From: an uncultured Desulfuromonadales bacterium
Lineage (GTDB): Bacteria > Desulfobacterota > Desulfuromonadia > Geobacterales > Pseudopelobacteraceae
Direction of reading: 5' to 3'
NCBI GenBank assembly: GCA_903868145.1
Contig: CAIPTY010000026.1
Location: 1 to 64,000 of the forward strand
Length of the DNA: 64,000 bases
In this document: piece after piece, positions 1 to 64,000 of the stretch
Layout of the letters: each line of letters opens with the position of its first letter
How positions within the stretch are numbered: the first letter of the stretch is position 1
The notes under the pieces: generated by a model
The model's input: only the letters and a program-made list of their open reading frames with translations
Told to the model about the DNA's origin: nothing
Database searches by the model: none
Program-made: the position numbers and the translations under genes

Positions 1-2
1 AG

Positions 3-578
3 TGGGAGAACCAGGTCCGCGCAAAGAAGAGGCTTGAGATCCTGGTGCCGCTGGGGATGGTGATCATCTTCATCCTGCTCTACTTCACCTTCCATTCCGC
101 CCTGGAGGCCAGCATGGTGATGCTCTCGGTGCCGTTCGCCCTGGTGGGCGGGGTCTATCTGGTTTCTGCGCTGGGCTATAACCTTTCTGTTGCAGTCTGG
201 GTCGGTTTCATCGCCCTGTACGGCATTGCCGTGGAGACCGGGGTGGTGATGGTGATCTACCTGCATGAAGCGCTTGACAAAAAACTGAAGGAAGGCCCCT
301 GCACCGAGCAGGATATCTACGACGCCACCTTCGAGGGGGCGGTACTGAGGTTGAGGCCGAAGCTGATGACCGTGGCGGTGGCCCTTCTGGGCCTGATTCC
401 GATCATGTGGTCAACCGGCACCGGCGCCGACGTGATGAAACCGATCGCCGCGCCGATGATCGGCGGCATGATTTCCTCGGCGGTGCATGTGCTGATCATG
501 ACGCCGGTGATATTCGTGCTGATGAAGAAGCGGGAGTTGGCGAAGGGAACATTGAAATATTCGGGAATGAAACATTAA
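3..578 (+). CDS. CusA/CzcA-family heavy-metal RND efflux transporter, C-terminal part (5' truncated by window edge)
   Basis: Frame open from the window start; C-terminal RND sequence ([57 protein letters not shown]) typical of CusA/CzcA. Confidence 0.93.
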
Positions 579-597
579 CCAGACAAGGAGAAACAAA

Positions 598-1071
598 ATG
601 AAAAGACTGATGCTCGCAACTGCAACAATCCTGGCACTTTACGCACCGGCAGCATATGCCGCCGAGCATGATCACTCTGCACAGGGCGGCCACGAAGCCG
701 GTATGACCCACAGTGGCAACGCAGCCCATGAGGAAGTGCTCGATGGCGTCAAAGCAACGTTCACCGTCCAGACCATGGCCGATGCCATGAAGGCCATGGG
801 CATGGAAATGCCCAAAGGGGTCAGGGAGACCCATCACATTTCGTTATCACTGAAAAACCTAAAAAGCGGCAAGACCCTTACCGAGGGTGACGCCACGATA
901 AAAGTACTTGCGCCCGACAAGTCCGAACAGACCAAAGGGTTGATGGCCATGCATGGGCATTTCGGTGCGGACTTTGTGATGGGAGCAAAGGGAACATACG
1001 GAGTGATGTGCAAGTTCAAGGCTTCAGATGGCAAGGTGCGTCAGGCAAAATTCCGGTACACGGTAAAATAG
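598..1071 (+). CDS. Small periplasmic His/Met-rich protein, putative metal-binding accessory to the RND pump
   Basis: Signal peptide, EHDHSAQGGHEAGMTHSGNAAHEE and MADAMKAMGMEM motifs; 19 bp after the CusA-like ORF. Confidence 0.7.
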   Translation: MKRLMLATATILALYAPAAYAAEHDHSAQGGHEAGMTHSGNAAHEEVLDGVKATFTVQTMADAMKAMGMEMPKGVRETHHISLSLKNLKSGKTLTEGDATIKVLAPDKSEQTKGLMAMHGHFGADFVMGAKGTYGVMCKFKASDGKVRQAKFRYTVK

Positions 1072-1080
1072 CCAAATCAA

Positions 1081-1109
1081 AAGGGGCATCCCGATCCTGG
1101 ATGCCCCTT
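1081..1109. terminator. Bidirectional hairpin between convergent genes
   Basis: aaggggcatcc-cgatcct-ggatgcccctt inverted repeat. Confidence 0.7.
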
Positions 1110-1136
1110 CCGTATAATGCCTATCTGACCGGAGAG

Positions 1137-2012
1137 CTACTTGCGCAGAACCTTGATGACCGCCGAGAAATCCTCTTCGCCCAGACCGGCCTCAACCGCC
1201 TGCTCATATGACTTGCTGACAGCCTCGGCAGCCGGCAGATGCAGGCCAACCAGCTTGGCGGCGTTCATGACCACATGCAACTGTTCGGAGACATATTTGA
1301 GCGCCAGGCTGCGGGGGAAATCTCCGCGAGCCATGGCCCGACCCTTGGAATGGAACAGCGGAGAAGCGACCCCGCGCGTATCGAGAACTTCGAGGATCTT
1401 GTCGGCATTGAAACCCATTTTCTCGCCGAACACCAAACCTTCTGCCAGCACCTGAACCAGTTCCGCCTGAACGAGATTGACGATGAACTTCATCTTGGTC
1501 GCATCGCCGATCTCTCCGACGTGGATGGTATTGAGGCCGAAATATGAAAATGGCTCCCTGCACTTGCCTACCAGTGAAGGATCCCCTCCGGTAATGATCG
1601 TCATCAGGCCATTGACAGCGTGATCCTTGCTGCCCCAGACCGGTGCATCCAGATACCGCACCTGTTTTTTTGTGAACTCATCGGCAATCTTCAGGGTTGT
1701 GTCGAGAGAGTGGGAACCCATGTCAGCCAGGATCGTCCCGGCATCGATGCCTGCCAGAATTCCGTCAGGCCCGAAGAAAAGCAGGCCGAGTTCGTCGCCC
1801 TCGGGAACTATCGCAATAACCAGATCACGCCCCTTGGCTGCCTGCATCGCCGAGGTTGCGGCCAGAGCGCCATGTGCGACCAGATCTTTGACTGCGACCG
1901 TGTCCGTATCAAATACCGTCAGTTCATAACTTGACTTTGCCAGGTTCGTAGCCATGTGACGCCCGACGGTACCCAATCCGATAAAACCGATTTTCTTCAG
2001 CATTATTTTCAT
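1137..2012 (-). CDS. NAD(P)-dependent 3-hydroxyisobutyrate dehydrogenase-family oxidoreductase
   Basis: GFIGLGTVGRHMATNLAKS Rossmann motif and DAPVWGSKDHAVNG, family signatures. Confidence 0.88.
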   Translation of the reverse strand: MKIMLKKIGFIGLGTVGRHMATNLAKSSYELTVFDTDTVAVKDLVAHGALAATSAMQAAKGRDLVIAIVPEGDELGLLFFGPDGILAGIDAGTILADMGSHSLDTTLKIADEFTKKQVRYLDAPVWGSKDHAVNGLMTIITGGDPSLVGKCREPFSYFGLNTIHVGEIGDATKMKFIVNLVQAELVQVLAEGLVFGEKMGFNADKILEVLDTRGVASPLFHSKGRAMARGDFPRSLALKYVSEQLHVVMNAAKLVGLHLPAAEAVSKSYEQAVEAGLGEEDFSAVIKVLRK

Positions 2013-2121
2013 CCTCCTGAAATAGGAATAGCGTCTTTAATACGATTTTCGTGATACTACACGGAAATGCTGTTACTGGCAACTATCTAGTTTGCCAAAA
2101 AACACTTTTTTCAATTGGCGG

Positions 2122-2778
2122 TTATCGAAATCGTTTTACACCGTTTTTCTCGCAGAGTCCCGACAGCCGACAGGTTGAGCAATACGGTGACACCGGATGG
2201 CAGTGGTTCTGCCCGAACGCCACCAGCAGGTCGTTGATTTCGATCCAGTATTCCGGCGGCAATATCCCGCGCAAAACCGTTTCGGTCTGATCGGGTGACC
2301 TTGTGGCCACATACCCCCAACGGTTGCAGATGCGGTGAACATGCGTATCCACGCAGATCCCCTGTTTGCCGAACCCGAGTGTCAGCACGAGATTTGCGGT
2401 CTTCCGCCCTACCCCTTTGAACTTCAGAAGCTCATCAATGTCGTCCGGCACAACGCCATCATATTCAGTTGCCAGCCTACGGCTGATTTCAAGGATCTGA
2501 GCCGCCTTGTTCCGGTAAAAACCGGCGGGATAGATATATCCGGCAATCTGCTCCGCTGTCAATCGACATACGGACTCTGGAGTTTCGGCATGTTCAAACA
2601 AACGGGCCGAGGCCAGTGCTGTAACTTCATCCTTGGTCCTCAGGGAGATGAGGCACGATACCAGCACTTTGAAAGGGCTGCGGTCGCACTGGGCGACAAT
2701 CGTCACCGCCGGTTTCCGCCATGACGGGTACATCTCGCGCAGAAGCTGAACCATCAGATGTATGTTGTTCGCTTTCAT
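2122..2778 (-). CDS. nth: Endonuclease III
   Basis: HhH LLKFKGVGRKTANLVL, VDTHVHRICNRWG, C-terminal Cys cluster CHPVSPYCSTCRLSGLC; start set at MKANN. Confidence 0.93.
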   Translation of the reverse strand: MKANNIHLMVQLLREMYPSWRKPAVTIVAQCDRSPFKVLVSCLISLRTKDEVTALASARLFEHAETPESVCRLTAEQIAGYIYPAGFYRNKAAQILEISRRLATEYDGVVPDDIDELLKFKGVGRKTANLVLTLGFGKQGICVDTHVHRICNRWGYVATRSPDQTETVLRGILPPEYWIEINDLLVAFGQNHCHPVSPYCSTCRLSGLCEKNGVKRFR

Positions 2779-2869
2779 GCGTGCAATACTACCCGAACAA
2801 CACCGGCCACGCAAGTCAGGTTTTACAATGTTTTACAATTACACTCTTTACAGTTATGATAGCTTCACG

Positions 2870-3763
2870 ATGACTGACCCGAACGCACTGATTGATCTGC
2901 ATATCCACTCCAACTGCTCCGATGGCGCCTTTTCTCCGGTCGAACTCGTCCAGAGAGCCTTCATGACAGGCCTGCTGGCCGTAGCCATAGCCGATCATGA
3001 CTCTGTTGCAGGCATTGACGAGGCGACAGTCGCGGGAAACAACAGACAGATTGAAATTATTCCCGCCGTTGAACTCTCGGTGCAATTCAGGGATTGGCAG
3101 GATGTGCATCTCCTTGGCTACGGCATTGACCATACCGATGCCAGCTTCCTGAACAAATTACACGGGTTCCGCGGCAGGCGGGAAAAGCGCAATGAGGAGA
3201 TTCTGGAGCGGGTGAATCAAAAACTCCTGGATGAGGGGAGAGAAGCTATCGCACTCGAAACAGTACTCGCATACGCCAGGGACGCCATCGGACGGCCTCA
3301 CATAGCACGCGCCCTGCTGGAGCACAACTATGCCGGATCGGTTGAGGATGCGTTTCAGCGCTATCTTGTCCCCTGCAATGTACCCAAAAGCTACTGGCCT
3401 ATTGACGACGCAATCAGGGAAATCCGGCGAATCGGAGGCCTTGCGGTACTGGCTCACCCCACCACGGTCAGCACAGACCGGTCGGAGCTGCGGGCAATAA
3501 TCCTTGAACTTTCAGCGATGGGGCTGGATGGCATTGAGGTATTCAATAACCTGGCTCAACCGTACGAGATGGAGTTCCTCAGGCGTCTGGCAGAGGAACT
3601 CGGCCTGCTGATCACGGGCGGATCGGATTTTCATGGAATAGAGGATGGTCTGGAGATGGGAAGGGGGCGCGGAGGCGTGCGCTTCGGCGCCAGCCTCCTT
3701 TCAGCCTTGAAGAAGCGCCTGGGAGAGCGACAGAGTCAGCTTTTGTCTTTGTATGCCTTATAG
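2870..3763 (+). CDS. PHP-domain phosphoesterase (YciV/RNase AM-like)
   Basis: DLHIHSNCSDGAFSP, AIADHDSVAGI, ITGGSDFHG; internal ATG (MTDPN) preferred over the ORF start, which overlaps nth. Confidence 0.88.
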   Translation: MTDPNALIDLHIHSNCSDGAFSPVELVQRAFMTGLLAVAIADHDSVAGIDEATVAGNNRQIEIIPAVELSVQFRDWQDVHLLGYGIDHTDASFLNKLHGFRGRREKRNEEILERVNQKLLDEGREAIALETVLAYARDAIGRPHIARALLEHNYAGSVEDAFQRYLVPCNVPKSYWPIDDAIREIRRIGGLAVLAHPTTVSTDRSELRAIILELSAMGLDGIEVFNNLAQPYEMEFLRRLAEELGLLITGGSDFHGIEDGLEMGRGRGGVRFGASLLSALKKRLGERQSQLLSLYAL

Positions 3764-4563
3764 TTAATGATCTGAATATCCTCCTGCAGTTCCTTGACCC
3801 CTTTGATAGACCGTACGATCCTGAGGGCGCTGGACTTTTCTTCCTGCGAGGCGATAAAACCGCTCACCAGCACTTTGCCTTTCCGGGCAACGATGGTAAA
3901 TGGCCGGTAATCGAGATCGGAAGCATTCAGCAAAGAGGTTTCGATCTTTTTTTCCAGTATGGTATTTTCAATGAGTTGTGCAGAATCCTTCTCGGCTTCC
4001 TTGAACAGCGGGTCCTTTGCTGCTGACACGATACTCTCAATGATCGAACTCTGGGACAGGCGCGACGTATTGAATGTCATGTCGTACCCGATGGGATCAC
4101 TCCAGTCACGGTCAAAATAGAAGTGGATAAATCCACCGCGCTGATGATCACTGCGGCGAATCATGGAATGGGCAAGGTCGGGGTCAATCCATTCCCGCTC
4201 TGCAAAACGCTCAACACGCTCCTCAAAACCGGCCAGAAACCTGAGCCTCAAAACATTTCCGCAACCCTTCAAAAGATCCTGGCCGCCGCGACCGTAGAGA
4301 ATCACATCACCCTTGCGTGCAAAATCGAGCAGGATCAGCTCAATTGTATTAAGCACTGCGGCGCGTTTGCGATCCTCGGCGGTGATGTATGACGGCGGTT
4401 TCTCATCCACCATCAGCAGCATTTCAGGAGAAATCCCGTATTTGGGCGCACTGGCACTGATACGAGCCCCGTCAATAAGTGTATATTTCAGCTTGCGGGC
4501 AACCTCTTCGGCTATGTGATAGGCCCCTGTGCCCATTTCCCGTGAAATTGTTATGACAGCCAT
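3736..4563 (-). CDS. Cytidylate kinase-like protein with C-terminal BON-like domain
   Basis: ITISREMGTGAYHIAEEVARKL, YGRGGQDLL; C-terminus YRPFTIVARKGKVLVSGFIASQEEKSSALRIVRSIKGVKELQEDI resembles BON. Confidence 0.8.
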   Translation of the reverse strand: MAVITISREMGTGAYHIAEEVARKLKYTLIDGARISASAPKYGISPEMLLMVDEKPPSYITAEDRKRAAVLNTIELILLDFARKGDVILYGRGGQDLLKGCGNVLRLRFLAGFEERVERFAEREWIDPDLAHSMIRRSDHQRGGFIHFYFDRDWSDPIGYDMTFNTSRLSQSSIIESIVSAAKDPLFKEAEKDSAQLIENTILEKKIETSLLNASDLDYRPFTIVARKGKVLVSGFIASQEEKSSALRIVRSIKGVKELQEDIQIINYKAYKDKS

Positions 4564-4667
4564 GAAAATCCTCCGTGCGTTGAAAGCAGATCCGTCTGCT
4601 ATATAGCACGTTGTGATTGTGTATACAAGAAGGTAATTCTACCGTTTCGGCAGCACCTGAAAGCCGG

Positions 4668-5555
4668 TCAGGCCTGATCGATCGAAATCGATACAACCAG
4701 GCGGCGTGTCGTTCCCTCCAGCGTCAGTTGCAGAGGCACACGTACAACACCGTCCTTACTTACGGCCGTATCACCCGCCAGCCTCACCATGAACCGTTCC
4801 TGCCCCTCTCCCGATTCCGATCCCTGCACCGGATAACCAGCATCAGGCAGAACGACGGGCGACTCACCGGACACGTCGCATGCGGTGGTTTCAACGATTT
4901 CATCGACTGGCGCACCATTACCAGACAAACTCTGCTCCTCTTGGGCGTCAGGCTCCCTTACCCTGAAAGCATCATCCTCTCCAACACGGCTCATAATCGC
5001 ACGGGACAGCGTGGCAAGTGCTTCAAGCACCCCCTCGCCGCTGACGGCCACGGAAGGGCAGAGTGGCGTGCCTGTCAGATCGAGCGCTACGGCAGCGCTG
5101 TCCGGCGACATCTTCCCGATGCCGCTGAAAGAGTTGAGTTGCAGCACCACCGGAAGATCGTGCACACTGAGGCCATAGCCGGACAGAAAGTCCCGCAGAT
5201 GCTGGATGCTGTCACGCCCGGCCATAACCCTTTCAGGGCTGTCATCCGCCACCACAACCAGACCATCCGCCCCCTTGAGTGTCATCTTCCAGGCAGCCGG
5301 ATTTACAACCCTTCCCGGCAGTGTGTAGATATGAAACCGGACACGATACCCGCCAAACACAAACGCCTCAAACGGGCTGAAATCAAAGAAAAGAAGCGAA
5401 CCTCCGCTGGTAGGCAAAGACTTCAACTCCCCACGCAGCGACGGCTTGATTCTCTCGTAAATGTACTGCATGGAGGTACGCTTGCCGGCACCCTCACAGC
5501 CATAATAGACGATCTTGGCGTTTATCTCTTTTTTTGTGTGATTGATGAGAGCCAT
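4668..5555 (-). CDS. MglA-like small GTPase-family protein with degenerate nucleotide-binding motifs
   Basis: KIVYYGCEGAGKRTSMQYIYERI, YTLPGRVVNPAAWKMTLKGADGLVVVAD; MglA fold signatures. Confidence 0.78.
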   Translation of the reverse strand: MALINHTKKEINAKIVYYGCEGAGKRTSMQYIYERIKPSLRGELKSLPTSGGSLLFFDFSPFEAFVFGGYRVRFHIYTLPGRVVNPAAWKMTLKGADGLVVVADDSPERVMAGRDSIQHLRDFLSGYGLSVHDLPVVLQLNSFSGIGKMSPDSAAVALDLTGTPLCPSVAVSGEGVLEALATLSRAIMSRVGEDDAFRVREPDAQEEQSLSGNGAPVDEIVETTACDVSGESPVVLPDAGYPVQGSESGEGQERFMVRLAGDTAVSKDGVVRVPLQLTLEGTTRRLVVSISIDQA

Positions 5556-5570
5556 TGATGTTCCCCAGGG

Positions 5571-6515
5571 CTACCGTTTTTTTGCCATCAGCATGCGTTT
5601 GGCCTGGGTGGAGATCACCGAGGCGACATTCTTGCTTTTGGCATAACCGGCAACATCCTTTTCGTTCATCGTACCAAGGTAGCGCAGCGAGTTGGCGAGC
5701 GGCGTTTTAGGACAGTTTATCAGGGCCTTTCGAATATTATAATTCTTGATCCACTCCCTGTTGGCGCAGATCAGACGAACAATTTCATCATTCTGGACGC
5801 CGAGCTTCAAAAACTGCAAAACCTCACCATCGCTCAGTCGGGGGTTTTTGATAACACCACCCGAAACCAGCTTGTTGGCGTCCTTGACCAGAATCGCGCG
5901 CCACTCCTTATCGCCGGACAGGGCCATTTTGATCTTCTCGGATATTCCCATAATCTGGGCCATCTTGTACTTGCTGAGAAATTGCTCGCTCTTTTCATCG
6001 ATTTCCTCAACGACCTCTTCCTCCGGCAGCTCATCCTCGTCAGGCAGCAGGTTTTCATCCATTTCCGACAGGTCATCGGGCGGTAGTTCCTGAGCGGTCT
6101 CTGCAGCGCCTTCATCGGGCGCGGGGTATTCGGTAGTCCCGGCCTGAGAAATCGCCTGACGCAGCAGAAATTCCCTGGCCTGGTCCGACAGCAGTTCGTG
6201 CGCCAGCAGTGCCTCGGCAATCACCGTTCTGGCATGAAGGGCAGAGGCGAGCACAACCAGGACGGAGGGATGTGCTTCGGATGAGTGAATATACTCCATC
6301 AGAACCTCATCCGGTTGCGCCTCAAGCCCCCTGACGGCTGCGGTACTGACGATGCTCTCCGTGTCCCTGATCAGACAGAAAAGCAGCACAATCCGGTCAG
6401 ACAGTTGCAGCAAGCCCGCCCCGGCGATCCCTGACAGTTTTTCATCAACGGTCACGCCGGGACGGACAAACCTGGCAACTGAAGGGGAAACTTTCAGTTT
6501 GATTTTTTCAGCCAT
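5571..6515 (-). CDS. Hypothetical protein in mglA-like operon (acidic central linker)
   Basis: 314 aa ORF in the same operon; acidic stretch LPDEDELPEEEVVEEIDEKSE. Confidence 0.75.
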   Translation of the reverse strand: MAEKIKLKVSPSVARFVRPGVTVDEKLSGIAGAGLLQLSDRIVLLFCLIRDTESIVSTAAVRGLEAQPDEVLMEYIHSSEAHPSVLVVLASALHARTVIAEALLAHELLSDQAREFLLRQAISQAGTTEYPAPDEGAAETAQELPPDDLSEMDENLLPDEDELPEEEVVEEIDEKSEQFLSKYKMAQIMGISEKIKMALSGDKEWRAILVKDANKLVSGGVIKNPRLSDGEVLQFLKLGVQNDEIVRLICANREWIKNYNIRKALINCPKTPLANSLRYLGTMNEKDVAGYAKSKNVASVISTQAKRMLMAKKR

Positions 6516-6521
6516 ACATCC

Positions 6522-7610
6522 CTACTGGTGAAGGGCAGCTGAGGTGATTCCAGCAGCCTTCAGCTTCCTGAGCGCCTCATCAGCGGCTTTTCTGTCACTG
6601 AATACTCCGGCGGTAAGACTCTTCGAGGCGATGGAAACATCCACACGCCTGATGGTCAGCTTGAAACCGGCGGCAGCCAGTCGCTCCTTTTCGGAGGCGG
6701 CCCGTGCGTCGAGCATATATGAACCGGCATAGACCAGATGCTTTCCGGCGCTGTCGATAATGAAGGCATCAGAGGTATACCGCTTGAGTTTATCAAGTTG
6801 GGCCCTTGCAGCTTCACGATCTGCAAACTCGGCAAGCAGAAGCCGGTTCATCCTGGTTTTCTTCTGAACACCCGGCACGATGCTGGCTTCAAGTCCGGCC
6901 TTCCGCACACGAACCAGATCGGAAGCCAGAGCCTCTTCCAGCACATAGCTGCCCACCAGCACCGTCCAGCCGGATGATGTTTTAACCGCTTTCGCGGGGA
7001 TCGCAGCCCCATTCTGTGTTGGCTTCTTTACGGCCTTTTTCGCCGTTACGGCAGCATCGGTCTTCTTTTCCAGCGGTTTCCTGGTAGCTGCCGCTTTACT
7101 CTCCATGGCAGCAACCGGCGGCGCTTTCTTGTCGGGAGCGGCAGCGGGCTTCTTTTCTGCAAGAACCGGTTTCTTTTCATCGGCCTTGACTACCGCTGGC
7201 GAAGGCTTCTTTTCTGCTGCTTTGGCAGCATCCGCTTTCTTTGCCTCCACAGCCGGTTTGGCAGCATCGGCCTTCTTGGGTTCTCCAGCCGTTTTGAGCG
7301 GTGCCGGAGCCGCTACCGGCTTGGCTGCAGCAGCAGTCGCGGGAGCGGGAGTTGCTGGAACCGGTGGTGATGCCGCCTTGGCAGGCTGCCCGTCACTGGG
7401 CGGCAGCGGTTTTTTGACCACCTGTGGCGACGGCGGGGGCGGTGGTTTCTGATCCTGCTGCGGCTTGATGAGGTCTGTGAAAAAATAGACATACCCGAAA
7501 CCACCCACCAGGATGAGCAGAACCACAAGCAGGAGGTTCTGTTTTCCCTTATCCTCTACACCCGCCTGCTGCTTATTCTCATCTGAATCCTTGCTGAACT
7601 TGATATCCAT
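6522..7610 (-). CDS. SPOR-domain protein, single TM plus Ala/Lys/Pro-rich linker
   Basis: N-terminal TM, low-complexity KPAAAPDKKAPP linker, tandem SPOR-like repeats (WTVLVGSYVLEEAL, HLVYAGSYMLDARAA). Confidence 0.8.
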   Translation of the reverse strand: MDIKFSKDSDENKQQAGVEDKGKQNLLLVVLLILVGGFGYVYFFTDLIKPQQDQKPPPPPSPQVVKKPLPPSDGQPAKAASPPVPATPAPATAAAAKPVAAPAPLKTAGEPKKADAAKPAVEAKKADAAKAAEKKPSPAVVKADEKKPVLAEKKPAAAPDKKAPPVAAMESKAAATRKPLEKKTDAAVTAKKAVKKPTQNGAAIPAKAVKTSSGWTVLVGSYVLEEALASDLVRVRKAGLEASIVPGVQKKTRMNRLLLAEFADREAARAQLDKLKRYTSDAFIIDSAGKHLVYAGSYMLDARAASEKERLAAAGFKLTIRRVDVSIASKSLTAGVFSDRKAADEALRKLKAAGITSAALHQ

Positions 7611-7686
7611 GGATAACCTCCCGTAATCGTGAGCGTGTCAGCCGGTCGCCCGTCAAATGGAACCGGGCATTGCTGTACGGATCACG

Positions 7687-9771
7687 TCAATCTTTCTTAC
7701 CCGCGTGCGCCTCGGCAATCACCTTTTGGGAAAGATGCGTCGGCAGCTCTTCATAGTGTGAAAATTCGGTGCTGAACAGGCCACGGTCACTGGTCATCGA
7801 CTTGAGATCGTTGGAGTAGGCCAGCACCTCGGACATGGGGACAACCGCCCGGATGATCTGGGAGTTCGCCTTCGGCTCAACGCCGACCACCTTGCCGCGA
7901 CGGGAGTTAAGATCGCCGATCACATCCCCCATGTTTTCATCCGGGACCGTAACCTTCAGATTCACCACCGGCTCCAGGAGCACCGGTTTACAGACCTCCA
8001 TCGCCTTTTTGAAGGCCATGGAGCCGGCCACCTTGAAGGCCATCTCCGATGAGTCAACCGTATGAAAGGAGCCGTCATACAGCGCCACCTTGAAATCGAC
8101 CACCGGATAACCTGCCAGGAAGCCCTCCAGCGAGGCGTCATGGATCCCTTTGTCAACCGCCGGGATGTACTGGCGCGGGATCACGCCCCCCACCACCTTG
8201 TCCTCAAAGATGTACCCTTCGCCCCGCCCGGTCGGCGCCATCTCGATCCAGCAGTCACCGTACTGGCCGCGTCCCCCGGACTGTTTCTTGTATTTTCCCT
8301 GAACCTTGGCCGTGCCACGGATGGTCTCCAGATAGGGGACCTTGGGCGTTTTCAGTAAAACCTCCACGCCGAATTTGCGTTTGAGCTTCTCGACGATCAC
8401 CTCAAGGTGCACCTGACCCATGCCGGAGATGATGAATTCCTTGGTCTGGGTGTCTCGATGGGACTCCAGGGTCGGTTCCTCCTCGATCATACGGTGCAGG
8501 GCGTTGTGGATCTTGTCCTCATCGGCCTTGGTCTTCGGTTCGATGGCGTAGGAGATCACCGGCAGCAACTGCCTGGCCGGCTCATAGACAATCGGCTTGT
8601 TGGCATCGCACAGGGTATCGCCGGTCACGGTTTCCTTCAGCTTGGCCACGGCCACGATATCGCCGGCTACCGCCTGTTTGATGGCGTGCTGCTTTTTACC
8701 TTCCAGTTCGTAGATCTGCCCGATGCGCTCCTCAACCCCTTTGCTGGAGTTGAAGATGGTGGAATCGGAATTGAGCACGCCGGAATACACGCGGAAGATG
8801 GTGATCTTGCCGGTATAGGGATCCGAGGTCGTCTTGAAAACCAGGGCCGAAAAGGGCTCCTTTTCATCCGGGGCGCGTTCCAGCATATCACCGGTTTTGG
8901 GGTGTGTGCCAACCGCCTTGGTACGGTCCAGCGGCGACGGGAGATAGGCGCAGACGGCGTCCAGAAGCTGCCTGACACCGACATTTGCGGTGGCGGCTCC
9001 ACACAGTACCGCAGTGAAGGTATTGCGCATGGTGCCGACCCGCAGGCCGTCACGGATCTCCTCCTCGGTCAGTTCGCCGGTCTCCAGGTATTTTTCGGTC
9101 AGGGCATCGTAGGCCTCGGCCACGGTCTCCACCAGGTGCTCCCGAAGACGACTGGCCTCATCCGCACAGTCGGCGGGAATAGCCCCTTCGGTACATGTTC
9201 CCGAACCATCGGCAGCGTAGAAGTAAGCCTTCATCGAGACCAGGTCAATGACTCCGCGAAAGTCGGCCTCGGCGCCGATCGGCATCTGGATCGCAATACC
9301 ACGTGCTCCCAGCGACTTTTCCAGGTCGTCGATCGCCCTCAGGAAGCTGGCACGTTCCCGATCCATCTTGTTGACAAAGGCGATGCGGGGAATCTCGAAC
9401 TCGTTGGCCCAGTTCCAGATCTCTTCGGTCTGCGCCTTGACGCCGGAGATGGCGGACAAGATCACCACCGCGCCGTCGAGCGTCCGCATGCAGGCCCGGG
9501 TATCCGCGATGAAATTGCCGTAGCCCGGCGTATCCACAATATGGATCGAATGACCGTCCCACTCGCAGTGATCGAGCGCCGAGGTTATGGATATCTTGCG
9601 CTTGATCTCCTCCGGTTCGAAATCCATGGTCGAGGTGCCGTCGTCCACGCGCCCCAGGCGATCGATCATGCCGGTGTTGAACAGAACTGCCTCGGCCAGA
9701 GATGTCTTTCCGGCGCCTCCATGCGCGACGATTCCCAGGTTGCGGATCTTGTTCGTGTCAAACTGTCCCAT
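7687..9771 (-). CDS. fusA: Elongation factor G family protein (EF-G2-like paralogue)
   Basis: GIVAHGGAGKTSLAEA, DTPGYGNF, VNKMDRE; full-length EF-G; start at MGQFDTNK. Confidence 0.9.
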   Translation of the reverse strand: MGQFDTNKIRNLGIVAHGGAGKTSLAEAVLFNTGMIDRLGRVDDGTSTMDFEPEEIKRKISITSALDHCEWDGHSIHIVDTPGYGNFIADTRACMRTLDGAVVILSAISGVKAQTEEIWNWANEFEIPRIAFVNKMDRERASFLRAIDDLEKSLGARGIAIQMPIGAEADFRGVIDLVSMKAYFYAADGSGTCTEGAIPADCADEASRLREHLVETVAEAYDALTEKYLETGELTEEEIRDGLRVGTMRNTFTAVLCGAATANVGVRQLLDAVCAYLPSPLDRTKAVGTHPKTGDMLERAPDEKEPFSALVFKTTSDPYTGKITIFRVYSGVLNSDSTIFNSSKGVEERIGQIYELEGKKQHAIKQAVAGDIVAVAKLKETVTGDTLCDANKPIVYEPARQLLPVISYAIEPKTKADEDKIHNALHRMIEEEPTLESHRDTQTKEFIISGMGQVHLEVIVEKLKRKFGVEVLLKTPKVPYLETIRGTAKVQGKYKKQSGGRGQYGDCWIEMAPTGRGEGYIFEDKVVGGVIPRQYIPAVDKGIHDASLEGFLAGYPVVDFKVALYDGSFHTVDSSEMAFKVAGSMAFKKAMEVCKPVLLEPVVNLKVTVPDENMGDVIGDLNSRRGKVVGVEPKANSQIIRAVVPMSEVLAYSNDLKSMTSDRGLFSTEFSHYEELPTHLSQKVIAEAHAGKKD

Positions 9772-9850
9772 CTTTGCTCCTCCTTGATTGGAATGATATG
9801 AACAATCAGGCTGCTTGTCGTGTTCGTTTGATGACAATCTATACTGGATG

Positions 9851-10249
9851 CTATGTGGCAGCGATCCGGCTTATCAGCGCCTTGTCAAATGTCCGTACAG
9901 TATGGCCTTCTAGGGCGTTTCTCTGAACGAGAATGCAATCAACCGGGTCAAGACGGGATTCTGCAAAAAGCGACAACGCCTTTGTCAAAACATCCCGATC
10001 CGTATTGACAACGCCCTTGTACAGAAGTATCCCCCCCAGGCCGGCAGATGCCTCGATGCGGGGAACCTGAAAATGTTTGGTCAACACATACAGGCATTCA
10101 ACCAGCACCGATTCAGAAATCAGGGCTGATTCCTTACCGATACGAACATTTTCAAAATACGCCGCTGCCTCGGCAAAGTGCGCCTCGTTATCACGCAGCA
10201 GATACCGCAGGATGAAATTGGTATCAGGTAGGCTTGCCCGCTTTTTCAT
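9851..10249 (-). CDS. PIN-domain toxin (VapC-like)
   Basis: LPDTNFILRYLLRDNE, SVLVECLYVLT, DPVDCILVQRNALEGHTVRTFDKAL; overlaps upstream AbrB ORF. Confidence 0.85.
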   Translation of the reverse strand: MKKRASLPDTNFILRYLLRDNEAHFAEAAAYFENVRIGKESALISESVLVECLYVLTKHFQVPRIEASAGLGGILLYKGVVNTDRDVLTKALSLFAESRLDPVDCILVQRNALEGHTVRTFDKALISRIAAT

Positions 10250-10481
10250 CGGCAACCTCCTGCCAGACCTTGTCTCTGATCTCTCCAAAGTTTTCATCCG
10301 CACTGCGGTATGCAGCCAGCGAACCGGCAACGCTCTGTATCGGTCGCAAAATCACCAGATTACCTTGCACCTCGATATCAACCGTTGAAGAATTCAAGGC
10401 CTGTCGCGCAGCGCGGGGGATGGTGATCTGTCCTTTAGAGGTGATTGTCGCGGTGAATGCCATGCCATAAACTCCGTACAC
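10224..10481 (-). CDS. AbrB/MazE-type antitoxin
   Basis: ATITSKGQITIPRAARQAL AbrB signature; overlaps PIN gene start by 26 nt. Confidence 0.87.
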   Translation of the reverse strand: MYGVYGMAFTATITSKGQITIPRAARQALNSSTVDIEVQGNLVILRPIQSVAGSLAAYRSADENFGEIRDKVWQEVADEKAGKPT

Positions 10482-10585
10482 ACATAATTACATTACTTTT
10501 TTAAATTGTAATGCAATATTTACTTTGCTGTCAAACTTAATTACATACGCGCAGGAACATGGTCACAACGAACCGGCAAAACAAT

Positions 10586-10733
10586 GGGTGGGCAGGATTC
10601 ATTGCCCAGCGTTTCCGTTGTCGGCTGTTGCATCGCACTTTCACCCTCCCCTCAATCCCCTCCCATGAAGGGAGGGGAGGCTTTTTTAAAAACTCCCTCT
10701 CCCCGTGTGGGAGAGGGCTGGAGTGAGGGGGAT
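10586..10733. repeat. Dispersed palindromic intergenic repeat, copy 1
   Basis: Near-identical to 12077-12221; contains ccctcccctcaatcccctcccatgaagggaggggagg and ccctctccccgtgtgggagaggg hairpins. Confidence 0.85.
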
Positions 10734-10783
10734 CTTCCGCGTGGGCAACGCTGAATCAATTGCCCGCCCTACCTGGCTCAATC

Positions 10784-10873
10784 GTAGGTTGCGTTGAATG
10801 GTCTCACCGTGAAACGCAACATTTCAATGGTTCGCAGCAACTCGTCGCGTTTCATAAAATCAACGCGACCTAC
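10784..10873. repeat. MITE-like element with 14-bp terminal inverted repeats
   Basis: GTAGGTTGCGTTGA...TCAACGCGACCTAC (one mismatch); CTACCTGGCT present at 10769-10778 and 10870-10879. Confidence 0.6.
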
Positions 10874-10880
10874 CTGGCTG

Positions 10881-11105
10881 TCAGCGTTGCTTCCATAGTT
10901 CACCAAAGGTCATTTCGCAATCCCTCAGTATTTGTGCAAACAAACCTCTGCCAATAGTTTCAGCTCGATGTACCGGCACCACCGTGCAACGACCGTCAGG
11001 ATGCTGCACAAAATGGTGACTTCACTTGATTCACAGTGTAATAAACCCGTGCCTTTGCAGTTATTTTATAATCTGGCTGCCCGTAACCGCTGGGAGTTTG
11101 CTCAT
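10881..11105 (-). pseudogene. hicA toxin pseudogene (three in-frame stops)
   Basis: Same-frame translation MSKLPAVTGSQIIK*LQRHGFITL*IK*SHHFVQHPDGRCTVVPVHRAETIGRGLFAQILRDCEMTFGELWKQR*; ATGA overlap with hicB stop. Confidence 0.85.
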
Positions 11106-11317
11106 GCGTTTACCGCAACCCGTTGAACACCGACAAACTCATTGAGGGTGGGCTCTTCCACTTCAAGGCATAACTCGATTGCCTCCTGAATCCGCTTCAT
11201 CAGTGTGTCCAGCGACTTCGCCTGCGTATGACATCCACGCAGTGCCGGTACACTGGCTACGAAATAGCCATCTTCATCCTTTTCAATAACAACATTGAAT
11301 TCACGTTTCATGACCAT
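11102..11317 (-). CDS. HicB-family antitoxin
   Basis: REFNVVIEKDEDGYFVASVPALRGCHTQAKSLDTLMKRIQEAIELCLE. Confidence 0.9.
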   Translation of the reverse strand: MVMKREFNVVIEKDEDGYFVASVPALRGCHTQAKSLDTLMKRIQEAIELCLEVEEPTLNEFVGVQRVAVNA

Positions 11318-11349
11318 GTTCTCCCTTTTCTACCTCGCTCATAGAACGT

Positions 11350-11391
11350 AGGGTGGACAGGATTCATTGCCCACCGTTTCCGTTGTCGGAT
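11350..11391. repeat. Partial copy (copy 2) of the 10586/12077 repeat 5' end
   Basis: gggtggacaggattcattgcccaccgtttccgttgtcgg matches starts of copies 1 and 3. Confidence 0.75.
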
Positions 11392-11437
11392 CGCAGGCCG
11401 GATCAAGCACAACGGATCCGTCAGTGCGGCGGCAATC

Positions 11438-11463
11438 GGTGGATGAGCTGAGCTTCATCCACC
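11438..11463. repeat. Perfect-arm inverted repeat
   Basis: GGTGGATGA-GCTGAGCT-TCATCCACC. Confidence 0.75.
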
Positions 11464-11477
11464 CTGCTCACGGTATA

Positions 11478-11774
11478 TTATCTGTGCGCAGTTCCCAGCT
11501 TGCGATTTTTTTCCGGCAAAACACTTATCAGCATGCGCAACGCCTTGTTAACCGCCTCGGGTGTCGGGAAATATTTCCTCACATCCGGTTCCAGCATAAC
11601 TGCACCGTCTTCCTGGGTGAAATACTGCACCGTCGCAGTACCGTCACTATTATGAACGGTAACGGTATGACCTTTGCGGTAGGCTTTACAGTACTTGCCG
11701 CGTACCCCTTGAACACCGGTAAAATCATATTCCTTCTTCATGGTATCCGCAGTTCCTGTATCAGTATGTTTCAT
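11478..11774 (-). CDS. Putative antitoxin/partner of BrnT
   Basis: Small ORF (MKHTDTGTADTMKKEYDF...) overlapping the BrnT-like stop. Confidence 0.6.
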   Translation of the reverse strand: MKHTDTGTADTMKKEYDFTGVQGVRGKYCKAYRKGHTVTVHNSDGTATVQYFTQEDGAVMLEPDVRKYFPTPEAVNKALRMLISVLPEKNRKLGTAHR

Positions 11775-12039
11775 ATAGTTTTTTCTCCTTTGCAGTTGCT
11801 TTGCGGCAACTGATAACACGGACTTTACCTCTTCTATCAGTATGTACAACCAGCAATATCCTTGAATGGGAAGATATGCCAATGCTTATAATGCGGTGCT
11901 CGTGATCTGAATGTTCAGGATCCGGAAAGGTTAGCAGCAGCGGATCATTAAATATGGACTTGGCCTCTTCAAAGCTTACTCGATGATTTTTCAAATTCTC
12001 GACTGCCTTATCCGCATCCCACTCAAATTCAAGAACCAT
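11761..12039 (-). CDS. BrnT-family toxin
   Basis: FEWDADKAVENLKNHRVSFEEAKSIFNDPLLLTFPD...HEHRIISIGISSHSRILLVVHTDR. Confidence 0.87.
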   Translation of the reverse strand: MVLEFEWDADKAVENLKNHRVSFEEAKSIFNDPLLLTFPDPEHSDHEHRIISIGISSHSRILLVVHTDRRGKVRVISCRKATAKEKKLYETY

Positions 12040-12076
12040 TGAGCATTCACTCCTGTTTTTTGCTCCAACTTTCATA

Positions 12077-12221
12077 GGTGGGCATGATTCAATGCCCACC
12101 GTTTCCGTTGTCGGCTATTGCATCGCACTTTCACCCTCCCCTCAATCCCCTCCCATCAAGGGAGGGGAGGCTTTAAAAAACTCCCTCTCCCCTTGTGGGA
12201 GAGGGCTGGGGTGAGGGGGAT
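12077..12221. repeat. Dispersed palindromic intergenic repeat, copy 3
   Basis: Near-identical to 10586-10733. Confidence 0.85.
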
Positions 12222-12248
12222 AATTGAGCCGCATTCAAAACGCCCAAA

Positions 12249-13013
12249 TTACCTGTTCCGTTCGTACAAAATCCGCAACCCGTCCAGCGTCAGAAAATCA
12301 TCTACCTCCTGAATCGTGCGGGACTCGGGGGCAATCAGGTTGGCCAGGCCGCCGGTGGCTATTACCTTTGGATTATCTTTGCTCTCCTGCTTGATACGGC
12401 TGACAATTTCATCCACCAGGCCGACATAGCCGAAAAAGATGCCCGCCTGCATGGAGTTGACCGTGTTCTTGGCAATGATGGCGGGTGGTTTGGCAATATC
12501 AATTCTCGGCAGTTTGCTGGCTCGTTGAAAAAGAGCCTCAGCCGAAATGGCCAGACCGGGTGATATAGCCCCCCCGCAGTATTCTCCCTTTGCATTGACA
12601 TAATCGAAGGTGGTAGCGGTGCCGAAATCAACGATCACCAGAGCGCATTTGTGCTTTTCATATCCGGCCACGGCGTTTACGATCCGGTCGGCGCCTACCT
12701 CGCGGGGATTGTCATACTGGATAGGCATGCCGGTCTTGATGCCGGGGCCGACCACAAACGCGGTCAAGTGGAAGAAATCATGGGTTATGGCCTCCATCAC
12801 CCCGGTCAGCGGCGGCACGACGGAGGAGATAATGGCGGCGGTGACGGAGGAGAAGGCCAGTTCCGCCTGGGCGAACAGGCTGTGCAGGAGTACCGCATAT
12901 TCATCGGATGTGCGTGACTTGTCCGTTGAGAGCCGCCAGTTGCGGATAAGCCGCGTACCATCATACACGCCCAGAACGATATTGCTGTTGCCGACATCGA
13001 TCACCAGAAGCAT
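12249..13013 (-). CDS. coaX: Type III pantothenate kinase
   Basis: [50 protein letters not shown]. Confidence 0.95.
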
Positions 13014-13014
13014 G

Positions 13015-13995
13015 TCAGACCACCCTCACGTCGCCGCTTAAAATGCGTTCGATCCTGCCGTCCGGCAGGCGGACCAGCAGGGCCCCTTCGCCGTCAATAC
13101 CGCTGAACATCCCCCGCAGCTCGTCCCTGCCGCCGTCGGTCACGACAACCTCGCGCCCGTTGGCATTGCAGCGTTTCTGCCACTCCTCACGCACCGGGGC
13201 AAAACCGCATTGCCGGAAATCGGCATAGAGACGGTCCAGCTCATGCAGCATCAGCGCGGTAAACTGCACCCGGTTGACCGGCCGCCCCTGTTCTATAAGC
13301 AGAGATGTGGCCGGTGTACGCAGGTCAGCCGGAAACTGGCCCGCCGTCATGTTCAGATTCATGCCGATGCCCAGGATGACAAAGTTGATGCCGTCGGTCT
13401 CGGCGCTCATCTCGTTGAGCAGGCCGGCAACCTTGCAACCGTTGAGCAGCACATCGTTGGGCCATTTGATCTCCGGCTTCAAGGGTGTGGAGAGTTCAAT
13501 GGCTTTTGCCACCGCTACCGCCGAAAGGAAGGTCAGTTGCGGCGCCTGATAGGGTTTCACGGCCGGACGCAGGATGATCGAACAGTAGAGGTTGATGCCG
13601 GGAGGCGATGACCAGACCCTGCCCATGCGACCCTTGCCCCCGCTCTGGGCATCGGCGATGATGACCGTACCCTCCTCCGCCCCATCCTCGGCCAGCTGGA
13701 ACGCGACAGTGTTGGTGGAGTTTGTTTCCGGCAGGCAGACGAGACGTCGGCCGATCAGCCCCGGCTGCAGCCGCTCACGCAACTCGGTTTCGCCCAGAAT
13801 GTCGGGGATTGAAACGAGTCGATAGCCCCGTGACGGAACGGCCTCGATCAGATAGCCGGAATCGCGTAAGCCGCTGATATGTTTCCAGATAGCGGTGCGC
13901 GAAACCTTCAGCTCCCGGCTGATCCGCTCTCCCGATACAAAACCGCTGTCCGCCTCGCGGAACAGTCTCAGGATAGTTGCGTTTGCAAACGACAT
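13015..13995 (-). CDS. birA: Biotin--[acetyl-CoA-carboxylase] ligase / BirA repressor
   Basis: [43 protein letters not shown]; start at MSFANA. Confidence 0.93.
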
Positions 13996-13997
13996 GG

Positions 13998-14825
13998 TCA
14001 GTCCAGCAGCATGGAAATATCCATGGCCTTTGGTGAGTGGGTCAAGGCGCCCACCGAGATGATATCCACCCCGGTCTCGGCAATGGCGCGCACCGACTCC
14101 AGATTGACACCGCCGGAGGCCTCCACCAGAGCACGGCCATTGATCAAAGCGACGCAACGCCTCATGGTATCGCAATCCATGTTGTCCAGCATGATGATAT
14201 CAGCACCGGCGATCAGTGCCTCTTCCACCTGTCCGATGGTCTCGGTTTCGACCTCGATCCTGAGCGTATGGGGGATGTAGGCACGGGCGCGGGTAACAGC
14301 CTCGGCGATGCCCCCGGCGGCGACGATGTGATTCTCTTTTATCAGCACGCCGTCGTACAGGCCGGTGCGGTGATTTATGCCCCCACCTGCGCGCACTGAG
14401 TATTTTTCCAGTTCACGCAATCCCGGCGTAGTCTTGCGGGTATCAACGATGCGGGCTTTGGTGCCGCGGACAGCTGCCACATAGCGGGAGGTCAGGGTGG
14501 CGACACCACTCATGCGCTGCAGCAGATTGAGCGCCACCCGTTCGGCCATCAGCAGATCGGAGGCATTTCCCCGAACCGTGGCAAGGATGTCACCCTTTTC
14601 CGCCACAGCCCCTTCCGGGATCTCGACCATGAATGTCACCGCCGGATCAAGCTTCCGGAACACCGCTTCGGCCACATACATGCCGGCCAGCACCAGTTGC
14701 TCCTTGGCGATCAGACGTGCCGACGCCGGACGCGAAACCGGCACCACGGCCCGGGTCGTAATATCCCCGGTATGAATATCCTCCAGCAGCGCCTGTTCAA
14801 TCAATCGATCAAGAGAAAGCATCAT
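13998..14825 (-). CDS. nadC: Nicotinate-nucleotide pyrophosphorylase (quinolinate phosphoribosyltransferase)
   Basis: EDIHTGDITTRAVVP, RIVDTRKTTPGLRELEKYSVRAGGGINHRTGLYDGVLIKENH. Confidence 0.95.
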   Translation of the reverse strand: MMLSLDRLIEQALLEDIHTGDITTRAVVPVSRPASARLIAKEQLVLAGMYVAEAVFRKLDPAVTFMVEIPEGAVAEKGDILATVRGNASDLLMAERVALNLLQRMSGVATLTSRYVAAVRGTKARIVDTRKTTPGLRELEKYSVRAGGGINHRTGLYDGVLIKENHIVAAGGIAEAVTRARAYIPHTLRIEVETETIGQVEEALIAGADIIMLDNMDCDTMRRCVALINGRALVEASGGVNLESVRAIAETGVDIISVGALTHSPKAMDISMLLD

Positions 14826-15006
14826 GGTCTCGCCTCGCGTAAAAATGCGACTACCTATAGCACAGGTTATGACAGCGTATCAACCGCAAAACCGGCGATT
14901 TGAGGCTCATCAGGACTGCGGCAGATTACGATTGACGATATGTGGCTAAATATGTATAGTGTCTGGCTTGAAAATGTTATTTTTGTCAGCCCAGAGGAGT
15001 AGTGCT

Positions 15007-16038
15007 ATGCAGAAACGCCTTTCGCTGTTTGTGTGCGCGGTAGTCCTGTTCACGGCAGCCTGCGCCGGTGCAGCCGAGACCAAGGACATCAGATTTACCT
15101 TCAAAAACTCCGAACCGGTCGTATTCAGCCATGAATTTCACCTGCAGAAATACCACAACAGATGCAAAGTCTGCCACGATGGCATCTACAACCTCTCAAA
15201 ACATAAGCGTTACACCATGGCCGAGATGGAGACGACCAAGTCCTGCGGCGGCTGCCACAGCGGCATAAAGGCGTTCAGCGTTTCGAGCGAGAAGGACTGC
15301 ATTCGTTGTCACAAAGGAAAACCCCGTGACATCACCTACCGGATCAAAGGGCTGGGCGAGGCGGGCTTCAGCCATTCGACCCACATCGCCAAGACCGGTG
15401 GGGCCTGCAGAGGCTGTCACAACGGCAAGGTCATCACCGGCAAGGCCAAATCCGTCAGCATGGCTGAAATGGAAAAGGGTGCTACCTGCGGCGCCTGCCA
15501 TAACGGCAAGAAAATATTTGCAGTGTCTGCCAATTGCGACCGCTGCCATAAGGGTATGAAACCCAGGGATATCGTCTTCACACTTAAGGGAGTTGCCCCG
15601 GCAACCTTCAGCCATACCGTTCATACGGCAGCCTACACGTGCAAGGAGTGCCACACCAAGCTGTTCCCCTACAAGGCTCTGGTTGGAAAATCCACCATGG
15701 CGGATATGGACAAGGGCAAATCCTGCGGAGCCTGTCACAACGGTAAAGACGTTTTTGCCTCAAGCGGCGACTGCGCCAAGTGCCACAAAGGCCTCAAGCC
15801 GGGCAATCTCACCTACATGGTGCCGAAACCGGAAGGAGAGGTCGTGTTCAGTCACGACTTCCATCTACAGTCCTATAAATGCGCCGACTGCCACACCAAG
15901 GTATTTCCCTACCGCTTCGGCGCAACCAAGGCGACCATGGGGGACATGGAAAAGGGCAAGTCCTGCGGAAACTGTCACGGCAAAGGGAAAGATGCCTTCG
16001 ATGTCGATGATTGTACCAAATGCCACAAGAAGATGTAG
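15007..16038 (+). CDS. Dodecaheme c-type cytochrome made of four c7-like triheme modules
   Basis: 12 CXXCH motifs, four repeated FSHxxH ... CxxCH x3 units, signal peptide; start at MQKRLSLF. Confidence 0.92.
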   Translation: MQKRLSLFVCAVVLFTAACAGAAETKDIRFTFKNSEPVVFSHEFHLQKYHNRCKVCHDGIYNLSKHKRYTMAEMETTKSCGGCHSGIKAFSVSSEKDCIRCHKGKPRDITYRIKGLGEAGFSHSTHIAKTGGACRGCHNGKVITGKAKSVSMAEMEKGATCGACHNGKKIFAVSANCDRCHKGMKPRDIVFTLKGVAPATFSHTVHTAAYTCKECHTKLFPYKALVGKSTMADMDKGKSCGACHNGKDVFASSGDCAKCHKGLKPGNLTYMVPKPEGEVVFSHDFHLQSYKCADCHTKVFPYRFGATKATMGDMEKGKSCGNCHGKGKDAFDVDDCTKCHKKM

Positions 16039-16056
16039 CGTTCTTCTCTCACCAAT

Positions 16057-16096
16057 AAAAAAGGCGTCTTCCCGGAATCGGGTTGACGCCTTTTTT
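16057..16096. terminator. Intrinsic terminator (bidirectional)
   Basis: aaaaaaggcgtc-ttcccggaatcgggtt-gacgcctttttt. Confidence 0.8.
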
Positions 16097-16116
16097 ATTG
16101 TAACTCTTTAAAAAAA

Positions 16117-17055
16117 CTAGGCCTTGCGGCTGTCCATCACGTAGCAACTGCCTTTGGATTCCTTGGCAAGCTTCTTCATCTCGGCCGCTACTTCGGCAAC
16201 CTTGGCGTAGTGCCGTATCTTGGGTGAATCCATCGGAACCACCGCAACTGAAATCGAAAGCAGCGGAATCTGCTCCTTTTCCCCCTTGCGGTTGGTGCCG
16301 TCATAGTACCCCTGGAGCTTGGTCTCTTCATCGTACAGATCAAGCACAATCCGGTCAAAATGGGCTATGATCGTCCGGCACACCGATTCCGCCTGCGCAA
16401 GCGGCACCATGCAGACAAAGTCATCGCCGCCGATATGACCGCAAAACCCCCCGCCCGAATCCCGCACTGCATTAAACATGATGCGCGACAACATCCTGAT
16501 CACTTCGTCGCCGTGTGAAAACCCGTATATGTCATTGTATGGCTTGAAATGGTTTATATCCACGTAACAGACCGCCAGATCCTTGCCGATGGCATCCTCA
16601 ATGGCTCGCTGGATAGATGTATTGCCCGGAAGCCGCGTCAGCGGATTGTTGTCGAAAATGCGCTTGAGTCGAGAGAGGGACAGGGAAATACGGCAGAAAA
16701 GCTCATCAAAATTAAGCGGAAGGTGAACAAAATCATCAAGCGGACAGTCATCCCACTGCAACAGGCTGCACTCTGCGGAACCAACGAGTCCGATGATCGG
16801 AATGACGCTGAAGAAACTGTCACTGCGCAGGGTGTTGATGATGGCGATGCAGGCCGCAGGATTTTCGGAAAGATCGATTATCAGCAGATCGGGAGGATCC
16901 GAGTAGAAGTTCCCTACAACGCTGTCCAGACACGATGTTATCGTGGCCTGATAATCCCGGCTCTGAAGCCTGAGCTGAATCCGGGTTGACAACTCATCAT
17001 CTGACGAAACCAGCGAAATTCTCACCGATTGGGCCATTTCAAGCCTGGATTTCAA
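16117..17055 (-). CDS. REC-like plus GGDEF-family (GGDDF) protein
   Basis: RLPGNTSIQRAIEDAI, CYVDINHFKPYNDIYGFSHGDEVI, GHIGGDDFVCM. Confidence 0.85.
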   Translation of the reverse strand: MKSRLEMAQSVRISLVSSDDELSTRIQLRLQSRDYQATITSCLDSVVGNFYSDPPDLLIIDLSENPAACIAIINTLRSDSFFSVIPIIGLVGSAECSLLQWDDCPLDDFVHLPLNFDELFCRISLSLSRLKRIFDNNPLTRLPGNTSIQRAIEDAIGKDLAVCYVDINHFKPYNDIYGFSHGDEVIRMLSRIMFNAVRDSGGGFCGHIGGDDFVCMVPLAQAESVCRTIIAHFDRIVLDLYDEETKLQGYYDGTNRKGEKEQIPLLSISVAVVPMDSPKIRHYAKVAEVAAEMKKLAKESKGSCYVMDSRKA

Positions 17056-17887
17056 GGCTGAAGTTTTTCACTTCAATCAGCTTGTCTTCGATATCTTCCA
17101 CCATTTCGGCAAGCAGCTCTTGACTCAGCTTGAGACAATCCCAAGCCGCCTGCTGGATCTTCGGAACAAATATATCACCGCTGTTCCCGAAACCGCTGGC
17201 CTTGATGATGATGTCGGCGATATGGACTACTGAGGTCTTGACACGATGGGTATCCGATTGGATTACATTGTGATGAAACGAAATCGGCTCGCTCAGCTTG
17301 TCTGGAAGAAACCAGCTCTTCGACAGCCAGGCACCGACTTCAGCGTGATCGGTGTCAAGCACCAACTGTTCGGCCTCACGCATATAGATTTCCTGCTCGC
17401 GGATCGCGGCCAGGATGGCCGTCTCGGCCTCGCTGCATTTCAGGCTGATGATAACCTTGCCGATATCGTGCAGCAGGCCGGCCGTGGCGATCTCTTCGCA
17501 TTCGCTCAGCGCCAGTTTTCTGGCTATGATATTGGAGGCGACACCCACCGCCAGGGAGTGCTCCCAGAGGCCGACGCTGTTTTTTTCCATGATTTCGAAA
17601 ATCGAGGAGGAGAGTGCTAGGCTCTTTACCACGTTGACCCCCAACAGAATCATGGCGTTGGAGATGGTGGAGACGCGATAAAAGCCGTAGGAAGGTGAAT
17701 TTGCGAGCCTGAGAATACGGGCGGACAGCACCGAGTCGGATGAGACAATCTTGGCCATTTCCTGCACCGATGATTTTTCATTTTCCGACAACATGTTGAG
17801 TTTATTGATAACACCAGGTAACGTGGGCAACGTTTTGGTGTCCATAATGATTTTTTTCAGCTCACTCCGCTTGTCGTCCACCGTCAT
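17039..17887 (-). CDS. HDOD-domain protein
   Basis: LPTLPGVINKLNML, ILRLANSPSYGF, LLHDIGKVI. Confidence 0.9.
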   Translation of the reverse strand: MTVDDKRSELKKIIMDTKTLPTLPGVINKLNMLSENEKSSVQEMAKIVSSDSVLSARILRLANSPSYGFYRVSTISNAMILLGVNVVKSLALSSSIFEIMEKNSVGLWEHSLAVGVASNIIARKLALSECEEIATAGLLHDIGKVIISLKCSEAETAILAAIREQEIYMREAEQLVLDTDHAEVGAWLSKSWFLPDKLSEPISFHHNVIQSDTHRVKTSVVHIADIIIKASGFGNSGDIFVPKIQQAAWDCLKLSQELLAEMVEDIEDKLIEVKNFSLEIQA

Positions 17888-18200
17888 CTCCCATTGATTT
17901 GATCAGATTTGCCTTGTAAATTGCGTACAACCTGGCTGTCAAAGGGTCATCTTTCACTTTATCAAATCGCCTGGAAAGATCCAGAAGCATATCATCAAGT
18001 GATAGGTCTCCGTCTTCCCAAACGGGGTGTCCTTCAACAATAATCGTCTGCACGTCGAGGCGCTCAAGACGATCAATCAGGCTGTCAGTCAGGACAGTCC
18101 CCCTTCCGCAGACAGGAATCCCAACCTGGGTGTCTCCCCGAAAAACATCCCGACCGATAATCATATCGGCCTTTGCAAGCATGAGCGGTATTTTTTGCAT
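17862..18200 (-). CDS. Hypothetical protein co-transcribed with HDOD gene
   Basis: Overlapping ORF in the same operon. Confidence 0.7.
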   Translation of the reverse strand: MQKIPLMLAKADMIIGRDVFRGDTQVGIPVCGRGTVLTDSLIDRLERLDVQTIIVEGHPVWEDGDLSLDDMLLDLSRRFDKVKDDPLTARLYAIYKANLIKSMGDDGGRQAE

Positions 18201-18340
18201 AAAGAGAGTTCCCGTTCCGGCAATTCGCTACAATTATTATCGATGGAAGACAGTAATGAAAATATGGGCTTAAGTCAATACAAGTTTACTGCCGCTAAAA
18301 ACACGACAATATATTCGTAAAAACCACACCTGCAATCTGC

Positions 18341-19891
18341 TCAGGGATAGCCACCGTGGGAGTGTACATCCGACACCACCTGTTGTTCTGGTATGGGTGT
18401 ACGGTTCTTCACGGCAAAAACTTCGATACCCGACCTGGTCTCCAGTGGGCAGACATTCTCGCAGATGCCGCAGCCATTGCAGATTTCTTCAACAATGTAT
18501 GGTTCCTTGACCACTCGTGAAACGCCATCAAGCCCGATAACGGTAACCGCTCGTGAGCGGATGGCTTTTTCGGCAATCGGACAGTGTTCTTCACAGACAA
18601 TGCAATCGATCTTTCGGGCAAACGGCAGGCAATGATTTTTGTCGAAGACCGCCTTACCGATTACTTCGCGCCGTTTGGCAGCCACCGGCAGGGCTGGAAT
18701 CGCTCCGGTCGGGCAGACCTGACCGCAGAGAGTGCAGTCGTATTCGCAATATCCCAAACGGGGGATCACCAGAGGAGTATAGATACCCTCAATCCCGGCC
18801 TGATATGCAGCGGGATACAGCGCGTTCTTCAGGCAGACCTTCATGCATTCTCCGCAGCGCACACACTTTTTCAGGAATTCGTCCTCGCTTCGCACACCAG
18901 GCGGGCGCAGCAGGCGTGATTCCTGCTCGGGGTGCCTGAAACGTGCAGGAATCGCCAGCAGCAGCCCGGTGGCCATTCCGCCCAGCAGCAACCGACGCTC
19001 CGGCAGCAATGGCCCGCCCAGCTTCAGTTTCAGTGAAGGTGTGAATGTTATCCGGCCATGGGGACACCCCTGCTGGCACTCCATGCACAGGACGCACTCC
19101 TCCTTGAGCAGAAGATCGCCGTCAAAACTGGTCGGACACAACTCCCGGCACTGACCGCAGTCGCCGCACAACCCTTTCGGCACACGGTTAAAGGGTGAAA
19201 AACGCCCCAGCCAGCCCAGCAACGTACCGAGCGGGCAGAGATTCCGGCACCAGTTTCGCGTCTCAAAACGCTCCAGCGCAATGATGCCCAGCAGGACAGC
19301 CGCCGACAGAAACGCCAATGGATAGATGGTATCCCGGAACGGGAGCAGATTCTCACGGATCAGGTTATAGGCCGGAGCCACAACATCACGTCGCTCGCCG
19401 ATCAGGCGATACACCCCTACCCACCCCTCCCTGGCACCAAGACCCATCAGCGGGTAGAACAGAAAAGTCAGACCGCGCAGCAGTATGGCAATCGGGTCCA
19501 GCAGGCCGCTGAGATTGAGATTGAAGAGCGATGCCGATAAGAGGGGCAGTAGCAGCCAGTATTTGATATTTCCCTTGAAGGCCTTGATCGGTGCACTCTT
19601 GCCGATTCTGGGTGTCACCAGATCGAGAATTGTACCCAACGGGCAGATCCAGCCGCAGAAAAAACGCCCCAACAGGAGCGTTGCCGCGACCATAAGCACG
19701 GCGGGCAGCAACAACCAGGTCCATGATTTTGCAGCAAACAGATAACTGAACAACACCAGCGGATTTACCCGGAAAAAAGCATTTACGGCGGCATTGATTT
19801 CATCCCGGCCCCGGTATTCCGTCTGAATGAACAGCACCAGAAAAAGGGCAAGGAAGATCAGCTGGCAGATCCGGCTTGGCGTAAACTTCAC
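18341..19891 (-). CDS. NapH/NapG-like membrane polyferredoxin (4Fe-4S)
   Basis: Six-TM N-terminus with GRFFCGWICPLGTILD, NLCPLGTLLG, multiple CxxCxxC(x)nCP clusters. Confidence 0.87.
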   Translation of the reverse strand: MKFTPSRICQLIFLALFLVLFIQTEYRGRDEINAAVNAFFRVNPLVLFSYLFAAKSWTWLLLPAVLMVAATLLLGRFFCGWICPLGTILDLVTPRIGKSAPIKAFKGNIKYWLLLPLLSASLFNLNLSGLLDPIAILLRGLTFLFYPLMGLGAREGWVGVYRLIGERRDVVAPAYNLIRENLLPFRDTIYPLAFLSAAVLLGIIALERFETRNWCRNLCPLGTLLGWLGRFSPFNRVPKGLCGDCGQCRELCPTSFDGDLLLKEECVLCMECQQGCPHGRITFTPSLKLKLGGPLLPERRLLLGGMATGLLLAIPARFRHPEQESRLLRPPGVRSEDEFLKKCVRCGECMKVCLKNALYPAAYQAGIEGIYTPLVIPRLGYCEYDCTLCGQVCPTGAIPALPVAAKRREVIGKAVFDKNHCLPFARKIDCIVCEEHCPIAEKAIRSRAVTVIGLDGVSRVVKEPYIVEEICNGCGICENVCPLETRSGIEVFAVKNRTPIPEQQVVSDVHSHGGYP

Positions 19892-19895
19892 GTCA

Positions 19896-20780
19896 CTAGG
19901 CCTTTACAACCCTGATCTTGTCCAGGTTCATCTCGCCGAGGCCACGCTTGTAGGCAGCTACAGTCACCGGAATATCGGCCGGTTTCAAGCCGAACAGGGT
20001 TGTGGCAAAGGCATCGGCGGCCACCGTATCGGTCGAGGCGATCACCTTGTTGAGCACCTTGACATCGGCGATATTGCCCCCCTGCGGCCCATGTTTCGTC
20101 AGGATACGTGTCGCGTCGATAACCGTCAGATGGGTCTTTACATGCGCGTTGACATCCGCCAGGGCAGTGTCCAGATTGCGGTGAACGTAACCGCGCTTCC
20201 CCCCCATGATACCCATGACATTCTTCAATCCGAGTGTCAGCTTTGAAAGCTCATGGTGCTTGGCGACGGGAACGTTTATGTAGACGTTGGCCGAAAGTGC
20301 CTCGTCATACAGTTCCCATTCCTTAAGAAACTGGCCGTTCAAGGTGATCTTTCTGAAACGCTCCGGTTCCAATTGTTTGCATTCCACGTTTTTCATCCCC
20401 TTAAGGGCATTCTCGATGCCGCTGTTGACATAACAGCGCCGTGCATCGTTGCAGGTGTTGTCAAACACCTTCACCTTTCTGGCCCCCGCAGCCAGACATT
20501 CTTCCACAACCGCCCGCACCACCTGGGGATGGGTGTTGGCAGCCAGTTCCGTGGAGCGGTCCCAGCCCATGTTGGGCTTGACCACCACGACATCTCCGGG
20601 CTTGACAAACCGCTTCATCCCGCCGACGGCGTTGATGGCTCTGCGGGTAATGGCCGGATAATCGGAGCCTTCTGCCACGGCCACCAGCGGCAGCTCCTTA
20701 GCTGCAAGCGCTTCCCTGATCAATGATGGCGCCAGCAGCGTTGCCGCACCAGATGCCTTCAGAAATGTACGTCTGTCCAT
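19896..20780 (-). CDS. DUF362-family protein with Tat-like signal
   Basis: MDRRTFLKASGAATLLAP; VVVKPNMGWDRSTELAANTHPQVVRAVVEEC; adjacent polyferredoxin. Confidence 0.85.
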   Translation of the reverse strand: MDRRTFLKASGAATLLAPSLIREALAAKELPLVAVAEGSDYPAITRRAINAVGGMKRFVKPGDVVVVKPNMGWDRSTELAANTHPQVVRAVVEECLAAGARKVKVFDNTCNDARRCYVNSGIENALKGMKNVECKQLEPERFRKITLNGQFLKEWELYDEALSANVYINVPVAKHHELSKLTLGLKNVMGIMGGKRGYVHRNLDTALADVNAHVKTHLTVIDATRILTKHGPQGGNIADVKVLNKVIASTDTVAADAFATTLFGLKPADIPVTVAAYKRGLGEMNLDKIRVVKA

Positions 20781-20870
20781 GTGGCCTCCACGGGTTCAGC
20801 GGGATTAAGTCTGTACTATCGATGCATTGTACGACACTGCCAGCAATTTTCAAGGGGAGAAACTACATAC

Positions 20871-20904
20871 AAAGCCCCGCCTGTCAAGAGACCTGCGGGG
20901 CTTT
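20871..20904. terminator. Intrinsic terminator-like hairpin
   Basis: aaagccccgc-ctgtcaagagacct-gcggggcttt. Confidence 0.7.
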
Positions 20905-20938
20905 GAGGCATTTGTCCACTCTCCATCTGCCCATAAAA

Positions 20939-21826
20939 TCACTTCAACACAAACGCCACCCGGGCGGCAGCCATGAATCCGCTGGCGTGGTTGACTGAAA
21001 AAATCTGATCGGCGGCCACATCTGCGACCAGAAGGTCGGTTGGGCTCAACGTTCCGGAGGCTCTCACCACCAGAGGGTTCTTGACACCACGCATACCCAG
21101 TGCGGCTTTGGCCTTGTCCACACTGTTCGTGTACTCGCCGCAGCCATGTTCAACCAGCACCTTCTGACTGATCCTGGCAGGATCATAAATAACCTCTCCC
21201 TTTGCCGTAAAGATCCGATTGATCAGGGCCGGGCGAAATGAATAATCCCTGGCATCAATGACCAGGCCATCATAACCCTCGACCACCGGTGCTGCGGATG
21301 AAAGAACATATACGGGTCTTTGGAGTTCCTTCCTGATCCCGGCTTCATTCAGGATACTGTCGTACATCAGGGCGGCAAAACCTTTCGGCCCGTTCAAACC
21401 GACCGAGAGTATCACCAGCGCGGATTCATCCTTTTCGTTCCACTCCTCGACAACCACGCGAGCCCCGCGTGCGAAACCGCTCACAGAGGTTCTGACGACT
21501 TCGGATGCGCGCTGCTGATCCCTGACCGTGGTTTCAGCCACAACCGACACGCCTTCCAGTAACTCGACCAGACGCCGCTGGGCAACCGATTTGGCGGCGG
21601 TAATAGCGGTCAGGCGCTTCTGGGCGCCGGTTGTTCCCGCCTTGGGCAGACCCTCGCCCGACACCACGACGGTATCCTGGACAAAAGCCTGCTCGATGGT
21701 GACGGTGAGATCCATCCGATTGTCGCGAAGAAACGTGCGGGCCTTCTGATAGCGGTCGTCAATCTCGTATCCGAACACCGATCCGGCCATTCCCATCAAC
21801 ACAAGCACAGCAAGAATTGTTTTCAT
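20939..21826 (-). CDS. Secreted hypothetical protein (LPP20-like repeat region)
   Basis: Signal peptide MKMKTILAVLVLMGMAGSVFG; LTAITAAKSVAQRRLVELLEGVSV resembles LPP20-type segment. Confidence 0.65.
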   Translation of the reverse strand: MKTILAVLVLMGMAGSVFGYEIDDRYQKARTFLRDNRMDLTVTIEQAFVQDTVVVSGEGLPKAGTTGAQKRLTAITAAKSVAQRRLVELLEGVSVVAETTVRDQQRASEVVRTSVSGFARGARVVVEEWNEKDESALVILSVGLNGPKGFAALMYDSILNEAGIRKELQRPVYVLSSAAPVVEGYDGLVIDARDYSFRPALINRIFTAKGEVIYDPARISQKVLVEHGCGEYTNSVDKAKAALGMRGVKNPLVVRASGTLSPTDLLVADVAADQIFSVNHASGFMAAARVAFVLK

Positions 21827-21913
21827 TTTCATGACTCGGCAGCTCCTTGAACGCATAGTGGTGGAACAATATCAATCAAAAAGAGAAATGTAAACGCCTC
21901 AGATACAAAACAA

Positions 21914-22858
21914 TCACTTTTTAAGGCTCTCCAGAAAACCGTTCTCTGCCAAGGCGGCGCCGCCCAGCAGTCCGGCATCGTCTCCCAGCGCAGCACGGGC
22001 AATCACCAGTCCTGCCCCTATCTGCGGGAAACAGCGCTGCTTGATGGTGCTATGAAGTGACGGCAGCAGCAGATCAAAGCTCGCACCCACGCCACCGCCA
22101 ATAATAACCGCCTGAAGATTGAGCGTATTTGCCAGCGAAGCAAGAGCAACGCCCAGCCAGTATCCAATCCGGCCAAAGGCTGACAACGCGGCAGGATCTC
22201 CCTGTCGCGCAGACTCGGCAAGCTTTTCCGCACTCAAAGAATCGGCGGTTGTTCCCGGCAGTCCCTCACACGCCCATCGAACCAGCGCCCCGGCGGACAC
22301 ATACTGTTCGAGACAGCCACGGTTGCCACAGGGGCAGAGCCTCCCATCCGGGTCAACGGTCACATGACCGAATTCTGCCGCAAAGCCACCAGTTCCGGTC
22401 CATAGGGTGTTTTCCAGTATGAGGCCGCTTCCCAGACCGGTGCCGATGGTAATCACCATGCAGGAGGCATAGCCGCGGCCAGCGCCGAAACGCTGTTCAC
22501 CCAGCGCAACCACATTGGCATCATTGGCGCTGACCACCGGCAGCCCGGACAGGGCTTCTACATGAGCCGCCAGATTGAAACCATCAAGCGGCCTCATGTT
22601 GACCGACGAATGGATAAGCCCGCCCCGACCAATCAACCCCGGAATACCGATGCCGACTGCGCAGACCTTTCCTCCACGGGCAGCGGCCTCAGCCCTGAGA
22701 GAAACGATTTCCGAGAAGAGACGCTCGCAGAATGAATCCCGTCCCTCTTCGATACGGCTGGCACACCGACGACGCTCAACAATGACGCCGCCTTCGTCCA
22801 CCAGACCACACCGCAGATTGGTGCCGCCAATATCCATGCCAATGAAAAACCTATTCAT
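21914..22858 (-). CDS. ROK-family glucokinase-like sugar kinase
   Basis: GMDIGGTNLRCGLVD, CPCGNRGCLEQYVSAGAL; start at MNRFF. Confidence 0.92.
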   Translation of the reverse strand: MNRFFIGMDIGGTNLRCGLVDEGGVIVERRRCASRIEEGRDSFCERLFSEIVSLRAEAAARGGKVCAVGIGIPGLIGRGGLIHSSVNMRPLDGFNLAAHVEALSGLPVVSANDANVVALGEQRFGAGRGYASCMVITIGTGLGSGLILENTLWTGTGGFAAEFGHVTVDPDGRLCPCGNRGCLEQYVSAGALVRWACEGLPGTTADSLSAEKLAESARQGDPAALSAFGRIGYWLGVALASLANTLNLQAVIIGGGVGASFDLLLPSLHSTIKQRCFPQIGAGLVIARAALGDDAGLLGGAALAENGFLESLKK

Positions 22859-23187
22859 GATTAGGACACTTCTCTCCTGGTCAGCATGAAGAAAATAGAC
22901 CCCTGTTCCACTGGATTGCCTGGGGAGTATCCGATCCTCCCAAACAGCTGTGCCTGCACCATCGACCTCTCTCTGATCAGGCACCAGACATGTGACTGAT
23001 TGTATCAGCAGCAAAAAAAGAGGCAAGCCATTATGTGTAAATAGAATGATTTTTTATCATTCAGCATTAACTGCTTGACAAACAAGATCAATGGAGATTA
23101 TTGTTTTTCACTTTAAATAAAAGATTGCTCAACTACAGGGCAGCCGAATGGCTGTATTTTTAACTTAACTAAAATACGGAGGAGATC

Positions 23188-25437
23188 ATGGCAAAGTTCA
23201 AGGATTCACTTGAGTATCATTCAACCGGCAGAAAAGGGAAGATCGAGGTTATATCAACCAAACCGTGCCAGACCGCGGCAGACCTGTCTCTGGCCTATTC
23301 ACCGGGAGTTGCCGAACCCTGTCTGGCCATCCAGAAGAACCCGGAGGATGCCTACAAATATACCGCCAAAGGCAACCTGGTCGCGGTCGTATCAAACGGC
23401 ACCGCTGTGCTGGGACTGGGCAACCTGGGCGCCCTGGCCGGCAAGCCGGTCATGGAGGGCAAAGGCATTCTTTTCAAACGCTTCGCCGACATCGACGTCT
23501 TCGACATCGAGCTCGACACCGAGAATCCGGATGAAATCATCAAGGCCTGCCAGTTGCTGGAACCGACCTTCGGCGGCATCAATCTGGAAGACATCAAAGC
23601 TCCCGAATGCTTCTACATCGAAGAGACACTCAAAAAGACCATGAAGATCCCGGTCTTTCACGATGACCAGCACGGCACCGCCATCATATCATCTGCAGCC
23701 CTGATTAACGCGCTCCATCTGGTTAACAAGAAGATCGAAGACATCCGCATCGTCGTCAACGGCGCCGGCGCATCGGCCAACTCCTGCGCCAAACTTGCCA
23801 TCGCCTTGGGTGTCAAACCCAACAACATGATCATGTGCGACACGAAGGGTGTCATCTACAAGGGGCGCGTCGAAGGGATGAATCCGTACAAGGAACTCTT
23901 TGCCGCCGACACCCCTTTCCGCACACTGGAAGAGGCGGCCGCCGGCGCTGACGTCCTGTTCGGCCTTTCGGCCAAAGGCGCCTTCACCAAGGAGATGGTT
24001 GCCAGCATGGCTCCCCACCCGATCATCTTCGCCATGGCCAATCCAGATCCGGAAATCACCCCGGAAGATGCTCACTCGGTTCGCGGGGACGTCATGATTG
24101 CCACCGGTCGTTCCGACTATCCCAACCAGGTCAACAACGTGCTCGGCTTTCCCTTCATCTTCCGCGGCGCCCTGGATTGCCGGGCCACCTGTATCAACGA
24201 AGAGATGAAGCTTGCCGCCGTCAAGGCCCTGGCGCAGCTGGCCCGTGAAGAGGTACCCGACTCTGTCTGCAAAGCCTACGGGAATCAGAAATTCGCCTTC
24301 GGCCCCAACTACATCATCCCCAAGCCCTTCGATCCGCGTGTTCTGCTCCATGTCGCTCCGGCCATCGCCCAGGCAGCCATGGAAACCGGCGTTGCCCGCC
24401 AGCCGATTGAAGACATGGCAAAGTACATCGAGCACCTGGAATCGACCCAGGGCAAATCTAAAGAGATCATGCGCATGATCATCAACAAGGCCAAGAGCGA
24501 CCCCAAAAAGATTGTTTTCCCCGAGGGGGAGGATGAAAAAACACTCCGCGCTGCTCAAACCCTGGTGGAGGAAGGGATTGCAACTCCTATTCTGATCGGA
24601 GACAACAAGAAAATCACCCAGAAACTGGCGGAACTGAATATCGAACTTAACGTGGCGATTATTGACCCCTCTGAATCGGAACTGACCGACAGCTACGCCG
24701 ACAAACTCTACCAGCTTCGCCAGCGCAAGGGTCTGACGCACTCCGAATCCCTGCGCCTTCTGCGCCGCAAGTCACGCACCCACTTCGGGGCCATGATGGT
24801 ACATATGGGCGACGCCGACGCCCTGTTGGGTGGCATCGATACCCACTATCCCGAAACCATCCGTCCGGCACTGGAGGTCATCGGGAAACAGAAAGGACTA
24901 TCCAGCGTCCACGGGCTCTACATGATGGTCTTCAAAAATGACGTCTACTTCCTCGCCGATACGACCGTCACCATCGACCCAACCGCCGAGGAACTGGCCG
25001 AGACCGCCATTCTGGCAGCCGAAAAAGTCCGCATGCTCGACATTGAACCCCGCGTTGCCATGCTCTCCTTTTCCAACTTCGGGTCGGTCAACCACCCACA
25101 GTCCAAGAAAGTCCGCCGTGCAACGGAGATTGTCAAGGAGCGGGCTCCCGAGCTGATTGTGGAAGGCGAAATGCAGGCCGACACCGCCGTCGTACCGGAT
25201 CTGCTGGCGGGCTTCACCTTCTCCAAACTCAAGACAAACGCCAATATACTGATCTTCCCCGACCTCGGTTCAGGCAACATCTGCTACAAGCTGCTGCGCA
25301 ATCTGGGCGGTGCTGAGGCTATCGGTCCGATCCTGATGGGCATGAACAAACCGGTTCATGTCCTGCAACGGGGCGACAGCGTCAGTGACATTGTCAACAT
25401 GGCAGCCATAGCCGTAGTGGACGCCCAGACCACATAG
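23188..25437 (+). CDS. maeB: NADP-dependent malic enzyme fused to phosphotransacetylase-like domain
   Basis: [30 protein letters not shown]-terminal PTA-like domain. Confidence 0.95.
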
Positions 25438-25464
25438 GGATTTTGACAGATACAGACTTAAGAC

Positions 25465-25496
25465 AACAGAAAGGCGGGTTTACCCGCCTTTCTGTT
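25465..25496. terminator. Bidirectional terminator, 14-bp perfect arms
   Basis: aacagaaaggcggg-ttta-cccgcctttctgtt between convergent genes. Confidence 0.88.
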
Positions 25497-25547
25497 GAAC
25501 TGCTTCCGAGAATACGGAAGATCATTTATCGTGATATGTTCAGGACG

Positions 25548-27452
25548 TCACAAACCGAACCCTTTGAAGTCCTCTTCGGAAAAATCGAGGTCATTCTTTT
25601 CTGTGCCAATTTCGGCAATCAATGAACGGACATCCCGGTAACCGGGACTGACTGTCTCGATCTCCGCAAGCATCCGGGCAAATTCATCGTTCTTGAGAGC
25701 CGCTTTGCAGGTCAGGGCGAGTTCGTACTTGGCTGAGAGAAAGTCTTCCTGGTCAAGACCCGGCTTCAAAAGCGACCTGAGAACAGTGTCCGCGTTTTTC
25801 AGATCACCCTTGTCGCGAAGACATGCCCCCTGGAAGATCAGGCATCCCAGCCGCCGCGCAGGATCTGATGATGCCTGGCGGAATTCGTTGATAGCCTCGT
25901 CAAACAATCCCATCTCTCTGAAAGCCATACCCAGATCATAGTGGGACTGGGCATCTGCTCCATCCAGGCTGCTGTCAAACCTCACGCCACGAGGAGTCGT
26001 GGATATTGACTCCAGTATCTCGCCGACAGAATCGAGCCAATTATCCTCCTGCCTCCCCGAGTCATCGTCCGTGGAAGCAATATCAACGGCTTCAAAATCA
26101 TCAAACTCCACTTCAATTTCAAGCTCTTCGCCAGAATCCTCCGGCGCATCGACGACATCAACCTCACCGAATGCGGGCTCATCGAAGATTTCGTCACTGA
26201 AAGCGGAGGGGATTTCGGAATCGAACGCCGCATCTCCGGCTCTCTCTGTATCAAAAAGCTCACCCGGTATATCTGTCGGCTCCGGGGAGAAAACCTCGGG
26301 AATGGGTGTCTGTTGCCCAAAAGAGGCCTCTTCCGTAAACACTGATTCATCAGATGACGGTGGAACCCCGTCCCCTGTTTCCGTCAGATGTTTCAGGGAT
26401 TCCAGCCTGGGCGCCAGTGCATCGGATTCCCCGGTTCTTCCCGCTGCCTGATAAATCCTGCTGAGTCCATCAAGCACGCGCTCGTTGATCGGATCTGCAA
26501 CTTCGAGGGTCTTGTACACCGCCACAAGATCATCAAAGTGATTCCCGGAACTCAGAATCTCCTGTTCGTATTCATCAAGCAGCGCCAACGCCCCTCTGAC
26601 ATCATGCTCAGCCGCGTGACACGCAATCAGCCCTGTTCTGGCGGAGATGTCATCAGGAAAGAAGGAGAGGTAATGCTGGTAGGCCATCTTCTCCTTCTGT
26701 GGCTGATTCAGTTTTTTATAGGCCTCAATGATCAGTTCCCATGCGCGCTTTTCTTTGGGATTCGTTCGGAGAAAAACCTGGAGCCCGGAAACTGCACCGG
26801 CAACGTTCCCCGTGGAAACCTGTTCGGACAGCACGTCGAGCATGAAGTCTGTTTTTTCGGGGAAAAGCTGCCGGATTCTGGCGTCAAGCTTACCAAGAGC
26901 TGCTGTGTCACCCCGCTCCTGAAGCAGTGAAGCAAGTTTTTGGAAAGCGGTATATGAATCATCGCTGCGCTTGATCTGAAAATAGGTCTCGGCGAGTTTG
27001 AGCCTCACCGCAATATTCTGGGGATCAACCGACTGCATTTTGACGAGAATCCTGAGCGCCTCCCCCATGTCGGAGGACTTTTCGTAGAGATCAAACACCA
27101 GGCGGTACTCTTCCAGCGCATTTGCCACAAGTCCGTGTTTCTCGTTCAGTTCGGCAAGGATCAGCGTGATGGGTATGTCACCGGGGAAAAATTTCTGGAG
27201 CTGTTTATAGACTGCGATCCCCTTGAGATAGAAACCGTTTGACGAGTAGTATTTCCCTATGGTCTCGAATTCGGTGCGGGCATCAGCAGCCCGCCCGGCC
27301 TTGAGCAACAGCTCCGCGAGACGTTGGCGATGACTGAGGGCAGAAGGGTCAATCGCCATAACCTGTTCATATATTTTGATGGCCTTGTCAAGCTGCCCCC
27401 GTATTGCCAGGCGCTGAGCCTCTTCTATCAGCTTGTCCTTCTTTGAACTCAC
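25548..27452 (-). CDS. TPR-repeat protein
   Basis: Multiple TPR-like helices (LAIRGQLDKAIKIYEQVMAIDPSALSHRQRLAELLLKAGR...); acidic linker. Confidence 0.85.
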   Translation of the reverse strand: MSSKKDKLIEEAQRLAIRGQLDKAIKIYEQVMAIDPSALSHRQRLAELLLKAGRAADARTEFETIGKYYSSNGFYLKGIAVYKQLQKFFPGDIPITLILAELNEKHGLVANALEEYRLVFDLYEKSSDMGEALRILVKMQSVDPQNIAVRLKLAETYFQIKRSDDSYTAFQKLASLLQERGDTAALGKLDARIRQLFPEKTDFMLDVLSEQVSTGNVAGAVSGLQVFLRTNPKEKRAWELIIEAYKKLNQPQKEKMAYQHYLSFFPDDISARTGLIACHAAEHDVRGALALLDEYEQEILSSGNHFDDLVAVYKTLEVADPINERVLDGLSRIYQAAGRTGESDALAPRLESLKHLTETGDGVPPSSDESVFTEEASFGQQTPIPEVFSPEPTDIPGELFDTERAGDAAFDSEIPSAFSDEIFDEPAFGEVDVVDAPEDSGEELEIEVEFDDFEAVDIASTDDDSGRQEDNWLDSVGEILESISTTPRGVRFDSSLDGADAQSHYDLGMAFREMGLFDEAINEFRQASSDPARRLGCLIFQGACLRDKGDLKNADTVLRSLLKPGLDQEDFLSAKYELALTCKAALKNDEFARMLAEIETVSPGYRDVRSLIAEIGTEKNDLDFSEEDFKGFGL

Positions 27453-27698
27453 CTGTAATAATCCTTTCTGCCACCCCGGTTAAACGACTCGACTCATCCC
27501 GATAAAACTGCGTTAAATTAAGCTATCAGTGCCATAAAAGTCAAGCAGAATAAGCCGTATAAGCAGGTCATTTCAGACCAGGCGGCCGCTAATTTTGATT
27601 TTGACTTAGTGCATAAAATGCTTTAGGTTGGTTAACCAAGGTGATTTCAGTTTTCTGTCGCCACAGGTTCCTGGATTGCATACAAACGGCGGGAGCGG

Positions 27699-28328
27699 AT
27701 GGTGCAGCACTTTCAGCAACTCCTCATAGACTACGGATACTGGGTGTTGTTCATCGGTACCTTTCTGGAAGGCGAGACCATCCTTATTATGGCCGGTTTT
27801 CTCGCCTTTCAGGGTTATCTGCAGATTACCGGCGTAGTAGTGACGGCCTTTGTCGGCTCTTTTCTCGGCGACCAGTTTTATTTCTATCTTGGTCGTTTAA
27901 AAGGGAGGGCTTTACTCAAACGCTTTCACGGCATAGCCCGTAAATTCCGTCAAGCACTCAAAATGATTGAAAAATACGGCGTCCTCGTAGCCTTTGTTTC
28001 CCGATTCACCTACGGTTTCAGGATTGTGCTGCCAATTATTCTGGGAATAACCAGCCTCGCGCCCCGGACTTTTTTTCTGATCAACCTGTCCAGCGCGCTC
28101 TTATGGTCTGTCATATTCTCTCTGGCAGGATTTCTTTTCGGCAAAAGCGCCGCGCTCTTTCTCGATGATGTGGGAAAGTACGAGCATTACCTGATCTTCC
28201 TTCTGATGGGGCTTATGATGTCAGCCTGGCTGATTCACTTCTTCCACGCCTGGAACATGAAAAAGCCTGCCAGGATGAGACTGGCCAGAATGCGGGAGTT
28301 TCACACGACACATCTTGACAGATCATGA
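27699..28328 (+). CDS. DedA/SNARE-associated family membrane protein
   Basis: GTFLEGETILIMAGFLA, GDQFYFYLGR, SRFTYGFRIVLPIILG. Confidence 0.9.
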   Translation: MVQHFQQLLIDYGYWVLFIGTFLEGETILIMAGFLAFQGYLQITGVVVTAFVGSFLGDQFYFYLGRLKGRALLKRFHGIARKFRQALKMIEKYGVLVAFVSRFTYGFRIVLPIILGITSLAPRTFFLINLSSALLWSVIFSLAGFLFGKSAALFLDDVGKYEHYLIFLLMGLMMSAWLIHFFHAWNMKKPARMRLARMREFHTTHLDRS

Positions 28329-29068
28329 GCAAGTATTCAGAATGTATCTCTGTCGTCCTAGTGGAGCCCCAGTCACCCGGCAATATCGGCATGGTCTGCC
28401 GGGCCATGAAAAATATGGGGCTGTCACGACTTCGCCTGGTGGGAGGATGTGACCGGTTTCATCCCGATTCGCTTAAATTCGCGGTCGCCGCCCGTGATTT
28501 GCTCGAAAAAGCGGAGATTTTCAGCGACCTGCCCTCAGCGCTCGCCGACTGTACCCTGACGGCAGGCACCACCCGCCGACATGGCAAATATCGGCAGGAG
28601 ATTCTTGCCCCGCAGCAGATTGCAGATGTTTTCAGGGCGCAGGTTCGACCAGACTGCACGGCTGCCATCGTATTTGGACGTGAAGATAGCGGCCTGACAA
28701 CCGATGAACTGGCATTGTGCCGCTGGCATGCCACCATTCCGGCTGCAGAGGAATACGGCTCACTCAACCTGTCCCAGGCGGTACTGATCTTCTGCTACGA
28801 ATTGTGCAGGGATCCTGAAACAGCCCAAGACAGCAGGAAATTCCCCTTGGCAACCTCGGGCGAAATGGAATCGATGTTCGGTCAGATGGACACCTGCCTG
28901 CAGAAAATCGGTTTCCTGAACGAGCAGAACCCGGCGCATGTCATGCGCTCGCTCCGCCGCATTTTTTTCAGGGCGGAACTGGACAGCCGTGACGTTGCGA
29001 TCCTGCGGGGCATGCTGACCCAGATCGACTGGGCCAGTTCCGGTTTTGACGGAAGGAAACGGGCGTGA
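28325..29068 (+). CDS. trmJ: TrmJ/SpoU-family RNA 2'-O-methyltransferase
   Basis: VLVEPQSPGNIGMVCRAMKNMGLSRLRLV, FGREDSGLTTDELALC, SLNLSQAVLIFCYEL; ATGA overlap with previous gene. Confidence 0.9.
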   Translation: MSKYSECISVVLVEPQSPGNIGMVCRAMKNMGLSRLRLVGGCDRFHPDSLKFAVAARDLLEKAEIFSDLPSALADCTLTAGTTRRHGKYRQEILAPQQIADVFRAQVRPDCTAAIVFGREDSGLTTDELALCRWHATIPAAEEYGSLNLSQAVLIFCYELCRDPETAQDSRKFPLATSGEMESMFGQMDTCLQKIGFLNEQNPAHVMRSLRRIFFRAELDSRDVAILRGMLTQIDWASSGFDGRKRA

Positions 29069-29328
29069 CCCCCACAACGATCGGTCTGCTGGCTGGGGCA
29101 CTCACCAGCGTCGCTGCCGTGCCCCAGGTGATAAAGACCCTGCGGACACGCCACGCCCGCGACATATCGATCTGGCAGCCGCTTCTGCTTTCGCTGGGGA
29201 TCGCGCTCTGGCTCGCATACGGTGTCCTGATTCATGATATGCCGCTGATTCTGGCAAACGTAGTCCCGTTAGCCTGCAATGTGCTTCTGACGGTTTTAAA
29301 ACTGCTCTATCGCGACGACGCCCTGTGA
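29065..29328 (+). CDS. SemiSWEET / PQ-loop family transporter
   Basis: Three-TM ORF with VAAVPQVIKTLRTRHARDIS PQ motif. Confidence 0.88.
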   Translation: MTPTTIGLLAGALTSVAAVPQVIKTLRTRHARDISIWQPLLLSLGIALWLAYGVLIHDMPLILANVVPLACNVLLTVLKLLYRDDAL

Positions 29329-29364
29329 GGGGCCTACATCATCACAAAAAACGGAGGAAACACC

Positions 29365-29958
29365 ATGAAACACCTTGTACGCGTTAAGTTCCTGATCCTG
29401 GTGGTCTCACTGCTGTCGCTGCTGTCAGGTTGCGGCTACAATACCATGCAGGCCAACGAAGAGGCGGTCACCGCAGCCTGGGGTAATGTTGAATCATCCT
29501 ACCAGCGCAGGGCGGACCTGATTCCCAATCTGGTGGAGGCGGTCAAGGGCTATACAAAACATGAGGCCGAAACACTCAAGGCCGTCACGGAGGCCCGCGC
29601 AAAGGTTGGCACCATGCAGGTCAACAAGGATGTCATTAATGATCCTCAAAGCCTTGCCAAATTTCAACAGGCCCAGGGTCAGCTCTCCGGAGCTCTTTCC
29701 CGCCTGATGGTGGTCGCGGAGAAATATCCCGATCTGAAGGCCAATCAGAACTTCCTCGATCTGCAAAAGCAGTTGGAAGGCACGGAAAATCGCATCAACG
29801 TAGCTCGCGAGCGTTACAACAAATCGGTACAGATATTCAACACCAGCATCCGTACCTTCCCCAACTCGATGACCAACTCCATGATGCTTCACCTGAAGCG
29901 CAAGGAACCGTTCAAGGCTGAAGAGGGTGCGAAGGTGGCTCCCAAGGTTAAATTCTGA
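29365..29958 (+). CDS. LemA-family protein
   Basis: GCGYNTMQANEEAVTAAWGNVESSYQRRADLIPNLVEAVKGY. Confidence 0.93.
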   Translation: MKHLVRVKFLILVVSLLSLLSGCGYNTMQANEEAVTAAWGNVESSYQRRADLIPNLVEAVKGYTKHEAETLKAVTEARAKVGTMQVNKDVINDPQSLAKFQQAQGQLSGALSRLMVVAEKYPDLKANQNFLDLQKQLEGTENRINVARERYNKSVQIFNTSIRTFPNSMTNSMMLHLKRKEPFKAEEGAKVAPKVKF

Positions 29959-29990
29959 TTACAAGCAACTTGACAGTGGGGTGCGGCACC

Positions 29991-30860
29991 ATGATTTTTA
30001 ACAGATTCGTCATTATGGCACTTATTATCCTTCTGCCGCTCCCTCTGTTTGCGCTTGACCCGCCTAAACTTGTCGGGCGGGTCAACGATACGGCGAACAT
30101 GCTTTCCCAACAGGCACGATCGAATCTTGAGCAAAAGCTCAAAGCTTTCGAGAGCGCCACCTCCAATCAGGTTACCGTGCTGACCGTTCCCTCACTCCAG
30201 GGCGATGACATCGATCAGTTCGCCAGCCATGTTTTTGACCAGTGGAAGATCGGCCAAAAGGGAAAGGACAACGGTATTCTCCTTGTTCTCGCCCAGACCG
30301 AGAGGAAGGTTCGCATCGAAGTCGGGATGGGCCTTCAGGGCGTTTTACCGGACATAACCGCCGGCAAGATCATCCGTGACGTCATGCGGCCGCACCTCAA
30401 ATCCGGCAACTTCGATCAGGGGATCAATGCCGGCGTCGACGCAATCATGGCGGCCACCAAGGGCGAATTCAAGGCATCTCCCCAGGATGCCTCCAGGCAG
30501 GCGCACAAGAAAAAATCATCGTTTTCAACCATCCTGATCATTGCGGCCATTGCCATCGGCGTGTGCGGCATGATCTCCCGCTATCTGGGAGCCGCTGCCG
30601 GGGCAATCGGCGTCCCGTTGGCCGCTACGCTGGCATTTCCCGGACTCGGGGTGATGATGCTGTTCATGATAGCCCTGGGCGGCCTGATCGGCGGCTTCCT
30701 GCTCAGTATGCTCCTGTCCGGCATGTCGAGCGGCGGGGGGTACGGAGGTGGCGGATATTGGGGTGGCGGCTTTGGTGGAGGATCATCGGGAAGCGGTGAC
30801 GGCGGATTCTCCGGAGGCGGCGGTGGTTCTGATGGTGGCGGTTCATCCGACGACTATTGA
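29991..30860 (+). CDS. TPM-domain (YgcG-like) membrane protein with Gly/Ser-rich tail
   Basis: VNDTANMLSQQARSNLEQKLKAFE; C-terminal GGGYGGGGYWGGGFGGGSSGSGDGGFSGGGGGSDGGG. Confidence 0.9.
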   Translation: MIFNRFVIMALIILLPLPLFALDPPKLVGRVNDTANMLSQQARSNLEQKLKAFESATSNQVTVLTVPSLQGDDIDQFASHVFDQWKIGQKGKDNGILLVLAQTERKVRIEVGMGLQGVLPDITAGKIIRDVMRPHLKSGNFDQGINAGVDAIMAATKGEFKASPQDASRQAHKKKSSFSTILIIAAIAIGVCGMISRYLGAAAGAIGVPLAATLAFPGLGVMMLFMIALGGLIGGFLLSMLLSGMSSGGGYGGGGYWGGGFGGGSSGSGDGGFSGGGGGSDGGGSSDDY

Positions 30861-30936
30861 AAAAATCGAACACGTTTTTATTTACAAAATCTGTAACAGT
30901 GATATTATTCCGCCAAACTGGGATCAAGGAGGCGCC

Positions 30937-32040
30937 ATGAAGAAAATTATGCTGTTTATTCTGTTTCTGTTGTTGAGTTGTTCGTCCGCTACGCTTGCCG
31001 CAGTGGAAGCTACTGGTGAGGGGCCGAGCAAGGATGCTGCGGTTTCCGCTGCCCTGCGAAAAGCTGTCGAGCAGGCACTTGGAACCCACGTTACATCTCA
31101 GACGCTGGTTGTAGACTCTGCGCTTGTGGATGACAGGATCTACTCCCATTCCAAAGGGTATGTGAGACGATACGAGATCATCAGGACAACAAACACCGCC
31201 GATGGCTTTGCGGTGACAATCTCGGCCGATATTGACACCTTTCTGCTGCACGATGATATCAATTCGCTCACCATCCTGCGCAAGAATGCCGTTGTGGGCA
31301 ATCCACGAATACTGGTGGTTTTCAGCACCCGCCAGAAGAACCTGCGGGGCAAAGCATTTACCGACGACATCTATAACGGCATCGTCGAGTCGCTGACTGA
31401 CCGGCAGTTTCGTGTGGTGGACAAATCTGCGGCCGACCAGTTTGCCAATCAGATGGCCGATTCCCATGAAATGGATGTCAACCTCAACCGGGCAGCGGCC
31501 TACGGCCTCTCCTACCAGGCGGAATATACACTGTATTATGACGTCAGCGGCATTGTCAGGGATACCTCTGAAGGCAAGTTTGTGGACATCGGCATACGCG
31601 CACAGTTGATCGACAATACCCGCGCCACGGTGATCACCAGCAAGCAGGTTGACCAATCCGCCGCCACCGACTTCAAAATTGAGCAGGCGCTGAGCCTGGC
31701 AGGCAGAGAGGGTGGAAAGCGGATCGTAGGCCCCCTCATAGACGTGCTGAAGCGGCACTGGATGGATATGCAGAACAACGGCGCGATGTACACCATCGTG
31801 ATCGACGGTGTGGACGATGCCGAGCAGATCAGCCGGTTCACCCAGATGTTTGCCCGCTTCCCCCTGGCAAACGGCACGCGTGAGGTTGAATCGGGCGGCG
31901 GGAAAACCACCTTTGAAAGCACCTACCGGGGAAAACGCGAACAGCTAGACCGGGATGTCCTCAGGGCGGCAGCCGAACTCGGCTGGACTCTGAAGAAGAT
32001 CCGGGCCGAAGGCGCTCGCAGCACCTGGAAAAGATTCTAA
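30937..32040 (+). CDS. Secreted hypothetical, LPP20/FlgT-N-like N-terminus
   Basis: Signal peptide then EATGEGPSKDAAVSAALRKAVEQALG; start at MKKIML with RBS. Confidence 0.7.
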   Translation: MKKIMLFILFLLLSCSSATLAAVEATGEGPSKDAAVSAALRKAVEQALGTHVTSQTLVVDSALVDDRIYSHSKGYVRRYEIIRTTNTADGFAVTISADIDTFLLHDDINSLTILRKNAVVGNPRILVVFSTRQKNLRGKAFTDDIYNGIVESLTDRQFRVVDKSAADQFANQMADSHEMDVNLNRAAAYGLSYQAEYTLYYDVSGIVRDTSEGKFVDIGIRAQLIDNTRATVITSKQVDQSAATDFKIEQALSLAGREGGKRIVGPLIDVLKRHWMDMQNNGAMYTIVIDGVDDAEQISRFTQMFARFPLANGTREVESGGGKTTFESTYRGKREQLDRDVLRAAAELGWTLKKIRAEGARSTWKRF

Positions 32041-32072
32041 CCTAGCTACTTCACACTTATATGGAGGCTTGC

Positions 32073-32480
32073 ATGAAAACAAATTTTCGTCTCATTCTTG
32101 TTTCATTAACCGCCCTGCTGATGCTGTCCGCCTGCCAGACGACTGCACCTGACCGGATTTCGACACTGGAGGATTTCTTCACCCCCCCGGCCGACAAAGT
32201 CACCAGTACTGCAGACAGCATCATCGTCAGAGGGATTCGCTCCCATTATGTCAGAGGCGAGCATCTGAGAGCCGACTTCAAACTGTACAACAACCGCGGG
32301 CGGCGCAATGTGATCAATTTCCGGGTTCAGTGGCTTGACAACGACGGCATGATTACCGGTCTCCACGGTTACGGCCCCTGGAAAACCGTCGCACTGGAGG
32401 GACAGCAGGAGATCGTCGTGACTGACACCTCACCAAGCCCGCGTGCGGTCGACTACAAACTGGAACTGCAATCAAACTGA
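32073..32480 (+). CDS. YcfL-like (DUF1425-like) lipoprotein
   Basis: Lipobox LLMLSAC; LRADFKLYNNRGRRNVINFRVQWLDNDG. Confidence 0.75.
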   Translation: MKTNFRLILVSLTALLMLSACQTTAPDRISTLEDFFTPPADKVTSTADSIIVRGIRSHYVRGEHLRADFKLYNNRGRRNVINFRVQWLDNDGMITGLHGYGPWKTVALEGQQEIVVTDTSPSPRAVDYKLELQSN

Positions 32481-32521
32481 GACGTATCTTACAAACACAA
32501 ACAAACCTCAAGGGGGTACCA

Positions 32522-34075
32522 ATGTTCAAGAAACTTTTGTCGGCTACAGTAACCATCTGTTTTCTCATTGCACCGATTGCGGCGTCAGCCGAAATGCTCG
32601 AGTTGAGCGGCATCGGCAAAGCCAGGATCGGCTCCAGCGCCTCGGCCACCAAGACTGAGGCGATCCGCAACGCAAAGCGTTCCGCCGTTGAAGAAGGCGT
32701 GGCGAAGCTGATCGGCCCCTCGGCTGCCAATGATCCCAAGGTCAGGGCCGCAATAGACAAGATTATCATTCAGATCAACGACAACAAAATTGTCAGCAGC
32801 AAGGGATCAAAGGACAACGACGATAACTATGAACAGCACATCACGTTGCGGATTGATGAACTGGAGTTCCTCAAACTTCTGCAGACCCAGGGCATAGCCC
32901 CGACCGGCGACCGCCTGTACAAGATCCTGGTAGTCATGGACGAGTACCATACAACCCCGACTGACCGGCAGAAACCGCTCAAGGAAGTTGTCGAGTACTC
33001 GCATGACAAGACAGCCACTTCCGCCGCCAGTCTCTCTGCCTCCCAGAGTTCAGCCTCCGACACCCGGGCAGCCGCACGGGCATCCAGTTCGGGTTCGGCC
33101 AATTATGCCGCCGGTGGACAGTCATCCGGTTATTCAAGCGGCGGATCCTATGGTCGTTACGGTGGCGGCGGATACTCCTCCGGCGGCCAGTCCAGCGGCT
33201 ATGTTGCCGGTTCAGCCCGCCAGAAATCCAGCGCCTCTGCTGAATATTCACAGCAGAAGGCCGAGGCGTCCAGCGTTGATCAGTCGTCCTTCGACCAGAA
33301 AAAAGATATCGTCAGCTTCAAGAAACTGGTGGAATACCAGCCCCAGAACACCGGCCCGGAAAAGGAGAACCTGACCTACGCAGCCCTGATGCGTGAGGCC
33401 CGCAAATTCGACCTTTCCATGATGGACAACTCCATGCTTCGCAGTCAGTATTTCCGGGGCAAGGCCCTGACCATCCAGGAGATGGACAGTAGCCCGGAGC
33501 TGGCAAATTATGTGGGTTTTGCCCGCAAGAACAAAGCCGATTACTTCATGATGGGCAACTCCATCATCCGCGACCTGGGGGGTAACCAGTGTGACGGCGT
33601 CGTCAGCCTTAAGGCCTTTTCCACCGAAGACAGCGAGCTTCTGGCCGCCGACATGCACAACGAAAGTGCGCGCGGCACCAGTTCCGATGATTGCCGGGCA
33701 ACCGTGGCCAACAAACTGGCCTATTTTGTCGGCAAGAAACTGGGCTCATCCATCAAGGATTTTCACCGTCAGCGTGAAGTCTCCGGCAAGGAATACACCG
33801 TTGTGCTCCTGAGCGCCGTGGGAGATCTGACCGGCAGGATGACCAGTTCGTTTTCAAGAGGGCTGCAGAACCTGAAAGGACTGAACAGCAAGCTGAATGT
33901 TCGTAACAGCAGCGCTCGCGAATACGAAGTTTCTCTGGCGTACAAGGGCGAGGCGCCTTTTGCCGACGCGCTGAATGACGTCCTGGATACCGTGCCCGCC
34001 CTGAAACAGGCGGACTACCAGGTCAACGGAACCCGGGTTGAAATCTGCCTTGAAGGCCCGCGTCGCTGTAAATAG
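32522..34075 (+). CDS. Secreted hypothetical with Ser/Ala/Gly/Tyr-rich linker
   Basis: Signal peptide; GIGKARIGSSASATKTEAIRNAKRSAVEEGVAKLIG; low-complexity YSSGGSYGRYGGGGYSSGGQSSGY. Confidence 0.8.
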   Translation: MFKKLLSATVTICFLIAPIAASAEMLELSGIGKARIGSSASATKTEAIRNAKRSAVEEGVAKLIGPSAANDPKVRAAIDKIIIQINDNKIVSSKGSKDNDDNYEQHITLRIDELEFLKLLQTQGIAPTGDRLYKILVVMDEYHTTPTDRQKPLKEVVEYSHDKTATSAASLSASQSSASDTRAAARASSSGSANYAAGGQSSGYSSGGSYGRYGGGGYSSGGQSSGYVAGSARQKSSASAEYSQQKAEASSVDQSSFDQKKDIVSFKKLVEYQPQNTGPEKENLTYAALMREARKFDLSMMDNSMLRSQYFRGKALTIQEMDSSPELANYVGFARKNKADYFMMGNSIIRDLGGNQCDGVVSLKAFSTEDSELLAADMHNESARGTSSDDCRATVANKLAYFVGKKLGSSIKDFHRQREVSGKEYTVVLLSAVGDLTGRMTSSFSRGLQNLKGLNSKLNVRNSSAREYEVSLAYKGEAPFADALNDVLDTVPALKQADYQVNGTRVEICLEGPRRCK

Positions 34076-34088
34076 CAGGTAATTAACT

Positions 34089-34141
34089 GCCCGCCCTTCT
34101 GCGTCTGTTCCCTGTTTGTACGCAGAAGGCGGGCTTTTTTT
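34089..34141 (+). terminator. Intrinsic terminator
   Basis: gcccgcccttctgcg ... cgcagaaggcgggcttttttt. Confidence 0.85.
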
Positions 34142-34174
34142 GACTTTCATCCGTGAAAACGGGCAGGAGCATCC

Positions 34175-36175
34175 ATGAGAAATTTTGTATGGTATTGTGC
34201 CGCGGCGGTTCTGTTGTGCCTGTTGCCAGCATTGGCGGATGCAGCACCGGTTGTCTATCCGGTCAGGGAAGTTTTCGGTTTCAAGAACCCGAAACTCAAG
34301 GATGTGGCTCCGATTTTTGGTCAATGGGTCGAGATGCGGACGACCAAAAACCTGGAGAACGAATTTGATGCGGCATTCAGGAAAGAATTCGGCCCTCTGG
34401 CAGCCGAGAACGTCACCGACGTTAACAAGCATGAGGTGCTGGTGGCCTCACTGCACCTGATCCGCGCTTCACAATACGCGGTTCCCAAGCTTGGCAACTA
34501 CGAGGTTCATCTCCCCCTCACCCTCAGCATCGTTATCACCAATCCTGCAAACGGCGATGTCATCTACGCATTCACCAAGACATCATATACGACGGTTCTG
34601 CTGGCCAGTCCCGATGCCGACACCCAGGCCAGAAGTCTTTTGCTGGAAAAAAATGCCGCCAACTATGCCTTCCTGCTGCAGACGCTCATCAAAGAGGCCA
34701 GGCAGGGGTACAACCCGTCAAAAATTGACATTACGGTAGCCACCGTCTGGAATGGCCTCTCCATCCTCGACAAGGGGAGCAAGTCCGGCATAGCCCAGGG
34801 GGACAACCTGGTGGACTCGGCCGACAACGAACTCTCCGTCAAATACGTTGCCGAAGACTATGCCGTTGCCACCACACTGCTCGGCAGCTCCGGAACCGGG
34901 AAGAAATTCTTCAAATTCGGAACTGCCAGCACCGCAAGTCAGTTCAATAAGCCCCGGGTACTGACCATGCGTGAAGGATGGGGCAACCCCGATCTGGCAA
35001 ATATTTCCAATCTTTTCGATTCTGAACTTTCAAAGGAATCGGCATTTACCCTGCTCCCGGTCAACGAGTACTTCAGGAAGCTCCTGGAGGCGCTTGCCCG
35101 CGACACCTATTCCGGTAAATTTGAGACCACCCAGCAACGCGCCGTTCCTGACTACCTGATGAAATTCAGCGCAACTGAACCACGCGCCTACACCATGAGC
35201 GAGAAGGGGAACTTCAGCAAGAATGTCTACGAGCAGTATGTTCTGGGTGAACTGCTCGACAAGCAGGGACGGATAATTTTTTCCGCCGTCGGAGCCGACC
35301 GGATTGAAGACAAGAATGTCGGCGGTATGGTATTCAGCAAGGAAGCGCGCCTGGAGGTACTCCAGAAAAACGCTGTCGTAAACCTGGCCGAACAGTTCGC
35401 TCGCTCGATCAAGTTTTCCCGCCATGTCCATCGGCTTGAGCAGGCAAGCGGCAATCAGCTCAAGCTCACGGACAAATCGCGTGAACTGCGTGGAGGACAG
35501 GAGGTCACACTCTATCGGAATGTGGGAAACCTGGACGGCATCGGTTCTAAAGTCCTGATCCCGATCTGGCTGGCCAACGTTGTGGAAGCGCAGCAGGGAG
35601 CCGTCACCCTGGAGCTGTCTCTGCCCCTGACCGACAAGGGGATCAGCGCGTCCAGTGACGACATGGTAATCGTCGACGCGGTGACTGCGGCGGCGACGGC
35701 GGATCAGAGCGAAACATCCGTCACATACTGCAGCAACATTTCACCCAAACTGGGAAGTATCGATATCAATGACTTTGGTGTCATATCCCGGAGTTCAGGA
35801 TACCTGCTCCCCTACACGCTCTATGACGGCGATGCGGGGTTCAGGCAGATGGTTCAGGAGGCCCTCAGGGATGGGGGCTTCAAGGATACTCTGAGGCTTG
35901 GCAAGGTTGATACTGCCGGGCGATGCCTGCAGCCGGTGCATAAGGTCACACTTGATGAGAAAAAGTGTGAGAAGGGATACTGCAGCTTCGCTGTTTCCAT
36001 GGCTCTGGGATACCGCCTGTATGCCGGCACAGAAAGAAAAGCAGCCGTAGCAACCAATACCAAAATCACCATCGAAGACTGTCGCGAAACATCACAGGAA
36101 GCTGTCATACAGGGTGATCTGAGTAAACATGCTTCAGCGCCTCTCAAAAGCAACATATTAAAAATGCACTACTAA
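34175..36175 (+). CDS. Large secreted hypothetical protein
   Basis: 666 aa ORF with signal peptide, codon usage consistent with a real gene. Confidence 0.8.
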   Translation: MRNFVWYCAAAVLLCLLPALADAAPVVYPVREVFGFKNPKLKDVAPIFGQWVEMRTTKNLENEFDAAFRKEFGPLAAENVTDVNKHEVLVASLHLIRASQYAVPKLGNYEVHLPLTLSIVITNPANGDVIYAFTKTSYTTVLLASPDADTQARSLLLEKNAANYAFLLQTLIKEARQGYNPSKIDITVATVWNGLSILDKGSKSGIAQGDNLVDSADNELSVKYVAEDYAVATTLLGSSGTGKKFFKFGTASTASQFNKPRVLTMREGWGNPDLANISNLFDSELSKESAFTLLPVNEYFRKLLEALARDTYSGKFETTQQRAVPDYLMKFSATEPRAYTMSEKGNFSKNVYEQYVLGELLDKQGRIIFSAVGADRIEDKNVGGMVFSKEARLEVLQKNAVVNLAEQFARSIKFSRHVHRLEQASGNQLKLTDKSRELRGGQEVTLYRNVGNLDGIGSKVLIPIWLANVVEAQQGAVTLELSLPLTDKGISASSDDMVIVDAVTAAATADQSETSVTYCSNISPKLGSIDINDFGVISRSSGYLLPYTLYDGDAGFRQMVQEALRDGGFKDTLRLGKVDTAGRCLQPVHKVTLDEKKCEKGYCSFAVSMALGYRLYAGTERKAAVATNTKITIEDCRETSQEAVIQGDLSKHASAPLKSNILKMHY

Positions 36176-36195
36176 CCGACTGAAAGGAGTAATCG

Positions 36196-36867
36196 ATGAA
36201 AGCACGTACCGTCCTTGCCGTATTTTTCATGTCACTTGTAACAGCCACACTTGCAGGAGCCTGGGGGATTCCGAGTGTATTATCCGGATCATCCTCTTCA
36301 TCCTACGCCGATCCCGACGATTTTCTCAGAAGGGCGCAGAGAGCTGAGGCCCTGATTGGCAGAAGCGCCGATTTGCTGTTCAAGGCGGTTGCCAGCAAGG
36401 AGGAGCAGGAAAAAATTGAGGCTCTGCAGAAGCAGCTCAATGAGACAACAGACGACAAGGAAAAGAATGCGCTCCGTCAGCAGATAACCGAAAGCGAGAT
36501 GGCGACAATCGAAAAGCGCTCTGCGGACAGGCAGCTTCAGCAGGACGCAAAGAAGTGGGACGATCGGAAAAAACGTCAGATTTCGTTTGCGTACTACAAC
36601 CTTGGACTTGGTTCACTGCAGGCAGCCCTCCTGGTTCCCGAAGGGATGAGGATTGCCGACGCCATCAGAAGCAATCCTGCCAATGCCATTCGCCTTGCCT
36701 TGAAGATAACCTCGGTAATCGATGCGGTAAAGGCGCTCAATGGCATAATCTCAAACACGGCCAAGGTTACCAGCGCAATCAAACCGCTGATGACCGAGGC
36801 AAATATCGAGGTTAAATCTCCGTCAAGCGCATCCGAGTCTCCGAAAGAGATCGACGGCGGCATCTAG
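36196..36867 (+). CDS. Small secreted hypothetical protein
   Basis: Signal peptide MKARTVLAVFFMSLVTATLAGAWG; RBS aaaggag; follows 34175 ORF by 20 bp. Confidence 0.75.
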   Translation: MKARTVLAVFFMSLVTATLAGAWGIPSVLSGSSSSSYADPDDFLRRAQRAEALIGRSADLLFKAVASKEEQEKIEALQKQLNETTDDKEKNALRQQITESEMATIEKRSADRQLQQDAKKWDDRKKRQISFAYYNLGLGSLQAALLVPEGMRIADAIRSNPANAIRLALKITSVIDAVKALNGIISNTAKVTSAIKPLMTEANIEVKSPSSASESPKEIDGGI

Positions 36868-36895
36868 GCACTCGGGGCATCAATTCATCTTCTCA

Positions 36896-36929
36896 AAAAG
36901 GCACATCTCTCAGGGTGTGCCTTTTTTTT
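36896..36929 (+). terminator. Intrinsic terminator
   Basis: aaaaaggcaca-tctctcagg-gtgtgcctttttttt. Confidence 0.85.
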
Positions 36930-36971
36930 CAGGTTGACGCATCCGGCACCAGGGACTTACAGTAGCCAGCC

Positions 36972-38315
36972 ATGGATATTTTTTCTGAAAAAACCATCCT
37001 CACCGTCAGCCGCCTGACCGCACTGCTGCGGGGCGTGCTTGAGGAAAATTTCGAGCAGGTCTGGGTGCAGGGTGAACTGTCAAATCTCTCCCTCCCCTCA
37101 TCGGGACATCTCTACTTTACTCTCAGGGATGCCGGCGCTCAGGTGCGGTGCGTCATGTTCAAAGGCGCCGCCAAAAATCTTAAATTCCGCCCGGCTGATG
37201 GCATGGGGCTGATTGTTCGCGGTCGCATATCCGTTTATGATCAGCGCGGCGAATACCAGATGATCTGCGAATACCTTGAACCGGCTGGAATCGGCGCCCT
37301 GCAGATGGCCTTTGTGCAGCTCAAGCAGCGGCTGGCAGCCGAGGGGCTTTTCGACGAAAAGCACAAGCAGACCATGCCCGCTTTTCCCCGCCGTGTCGGT
37401 GTAGTCACTTCGGCCACGGGAGCCGCCATTCACGACATCCTCAATGTGCTCAAGCGTCGTTTCGCCTCTCTGGAGGTGCTGCTCTGCCCGGTCAGGGTAC
37501 AGGGAGAGGGGTCGGCTCTGGAAATAGCGCGTGCCATCGACGATATGAACCGCCTTGGCCTGGTCGATGTGATGATCGTCGGGCGGGGGGGCGGATCGCT
37601 GGAGGATCTGTGGGCCTTCAACGAAGAGGCTGTGGCTCGTGCGGTGCACCGTTCCCGCATACCGGTTATCTCCGCCGTGGGGCACGAGACCGACTGGACC
37701 ATCTGTGATTTCGTGGCTGACCTGCGGGCTCCCACCCCTTCAGCCGCTGCGGAGCTGGTCATCGCAAGTTCCGTTGAGTTACGCAACCGGATCGATGCCC
37801 TCAGCCACCGCATGCGATCAGTAATGGAAACGCGGCTTGCTGTCCTCACCACGCGACTTGCGTCCCTGCGCAGGCTGCTGCACGACCCTCGCACCATGCT
37901 GGGGCACCTTGCCCAACGTACAGACGACCTTTCGGAACGGCTCGAGCTGGCTCTGGGCAATCTTGTCATGCAGAGCAGGGGACAGTATGACCGATTACAG
38001 ACCGGACTGCTGCATCGTAATCCGGCCGGCACGGCGGAAAACCTGCGACAGCGCATCAAGCTGCTTTCGAGTCATACTGAAAGGCTGATGGTGCAGCGAC
38101 TTGACGGTTCCAGACATATTTTCGGCGGAACTGCTGCCCGTCTGGATGTTCTTTCCCCCCTGGGCACCCTTTCGCGTGGCTACGCCATTGTCGAAAATAT
38201 TCATGGACAAATTGTAGTCGATGCCGCGCAACTGACCAACGGAGACCGCTTGAAGCTCAATCTTTCCCATGGCAACGCGTTCTGCCGTGTTGAGGAGCAA
38301 CAGGGTAAACCTTGA
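36972..38315 (+). CDS. xseA: Exodeoxyribonuclease VII large subunit
   Basis: VSRLTALLRGVLEENFEQVWVQGELSNL, GRGGGSLEDLWAFNEE, SAVGHETDWTI. Confidence 0.96.
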   Translation: MDIFSEKTILTVSRLTALLRGVLEENFEQVWVQGELSNLSLPSSGHLYFTLRDAGAQVRCVMFKGAAKNLKFRPADGMGLIVRGRISVYDQRGEYQMICEYLEPAGIGALQMAFVQLKQRLAAEGLFDEKHKQTMPAFPRRVGVVTSATGAAIHDILNVLKRRFASLEVLLCPVRVQGEGSALEIARAIDDMNRLGLVDVMIVGRGGGSLEDLWAFNEEAVARAVHRSRIPVISAVGHETDWTICDFVADLRAPTPSAAAELVIASSVELRNRIDALSHRMRSVMETRLAVLTTRLASLRRLLHDPRTMLGHLAQRTDDLSERLELALGNLVMQSRGQYDRLQTGLLHRNPAGTAENLRQRIKLLSSHTERLMVQRLDGSRHIFGGTAARLDVLSPLGTLSRGYAIVENIHGQIVVDAAQLTNGDRLKLNLSHGNAFCRVEEQQGKP

Positions 38316-38363
38316 CGCATCAAGGTGATTCTGGAATAATACGACTTTTTTGAGGGAATTCAG

Positions 38364-38594
38364 ATGGCAACAGAAAAGTTTGAAACATCATTGAAGAAAC
38401 TGGAAGACATCGTGCGGCGGCTTGAAGGCGGCTCGCTGTCTCTGGAGGAGTCCCTCAAGGCTTTTGAAGAAGGGGTTAAACACTCCGCCTTCTGTGCGAA
38501 GAAACTGGACGAGGTCGAACGGCGGGTCGAAATCCTGCTGAAGCGCACAGATGGGTCGTTTTCCCGGCAGCCGTTTGAACCGGAAGATGAGTGA
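38364..38594 (+). CDS. xseB: Exodeoxyribonuclease VII small subunit
   Basis: FETSLKKLEDIVRRLEGGSLSLEESLKAFEEG. Confidence 0.95.
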   Translation: MATEKFETSLKKLEDIVRRLEGGSLSLEESLKAFEEGVKHSAFCAKKLDEVERRVEILLKRTDGSFSRQPFEPEDE

Positions 38595-38607
38595 AAGAGG
38601 GCATCAC

Positions 38608-39501
38608 ATGGACTTGAAAGCCTACCTGAAAGAACAGTGCGGCCGCATCGATGCCGCACTTGACGCGTACCTCCCCCGGGAGAACGAGCTCCCCCACAAC
38701 CTGCACAAGGCCATGCGATATTCGGTCTTTGCCGGCGGCAAGCGGGTACGTCCGATCCTGATGCTGGCCGCCTGCCAGGCGGTCGGAGGTGACACTGAGC
38801 GTGCCGTTCCGGCGGCCTGCGCAATGGAGATGATCCACACCTATTCCCTGATTCACGATGACCTGCCGGCCATGGATGACGACGATTTTCGCCGCGGCAA
38901 CCCGACAAACCACAAGGTTTTCGGTGAGGCGATTGCGATTCTGGCCGGTGACGCACTGCTGACCGAAGCATTCAGGCTGATCAGTGATCCCCGCTCCGTG
39001 AAAGGCTGCAATCCCTCAGCCCTCCTGATATTGATCCATGAAATCGCAACCTGCGCAGGCTCCCATGGCATGGTCGGCGGACAAGTTGTGGACATGGAGA
39101 GCGAAGGCAAACCTGACATGGATCTGCCGACCGTGCAGTACATCCATACCCACAAGACCGGCGCGTTGATCAAGGCATCCGTGGTAGCCGGTGCCCTGCT
39201 GGGTGGAGCTGACGACAACAAGCTCGCAGCCGTTACCCGGTACGGCGAGGCTGCCGGTCTGGCTTTCCAGATTGCCGACGACATCCTGGATATCGAAGGC
39301 ACCACCGAGCAGATCGGCAAGGATGCAGGCAGCGACGAAGCCCGCGGCAAGGCCACCTACCCTGCCGTCATGGGTCTGGCTGCTGCCAAACACGAGGCGC
39401 AGGCCATGATGGACGAAGCCTTTCGCGCATTGGAAATTTTCGGCATGGAGGCAGACCCGCTCCGTGAGATTGCCACCTACATTGTCAACAGGAAAAACTG
39501 A
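38608..39501 (+). CDS. ispA: Polyprenyl (farnesyl/geranylgeranyl) diphosphate synthase
   Basis: GGKRVRPILML, DDLPAMDDDDFRRG, FQIADDILD. Confidence 0.94.
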   Translation: MDLKAYLKEQCGRIDAALDAYLPRENELPHNLHKAMRYSVFAGGKRVRPILMLAACQAVGGDTERAVPAACAMEMIHTYSLIHDDLPAMDDDDFRRGNPTNHKVFGEAIAILAGDALLTEAFRLISDPRSVKGCNPSALLILIHEIATCAGSHGMVGGQVVDMESEGKPDMDLPTVQYIHTHKTGALIKASVVAGALLGGADDNKLAAVTRYGEAAGLAFQIADDILDIEGTTEQIGKDAGSDEARGKATYPAVMGLAAAKHEAQAMMDEAFRALEIFGMEADPLREIATYIVNRKN

Positions 39502-39516
39502 CAGATCGGTTTAAGC

Positions 39517-41391
39517 ATGTCCATTCTCGAATCAATCAATTCCCCCGACGACCTGAAGAAGCTTCCCGCATCACAACTGCCCGCAGTCGCGGCGGAACTG
39601 CGGCGGATGATCATAGAAACCTGCGCCGCAAACGGCGGACATCTGGCTCCCAGCCTCGGCGTTGTGGAGCTGACCATCGCTCTTCACCGCGTCTTCAGCA
39701 CACCTGCTGACAAGATTGTCTGGGATGTGGGGCATCAGGCCTACGCCCACAAGCTGCTGACCGGTCGCCGCGAGCGCTTCACCACTCTGCGCACCTTGAA
39801 CGGCATCAGCGGATTCCCCAAGCGGAGCGAGTCGCCCCACGACTCTTTCGATGTGGGTCACGCATCAACCTCCATTTCGGCCGCAACAGGACTGGCGGCA
39901 GCCCGCGACCTTGCCGGCAGGACTGACAAGGTTCTGGCTGTAATCGGTGATGGCTCCATGACCGGCGGCATCGCCTACGAAGGCATGAATCACGCCGGAC
40001 ATCTGGACAAAGACCTGATCGTCATACTCAATGACAACGAGATGTCCATCGCCGAGAATGTCGGCGCACTCTCCAATTTCCTCAGCCGCACCTCATCCAG
40101 TGAATTCGTGCACCGGCTCAAGAAGAAAATGGAGGCCTACCTGGGACGCCTTGAAAAGGGGAAGAGCTTTCTTCAGATGGCCAACAAGATGGAGGAATCG
40201 TTCAAGGGACTCTTCACACCCGGGATGATGTTCCAGGCCTTTGGTTTCGAGTATATCGGTCCCATCGACGGCCATAATCTCCCCATGCTGATCGATACGC
40301 TGGAGAGTGTGAAAAAGTTTAAAGACACCGTTTTGATCCATGTTTTGACCCGGAAAGGCAAAGGCTACAGACCCGCCGAAGAGAATCCGGCCCTGTTTCA
40401 CGGTGTCGGACCGTTCAACATCGAAACCGGCAAGGTCTTAAAGGGCAAGGGGGGCGCCGCCTCCTACACGGCAATCTTCGGCTCTACTCTCTGCAAACTG
40501 GCCGCGGAGGACGAGCGTATCACAGCCATTACCGCAGCCATGCCGGACGGCACCGGCCTGTCAGGTTTTGCCAGGGAATTCCCCGAGCGTTTTTTCGATG
40601 TGGGCATCGCCGAACAGCACGGCGTCACCTTTGCGGCCGGCCTTGCAGCCGAAGGATTCAGGCCCGTATTTGCCGTCTATTCGTCATTTCTGCAGCGGGC
40701 ATACGATCAGGTGTTCCATGATGTCTGTCTGCAAAATCTCCCGGTGACGTTCGCTCTTGACAGGGGAGGGGTCGTGGGGAGTGACGGGCCGACCCATCAC
40801 GGCGCTTTTGACCTGTCCTATCTGCGACACCTGCCCAATATGACCCTGATGGCGCCCAAAGACGAAAATGAACTTCAGCATATGCTGACCACCGCCATCA
40901 GGCTCGGAGGGCCTTCAGCAGTCCGCTATCCGCGCGGCAACGGCCAGGGTGTCGCACTCGATCAGACGCTGCGGGAACTCCCGGTGGGACGTGGGGAGAT
41001 ACTCCGCGAAGGCGGTGACGGTGTGATGCTGGCGCTGGGCAGCATGGTGTATCCCGCGCTGGAGGCTGCCGGATTGCTGGATCAGGAGGGAATCCGCCTG
41101 ACCGTGGTCAATGCCCGCTTCGTCAAACCGCTTGACGGCGACATGATTCTTGGGCTGGCAAACACGTACGGCGCAGTCGTAACACTTGAGGAAAACGTCA
41201 TTCAGGGCGGTTTCGGAACTGCCGTGCTGGAGTTGCTGGAAGAGCACAATCTGAGCGGTGTCAAAGTGTTGAGGCTGGGCTACCCCGACAGCTACATCCC
41301 CCAGGGAGAACAGCACGAACTGCGCGCCATGCTCGGCCTCGATCCGGTCGGAATCGTAGCGTCTGTCCGGCAGTTCCTCACGCATCAATGA
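39517..41391 (+). CDS. dxs: 1-deoxy-D-xylulose-5-phosphate synthase
   Basis: [38 protein letters not shown], full-length DXS. Confidence 0.96.
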
Positions 41392-41960
41392 AACTCCTGA
41401 CATACCTGCTTTACACGATCAGCTGCAGTATCGCCGTCGCCACTGCCGCCCACTGCGAGACCGCACACTCTGACCAGGGCAGCCATGCCCGCGAACTTGT
41501 CCGCCAGGGCAACTTCGAAAAGGGACTGGAGCAGTTAAGCTCCGTGTACAAATTCTTCCCGCTCAATGAATCCCTCAAACGCAGCCTGGCCGACGGCTAT
41601 GCTTCCTACGGCCACACCTTTCTCAAACAACGCCATTTCGAACAGGCTGATGAAAATTTTGTCAAGGCGGCTGAACTCTATCCCGATGATCCCGGCTTCG
41701 CCTTTTTTGCGCGGGGTCTGCAACTATCTGCTCAAAAAATACGACATCGCCCGTTACGAACTTGAGCGGGCGCACGGCATCAAGCCCGACAGTGCGGATA
41801 CACTCTATTATCTCGGAATGGTTCAGTACGACAGCGACAACCGGCGACAGGCCATGGAGCCATGCAACAGGCACTGAAACTTGCACAGGGACGTAGTTTC
41901 AAAAAGCTGATTCACAAAATCAAAAACAACTTGACTCTTTGTGTTGTATTCGCACTATAA
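41388..41960 (+). pseudogene. TPR protein gene disrupted by two compensating frameshifts, then truncated
   Basis: Frame 0 to ...YPDDPGFAFF, +1 frame CNYLLKKYDIARYELERAHGIKPDSADTLYYLGMVQYDSDNRRQAME, back to frame 0 MQQALKLAQGRSFKKLIHK. Confidence 0.65.
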
Positions 41961-41961
41961 T
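41931..41961 (+). promoter_or_regulatory. Candidate sigma-70-like promoter
   Basis: TTGACT - 19 bp - TATAAT. Confidence 0.45.
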
Positions 41962-41968
41962 TCCTCCC

Positions 41969-42409
41969 ATGCTGTTTCTCTCTTCTCGCATATCCAAGCA
42001 TCCACCCCGCCGAATCACTGCCGCGTTCATGACGTTGGTGTACTTCCTGATTGTACTGTTACCACTTGCTCCCGCTGCGCTGCATTCAAAAAGCGTCTCC
42101 CACGCGGTAACCGGAGAATGCAGCGGAGATTGCAAAATCTGTGGTTGCTCACCGGAGAGCAGCGCCCGTAAAACCTGTTGCTGTGCAAAAAAATTACAGA
42201 TGAAGGAGCAAGCGCACGAAGACGCCGACACTCCGGAATGCTGCAAAAAGAAACAGGCTCAAACAACGGTCATCCGCTGTGGATGCCCCTGCGGCGAACG
42301 CAAGCAGATCGCTTTTGCCGGCATCGGGAGTTTTGAAGTTATCCCGACCGGTTTTTCGGAAAGTTTTACACAGGATCACAATGAAACCTCCTTTACCCGG
42401 AGCTTATAA
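41969..42409 (+). CDS. Cys-rich membrane-anchored/secreted hypothetical protein
   Basis: TM LVYFLIVLLPLAPAAL then CSGDCKICGC, CCC, CC, CGCPC clusters. Confidence 0.65.
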   Translation: MLFLSSRISKHPPRRITAAFMTLVYFLIVLLPLAPAALHSKSVSHAVTGECSGDCKICGCSPESSARKTCCCAKKLQMKEQAHEDADTPECCKKKQAQTTVIRCGCPCGERKQIAFAGIGSFEVIPTGFSESFTQDHNETSFTRSL

Positions 42410-43771
42410 ATCCAGCGGACTCCGTACCTCCTTCATCGTTCTGACAGGCACACAGTGAGTGTAGATCATAGTTGTCTTCAGACTGGTGTGTCCCAGAAGT
42501 GTTTGAATCGTGCGGATGTCGTAATTCGCCTGCAGCAGATGGGTAGCAAATGAGTGGCGGAAGGTGTGGGCGGTAACTTTTTTGGGAATCTTCGCCTTAC
42601 GGACCGCATGATAAAGCGCCCCTTGAAGCTGCGATTCGTGAAGATGATAACGCCGCTGTTCTCCGGTTTCCTCCACCAAAGTCAGCGACTGTTGCGGAAA
42701 AACCCACTGGTGCATGAACTCCCTCGGAGCGTTGGGATATTTCTTTTCAACTGCATCATCCAGAAAGACGCCGGCGTATCCTGCCGCCAGATCCTGGTCA
42801 TGCAGCTTCGCCACCTTTTCTATCTGCACCTTCAATTCCTGCGTGATCGCCTCAGGAATCGGCACTGTCCGATCCTTTTTTCCCTTCCCATGCACCAAAA
42901 GTTTTCCATCATCAAAGTTGAAATCGCCCACCCGAATCTGCAGGCCTTCAAACAGCCGCAGTCCGCAGCCGAATAGCACTTTTACGAAGAGGTTGTAGGG
43001 GTAGTAGAGATATTTCAATATTGCATCAATCTCCGGCATGGAGAGCACCATCGGAATATAGAGTGATTTTTTCGCCCGTGCCACATCTTTGAGAATACCG
43101 AAATCCCTTTTCAGTGCATGACGAAAGAGAAACAGCAGGGAATTGAATGCCTGGTTTTGGGTTGATGCCGCAACTTTGCACTTCACGGCCAAATAGGTCA
43201 AATACTCTTTGACGTCAGTTGTTGACAATTCATGCGGCGACTTGTTCTTCAGGAACCGTTGAAACTGTCGTGACCAGTGAGCATAGGTTTTTAGGGTATT
43301 GCGTGAATAATGGCGCACTTTTATCTCACCCGCCAGTTTTTCCAGAACGTCATCCCATTCGAGCGAACCAGATTTTTCCTGGTAGCCGGCTTCGGAATAG
43401 TGTGCCTTTCGAGAGATGTTCGGTTCTGTTTTTGATACTTCCATCCGTATTTGTTCTCTTGGTTCTGGGTGTAGAACCGGAGCAGGAGTTGAATCTGCCG
43501 ACCTTACTTGCTCCAATTTGAGCATGTCGAAATACAAAGATACCGCATGGTATGCAAGGCGTCTCTGGTCGAACGATTGATTCTTTTCCTTTAATTTATT
43601 AATAAAAAGGCGAAGCTTCACGGTATTATCGCTTTCAATCTGATATTTTTCGCAGAAATCGAGGAAAAAATGGAGCCACTTTTTATATTCTTGAAACCGG
43701 TCTGGAGAGATGCCTTTCGTAACAAGGTGTGCACGGAAACCAGTTAAAATGATTGTAGGAATCTGAATCAT
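42404..43771 (-). CDS. Integron-type tyrosine recombinase (IntI family) with extra N-terminal domain
   Basis: IntI-like segment KYPNAPREFMHQWVFPQQSLTLVEETGEQRRYHLHESQLQGALYHAVRKAKI, catalytic HTFRHSFATHLLQANYDIRTIQTLLGHTSLKTTMIYTH and terminal VRSPLDL. Confidence 0.88.
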   Translation of the reverse strand: MIQIPTIILTGFRAHLVTKGISPDRFQEYKKWLHFFLDFCEKYQIESDNTVKLRLFINKLKEKNQSFDQRRLAYHAVSLYFDMLKLEQVRSADSTPAPVLHPEPREQIRMEVSKTEPNISRKAHYSEAGYQEKSGSLEWDDVLEKLAGEIKVRHYSRNTLKTYAHWSRQFQRFLKNKSPHELSTTDVKEYLTYLAVKCKVAASTQNQAFNSLLFLFRHALKRDFGILKDVARAKKSLYIPMVLSMPEIDAILKYLYYPYNLFVKVLFGCGLRLFEGLQIRVGDFNFDDGKLLVHGKGKKDRTVPIPEAITQELKVQIEKVAKLHDQDLAAGYAGVFLDDAVEKKYPNAPREFMHQWVFPQQSLTLVEETGEQRRYHLHESQLQGALYHAVRKAKIPKKVTAHTFRHSFATHLLQANYDIRTIQTLLGHTSLKTTMIYTHCVPVRTMKEVRSPLDL

Positions 43772-43856
43772 TAAAAACCCTTTTTTTGTTAATTTTATTT
43801 ACATCCTATCAAATAATACGTATACATACGAGCAATTTTCTAATGTTAGCACAGAT

Positions 43857-44219
43857 ATGGACGCCATGCTGAAAGATATGAAAACTCAAAGCCATTTGAA
43901 GCCGGGGCAGAAGGGGACAAAGCAACTGCTTGAGAAGTACGGTGACTCTTTGCTTTGTGTCCGGTATAGATACGATGAAAAACGCGGAGTACGGTTGAAG
44001 ACGGCTGAGATCATCGTCGAAGAAAAACCGTTCCGGCCTCCCTTGCGATACCGTGACGAAGATGTCGTCTCTGTAATCGTGTCGTTTACCGAAAATATTC
44101 TTCGGAATAAGCTGAAAGCTGCGGGAGGGAGATGGGATCCAGAAAAGAAGGTCTGGCATGTTTTGTATGGTTCAATTCATGGTGACACCGAACTGGAAGA
44201 GAGAATACTGCCAGATTGA
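43857..44219 (+). CDS. Hypothetical protein, first ORF after integrase
   Basis: 120 aa ORF (KYGDSLLCVRYRYDEKRGVRLKTAEIIVEEKPF...), divergent from integrase gene. Confidence 0.7.
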   Translation: MDAMLKDMKTQSHLKPGQKGTKQLLEKYGDSLLCVRYRYDEKRGVRLKTAEIIVEEKPFRPPLRYRDEDVVSVIVSFTENILRNKLKAAGGRWDPEKKVWHVLYGSIHGDTELEERILPD

Positions 44220-44241
44220 AGCAACAGGAACATGGGCATGA

Positions 44242-44427
44242 GTTGCTTATTTAAGGAACCATGGCAGAGAAACCTCGGCTCCTTATATAGGTAATATGCT
44301 CCCTATATAAGGAGCTTACTGGATAAGTAAAAAACGACTAAAAGCTACTTATATAAGTAACTTCACCGGTTACCTACGTAGGTAACATATTCCTTATATA
44401 GGCAACCGGTAGCCTATATAAGGAACA
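44242..44427. repeat. Array of seven 18-bp near-palindromes (noncoding)
   Basis: Starts 44242, 44278, 44298, 44344, 44369, 44389, 44409; e.g. GTTACCTACGTAGGTAAC, GCTCCCTATATAAGGAGC, GCTACTTATATAAGTAAC, GTAGCCTATATAAGGAAC. Confidence 0.92.
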
Positions 44428-44586
44428 TATCCCTTCCGTTGATGTACGAGTTGGAACTAAAAGAAAAAAACGAGGGACACTCCCCGGTTTTCTCGACCTA
44501 CGAACTCAAAAAAGCGCAACCACTTAAAATATGAATTCAGTTGGAATATAGGACTAAGTACTATATTGTTGTTTTAAGGTGACAGT

Positions 44587-44952
44587 GTGCGCGTATTCAA
44601 ATCAAAACATTTTTCACGATATGCGAGGAAGGAAGGCATTGAGGATACCGCGTTAGCAAATGCCATTCGCGAGATTGAGAGTGGTCTCGCTGATGGGGTT
44701 CTTGGCGGTGGATTAGTAAAGAAGCGTGTTGCCCGTGAAGGTGGCGGGAAAAGTAGCGGCTACAGAACGCTTATTGCGTTCTCGTCTGGCCGAAGGAGTC
44801 TGTTTTTATATGGTTTTGCAAAAAATGACCGTGACAATATTGGAGATGATGAATTGCATGAGCTACGGAAACTTTCTCAAATCTTTTTAGGACTCAACGA
44901 GGCAGAAATCGCTTCAGCCCTGGAAAATGAGAGCATGGAGGAAATTACATGA
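44587..44952 (+). CDS. RelE/HigB-like toxin
   Basis: FKSKHFSRYARKEGIEDTALANAIREIESGLADGVLGGGLVKKRVAREGGGKSSGYRTLIAFSSGRRSLFLYGFAKNDRDNI; overlaps HTH antitoxin ORF. Confidence 0.85.
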   Translation: MRVFKSKHFSRYARKEGIEDTALANAIREIESGLADGVLGGGLVKKRVAREGGGKSSGYRTLIAFSSGRRSLFLYGFAKNDRDNIGDDELHELRKLSQIFLGLNEAEIASALENESMEEIT

Positions 44953-45266
44953 CGAAACAATATAAAAGTAAAGTTTTTGCAGCTATCCACGAAACAGCCG
45001 AGGATTTCCACGCTGTCGGCATTATCGACACTAAAACTATGAGGGAATTTGATGCATCATGCCTCACTCCCGTTAAGAGCCTGGCACCCGATGAGATTGT
45101 TGCTACACGTACAAACATCGGCGTAAGCCAGTCTGTTTTCGCGCACTACCTGAATGTTGGCGTCAGCACCATCAGCAAATGGGAACGCGGGGAAAAACAT
45201 CCTAGCGGCACGGCACTCAAACTGCTCGATATTATTCGTAGAAAAGGACTGGAAGCCATTTCATGA
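44949..45266 (+). CDS. HTH (Xre/HigA-like) antitoxin
   Basis: ATRTNIGVSQSVFAHYLNVGVSTISKWERGEKHPSGTALKLLDII. Confidence 0.88.
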   Translation: MTKQYKSKVFAAIHETAEDFHAVGIIDTKTMREFDASCLTPVKSLAPDEIVATRTNIGVSQSVFAHYLNVGVSTISKWERGEKHPSGTALKLLDIIRRKGLEAIS

Positions 45267-45406
45267 CCTTCGAAGCCATTAAAAAACAACCGGGGAATGA
45301 GGGGGCAACTTTTCATACCCCTTTTTTTAGGAAGAGATGCCAAAGTGAAATGTCCAACAATCGGCGGCACACATTTTAGAAATTGGAAACCGCGAAGTTC
45401 CTAGCA

Positions 45407-45694
45407 TTAAAAGAATGTATCAATATCCCTCATGCCATGTAGAACCCTGACAATATTGATACCGCCGCTAATCGGCATATAAAAAATCAGGTACATGCCT
45501 ACTGGGAAACTTTGCAAACCGAAATGTAGTTCATCACGGTTTCGCCCCATATTCGGGAATAATGCGAGTTTTTGGCTTGTTTCCTCAATTTCATCAAGGA
45601 GTTTATCCGCATAGTAAGGGTTGTCTTGGGCAATGTATAACCAGATTTCGTCGAGATCATTTTCAGCCTCGGGGCTCTTAAGGATTCTCAACAT
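45407..45694 (-). CDS. ParE/RelE-like toxin
   Basis: ILKSPEAENDLDEIWLYIAQDNPYYADKLLDEIEETSQKLALFPNMGRNRDEL. Confidence 0.88.
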   Translation of the reverse strand: MLRILKSPEAENDLDEIWLYIAQDNPYYADKLLDEIEETSQKLALFPNMGRNRDELHFGLQSFPVGMYLIFYMPISGGINIVRVLHGMRDIDTFF

Positions 45695-45960
45695 CAGGCG
45701 TTAGCCTCGTTTTGTTGGGCAGCAAGCCGCTTACGACCTCGCGCCTTGATAACACTCACGTCTAATGTTGTTGGCTCACCGCTATTCAAGCCTTTCTTGA
45801 TTTCGGCTCTGAGTTCTTCAATACGCTGGAACTGTCTCCGGTCTCTCACTTCAAGAAGACGCAGTGCATCACGCATAACCTCGCTTGCAGAACCATAAAG
45901 TCCGCTCTCCACCTTACTTTTTACCAGTGTTTCGAGTTGTGGTGTAAGTGAAATGTTCAT
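45694..45960 (-). CDS. ParD-like antitoxin
   Basis: MNISLTPQLETLVKSKVESGLYGSASEVMRDALRLLEVRD; adjacent to ParE-like ORF. Confidence 0.88.
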   Translation of the reverse strand: MNISLTPQLETLVKSKVESGLYGSASEVMRDALRLLEVRDRRQFQRIEELRAEIKKGLNSGEPTTLDVSVIKARGRKRLAAQQNEANA

Positions 45961-46068
45961 TTTTTGCTCCTCCTTTGACCTAAATAATAACAGAGAATAA
46001 CAAGCTTTGTTATAAAAAAGTGAAGTCAGAAAATTATTTTGAAACCTATGAACCGAAGTGAACCGAAA

Positions 46069-46139
46069 TCCCAACCAACGGCAGCACCGGTCAGCGGGAA
46101 AAATCCCCCGCCGAGCCGGTGTGCCTTATCACGTTAGGC
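46069..46139. other. attC-like integron recombination site 1
   Basis: TCCCAAC...GGCAGCACCGGTCAGCGGG / CCCGCCGAGCCGGTGTGCC...GTTAGGC; imperfect palindrome with extrahelical G. Confidence 0.75.
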
Positions 46140-46349
46140 AGACAAAAGACGAATTAAATCAGAGATAAGCGGAAACTTGTATCCGGTTCTGACATAAGCC
46201 TTTGCTGCCTTCTCAATTTCATCAATACCAAATTCGGAGAGGTCGCGGAAATAGGACTTTAAGAGGTTTTGCCCCACTTCGCGCTCCGGAAAATTCAAGG
46301 ACAAATAAACCATAACTTCAGAGAATCTAACTGTATCGGTTGTTTCCAT
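46134..46349 (-). CDS. Small cassette ORF, weak resemblance to helicase-loader-like proteins
   Basis: 71 aa; SYFRDLSEFGIDEIEKAAKAYVRTGYKFPLISDLIRLL. Confidence 0.5.
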   Translation of the reverse strand: METTDTVRFSEVMVYLSLNFPEREVGQNLLKSYFRDLSEFGIDEIEKAAKAYVRTGYKFPLISDLIRLLSA

Positions 46350-46374
46350 AATCTACCTCCAGAAAGGAATATTT

Positions 46375-46575
46375 ATGACTGACTTCATTGAAAACAAATT
46401 AAAAAAGCTATCAGTAACTGAAATTGAAAACATCATTGCTAAAGCCATTTCAGACGCCACTGGAGAAGAATTTGAAGCCAAAATATCAGCCGTGGACTTT
46501 GGTAAAAGCCTATTACCAGAAGCAACTTTTAGCGTGAAGCTAGAGCATCCCAGGAAGTGGGGAAAGGATGCCTAA
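46375..46575 (+). CDS. Small hypothetical cassette ORF
   Basis: 66 aa ORF with RBS aaagga; its stop codon TAA lies within the GCCTAAC box of attC site 2. Confidence 0.6.
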   Translation: MTDFIENKLKKLSVTEIENIIAKAISDATGEEFEAKISAVDFGKSLLPEATFSVKLEHPRKWGKDA

Positions 46576-46644
46576 CCAGCCGGTTGCACTCCGCCCCGCC
46601 CGGAAAGGCTGGGCGAAGCGGGTGAACCGGGCACCCCGTTGAAC
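46570..46644. other. attC-like integron recombination site 2
   Basis: GCCTAAC CAGCCGGTTGCACTCCGCC ... GGCGAAGCGGGTGAACCGGGCACCCC GTTGAAC. Confidence 0.8.
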
Positions 46645-46690
46645 GACAAAAAAACCACTAACAGAAAAATCAAAATTTGAGGAGGCGTTT

Positions 46691-46955
46691 ATGGCATCTG
46701 GATATCCAATGTTTGGCAGTAAACTGAATTGAGCAGTACGATATTGCTCGCGATGCATTCAGACGCAAGTTGTATGCTGAATGTATTGAGGCGGTTGATA
46801 AGGCTATCAATGGGGATCAAGCGTCTTCTGGATACAAGCTGGAATGGCGCTTTCACCAGTTGAAAGGCACGGTAGTGCTTGGCTTTGCTGGATGTGATCC
46901 ATCGTTTATCAATCTGGCAGACGCTGAACAGTCCTTTCTGGCTGCCGCCCGCTAT
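46691..46955 (+). pseudogene. Frameshifted and 3'-truncated cassette gene
   Basis: MASGYPMFGSKL(frameshift)EQYDIARDAFRRKLYAECIEAVDKAINGDQASSGYKLEWRFHQLKGTVVLGFAGCDPSFINLADAEQSFLAAA; RBS gaggagg. Confidence 0.6.
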
Positions 46956-47238
46956 CTGCCTTTATTTCTACGAACTGCCCAGCCATCACTGTCCGTTCTG
47001 TATTCTTCAGAAAGAGTACGGCTACGTCGGCTACGCCCTCTATGCCACGCTGCTGGGCGGAGCAACCAGCGGCCTGGGCGCGGGAGCACTGGCGCCTTTT
47101 TCAGGATTTGAAAGCCTCTCCAAAGTCATTCCCCAGATTCAGCGACAGCTTACGGCGGTGACTCTGATTCTGTACCTGCTGTTTACCCTGATTGTTGTGG
47201 TAAGGATGCTGACGACATCATTCCGGCTGAGCGGATAA
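46956..47238 (+). pseudogene. 5'-truncated membrane protein gene (C-terminal remnant)
   Basis: ...ICLYFYELPSHHCPFCILQKEYGYVGYALYATLLGG... two TM helices, no own start; fused to cassette remnant. Confidence 0.55.
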
Positions 47239-47246
47239 TGAGCCAG

Positions 47247-48023
47247 TCACTGTGCGGCCACCGTCCGGGCCCGGACAAGATCCCGATACACCTCCAGCGG
47301 TTCCGCCCTCCCCTCCCTCACGTTCAATACCGTCAGGTGCAGATGGGTCGGCGACCGCTTCTTTGCCGCATTCAGACCGCTTCTGCCGACGCTTGCCAGC
47401 ACATCCCCCGGCTTGACAATCTCTCCCAGTTCCACCGAAAGCTCTCCATTGTGGGCATAATACACCAGCAGCTCGTTGGCCGGATCGTAGATCCAGATAT
47501 ATTTGCCGCCACGCAGGCCGCTGCCCTGCTCCCAATCCTTTTCAAGCGCCACAACGATTCCCCCCGTCATGGAGATAACCCTTACCGGTTTCCCGCTGCG
47601 GTCGTCAAGACTGTCCTGATTCCTGTCTCGAATGAAGATATCGTACGACGGGTGTCCGCCATGGCGGTTGCCGCTGAAAAAATCATACCCGCGCGGCATG
47701 AAACCGTGCCGTTTTCCCCGCCCGACAGCCCGCACGTCGTGGCCTGACAGCGGAAACACCCAGTCGGAACGCTGATAGTCTCCACCGCCGCTGCGGTTAT
47801 ACTCATCCCGCACGTCGGCCAGCAGCCGCCTGAACTCTGCCCGTGCAGATTTTTTCACTGTTCTGCCATCACGGATACGGGAATTGAGGTCATTGAAACG
47901 ACGGCACACCTCCGGCAGGGAAGTGAGTGCAGCAGGGCGTTCGCCCGGAACCGGCTCCGCGACGGCGAACGATGGTGCGGCGAAGAACATCAGGGACATA
48001 CAGGCGATATACAGGAGTTTCAC
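47247..48023 (-). CDS. M23-family peptidase-like protein (degenerate or atypical LytM)
   Basis: HGGHPSYDIFIRDRNQDSLDDRSGKPVRVISMTGGIVVA...YYAHNGELSVELGEIVKPGDVLASVGRSG...PTHLHLTV; GTG start. Confidence 0.8.
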   Translation of the reverse strand: MKLLYIACMSLMFFAAPSFAVAEPVPGERPAALTSLPEVCRRFNDLNSRIRDGRTVKKSARAEFRRLLADVRDEYNRSGGGDYQRSDWVFPLSGHDVRAVGRGKRHGFMPRGYDFFSGNRHGGHPSYDIFIRDRNQDSLDDRSGKPVRVISMTGGIVVALEKDWEQGSGLRGGKYIWIYDPANELLVYYAHNGELSVELGEIVKPGDVLASVGRSGLNAAKKRSPTHLHLTVLNVREGRAEPLEVYRDLVRARTVAAQ

Positions 48024-48121
48024 ACGGTATCCAGAGATAGAAAAATAGTCGCGTATTGCGGGAAAAAAGCATATCATCCCGACGGAATCGGGACAACACA
48101 AAACAACATCGGGAACTGAAC

Positions 48122-50446
48122 ATGCAACTTTCCAAAAAATTGATTCTCACCTTTCTCAAACAGCAGGATGGCACGATTCACTTCGCCGTGCTGCTGCGCG
48201 AATTCGGCGGTCGACACATCAGGCATGAGCTTAAAAACATGCTGGATGACATGGCTGATGATGGCGAGATCATCAGATTCAAGGGCAACAGCTATGCCCT
48301 GTCAGGTTCGGCACAGAGCGCCAGGGGGAGAATCGCCACCCACCGTGACGGCTACGGCTTCGTGACGCCCGAGAAGGGTGGAGAGGACATCTTCATCCCG
48401 CAGCGGTATATGAAAAGCGCCCTGCACGGAGACACCGTGGAGATACGGGTCGAACGCAGTCGACAGGGGGGTGGCAAGCTGGAAGGGCGCATCACTGCCG
48501 TCGCGGAACGGGCGAGCAGCCGCATTGTCGGCCGCTACGAGGAGACCCGGCGCGGCGCGATTGTGATTCCCGATGAAACACGCCTCAACCTGGTGGTTGC
48601 CATCCCTCCCAAGGGGCGCAATAAAGCCGAGGATGGTCATCAGGTTGTTGCCGAAATCACCGCCTATCCGATCGGCGGCCGCCCGGCCGAAGGGCGTATC
48701 GTGGAGGTGCTGGGCTGGCCCGATGACCCCGAAGTGGAGGTGCAGTCGGCCATCAGGCGCTTCGACCTGCCGCATGTTTTTGGCAGGGACACACTGGCGG
48801 AAGCCGATGCCGTACCCGAATCCGTCTCGAAGGATGACCTCAAGGATCGCGTGGATCTGCGGCGCATGCAGACCGTGACCATCGACGGTGAGACGGCACG
48901 GGATTTCGACGATGCGGTATCGCTGCGACGGGAAGGGGCAAACTACCGCCTGTGGGTTTCCATCGCCGATGTGTCCCAGTATGTCAGGCCGGGCAGCGCA
49001 CTGGACCGTGACGCCTACCTGCGCGGAACCTCGGTATATTTCCCCGACCGCTGCATTCCCATGCTGCCGGAACGGCTTTCCAACGGCATCTGTTCCCTCA
49101 ACCCCCAGGTCGATCGCCTGACCATGACCGCCGAGATGCTCTTCAGTCCGGCCGGCGCAATGCTGGAATCAACCTTCTATCCCAGCATCATCAAGAGCGC
49201 AGCCCGCCTGACCTACACGCTGGTCAGGCAGATCATCGTGGACGGTGACCGGGAGGTTGCTGATAAATTCCGCCCGCAAACGCCCATGCTGCTGGATATG
49301 AAGGAGCTGGCCCTGATCCTCCAGGCCATGCGGAGAAAACGGGGAAGCATCGATTTCGACCTGCCGGAACCGGAGATAATTCTCGGCCTGACCGGACAGA
49401 CCGAGGGGATCATCCGGGCTGAACGCAACCTGGCGCACCAGTTGATCGAGGAGTTCATGCTGGCGGCCAACGAGGCGGTGGCTTCCTTTATCACCGACAG
49501 GAGCATCCCCTTCCTGTACCGCGTACATGAAAATCCCGATCCTGCCAAACTGGTTAATTTTCAGGAGTTTATCTACGGTTTCGGTTATGAATTCCCACTG
49601 GTGGCCGAACGGGTCAATCCCTCGGATCTACAGCAGTTGCTGGAGCAGGCAGCGGGAAAACCCGAGGAGCGCATGATCAATTATGCCCTGCTGCGCTGCA
49701 TGAAGCAGGCCCGCTACACCGCCGAGAACCTGGGACATTTCGGTCTGGCGTCGCGCTGTTACTGCCACTTCACCTCACCAATCCGCCGCTATCCCGACCT
49801 GGTTGTGCACCGGATTTTGAAGGCGGTGCTCCTGTCTCCCTCCTGCAAGGGGAAAGGGAGCACACGTGCGGAGCGGGAACTCGCCATCGCCACCGGGCGA
49901 CTGGGAGAAATCGGCGAGCACACCAGCAAGCGCGAGCGGGTGGCCATGGAGGCCGAGCGTGATGTGGTGGAACTGAAAAAGGTTCAGTACATGCAGCGCC
50001 ACCTGGGTGATGAGTTTGACGGATTCATCGCCGGAGTTACCGCATTTGGATTTTTCGTGGAGTTGGAGGAGCTGTTTGTGGAAGGGCTGGTGCATATCTC
50101 TACGCTGGATGATGACCTTTACAGCTATCTGGAGAAGCAGCATTCCCTGATCGGTCGGAGGCTCAAGCGGGTATTCCGTATCGGTGACCGGGTGAGAGTC
50201 ACGGTTGCAGCGGTGCTTCCGGCTACACGGAGGATCGAGTTCGTGCTGGCTGCCCATACATCGTCAGTTCCCCGGTCCACGCCTGTGGCTCAGATTACCG
50301 GCACGGAAGAGTATCCGCGCATCCCCATACGGGGAAAACGGCCGGCCAGCATTCAACCGCGTACAGAATCCGCGGATCGTTCCGGTAAATCCGGGAATGA
50401 AAATCATTCGGGCCGGGGCAGAACAGGCGGCAGGAAACGCCGTTGA
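48122..50446 (+). CDS. rnr: Ribonuclease R
   Basis: TIDGETARDFDDAVSL, CSLNPQVDRLTMTAEM, HFTSPIRRYPDLVVHR; C-terminal S1 and basic tail. Confidence 0.94.
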   Translation: MQLSKKLILTFLKQQDGTIHFAVLLREFGGRHIRHELKNMLDDMADDGEIIRFKGNSYALSGSAQSARGRIATHRDGYGFVTPEKGGEDIFIPQRYMKSALHGDTVEIRVERSRQGGGKLEGRITAVAERASSRIVGRYEETRRGAIVIPDETRLNLVVAIPPKGRNKAEDGHQVVAEITAYPIGGRPAEGRIVEVLGWPDDPEVEVQSAIRRFDLPHVFGRDTLAEADAVPESVSKDDLKDRVDLRRMQTVTIDGETARDFDDAVSLRREGANYRLWVSIADVSQYVRPGSALDRDAYLRGTSVYFPDRCIPMLPERLSNGICSLNPQVDRLTMTAEMLFSPAGAMLESTFYPSIIKSAARLTYTLVRQIIVDGDREVADKFRPQTPMLLDMKELALILQAMRRKRGSIDFDLPEPEIILGLTGQTEGIIRAERNLAHQLIEEFMLAANEAVASFITDRSIPFLYRVHENPDPAKLVNFQEFIYGFGYEFPLVAERVNPSDLQQLLEQAAGKPEERMINYALLRCMKQARYTAENLGHFGLASRCYCHFTSPIRRYPDLVVHRILKAVLLSPSCKGKGSTRAERELAIATGRLGEIGEHTSKRERVAMEAERDVVELKKVQYMQRHLGDEFDGFIAGVTAFGFFVELEELFVEGLVHISTLDDDLYSYLEKQHSLIGRRLKRVFRIGDRVRVTVAAVLPATRRIEFVLAAHTSSVPRSTPVAQITGTEEYPRIPIRGKRPASIQPRTESADRSGKSGNENHSGRGRTGGRKRR

Positions 50447-50470
50447 AACCGGATAACCTGGCGGTTTTCT

Positions 50471-52183
50471 TCACCCGTGCGCCTCAATGGCACAGCGTAA
50501 AACATCACGTAACTGATCGAAATTGTACGGCTTACTAACCACCCCCGCAATATCCTCGCGTGTTATACGTGAGTTGACCTCGGTTTCCCCATAACCGCTG
50601 CTGATTATTATCGGCAGTTTCGGATTAAGCTTTTTCAGCTCATGGAACAACTCATATCCATCCATAACCGGCATGCCGACGTCTGTTATGACAAGGGTGA
50701 TGGTGGTTGAGTTTTTCCGGTAGATATCCAGCGCTTCTTTGCCGTTTGATGCTTCAATAACGCTGAATCCAAGGCTTGTCAGCATTGTCTTTACAATTAA
50801 TACGACCTGAACTTCATCATCTACCAGCAGTATGGTGCCGCTGCCCTTCCATGGAGCAGGTACATGCTGAAACGATTCTTGAAAAACGGAGTCAGCTATC
50901 TGGGTTGGAAGATAGACCTTGAACGTCGTCCCCTGCCCCGGTTGGCTGAAGAGCTGCAACGCGCCATTATGCGCCTTGAGTATGCCCAGAACTGCCGACA
51001 TCCCCAGTCCGCGCCCCGTAAATTTGGTCGTATAAAACGGCTCGAAGATTCTCCGTCTGGTCTCATCATCCATGCCGCAGCCGTTATCAGTCACCTCCAG
51101 GCAGAGATACCCGCCCGGCGGTATGACCATGCCAAGGTGATCCCTTTCCTTTTGTCCCACTGCTATCTCACGGCTTGACAGTGACACGCAGACCTCGCCC
51201 TGGGCCTCGCCGATCGCTTCAGATGCGTTGATGATCAGGTTCATGACTATCTGCCTGAGCTGGCTGGCATCGCCGGCAACTGACAGAATATCGGGCGAAT
51301 ACTTCGTTCTGATCACCACGTTCTGCCTGATGGTCGCTCTCAGCATGTCCACCACATCATCCACCAGCGGCCAGATGACGACCAGAGTCCTGCTGAGGGT
51401 TGTTTTACCTGCGTAGGCCAGCATCTGCTGACAGAGTCCCGCAGCGCGCTCAACAGCTTTTTCTATTATGGGAATATGCTTTTCAGCGGTGTCATAGTCC
51501 ATCCGCGTCAGTCCGCAGTACCCCATGATGATTGCCAGGATGTTGTTGAAATCATGGGCAATGCCGCCTGCCAGCACACCGAGGCTCTCAAGCTTCTGGG
51601 AGTGCTGGAGTTGCTGTTGGAGTGCCAGATTTTCCGCCTCCGCCTGCTTGCGACCGCTGATATCGTTCAGCGTGATCCAGAATTCGCCGTCCGTAGCCGG
51701 GACGGCCTGCAGGTGGGCCCAGAACAAGGAGCCATCACTCCGTATCAGGCGCATATCCCAATCTTCCGGCATGCCTGATGTGAGGCACTCCTTGAGGTGC
51801 TGGTAGAAAAGGTACTGATCCTCCTTGGAGAGGATGCGGTTCACCGGCTCTTTGACAAGCGAGCTTCTGGCAGCATTGAACATGTTGGCGGCGGCAAGAT
51901 TGACCTCACGGATCAGCCGTTTTTCACTGAGCGTCAGATACCCGACCGGCGCCAGGTCATACAGATCAAAGTAACGGGCCTGTGAGACATCCAGCTCTTC
52001 ATGGGCGCGGCGCAACTCTTCGTTCTGCATCTCCAGTTGAATCTGATGCACCCGCAGTTCATAGAGAATTTTCTCTGTTTCCTCGGGAGTCCTTGTTCCC
52101 GGGATTATTGATTCACTCGCCCGAAATACCTCTTCCGCACGCTGGCGCAGATCATGAGGCGATACCGGTGGTGTCCTTGTCAT
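50471..52183 (-). CDS. PAS hybrid sensor histidine kinase with receiver domain
   Basis: GGIAHDFNNILAIIMGY, LEVTDNGCGMDDETRRRIFEPFYTTK, REC LVITDVGMPVMDG. Confidence 0.93.
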   Translation of the reverse strand: MTRTPPVSPHDLRQRAEEVFRASESIIPGTRTPEETEKILYELRVHQIQLEMQNEELRRAHEELDVSQARYFDLYDLAPVGYLTLSEKRLIREVNLAAANMFNAARSSLVKEPVNRILSKEDQYLFYQHLKECLTSGMPEDWDMRLIRSDGSLFWAHLQAVPATDGEFWITLNDISGRKQAEAENLALQQQLQHSQKLESLGVLAGGIAHDFNNILAIIMGYCGLTRMDYDTAEKHIPIIEKAVERAAGLCQQMLAYAGKTTLSRTLVVIWPLVDDVVDMLRATIRQNVVIRTKYSPDILSVAGDASQLRQIVMNLIINASEAIGEAQGEVCVSLSSREIAVGQKERDHLGMVIPPGGYLCLEVTDNGCGMDDETRRRIFEPFYTTKFTGRGLGMSAVLGILKAHNGALQLFSQPGQGTTFKVYLPTQIADSVFQESFQHVPAPWKGSGTILLVDDEVQVVLIVKTMLTSLGFSVIEASNGKEALDIYRKNSTTITLVITDVGMPVMDGYELFHELKKLNPKLPIIISSGYGETEVNSRITREDIAGVVSKPYNFDQLRDVLRCAIEAHG

Positions 52184-53924
52184 GGTGCCGTCTCCTTGCA
52201 GTCAAAATCACCCGCTCTATTTCCGCTACCAGTTTGTCTATCTCAAACGGCTTTGAGACATATCCGTCAAATCCTTCGCCCATGAAACGCTCCTGTTCCT
52301 CCTTCATGGCAAACGCAGTCAGGGCGATAACCGGAATATCCGCACCGTTATCCAGCCGGCGGATGGCTTGCAGCGCCTCTTCTCCGCTCATGACCGGCAT
52401 CTGGATGTCCATCAGCACCAGGTCAAAGGCAGAGCTCTTTATTTCAGCCAACAGATCGCTGCCGTTTTCCCTACAGGTTGCCGTATGCCCCAATTTTGCA
52501 AGCAGTAACATAATGAACTCCGCATTAATCGGATCATCTTCGCCCACGAGTATCCGCAGCGACCATAAGGATACCGCTTGGACTGGCTGAATCACGTGCT
52601 CTTTTACGGGATTCGCCTGTTTTGAAACCACAAACGGGATCAGTAACTGAAACAGACTGCCGCATCCCTCGGTACTTTCGACATGGATAGTTCCTCCCAT
52701 CAGTTCGACCAGTCGCTTGCAGAGGGTCAGCCCCAATCCGGCGCCTCCATACATGCGGGTGCTGGAACCGTTCTCCTGTGCGAATGGTTCAAATATGACT
52801 TTCAGCTTGTCCGGAGCAATACCGATGCCCGTGTCCTGCACCGTCACTTGAAGTATCATGGTTGTATTGTGATGTTCCTTGACCCTGGCAGTGACGGCCA
52901 CCCTTCCGGTTTCCGTAAATTTGACGGCATTGTGCAGCAGATTCAGCAGAATCTGTCTCAGGCGGAGCGGGTCACCCACAAGGAGATCAGGAATATCGTG
53001 AGAAACCGTAACCGTTAAATCAAGACTTTTTCCATCCGCCTGCGGGCGCTGAATGTCCACAACCTGTGCAATGCTGGAGCGCAGATCAAATTCCGTCAAT
53101 TCCAGCATCAATGTACCGTCCACTATCCTGGAGAGTTCAAGAATGTCGTTAATAAGCTGCGTCAGATTTTTTCCGGACAGTTTAAGTGCCCCAAGATACT
53201 CCCGTTGCTTATTGGTCAGATCGGTCATCTCCAGAAGCTGTGCCATGCCGAGTACACCATTCATAGGGGTATGAAGCTCGTGGCTCATGATCGACAGGAA
53301 CTGACCCTTGGCGTAGCTGGCAGCTTCAGCGGCTATTTTGGCTTCATTGAGCAGATGATTGGATTCCAGAAGTTTCTGTTCCACCAGTTTTCGCTCGGTG
53401 ATGTCATTCAGCGTGATCCGGAATTCGCCGTCCTTCGCCAGTGTAACCAGCAGATGTGCCCAGAAGAGATCACCATCGCCACGCACCAGGAGCATCTCCC
53501 ACTCCTGCGGTTCGCCTGCTTCAATGCACTGTTTGAGATGCTGATAGAAGATGTACTGCTCCTCCTTCGGCAGTATCCGGGCGATCGGCTCTCGTACAAG
53601 CGAGCTTCTGGTAACATTGAACATAGTGGCGGCGGCAAGATTGACCTCACGGATCAGCCGTTTTTCACTGAGCGTCAGATACCCGACCGGCGCCAGGTCA
53701 TACAGGTCAAAGTAGCGCGCCTGAGAGGCATCCAGCTCCTCCTGGGCACGGCGCAGCTCTTCGTTCTGCATCTCCAGTTGAATCTGATGCACCCGCAGTT
53801 CATAGAGAATTTTCTCTGTTTCACCGGGAGTGCTGATTCCCGGGATTATTGACTCGCCTGCCCGAAAAACTTCTTCAGCACGTCGGCGCAGATCCTGGGA
53901 TGACAGTGTTTGTCTGGTTTTCAT
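52152..53924 (-). CDS. PAS hybrid sensor histidine kinase with receiver domain
   Basis: MSHELHTPMNGVLGMAQLLE, GGAGLGLTLCKRLVELMGG, REC LVLMDIQMPVMSG; start at MKTRQTL. Confidence 0.93.
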   Translation of the reverse strand: MKTRQTLSSQDLRRRAEEVFRAGESIIPGISTPGETEKILYELRVHQIQLEMQNEELRRAQEELDASQARYFDLYDLAPVGYLTLSEKRLIREVNLAAATMFNVTRSSLVREPIARILPKEEQYIFYQHLKQCIEAGEPQEWEMLLVRGDGDLFWAHLLVTLAKDGEFRITLNDITERKLVEQKLLESNHLLNEAKIAAEAASYAKGQFLSIMSHELHTPMNGVLGMAQLLEMTDLTNKQREYLGALKLSGKNLTQLINDILELSRIVDGTLMLELTEFDLRSSIAQVVDIQRPQADGKSLDLTVTVSHDIPDLLVGDPLRLRQILLNLLHNAVKFTETGRVAVTARVKEHHNTTMILQVTVQDTGIGIAPDKLKVIFEPFAQENGSSTRMYGGAGLGLTLCKRLVELMGGTIHVESTEGCGSLFQLLIPFVVSKQANPVKEHVIQPVQAVSLWSLRILVGEDDPINAEFIMLLLAKLGHTATCRENGSDLLAEIKSSAFDLVLMDIQMPVMSGEEALQAIRRLDNGADIPVIALTAFAMKEEQERFMGEGFDGYVSKPFEIDKLVAEIERVILTARRRHHDKDTTGIAS

Positions 53925-53949
53925 GGCGGTATCTCCCTGCACTCCGTCC

Positions 53950-54660
53950 CTAACCTTGATCCGACAGTACAAACTCCATGATAGTGGCGGCGATCTGTTC
54001 CGGTCTGTTCTTGTCGTTGTTAAAAATAAGATGGTAGCAACTCATATCCCCGGGGTCCTGATTGAGAAAATCCTGGGTGAACATGTCGCGTTGTTTCTGC
54101 TTTTTAATAATCAGTTTTTCAGCCTCCTCACGGGAAACAGCCATTCGCCGTGTGATGGAGCTGAGTTTGAATTCCATTGAAGCATAAAGCCGGAAATGAT
54201 AACAGTTTTTCATGGACTGGGTAATACTGGCACTTCCCCGCCCGACGATTATCACATTCCCGAGATTAGCCAGCGACAGAATCTGCTGGCAGACCAATTT
54301 GTAATGATCTTTTTCCGTTTTCCATGTCGGCGAGAGCGATGCCAGAATTTCGTCCAGAAAACCGGCCTTTTCGCCAAGCCCTTTAAGTATTTTTTCAGAG
54401 AGATTATGGTCTTGAGACACTTTCTCCAACAGAGCTTTATCCATTACAGTCCAGGAATCTCCTGTCCTTTTCTCCATAATATTTTGCAGTATTTCGGCCA
54501 TGGGGTACGCTTCACAACCAAACTCCCGCGAGACGGTGATAGCAGGTTTTTTCTTTCTTGAAAGATTTCCTGCCACCTTTTCTGCCTCATTCCTGCGTGC
54601 GGACTCCACCCACGCACCTAAACGCTTTTCGATTGACGGTATCAGTATCTTCTCTGGCAT
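53950..54660 (-). CDS. Cytidylate kinase-like family protein
   Basis: KPAITVSREFGCEAYPMAEIL, IVGRGSASIT. Confidence 0.85.
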   Translation of the reverse strand: MPEKILIPSIEKRLGAWVESARRNEAEKVAGNLSRKKKPAITVSREFGCEAYPMAEILQNIMEKRTGDSWTVMDKALLEKVSQDHNLSEKILKGLGEKAGFLDEILASLSPTWKTEKDHYKLVCQQILSLANLGNVIIVGRGSASITQSMKNCYHFRLYASMEFKLSSITRRMAVSREEAEKLIIKKQKQRDMFTQDFLNQDPGDMSCYHLIFNNDKNRPEQIAATIMEFVLSDQG

Positions 54661-54703
54661 GGTAATCCTCCCGGTTGTGTGTATGGTGTGTGTATCAGGT
54701 TGT

Positions 54704-56476
54704 TTATTTATTCTCCCACTTCTTCAGCATGGCGAGCAGATCAGCGAGCATCAGCGGTTTTGAGAGATGATCGTCCATCCCGAAGGCCAGACAGTGATCA
54801 CGATCCTGTTTCATGGCGTTACCGGTTAGAGCTATTACCGGGATGTCTTGGCGACGCACGGCTGAAGCCGGGTCACGGATGATGGCGGTAACGGCGAAGC
54901 CGCTCATTTCCGGCATCATGCAGTCCATCAGCACCAGCGCATAATCATTTTTTTCAAGTGCGGCTACAGCCTCTTTACCATTTTTGGCCACATCAACCAG
55001 ATAACCGAATTCTTTAAGCAGGCTGGAAACCAGCAACTGGGAGGGCGGGTCATCTTCGGTTAAGAGGATGCGCAAGGGGGTGGCGTGTTTACTCCATACC
55101 CTTCCAAGGGGGATATCAGAAAGGTAATGGGGTTGATCTGAAATTACAGAATCTACCCCATCACGACCCTCCCCTTGACAAGGGAGAACTTGACTCTGTT
55201 TCACCAGCACCACCGTAAACCAGAACGTTGACCCCACCCCGCCAACACTCTCAACACCGATAGTACCCCCCATCAGCTCTACCAGGTGTTTGCAAATAGA
55301 CAGTCCCAGTCCGGTACCCCCATATTTGCGTGCAGTGGGGCTATTTACCTGGGTGAATGGGGCGAAGAGATCCTCCAGCTTGTCGGCCGCAATGCCTATG
55401 CCGGTGTCGCGAATGAGAAAGCGGAGCGTGATGGAACTGTCATCTTCGGCATCTTTTTGGCAGTGCAGGGCTACACTTCCCTTTGGGGTGAATTTAATGG
55501 CGTTGCCGACCAGGTTGATGATGATCTGACGCAGTCGTCCCGCATCACCTTTCAATGCCGCTGGTATGTCCGAGTCGTGTGACGAGCTCAGGTGCACCGA
55601 CTTTTCACGGGCTTGAAGTGACAGAATCTTGATGGTATCGGAAACCATCGTCGGCAGATCAAAGTTGCCTATCTCCAGCTCTATCTTGCCCGCTTCAATT
55701 TTAGCAAGATCGAGAATATCGTTAATCAGATTTATCAGGTTTTTGCCTGACCACAGGGCTATTTCAGTGAACTGCCGCTGTTCATGGGTCAATTCGGTTT
55801 GCTGCAACAGTTGAACCATGCCGAGAATGCTGTTCATCGGAGAGCGAATTTCGTGGCTCATGGTTGATAGAAACTGACTCTTGGCTATGTTGGCGGTTTC
55901 GGCGGCGGCTTTGGCCTGGAACAACGCATCCTCCGCCTGTTTACGTTCGGTGATATCGCTCAAGGAAACCCAGAACTCTCCACCCTCAGCAGGAGTGGCC
56001 TGAATATGAGCCCAGAAAGAAGAACCGTCGGGACGTTTGAGAAGCATTTCCGCGACATGTGGCTTACTCGATGTGAAGGCTTGTTTACGATACAGATAGA
56101 ACAAATCCTGATCGTCTTTGCACAAAAACCGCTTGATCGGCTGTTTTATCAGTGCAGCTCTGGCAACACCAAACATATTGGCAGCGGCAAGATTGGCCTC
56201 CAGAATCAGCCCGGCTTCAGCGAACGTCAGATACCCGACCGGCGCCAGGTCATACAGGTCAAAGTAGCGCGCCTGTGATGCATCCAGCTCCTCCTGTGTA
56301 CGGCGCAGCTCTTCGTTCTGCATCTCCAGTTGAATCTGATGCACCCGCAGTTCATAGAGGATTTTTTCTGTTTCACCGGGAGTGCTTGTTACCGGGATTA
56401 TTGTCTCGCGTGCTCCGAACACTTCTTCAGCACGTCGGCGCAGATCCTTGGGCGATAAAGGTTTTCTGGTTTTCAT
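54704..56476 (-). CDS. PAS hybrid sensor histidine kinase with receiver domain
   Basis: STMSHEIRSPMNSILGMVQLLQ, GGTGLGLSICKHLVELMGG, REC LVLMDCMMPEMSG. Confidence 0.93.
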   Translation of the reverse strand: MKTRKPLSPKDLRRRAEEVFGARETIIPVTSTPGETEKILYELRVHQIQLEMQNEELRRTQEELDASQARYFDLYDLAPVGYLTFAEAGLILEANLAAANMFGVARAALIKQPIKRFLCKDDQDLFYLYRKQAFTSSKPHVAEMLLKRPDGSSFWAHIQATPAEGGEFWVSLSDITERKQAEDALFQAKAAAETANIAKSQFLSTMSHEIRSPMNSILGMVQLLQQTELTHEQRQFTEIALWSGKNLINLINDILDLAKIEAGKIELEIGNFDLPTMVSDTIKILSLQAREKSVHLSSSHDSDIPAALKGDAGRLRQIIINLVGNAIKFTPKGSVALHCQKDAEDDSSITLRFLIRDTGIGIAADKLEDLFAPFTQVNSPTARKYGGTGLGLSICKHLVELMGGTIGVESVGGVGSTFWFTVVLVKQSQVLPCQGEGRDGVDSVISDQPHYLSDIPLGRVWSKHATPLRILLTEDDPPSQLLVSSLLKEFGYLVDVAKNGKEAVAALEKNDYALVLMDCMMPEMSGFAVTAIIRDPASAVRRQDIPVIALTGNAMKQDRDHCLAFGMDDHLSKPLMLADLLAMLKKWENK

Positions 56477-56552
56477 GGATTGACCCCGATCTTTTTTTCT
56501 GTTACAGGTGCCTCACTTATGATACACTTTGTCAAAAATAAGGAGACCACTC

Positions 56553-56780
56553 ATGCCTTCAATTAATCCGCGCATCAATGTTGTCTGTGAAAAGCCCCTG
56601 TATGGCGCTATTGCCGAAATTGCCGCCCGCGATGGCGCTTCGTTGTCATCGGTTGCCCACGATCTGTTGCTGGAATCGCTGGAACTGCGTGAAGACATAG
56701 CCCTGACGCAGGTTGCCGACAAACGGGCCACCGGATTTAACCACGCTGCCGCGTTGACTGCCGACCAGGTTTTCGGCTGA
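56553..56780 (+). CDS. Antitoxin (CopG/RHH-like)
   Basis: PSINPRINVVCEKPLYGAIAEIAARDGASLSSVAHDLLLESLEL; coupled to RelE-like gene. Confidence 0.8.
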   Translation: MPSINPRINVVCEKPLYGAIAEIAARDGASLSSVAHDLLLESLELREDIALTQVADKRATGFNHAAALTADQVFG

Positions 56781-57052
56781 TGAGTTTTGCCGTTATCTTC
56801 CATCCAGCGGTCAGGGACGATGCCGCTGACATTGCCAAAGTTATCCGCGAGCGGATACGAAACGCCATTGATACCCGCCTGACACGTGAACCGACGCTGT
56901 ACGGCAAGCCGTTGCGCGGCACCCTGGCCGGATACTGGAAACTGCGGGTGGGTGATTGGCGGGTAGTGTATGCAATTCGCGGCACCGAGGTAATCGTATT
57001 TGCCATCAAGCACCGCAGTCGGGTGTACGATGAGGTTGGTGACCGTCTGTAG
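56780..57052 (+). CDS. RelE/ParE-family toxin
   Basis: AVIFHPAVRDDAADIAKVIRERIRNAIDTRLTREPTLYGKPLRGTLAGYWKLRVGDWRVVYAI. Confidence 0.88.
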   Translation: MSFAVIFHPAVRDDAADIAKVIRERIRNAIDTRLTREPTLYGKPLRGTLAGYWKLRVGDWRVVYAIRGTEVIVFAIKHRSRVYDEVGDRL

Positions 57053-57093
57053 GGGCACGGCGCGCCGTGCACCTACGTTTCACCCGTGTTCTT

Positions 57094-60000
57094 TCACTCA
57101 ACCCCGCTCGCCCGCTCCGTCGTCGCAATCGCGTACACTTTTCCCGCCTCGTTCAGCAGGGCGGTTGCAGTCAGCCAGACTTCCACCACCGTGCCATCTT
57201 TGGCGATCCGTTGCGTACCATAGGGCTCCAGCACCTCTTTCCGGCTTAAATGCTGGACACGCTTAACATCTTCCTTGCGTAGCCCTTCCGGTATCAGTTC
57301 CCGGATATCCCGCCCCAGCGCCTCTGCCTCGCTCCAGCCGTACATCCGGCACGCTGACGGATTCCAGGCCAGGATGCGCCCTTCCATATCCTGCATCACG
57401 ATGGCATCGTGCGAATCTCGCACCACCACCGCCATTCTTGTGAGATCGTTGGCTTTTTTAAGAGCTTCCCGCGTCTGTTTTATTTCGGTGATGTCCACAA
57501 ACGTGATCACGGCACCCTCGATCCTGTTGTCGACGGTGCGGTAGGGGAGAATGCGCATCAGGTAATAATCGCCGGCCGTTGTCTGTACCTCCACCTCTCG
57601 CGGAACCAGGGTGTTCAGTACAGCCTTTATATCTGCCACCAGGCTGTCATAACCTCTCAGGTTGGATGCGAAGTGCGCCACGTTGCGCCCGACATCGCTC
57701 AGGATCAGGTGGATAATCTGGGTAGCGCCGGGGGTAAAGCGGAGGATGCGCAGTTCAAAATCCACAAACACGGTACCGATACCGGTTCCGGCCAGCAGGT
57801 TGTTCATGTCGTTATTGACCCGCGACAGATCCAGCACTTTTGTCTGCAGTTCGGCATTGATCGTGGCCAGCTCTTCATTTACCGACTGCAGCTCCTCCTT
57901 GGAGGTCTCCAGTTCCTCATTGGTGGACTGCATCTCTTCATTGATCGACTGCAACTCCTCGTTGGCAGATTTCAGCTCTTCGTTTGATGCCTCCAGCTCC
58001 TCGTTGGCAGACTGGATATACTCTTCTTTCGCCTGCAGTTCCTGCTGGAGAACTGCCAGGCGAGCATCAACGCCTGACAGTGGATCGCCTGTGCCGGCTG
58101 GATGAGTATCGGGCGACTGTTCGGTGTCACCGCTGACTGTTTCGGCAATCTGGACTGCCGCTTCCTCCAGAATAACCATGAAAAGGGCTGTTTCGGACAT
58201 CGCCGCAGAGCCACCCGCCACCGGACTGATACTCAGATTAACCCTGGTGAAATGGCTGTTTGTTTTGACCCGCAGACCGGAGCGTCGAACGATCTCATTG
58301 TGCAAGGCGGCTTTATGCAGGGCGATGGTCAAATCGGGCCGCAATCCTTCGCGGGCCATTTTCAGGATGTTATAGTTGTCTGCCCCCCCCGGCGCAAGTT
58401 CCAGGTACATCCCGGTGCGGCCGTGCAGATAGAGGATGTCTCCCGCTCTGTTGACGAGTACACCTGCCTGGATGACCTGCCCCAGCAGCGCCTTTTCAGC
58501 CAGTTCCTGCAGCGGAAGGTTCTGCGGGACCGCCTTCTTGACGACGGGCTGGGGGAGCGCCGTCTCTGCCTCCATCGCCGGCGGAGTGAATCTGGCAAGT
58601 ACCAGACGCTGCCGGGAGCCACCATCATCTTTGCGCTGATACAGTTTCTGCTTGCGATCAATCGTGGCAAACAGGGCGCCAAATTCACCAACTGTCTCGG
58701 AGGTGCCCAGCAAAAGAAATCCGCCCGGATTCAGCGCGTAGTGGAACAGGGGAATCACCTTCTTCTGCAACTCGCTCCCCATATAGATCATGAGATTACG
58801 ACAACTGATCAGGTCGAGTTTGGAAAATGGCGGGTCTTTGATCACGTCCTGTTCGGAAAAAACCAGCATGTCGCGGATCCCTTTGTGGACACGATAGGTA
58901 TTACCGTCGGATTCCAGCGTAAAAAAGCGCGCCAGCCGTTCCGGGGTGATGTCGTTGGCGATGCTGGCTGGAAAGAATCCTTTGCGGGCCTGACTGATGG
59001 CCTGGCTGTCTATGTCGGTGGCGAAGAGTTGAAGCATGTAGTTCTGTTTCAGTGTCTCCACATGTTCCTGGAGCAGGATGGCGATGGAGTAGGCCTCTTC
59101 GCCGGTTGAGCAGCCGCAGATCCAGATCCGGATGGCGCTGCCGTACGGCTTGTCGATAAAAATGCGGGGGATAATTGTTGCCTCAAGCACGGCAAAAACC
59201 TCGGGATCGCGGAAAAAACTGGTGACGCCGATCAACAGATCGCGGAAGAGCGCATCCGCCTCCTGGGGAGTCTGCTGGAGATATTTGACATAGCCGTCAA
59301 GCCTGCTGATCTGGTGGACAGCCATGCGCCGCTCGATACGGCGGTTAATGGTACTCGGTTTGTACTGGGAGAAGTCGTGGCCGGTCCTGGCCCGCAGGAT
59401 GACAAAAATCTTCTTCAATTCGCTCTCGGTTTTGGGTTCGGGAACGGTGGCGGGCCGGGGCGGTCTGCCGAAGGCATGCACGGCATACGCCATAAGCTGG
59501 GCCGGCATATCTGCGGCAGGAAGCACATAGTCCACCAGGCCCGTATTGATGGCGCTGCGGGGCATGCCGTCATATTCCGTGGATTCGGGGTTCTGGGCCA
59601 TGGCCATCCCCCCTTCCCCCTTGATCGCCCGCAGCCCCAATGTGCCGTCACTGCCGGTGCCGGAAAGCACGATGCAGATGGCCAGTTCGTGCTGATCCTG
59701 CGCCAGTGAGCGGAAGAAGAAATCGATGGGAAGCCGCTGGCCGCGGGGAGATGAGGGTTCCAGGAGTTGCAGGGTTCCGTTGAGAAACGCCATGTCGCAA
59801 TTGGGCGGAATGATGTAGGCGCAGTTGGGCTGGACCGTGACGCCATCCTCAACTTCAAAAACCTGCATGCGGGTATAGCGCCGGATCAGATCGGTGAGGA
59901 TGCTCTTGTGATCCGGCGCCAGATGCTGCACCAGCACAAAGGCCATGCCCGGATCCTTATCGGCTGGCATGCCGGAAAAGAAGGCCTCAAAAGCCGCCAG

Positions 60001-60102
60001 ACCGCCAGCGGAAGCACCAATGCCGACGATGGGAAAATGCGCATGTTCCGTTGTAATTTCAGCCTGGTCAGTTTTTTTAACCGTCTTTTTTCTGGTTGCC
60101 AT
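57094..60102 (-). CDS. CheB-CheR-PAS fusion protein with coiled-coil linker
   Basis: CheB FPIVGIGASAGGLAAFEAFF...; CheR WICGCSTGEEAYSIAILL; NEELEASNEELKSANEELQSINEEMQ coiled coil; C-terminal PAS domains. Confidence 0.93.
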   Translation of the reverse strand: MATRKKTVKKTDQAEITTEHAHFPIVGIGASAGGLAAFEAFFSGMPADKDPGMAFVLVQHLAPDHKSILTDLIRRYTRMQVFEVEDGVTVQPNCAYIIPPNCDMAFLNGTLQLLEPSSPRGQRLPIDFFFRSLAQDQHELAICIVLSGTGSDGTLGLRAIKGEGGMAMAQNPESTEYDGMPRSAINTGLVDYVLPAADMPAQLMAYAVHAFGRPPRPATVPEPKTESELKKIFVILRARTGHDFSQYKPSTINRRIERRMAVHQISRLDGYVKYLQQTPQEADALFRDLLIGVTSFFRDPEVFAVLEATIIPRIFIDKPYGSAIRIWICGCSTGEEAYSIAILLQEHVETLKQNYMLQLFATDIDSQAISQARKGFFPASIANDITPERLARFFTLESDGNTYRVHKGIRDMLVFSEQDVIKDPPFSKLDLISCRNLMIYMGSELQKKVIPLFHYALNPGGFLLLGTSETVGEFGALFATIDRKQKLYQRKDDGGSRQRLVLARFTPPAMEAETALPQPVVKKAVPQNLPLQELAEKALLGQVIQAGVLVNRAGDILYLHGRTGMYLELAPGGADNYNILKMAREGLRPDLTIALHKAALHNEIVRRSGLRVKTNSHFTRVNLSISPVAGGSAAMSETALFMVILEEAAVQIAETVSGDTEQSPDTHPAGTGDPLSGVDARLAVLQQELQAKEEYIQSANEELEASNEELKSANEELQSINEEMQSTNEELETSKEELQSVNEELATINAELQTKVLDLSRVNNDMNNLLAGTGIGTVFVDFELRILRFTPGATQIIHLILSDVGRNVAHFASNLRGYDSLVADIKAVLNTLVPREVEVQTTAGDYYLMRILPYRTVDNRIEGAVITFVDITEIKQTREALKKANDLTRMAVVVRDSHDAIVMQDMEGRILAWNPSACRMYGWSEAEALGRDIRELIPEGLRKEDVKRVQHLSRKEVLEPYGTQRIAKDGTVVEVWLTATALLNEAGKVYAIATTERASGVE

Positions 60103-60212
60103 ATCTTGCTCCTTGTGGAAACAAAAAACCGGCGTACGGTGTAAGGCCGAAACGCCGGTTCAAACTGGAATTCAGTTAGAATCTACGGAAGTGCATGTAT
60201 AGAGAGAGAGGC

Positions 60213-60253
<41 letters not shown>

Positions 60254-60460
60254 GGGAGGCGGTCGTGTTAGCATCTCATACTCCTCATGAAAACAGGACT
60301 GATGGTACAACTATATCGCTATTTCGGATGATTGCAACTATAAATATCACACTTCATTACCGCGAAATACTTCGCCCTGATCTGGCTGCCTTAAGCCATC
60401 CCTTCATATTCGCGTAAATCAAGGTTGCAAGCATGTGCACCGTTGTGATAGGTAAGAGCC

Positions 60461-61306
60461 ATGGCTGAAGAGAGAGTACTCCCCTTTATTGAACATCTGG
60501 TCGAACTGCGCAAACGTCTGATGGTGATTGTCATCGCCGTTGTCATCGGCATGGGCATTGCCTGGAACTATTCCAGCGACGTCCTCAACTTCATCGAAAA
60601 GCCGCTCACCGGCACCACCTATCTGACCGGCATCAAGAAGAAGGTCTACCTGCAGGTCAAGGAATGGTCCCCCGCCCTGTACACCCGCTACAAGCTGGAA
60701 CAGGAGATAAATACCCCGCAGAAGAAGCATCCCCTGAACTACAGCGCACCCCTTGAACCCTTCTTCATCCAGTGCAAAATATCCATGCTGGCCGGTTTCA
60801 TCCTGGTGCTGCCGATCGTTTTCTACCAGGTCTGGCTGTTCATCGCACCCGGCCTGACCAGCCGGGAACGCAGGATGGTGATACCGTTCGTCACCGCCGC
60901 CACCCTTACCTTCTGTGCCGGTGCCATGTTTTTTCTGATCATCATCTGGCCGGTCATCATCAACTTTTCCCTCTCCTATGAGGCAGAAGGCCTGCAAAGC
61001 TGGTTCAATATCAGCGCCTACGTCAATTTCTGTCTCCGGCTGATCCTGATGTTCGGCCTGATCTTTGAACTGCCCGTTCTGACGCTGCTGCTGGCCCGTT
61101 TCGGTCTCGTCAGCTATGAGTTTCTGGCGCCCAAGCGCAAGTATGCCCTTCTGGCCAGCTCCATCATTGCCGCCTTTCATGCCGATCTGATCACCATGTT
61201 CGTCATCATGCTGCCGCTCTATCTGATGTATGAAGTCAGCGTCTGGACAGCATTCATATTCGCAAAAAAACGCCCCGTTGCAGAACCGGAACTCACAACC
61301 CTCTGA
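60461..61306 (+). CDS. tatC: Sec-independent translocase TatC
   Basis: PFIEHLVELRKRLMVIVIAVVIG, FYQVWLFIAPGLTSRERR. Confidence 0.93.
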   Translation: MAEERVLPFIEHLVELRKRLMVIVIAVVIGMGIAWNYSSDVLNFIEKPLTGTTYLTGIKKKVYLQVKEWSPALYTRYKLEQEINTPQKKHPLNYSAPLEPFFIQCKISMLAGFILVLPIVFYQVWLFIAPGLTSRERRMVIPFVTAATLTFCAGAMFFLIIIWPVIINFSLSYEAEGLQSWFNISAYVNFCLRLILMFGLIFELPVLTLLLARFGLVSYEFLAPKRKYALLASSIIAAFHADLITMFVIMLPLYLMYEVSVWTAFIFAKKRPVAEPELTTL

Positions 61307-61372
61307 AAATTCAATTGACATACCGCATGAAAAATCTTAGAAGATATAAAAAGTCTTTTAGGGGTTTTATGC

Positions 61373-61795
61373 ATGATGGAACTGACACGTAAGGGCGAAT
61401 ACGCCATCCGCGGTATCGTGTATCTGGCATCCCGCCCCATGGATCAGGTCTGTCTGTTGAGCGATATTGCAGCGGCGGTCGAGGTCCCTCCCACATTTCT
61501 GGCAAAGATTTTTCAGCAGTTCAGTAAGATCGGACTGGTTAAATCATATCGCGGAACCGGTGGAGGGTTCATTATCGGACGCGATCCCGAAAAGATCACG
61601 CTTCTGGAGGTCGTCGAAGCCGTTGAAGGCCCTATCGTGCCCAACCGCTGCGCCATCAGGGAGGGCGAATGCCCCCGTGACGCATCCTGCACCATACATC
61701 CCGTCTGGCTCAACGTACAGAAACAGGTACGCAGCATCCTCAAGAAGGTAACCCTGCGGGATCTCGCCGCAAATACCACCAGTTTACCAACCTAA
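61373..61795 (+). CDS. Rrf2-family regulator, probable Fe-S binding
   Basis: MELTRKGEYAIRGIVYLA, VPPTFLAKIFQQFSKIGLVKSYRGTGGGF, Cys triad CAIREGECPRDASC. Confidence 0.92.
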   Translation: MMELTRKGEYAIRGIVYLASRPMDQVCLLSDIAAAVEVPPTFLAKIFQQFSKIGLVKSYRGTGGGFIIGRDPEKITLLEVVEAVEGPIVPNRCAIREGECPRDASCTIHPVWLNVQKQVRSILKKVTLRDLAANTTSLPT

Positions 61796-61837
61796 CCTAT
61801 TGATATAAAATCATTTTATTCTGAAAGCTTGACACGC

Positions 61838-61954
61838 AGGCGAAACTCCTGTACAGTTCCCCGCGTTATGTAAAACCCCTTCAAAGTCCTGGAACTCCGG
61901 GACTTCGTCGTTTAGGGGCATCCCTCTTGAAAGGAGTATCCGGCCGGATTTTTT
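61838..61954 (+). other. Candidate structured leader ending in a terminator-like hairpin
   Basis: Nested CCCC/AAGTCC...GGACTT/GGGG stem, ACTCCT/AGGAGT long-range complement, then atccggccggatttttt. Confidence 0.4.
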
Positions 61955-62018
61955 CCCCATACCCTTCTGGCGCTTGCGCCGGTCCGGCAAAGCCGACACA
62001 ACCTCCCACTCTATTATT

Positions 62019-62666
62019 ATGCGAAAATCAATTCTGTATCTTTCATGCCTCCTGGCATTGACGGCCTGCGAAAATGCTTCCGTCAAGAAGACTGAGTTGG
62101 CGCCCGTTGCGACGACGCCGACCGAAATCTCCCCCGATCATGAGATCAAGATTCTCCTGGAAAAAGGCATTTCCATGGGTGAACGCAAACGTCAGGTGGG
62201 CGCAATTCAGGCCGCATTTGAACGTCGCACCACCCCGGAGCGCTCCCGCAAACTGGCCGCCCTCTGTTTCACCAAAACCCTCAGCACCCCGTTCATGCCC
62301 TTTGACCTGGCTGAGATTGCCCTTGCCGAGACCGGCGGCAACCGGTTGTCAGCCGGCGCCGTCTCCACCAAAGGCGCTCTGGGTGTCTGGCAGCTCATGC
62401 CCCAGCGAGCCAGGAGCCATGGCTATTCTCCCGCGGATATGCAGAATGATGAAAAGTGCGCCGATGCCGCTATACGGGAGCTTTTCGTCAAGCTGGAGAT
62501 GGCCCAGGGAAATCTTGAGCGCGCAAAAAAGCTCTATTGCGGACAAGGTCCCCAGGCTGATGCGTACATAAAAAAAGTTCGCCAGATTCGCCAGGAGATG
62601 CTCGGCACCCTGAATCAGCAGACTCAGCGCCTGGCCATGGGCGATTCAGGGGTCAGAATCCGCTGA
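62019..62666 (+). CDS. Lytic transglycosylase (SLT-like) lipoprotein
   Basis: Lipobox LLALTAC; LAEIALAETGGNRLSAGAVSTKGALGVWQLMPQRARSHGY. Confidence 0.85.
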   Translation: MRKSILYLSCLLALTACENASVKKTELAPVATTPTEISPDHEIKILLEKGISMGERKRQVGAIQAAFERRTTPERSRKLAALCFTKTLSTPFMPFDLAEIALAETGGNRLSAGAVSTKGALGVWQLMPQRARSHGYSPADMQNDEKCADAAIRELFVKLEMAQGNLERAKKLYCGQGPQADAYIKKVRQIRQEMLGTLNQQTQRLAMGDSGVRIR

Positions 62667-62717
62667 CGAGGCCCGAACCGCTTCTTAAAAAAACATATTA
62701 ATCAGTAACTTGCCGGC

Positions 62718-62759
62718 GCTCCCGCTCTCTTTCATCAGAGACGGGAGCGGGGTCTTTTT
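62718..62759 (+). terminator. Intrinsic terminator
   Basis: gctcccgctct-ctttcatc-agagacgggagcggggtcttttt. Confidence 0.75.
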
Positions 62760-62839
62760 GCTTGATATGAAGACGGGCGCTCTGGTATAGTTGCTCCGCT
62801 TTTGCAGTCTTCAGTCATGTTGAACAAGGAGTTTGTTCA

Positions 62840-64000
62840 GTGAAGAGCCCCCCGTCTCAAAATGGCACCACAGGCCTGACCCTGCGCACCAAAATGCTGT
62901 TCCTCTCCATCGCCGCTTTTTCCGGTATTCTCATCGTAGCCGTCGTATGTCTGGTTCTCTTGAACCAGTCCAGAATCGGCGGTTCCTCCTACGAAACCAT
63001 CAAGAAAGACAAGGATGCCCTTGAGAGCATCGCACTGCTCAAATCGGGCATCTATCAGATACACAGCGAGTTGCAGAATTTTGTGCAGGAAAAAGACAAT
63101 ACTGCGACAAAAAAAATTCAGGACTCCATCCTGAACCTGGTAAACGATATCGAGCTGAATTTCGGCATCGTCCTTGAATCTGTTGAATCCCCCCAGAAGA
63201 AGGAAGCCATCAACAAAGCCGAAATCATCTGGCTGGAGTACCGGAAAACCCTGCTTGATGATGTCCTGCCCGCAGCCAACAAAGGGGATATCCAGAGGGC
63301 GAGCAGCCTGATGACCGGCCTGCAGTCCCAGAGATTCAGCTTATTCAGCAGCTCCGTCGCACAGATGGTCGATATAATCAGGAAGGACGTCCGCATCACG
63401 GAAGAGCAGGTCGCTTCCAGCATAAAAATTAAAATGGCAATCGCCGGATTCATCGTCCTGGTCACGATAGCTGTAATTGCGGGCTTTTCGTATATCATCA
63501 CCATTTCCATCACCCGTCCGCTGAGGGCCTGCGTGAAGTTTGCCCAGGAGGTAGCCGACGGCAAACTGGATGCCCGCCTCGACGTGACCTGCGGCGGCGA
63601 AACCGCTGTGCTCGCTGCAGCCATGAACACCATGGCCGAAAATCTGCACAGCATGGTGTCGCGCGTCAGCACCGCAACGGATGTATTCAAAACCATCGAC
63701 AGCAGCATGGGAAAAGCTGCCCGGAAAGTGGTCAATTCAGCCCAGCTCCAGGAAACCGCCGTGAAGGAGACCTCCCAGGCGGTAGTTCTCATAAATACGT
63801 CTGTCACCGATGTATCCGAAGGGATCAATCAACTTGCGGTATCCGCCACCGAGACTGCAGCCTCCACCCTCGAAATGGCCGCCAGCATCGAAGAGGTCGC
63901 CATCAGCGCCGACAAACTGGGTGATTCGGTCGATGATGTCCGTTCGTCGATCATCGAGATGGCTGCAGCAATCAAGGAGATCAGCAGCAGCATCGTGAGC
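62840..64000 (+). CDS. Methyl-accepting chemotaxis protein (3' truncated by window edge)
   Basis: GTG start; TM, sensor helix bundle, HAMP-like ITRPLRACVKFAQEVADGKLDARLDVTCGGE, start of signalling domain. Confidence 0.85.
   Translation, partial: MKSPPSQNGTTGLTLRTKMLFLSIAAFSGILIVAVVCLVLLNQSRIGGSSYETIKKDKDALESIALLKSGIYQIHSELQNFVQEKDNTATKKIQDSILNLVNDIELNFGIVLESVESPQKKEAINKAEIIWLEYRKTLLDDVLPAANKGDIQRASSLMTGLQSQRFSLFSSSVAQMVDIIRKDVRITEEQVASSIKIKMAIAGFIVLVTIAVIAGFSYIITISITRPLRACVKFAQEVADGKLDARLDVTCGGETAVLAAAMNTMAENLHSMVSRVSTATDVFKTIDSSMGKAARKVVNSAQLQETAVKETSQAVVLINTSVTDVSEGINQLAVSATETAASTLEMAASIEEVAISADKLGDSVDDVRSSIIEMAAAIKEISSSIVS

Follow-up and report, generated by a model that had tools for sequence, protein, structure and literature searches.

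The stretch of DNA analyzed here (the window, 64 kb in all) contains an integron. On the minus strand, positions 42404–43771 encode an IntI-type tyrosine recombinase of 455 amino acids that matches the Pfam families Phage_integrase (E = 8e-36) and Phage_int_SAM_4 (E = 2e-30), contains an extra stretch, KKYPNAPREFMHQWVFPQ, that we take to be typical of IntI, and begins with an N-terminal extension of ~140 amino acids. Beyond it, on the plus strand, lie a small ORF (43857–44219) encoding a 120-amino-acid protein of an unnamed family, an array of near-palindromes, and the integron recombination site attI, whose core (44436–44456, plus strand) consists of a block with the family consensus ACCGGTGATTAACGA followed by G^TTGGAAC, with the junction G at 44450 (~60 loci compared). 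The first cassette region after attI (44450–46134, plus strand), which possibly comprises more than one cassette, encodes a RelE/HTH toxin-antitoxin pair (44587–45266) and, on the minus strand, a ParDE pair (45407–45999). At its end is an attC site of ~68 nt (46072–46139, plus strand), the bottom strand of which folds into a hairpin (fold z −3.9) and which scored 14.1 in an attC scan that gave 0.036 matches per kb in shuffled sequence; a second attC-like site (46565–46643, plus strand; fold z −2.5) is followed by the next cassette, starting near 46637. These sites come from a relaxed detector, which also called some palindrome arrays pseudo-attC sites; a strict detector returned no matches. 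Together, an IntI-type integrase gene, an attI with insertion at G^TT, and cassettes bounded by attC sites identify the locus as an integron.

The array is composed of 18-bp near-dyads. A reading of this DNA made from its sequence only had listed seven of them, and we located all seven: at 44242–44259 (offset −208 from the attI G, with an equivalent in locus L038), 44278–44295 (−172, core YTATATAG), 44298–44315 (−152), 44344–44361 (S3, −106), 44369–44386 (S2, −81), 44389–44406 (S1, −61) and 44409–44426 (S0, −41, closest to attI). None has an assigned strand, 7, 5, 8, 8, 9, 6 and 6 of their 9 positions, respectively, are symmetric, and S3 through S0 occupy ladder positions common to loci. Dyads are more numerous than in shuffled sequence: between 44220 and 44450 there are five non-overlapping dyads symmetric at 7 or more of 9 positions and four symmetric at 8 or more, compared with means of 0.51 (maximum 3) and 0.064 (maximum 2) in 500 dinucleotide shuffles. 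The best single dyads are not exactly the seven: because the orientation of the half-sites alternates, the GTAGCC... site scores higher in a shifted register that takes in the last part of the site before it. The motif RYNNNYTAYRTARNNNRY, which occurs seven times in the window, is matched by six of the seven sites, and all nine matches to the strict pattern RYNNCYTATATARGNNRY across the 3.8-Mb genome fall within this array or two paralogous arrays. The sequence-only reading correctly described the region as noncoding and the spacing as about two helical turns; the degenerate eighth element that it suspected near 44316–44333 is not an 18-bp dyad of the array type and overlaps a separate, non-dyad block, GGATAAGTAAAAAA (44318–44335, limits approximate, no assigned strand), that by eye is similar in relatives. 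A-rich blocks like GGATAAGTAAAAAA also lie between dyads in L038, L039, L041 and L031, and could represent a bend or the site of another protein.

Comparison of loci places the array directly upstream of the point at which cassettes insert. In most loci, the last site is followed by a block close to ACCGGTGATTAACGA, then GTT, then unrelated sequence, and in several pairs of loci the downstream homology starts exactly at GTT, with the partner's copy following an attC-like hairpin. One such case is the cassette after the L038 module, a homologue of the one starting near 46637 in the window, with 92% identity over 93 nt from GTT. Since the homology begins exactly at GTT and an attC-like hairpin precedes the partner's copy, we take G^TT at 44450 to be the cassette insertion point. 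Attachment sites resembling attC are also present downstream in several other loci, both those linked to intI and those with the ORF but no adjacent intI (hereafter solo loci). Measured from the G of G^TT, sites start at −97/−96, −72, −52 and −32 in one class of loci (class A) and at about −106, −81, −61 and −41 in another (class B) and in the window, such that the two classes have the same ladder displaced by ~10 bp, or about one helical turn. S2 lies at a nearly constant distance from G^TT (standard deviation 0.5–3 bp), whereas its distance from the ORF stop codon has a standard deviation of 30–44 bp, and the array is therefore anchored on attI and not on the ORF. Overlap or direct contact between the nearest site and the attI block could account for the conserved spacing to G^TT. 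A control or partition region had been among the functions proposed for the array; as the element is situated directly upstream of the insertion point, it is linked to attI and is not a generic control or partition region. No partition or replication initiator gene adjoins the array, as might be expected for centromere-like sites or replication iterons; its neighbors are the integron integrase and cassettes, and related copies are likewise situated at attI.

The order of small ORF, array and attI (junction G^TT at 44450) is that of a conserved module, which many bacteria of soils and sediments carry and which we found in dozens of genomes of Geobacterales, Nitrospirae and Acidobacteria. A scan of GTDB species genomes returned 258 related stretches, from which we read the best 80 loci, a choice by similarity that is biased toward intact copies; the evidence is comparative throughout, and many loci lie where contigs of metagenome assemblies end. 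Among the 80, a dyad array lies 3′ of the ORF in nearly all loci that have sequence there; a lack of conservation in related loci, which would have counted against the sequence-only reading, is thus not what we observed. What is kept is the 18-bp dyad and the ladder (successive steps of 25, 20 and 20 bp, with constant distances to G^TT), while the half-sites are lineage-specific (GTTACCTAT, GTCACTTAT, GTTTCCTAT, GCATCTAAT, GTTTATAGA and others), which agrees with the earlier proposal of selection for symmetric sites as opposed to simple tandem duplication. More distant copies, from other families of the phylum, have arrays too, and GTGTCTACA and GTTTCTAAA are among their half-sites. Among 141 genomes sampled from one order, the ORF is present in 96 (about two thirds): 57 have it together with a close IntI and 39 without one; of the remainder, 10 have a close IntI but lack the ORF, and 35 lack both. 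We rejected spread by phages or plasmids, as there was no module in phages, one partial match in plasmids, and one partial contig among viral sequences; the latter, L118 (IMG/VR IMGVR_UViG_3300005842_000485, catalogued as viral), contains a partial ORF homologue covering residues 8–59. The genome to which the window belongs has two further ORF homologues, each directly followed by a similar dyad array. One copy (L008:3926-4531; contig C10, ~108972–109530) has an intact ORF and array beside an integrase shrunk by internal deletion (residues 1–164, then 426–455). In the other (L009:5143-5590, contig C89), which directly follows a radical SAM-like gene, the ORF is frameshifted and there is no integrase; the array is still well preserved. 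We found no earlier description of the ORF or the array in the open-access literature, the supplements of Geobacter genome papers aside; those papers list multicopy and palindromic sequences, so an earlier mention in their supplements is possible.

The presence of the array follows the ORF and not the integrase in these comparisons. Loci with intI and the ORF have a mean of 3.1 clustered dyads, compared with 1.1, which is the shuffle level, in intI loci lacking the ORF (P = 2e-7). These data bear on the idea that the integrase itself binds the array, which might be entertained given that the array adjoins attI, that attI1 has extra IntI sites (PMC8946536), and that the IntI here bears an extra N-terminal stretch. 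The array is absent, however, where an extended integrase lacks the ORF (L120, L121, L145 and L157, the first two having a short attI region); arrays occur with IntI proteins that lack the extension (several IntI proteins accompanied by the module are without the N-terminal stretch, and in L123 and L124 both ORF and array are present); and arrays occur in genomes without a close IntI, such as the single-contig genome of Geobacter sp. AOG1 (G287), which has three module copies, one of them decayed, and no close integron integrase. On this comparative evidence, we consider binding by IntI highly improbable. The sequence-only reading had proposed looking for co-occurrence of the array with the 43857 ORF, which these data indicate to be the likely partner, or with the type of IntI, on which we found no support for a dependence.

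Many copies of the ORF exist apart from an integrase gene and still have the array. In about 50 of the 80 ORF loci, intI is missing from the upstream sequence that is available, which is short for some loci, and linkage to intI has changed ~14 times on the ORF tree, with at least five of these changes forced by well-supported branches. The median dN/dS of the ORF is 0.14 in a clade of solo copies, compared with 0.10–0.12 in intI-linked clades, and values for solo ORFs range from 0.05 to 0.24, similar to those of intI-linked ORFs; judged by these ratios, the ORF without an adjacent intI is under purifying selection. Divergence of the half-sites correlates with that of the ORF (Mantel r = 0.65), and half-sites differ between paralogues within one genome. 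The correlation is supportive and not proof; ORF and array are linked and may simply have been inherited as one, because the ORF tree shows a single change of half-site class.

The symmetry of the sites could in principle have been selected for pairing within a strand, either as RNA hairpins or as attC-like hairpins of single-stranded DNA, and folded single strands were among the original suggestions. The transcript of the region does fold strongly (z −6.8), as would be expected of any dyad array. In class A, however, halves in opposite orientation are 59.2% alike and those in the same orientation 61.1%, and in class B the values are 80.7% and 80.9%; the two halves of a site thus match no better than same-orientation halves that are unable to pair. 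Since halves capable of pairing are not more alike, the symmetry arises from a half-site motif in alternating orientation and not from hairpins. Mixed A/C and C/T halves freely break pairs, compensatory changes between paired halves were not found, and an Rfam search of the region matched no family. Covariation, which had been put forward as a check on the symmetry, hence speaks against base pairing and not against a protein operator, and we give very little credence to folded strands. Alternating half-sites fit recognition of double-stranded DNA by a protein, which would probably bind as a dimer. Of the functions that the sequence-only reading had offered, recombination accessory site and dimer-binding operator fit best.

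The candidate for such a protein is the product of the ORF. An AlphaFold2 model predicts two small domains with confidence (pLDDT 91, pTM 0.53); a fold search of the PDB with this model returned no solved structure at E below 0.001, and no recognized DNA-binding domain was found in the protein. Conservation is highest in a basic beta hairpin (VRYRYD....R.KT.E), which can reasonably be proposed to contact DNA. The C-terminal 20–30 residues resemble DUF5710, weakly in 67 of 71 family members and also in fold (the window protein scores 21.0 bits, under the Pfam gathering threshold of 26.5), whereas the conserved N-terminal half belongs to no named family. A zinc ribbon of the NrdR type, suggested by the top fold matches and by the motif [IV]RxRx[ED]...R.xTxE, was rejected: the hhalign probability was 1% or less, and the NrdR-type ribbon has four cysteines where the ORF family keeps one conserved cysteine.

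Transcription from upstream of the ORF may cross the entire module. A candidate promoter (TTTACA, 17 nt, TATACA) is located at 43798–43826 on the plus strand, and similar promoter-like patterns lie upstream of 12 of 28 intI-linked copies, compared with ~1 expected in shuffled sequence; in a generic promoter scan, the 43798–43826 candidate was not above chance. It is likely the cassette promoter Pc, reading through the ORF, array and cassettes, and because such a candidate is common to many copies, all three are probably cotranscribed. Sites matching the array were found upstream of the ORF in none of 47 loci, so simple autorepression at an ORF promoter is unlikely.

We think it probable, although by no means assured, that the protein encoded by the 43857 ORF occupies the array and that it serves at attI as an accessory or gating factor supplied by the integron itself. 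The array would provide double-stranded DNA sites for this protein, encoded just upstream, with a 9-bp half-site in alternating orientation as the binding unit and pairs of half-sites forming the 18-bp dyads ~two helical turns apart. Bound protein would build a nucleoprotein ladder ending ~14–25 bp before the attI insertion point, from which it might gate access of an integrase, encoded in cis or elsewhere in the genome, to attI, and/or control how much transcription from the upstream promoter reaches the cassettes; it could organize or block attI, limit read-through, or do both. The fixed spacing to G^TT favors a link to recombination. The survival of solo modules favors a role independent of the cis integrase, and these copies argue against a role that is purely that of assisting it. 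Its main role may be the control of recombination or that of cassette transcription.

The ORF product might instead act on transcription only, as a roadblock or anti-terminator on the array that has no part in recombination, such that transcription through the ORF from the shared promoter would limit its own read-through into the cassettes. The position of the array between the ORF and the cassettes, with no matching site upstream of the ORF, is consistent with this arrangement, as are the persistence of the module and purifying selection on its ORF where no intI is adjacent, and the first cassette region encodes toxin-antitoxin pairs, which are dosage-sensitive. A roadblock, however, would need neither the exact spacing to the recombination point nor the shift of about one helical turn between classes, and integrons of the same IntI lineage that lack the module (L120 and L121) still carry cassettes; we regard a function in transcription only as possible but doubtful. 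It is improbable, in our view, that the ORF and array are a relic or selfish element that parasitizes attI without benefit to the host, for example by occupying the insertion site in the manner of an addiction or target-immunity device. The scattered presence of the module, the independent changes in intI linkage, the occurrence of several copies per genome, and degraded copies (C89 and L034) could be read in that way, but there is no sign of the module moving by itself, and wherever the junction can be located, the module is directly upstream of the cassette insertion point.

An accessory factor acting at attI would have parallels among known systems. Tyrosine recombinases use accessory-site complexes, including the arm sites of lambda with Xis and IHF and the cer and psi sites with PepA and ArgR. 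These, like the array, place phased sites for accessory proteins beside the crossover point, but we found no sequence relation between their proteins and the putative accessory protein encoded by the ORF. In class 1 integrons, two additional protein-binding sites beside the attI1 core, DR1 and DR2, favor attI × attC recombination (PMC8946536). They are direct repeats bound by the integrase itself, whereas the half-sites here alternate in orientation to form four to seven lineage-variable dyads that track the gene for a small protein. For recombination of attIA with attC by IntIA in the chromosomal integron of Vibrio cholerae, an accessory factor for cassette insertion has been suspected, thought to be a host factor and unidentified (PMC8946536); the candidate described here, in contrast, is encoded in the platform, beside attI. 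Solo modules are like CALINs (clusters of attC sites without an integrase) in having cassettes with no adjacent integrase gene, but CALINs are defined by attC sites only, and a solo module retains attI and the putative operator array as well as an ORF on which purifying selection acts.

Bacteria capture cassettes to a large extent through integrons, and what, besides IntI, controls insertion at attI is an open question. In the module described here, a candidate factor is encoded within the platform, and its putative binding array is conserved and can be seen in the sequence. We would tentatively suggest, with a little more doubt than confidence, that integrons of several phyla carry a dedicated, previously undescribed protein-operator system at attI. 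If so, a small DNA-binding protein, its specificity co-evolving with that of a phased array, would decide when cassettes are captured or expressed, and the system could also act at attI platforms from which the integrase has been lost. The array is also a sequence signature by which attI sites can be found, integrase-less ones included, and the module copies constitute a natural series of protein-site pairs for the study of specificity.

Two further arrangements were observed near attI. In L094:3001-3266, intI is intact and the ORF is cut at about residue 79, with an attC-like site immediately after it; the end of the ORF and the array appear to have been lost by recombination. In the ORF-less integrons L120 and L121, which are of the same lineage, other repeated dyads lie near attI, between intI and attI: GACCGTATTCCGGTC, present twice, in L121, and GTATGTTGGCCAAC and GACCAACATACC in L120. 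These dyads perhaps belong to a different control system.
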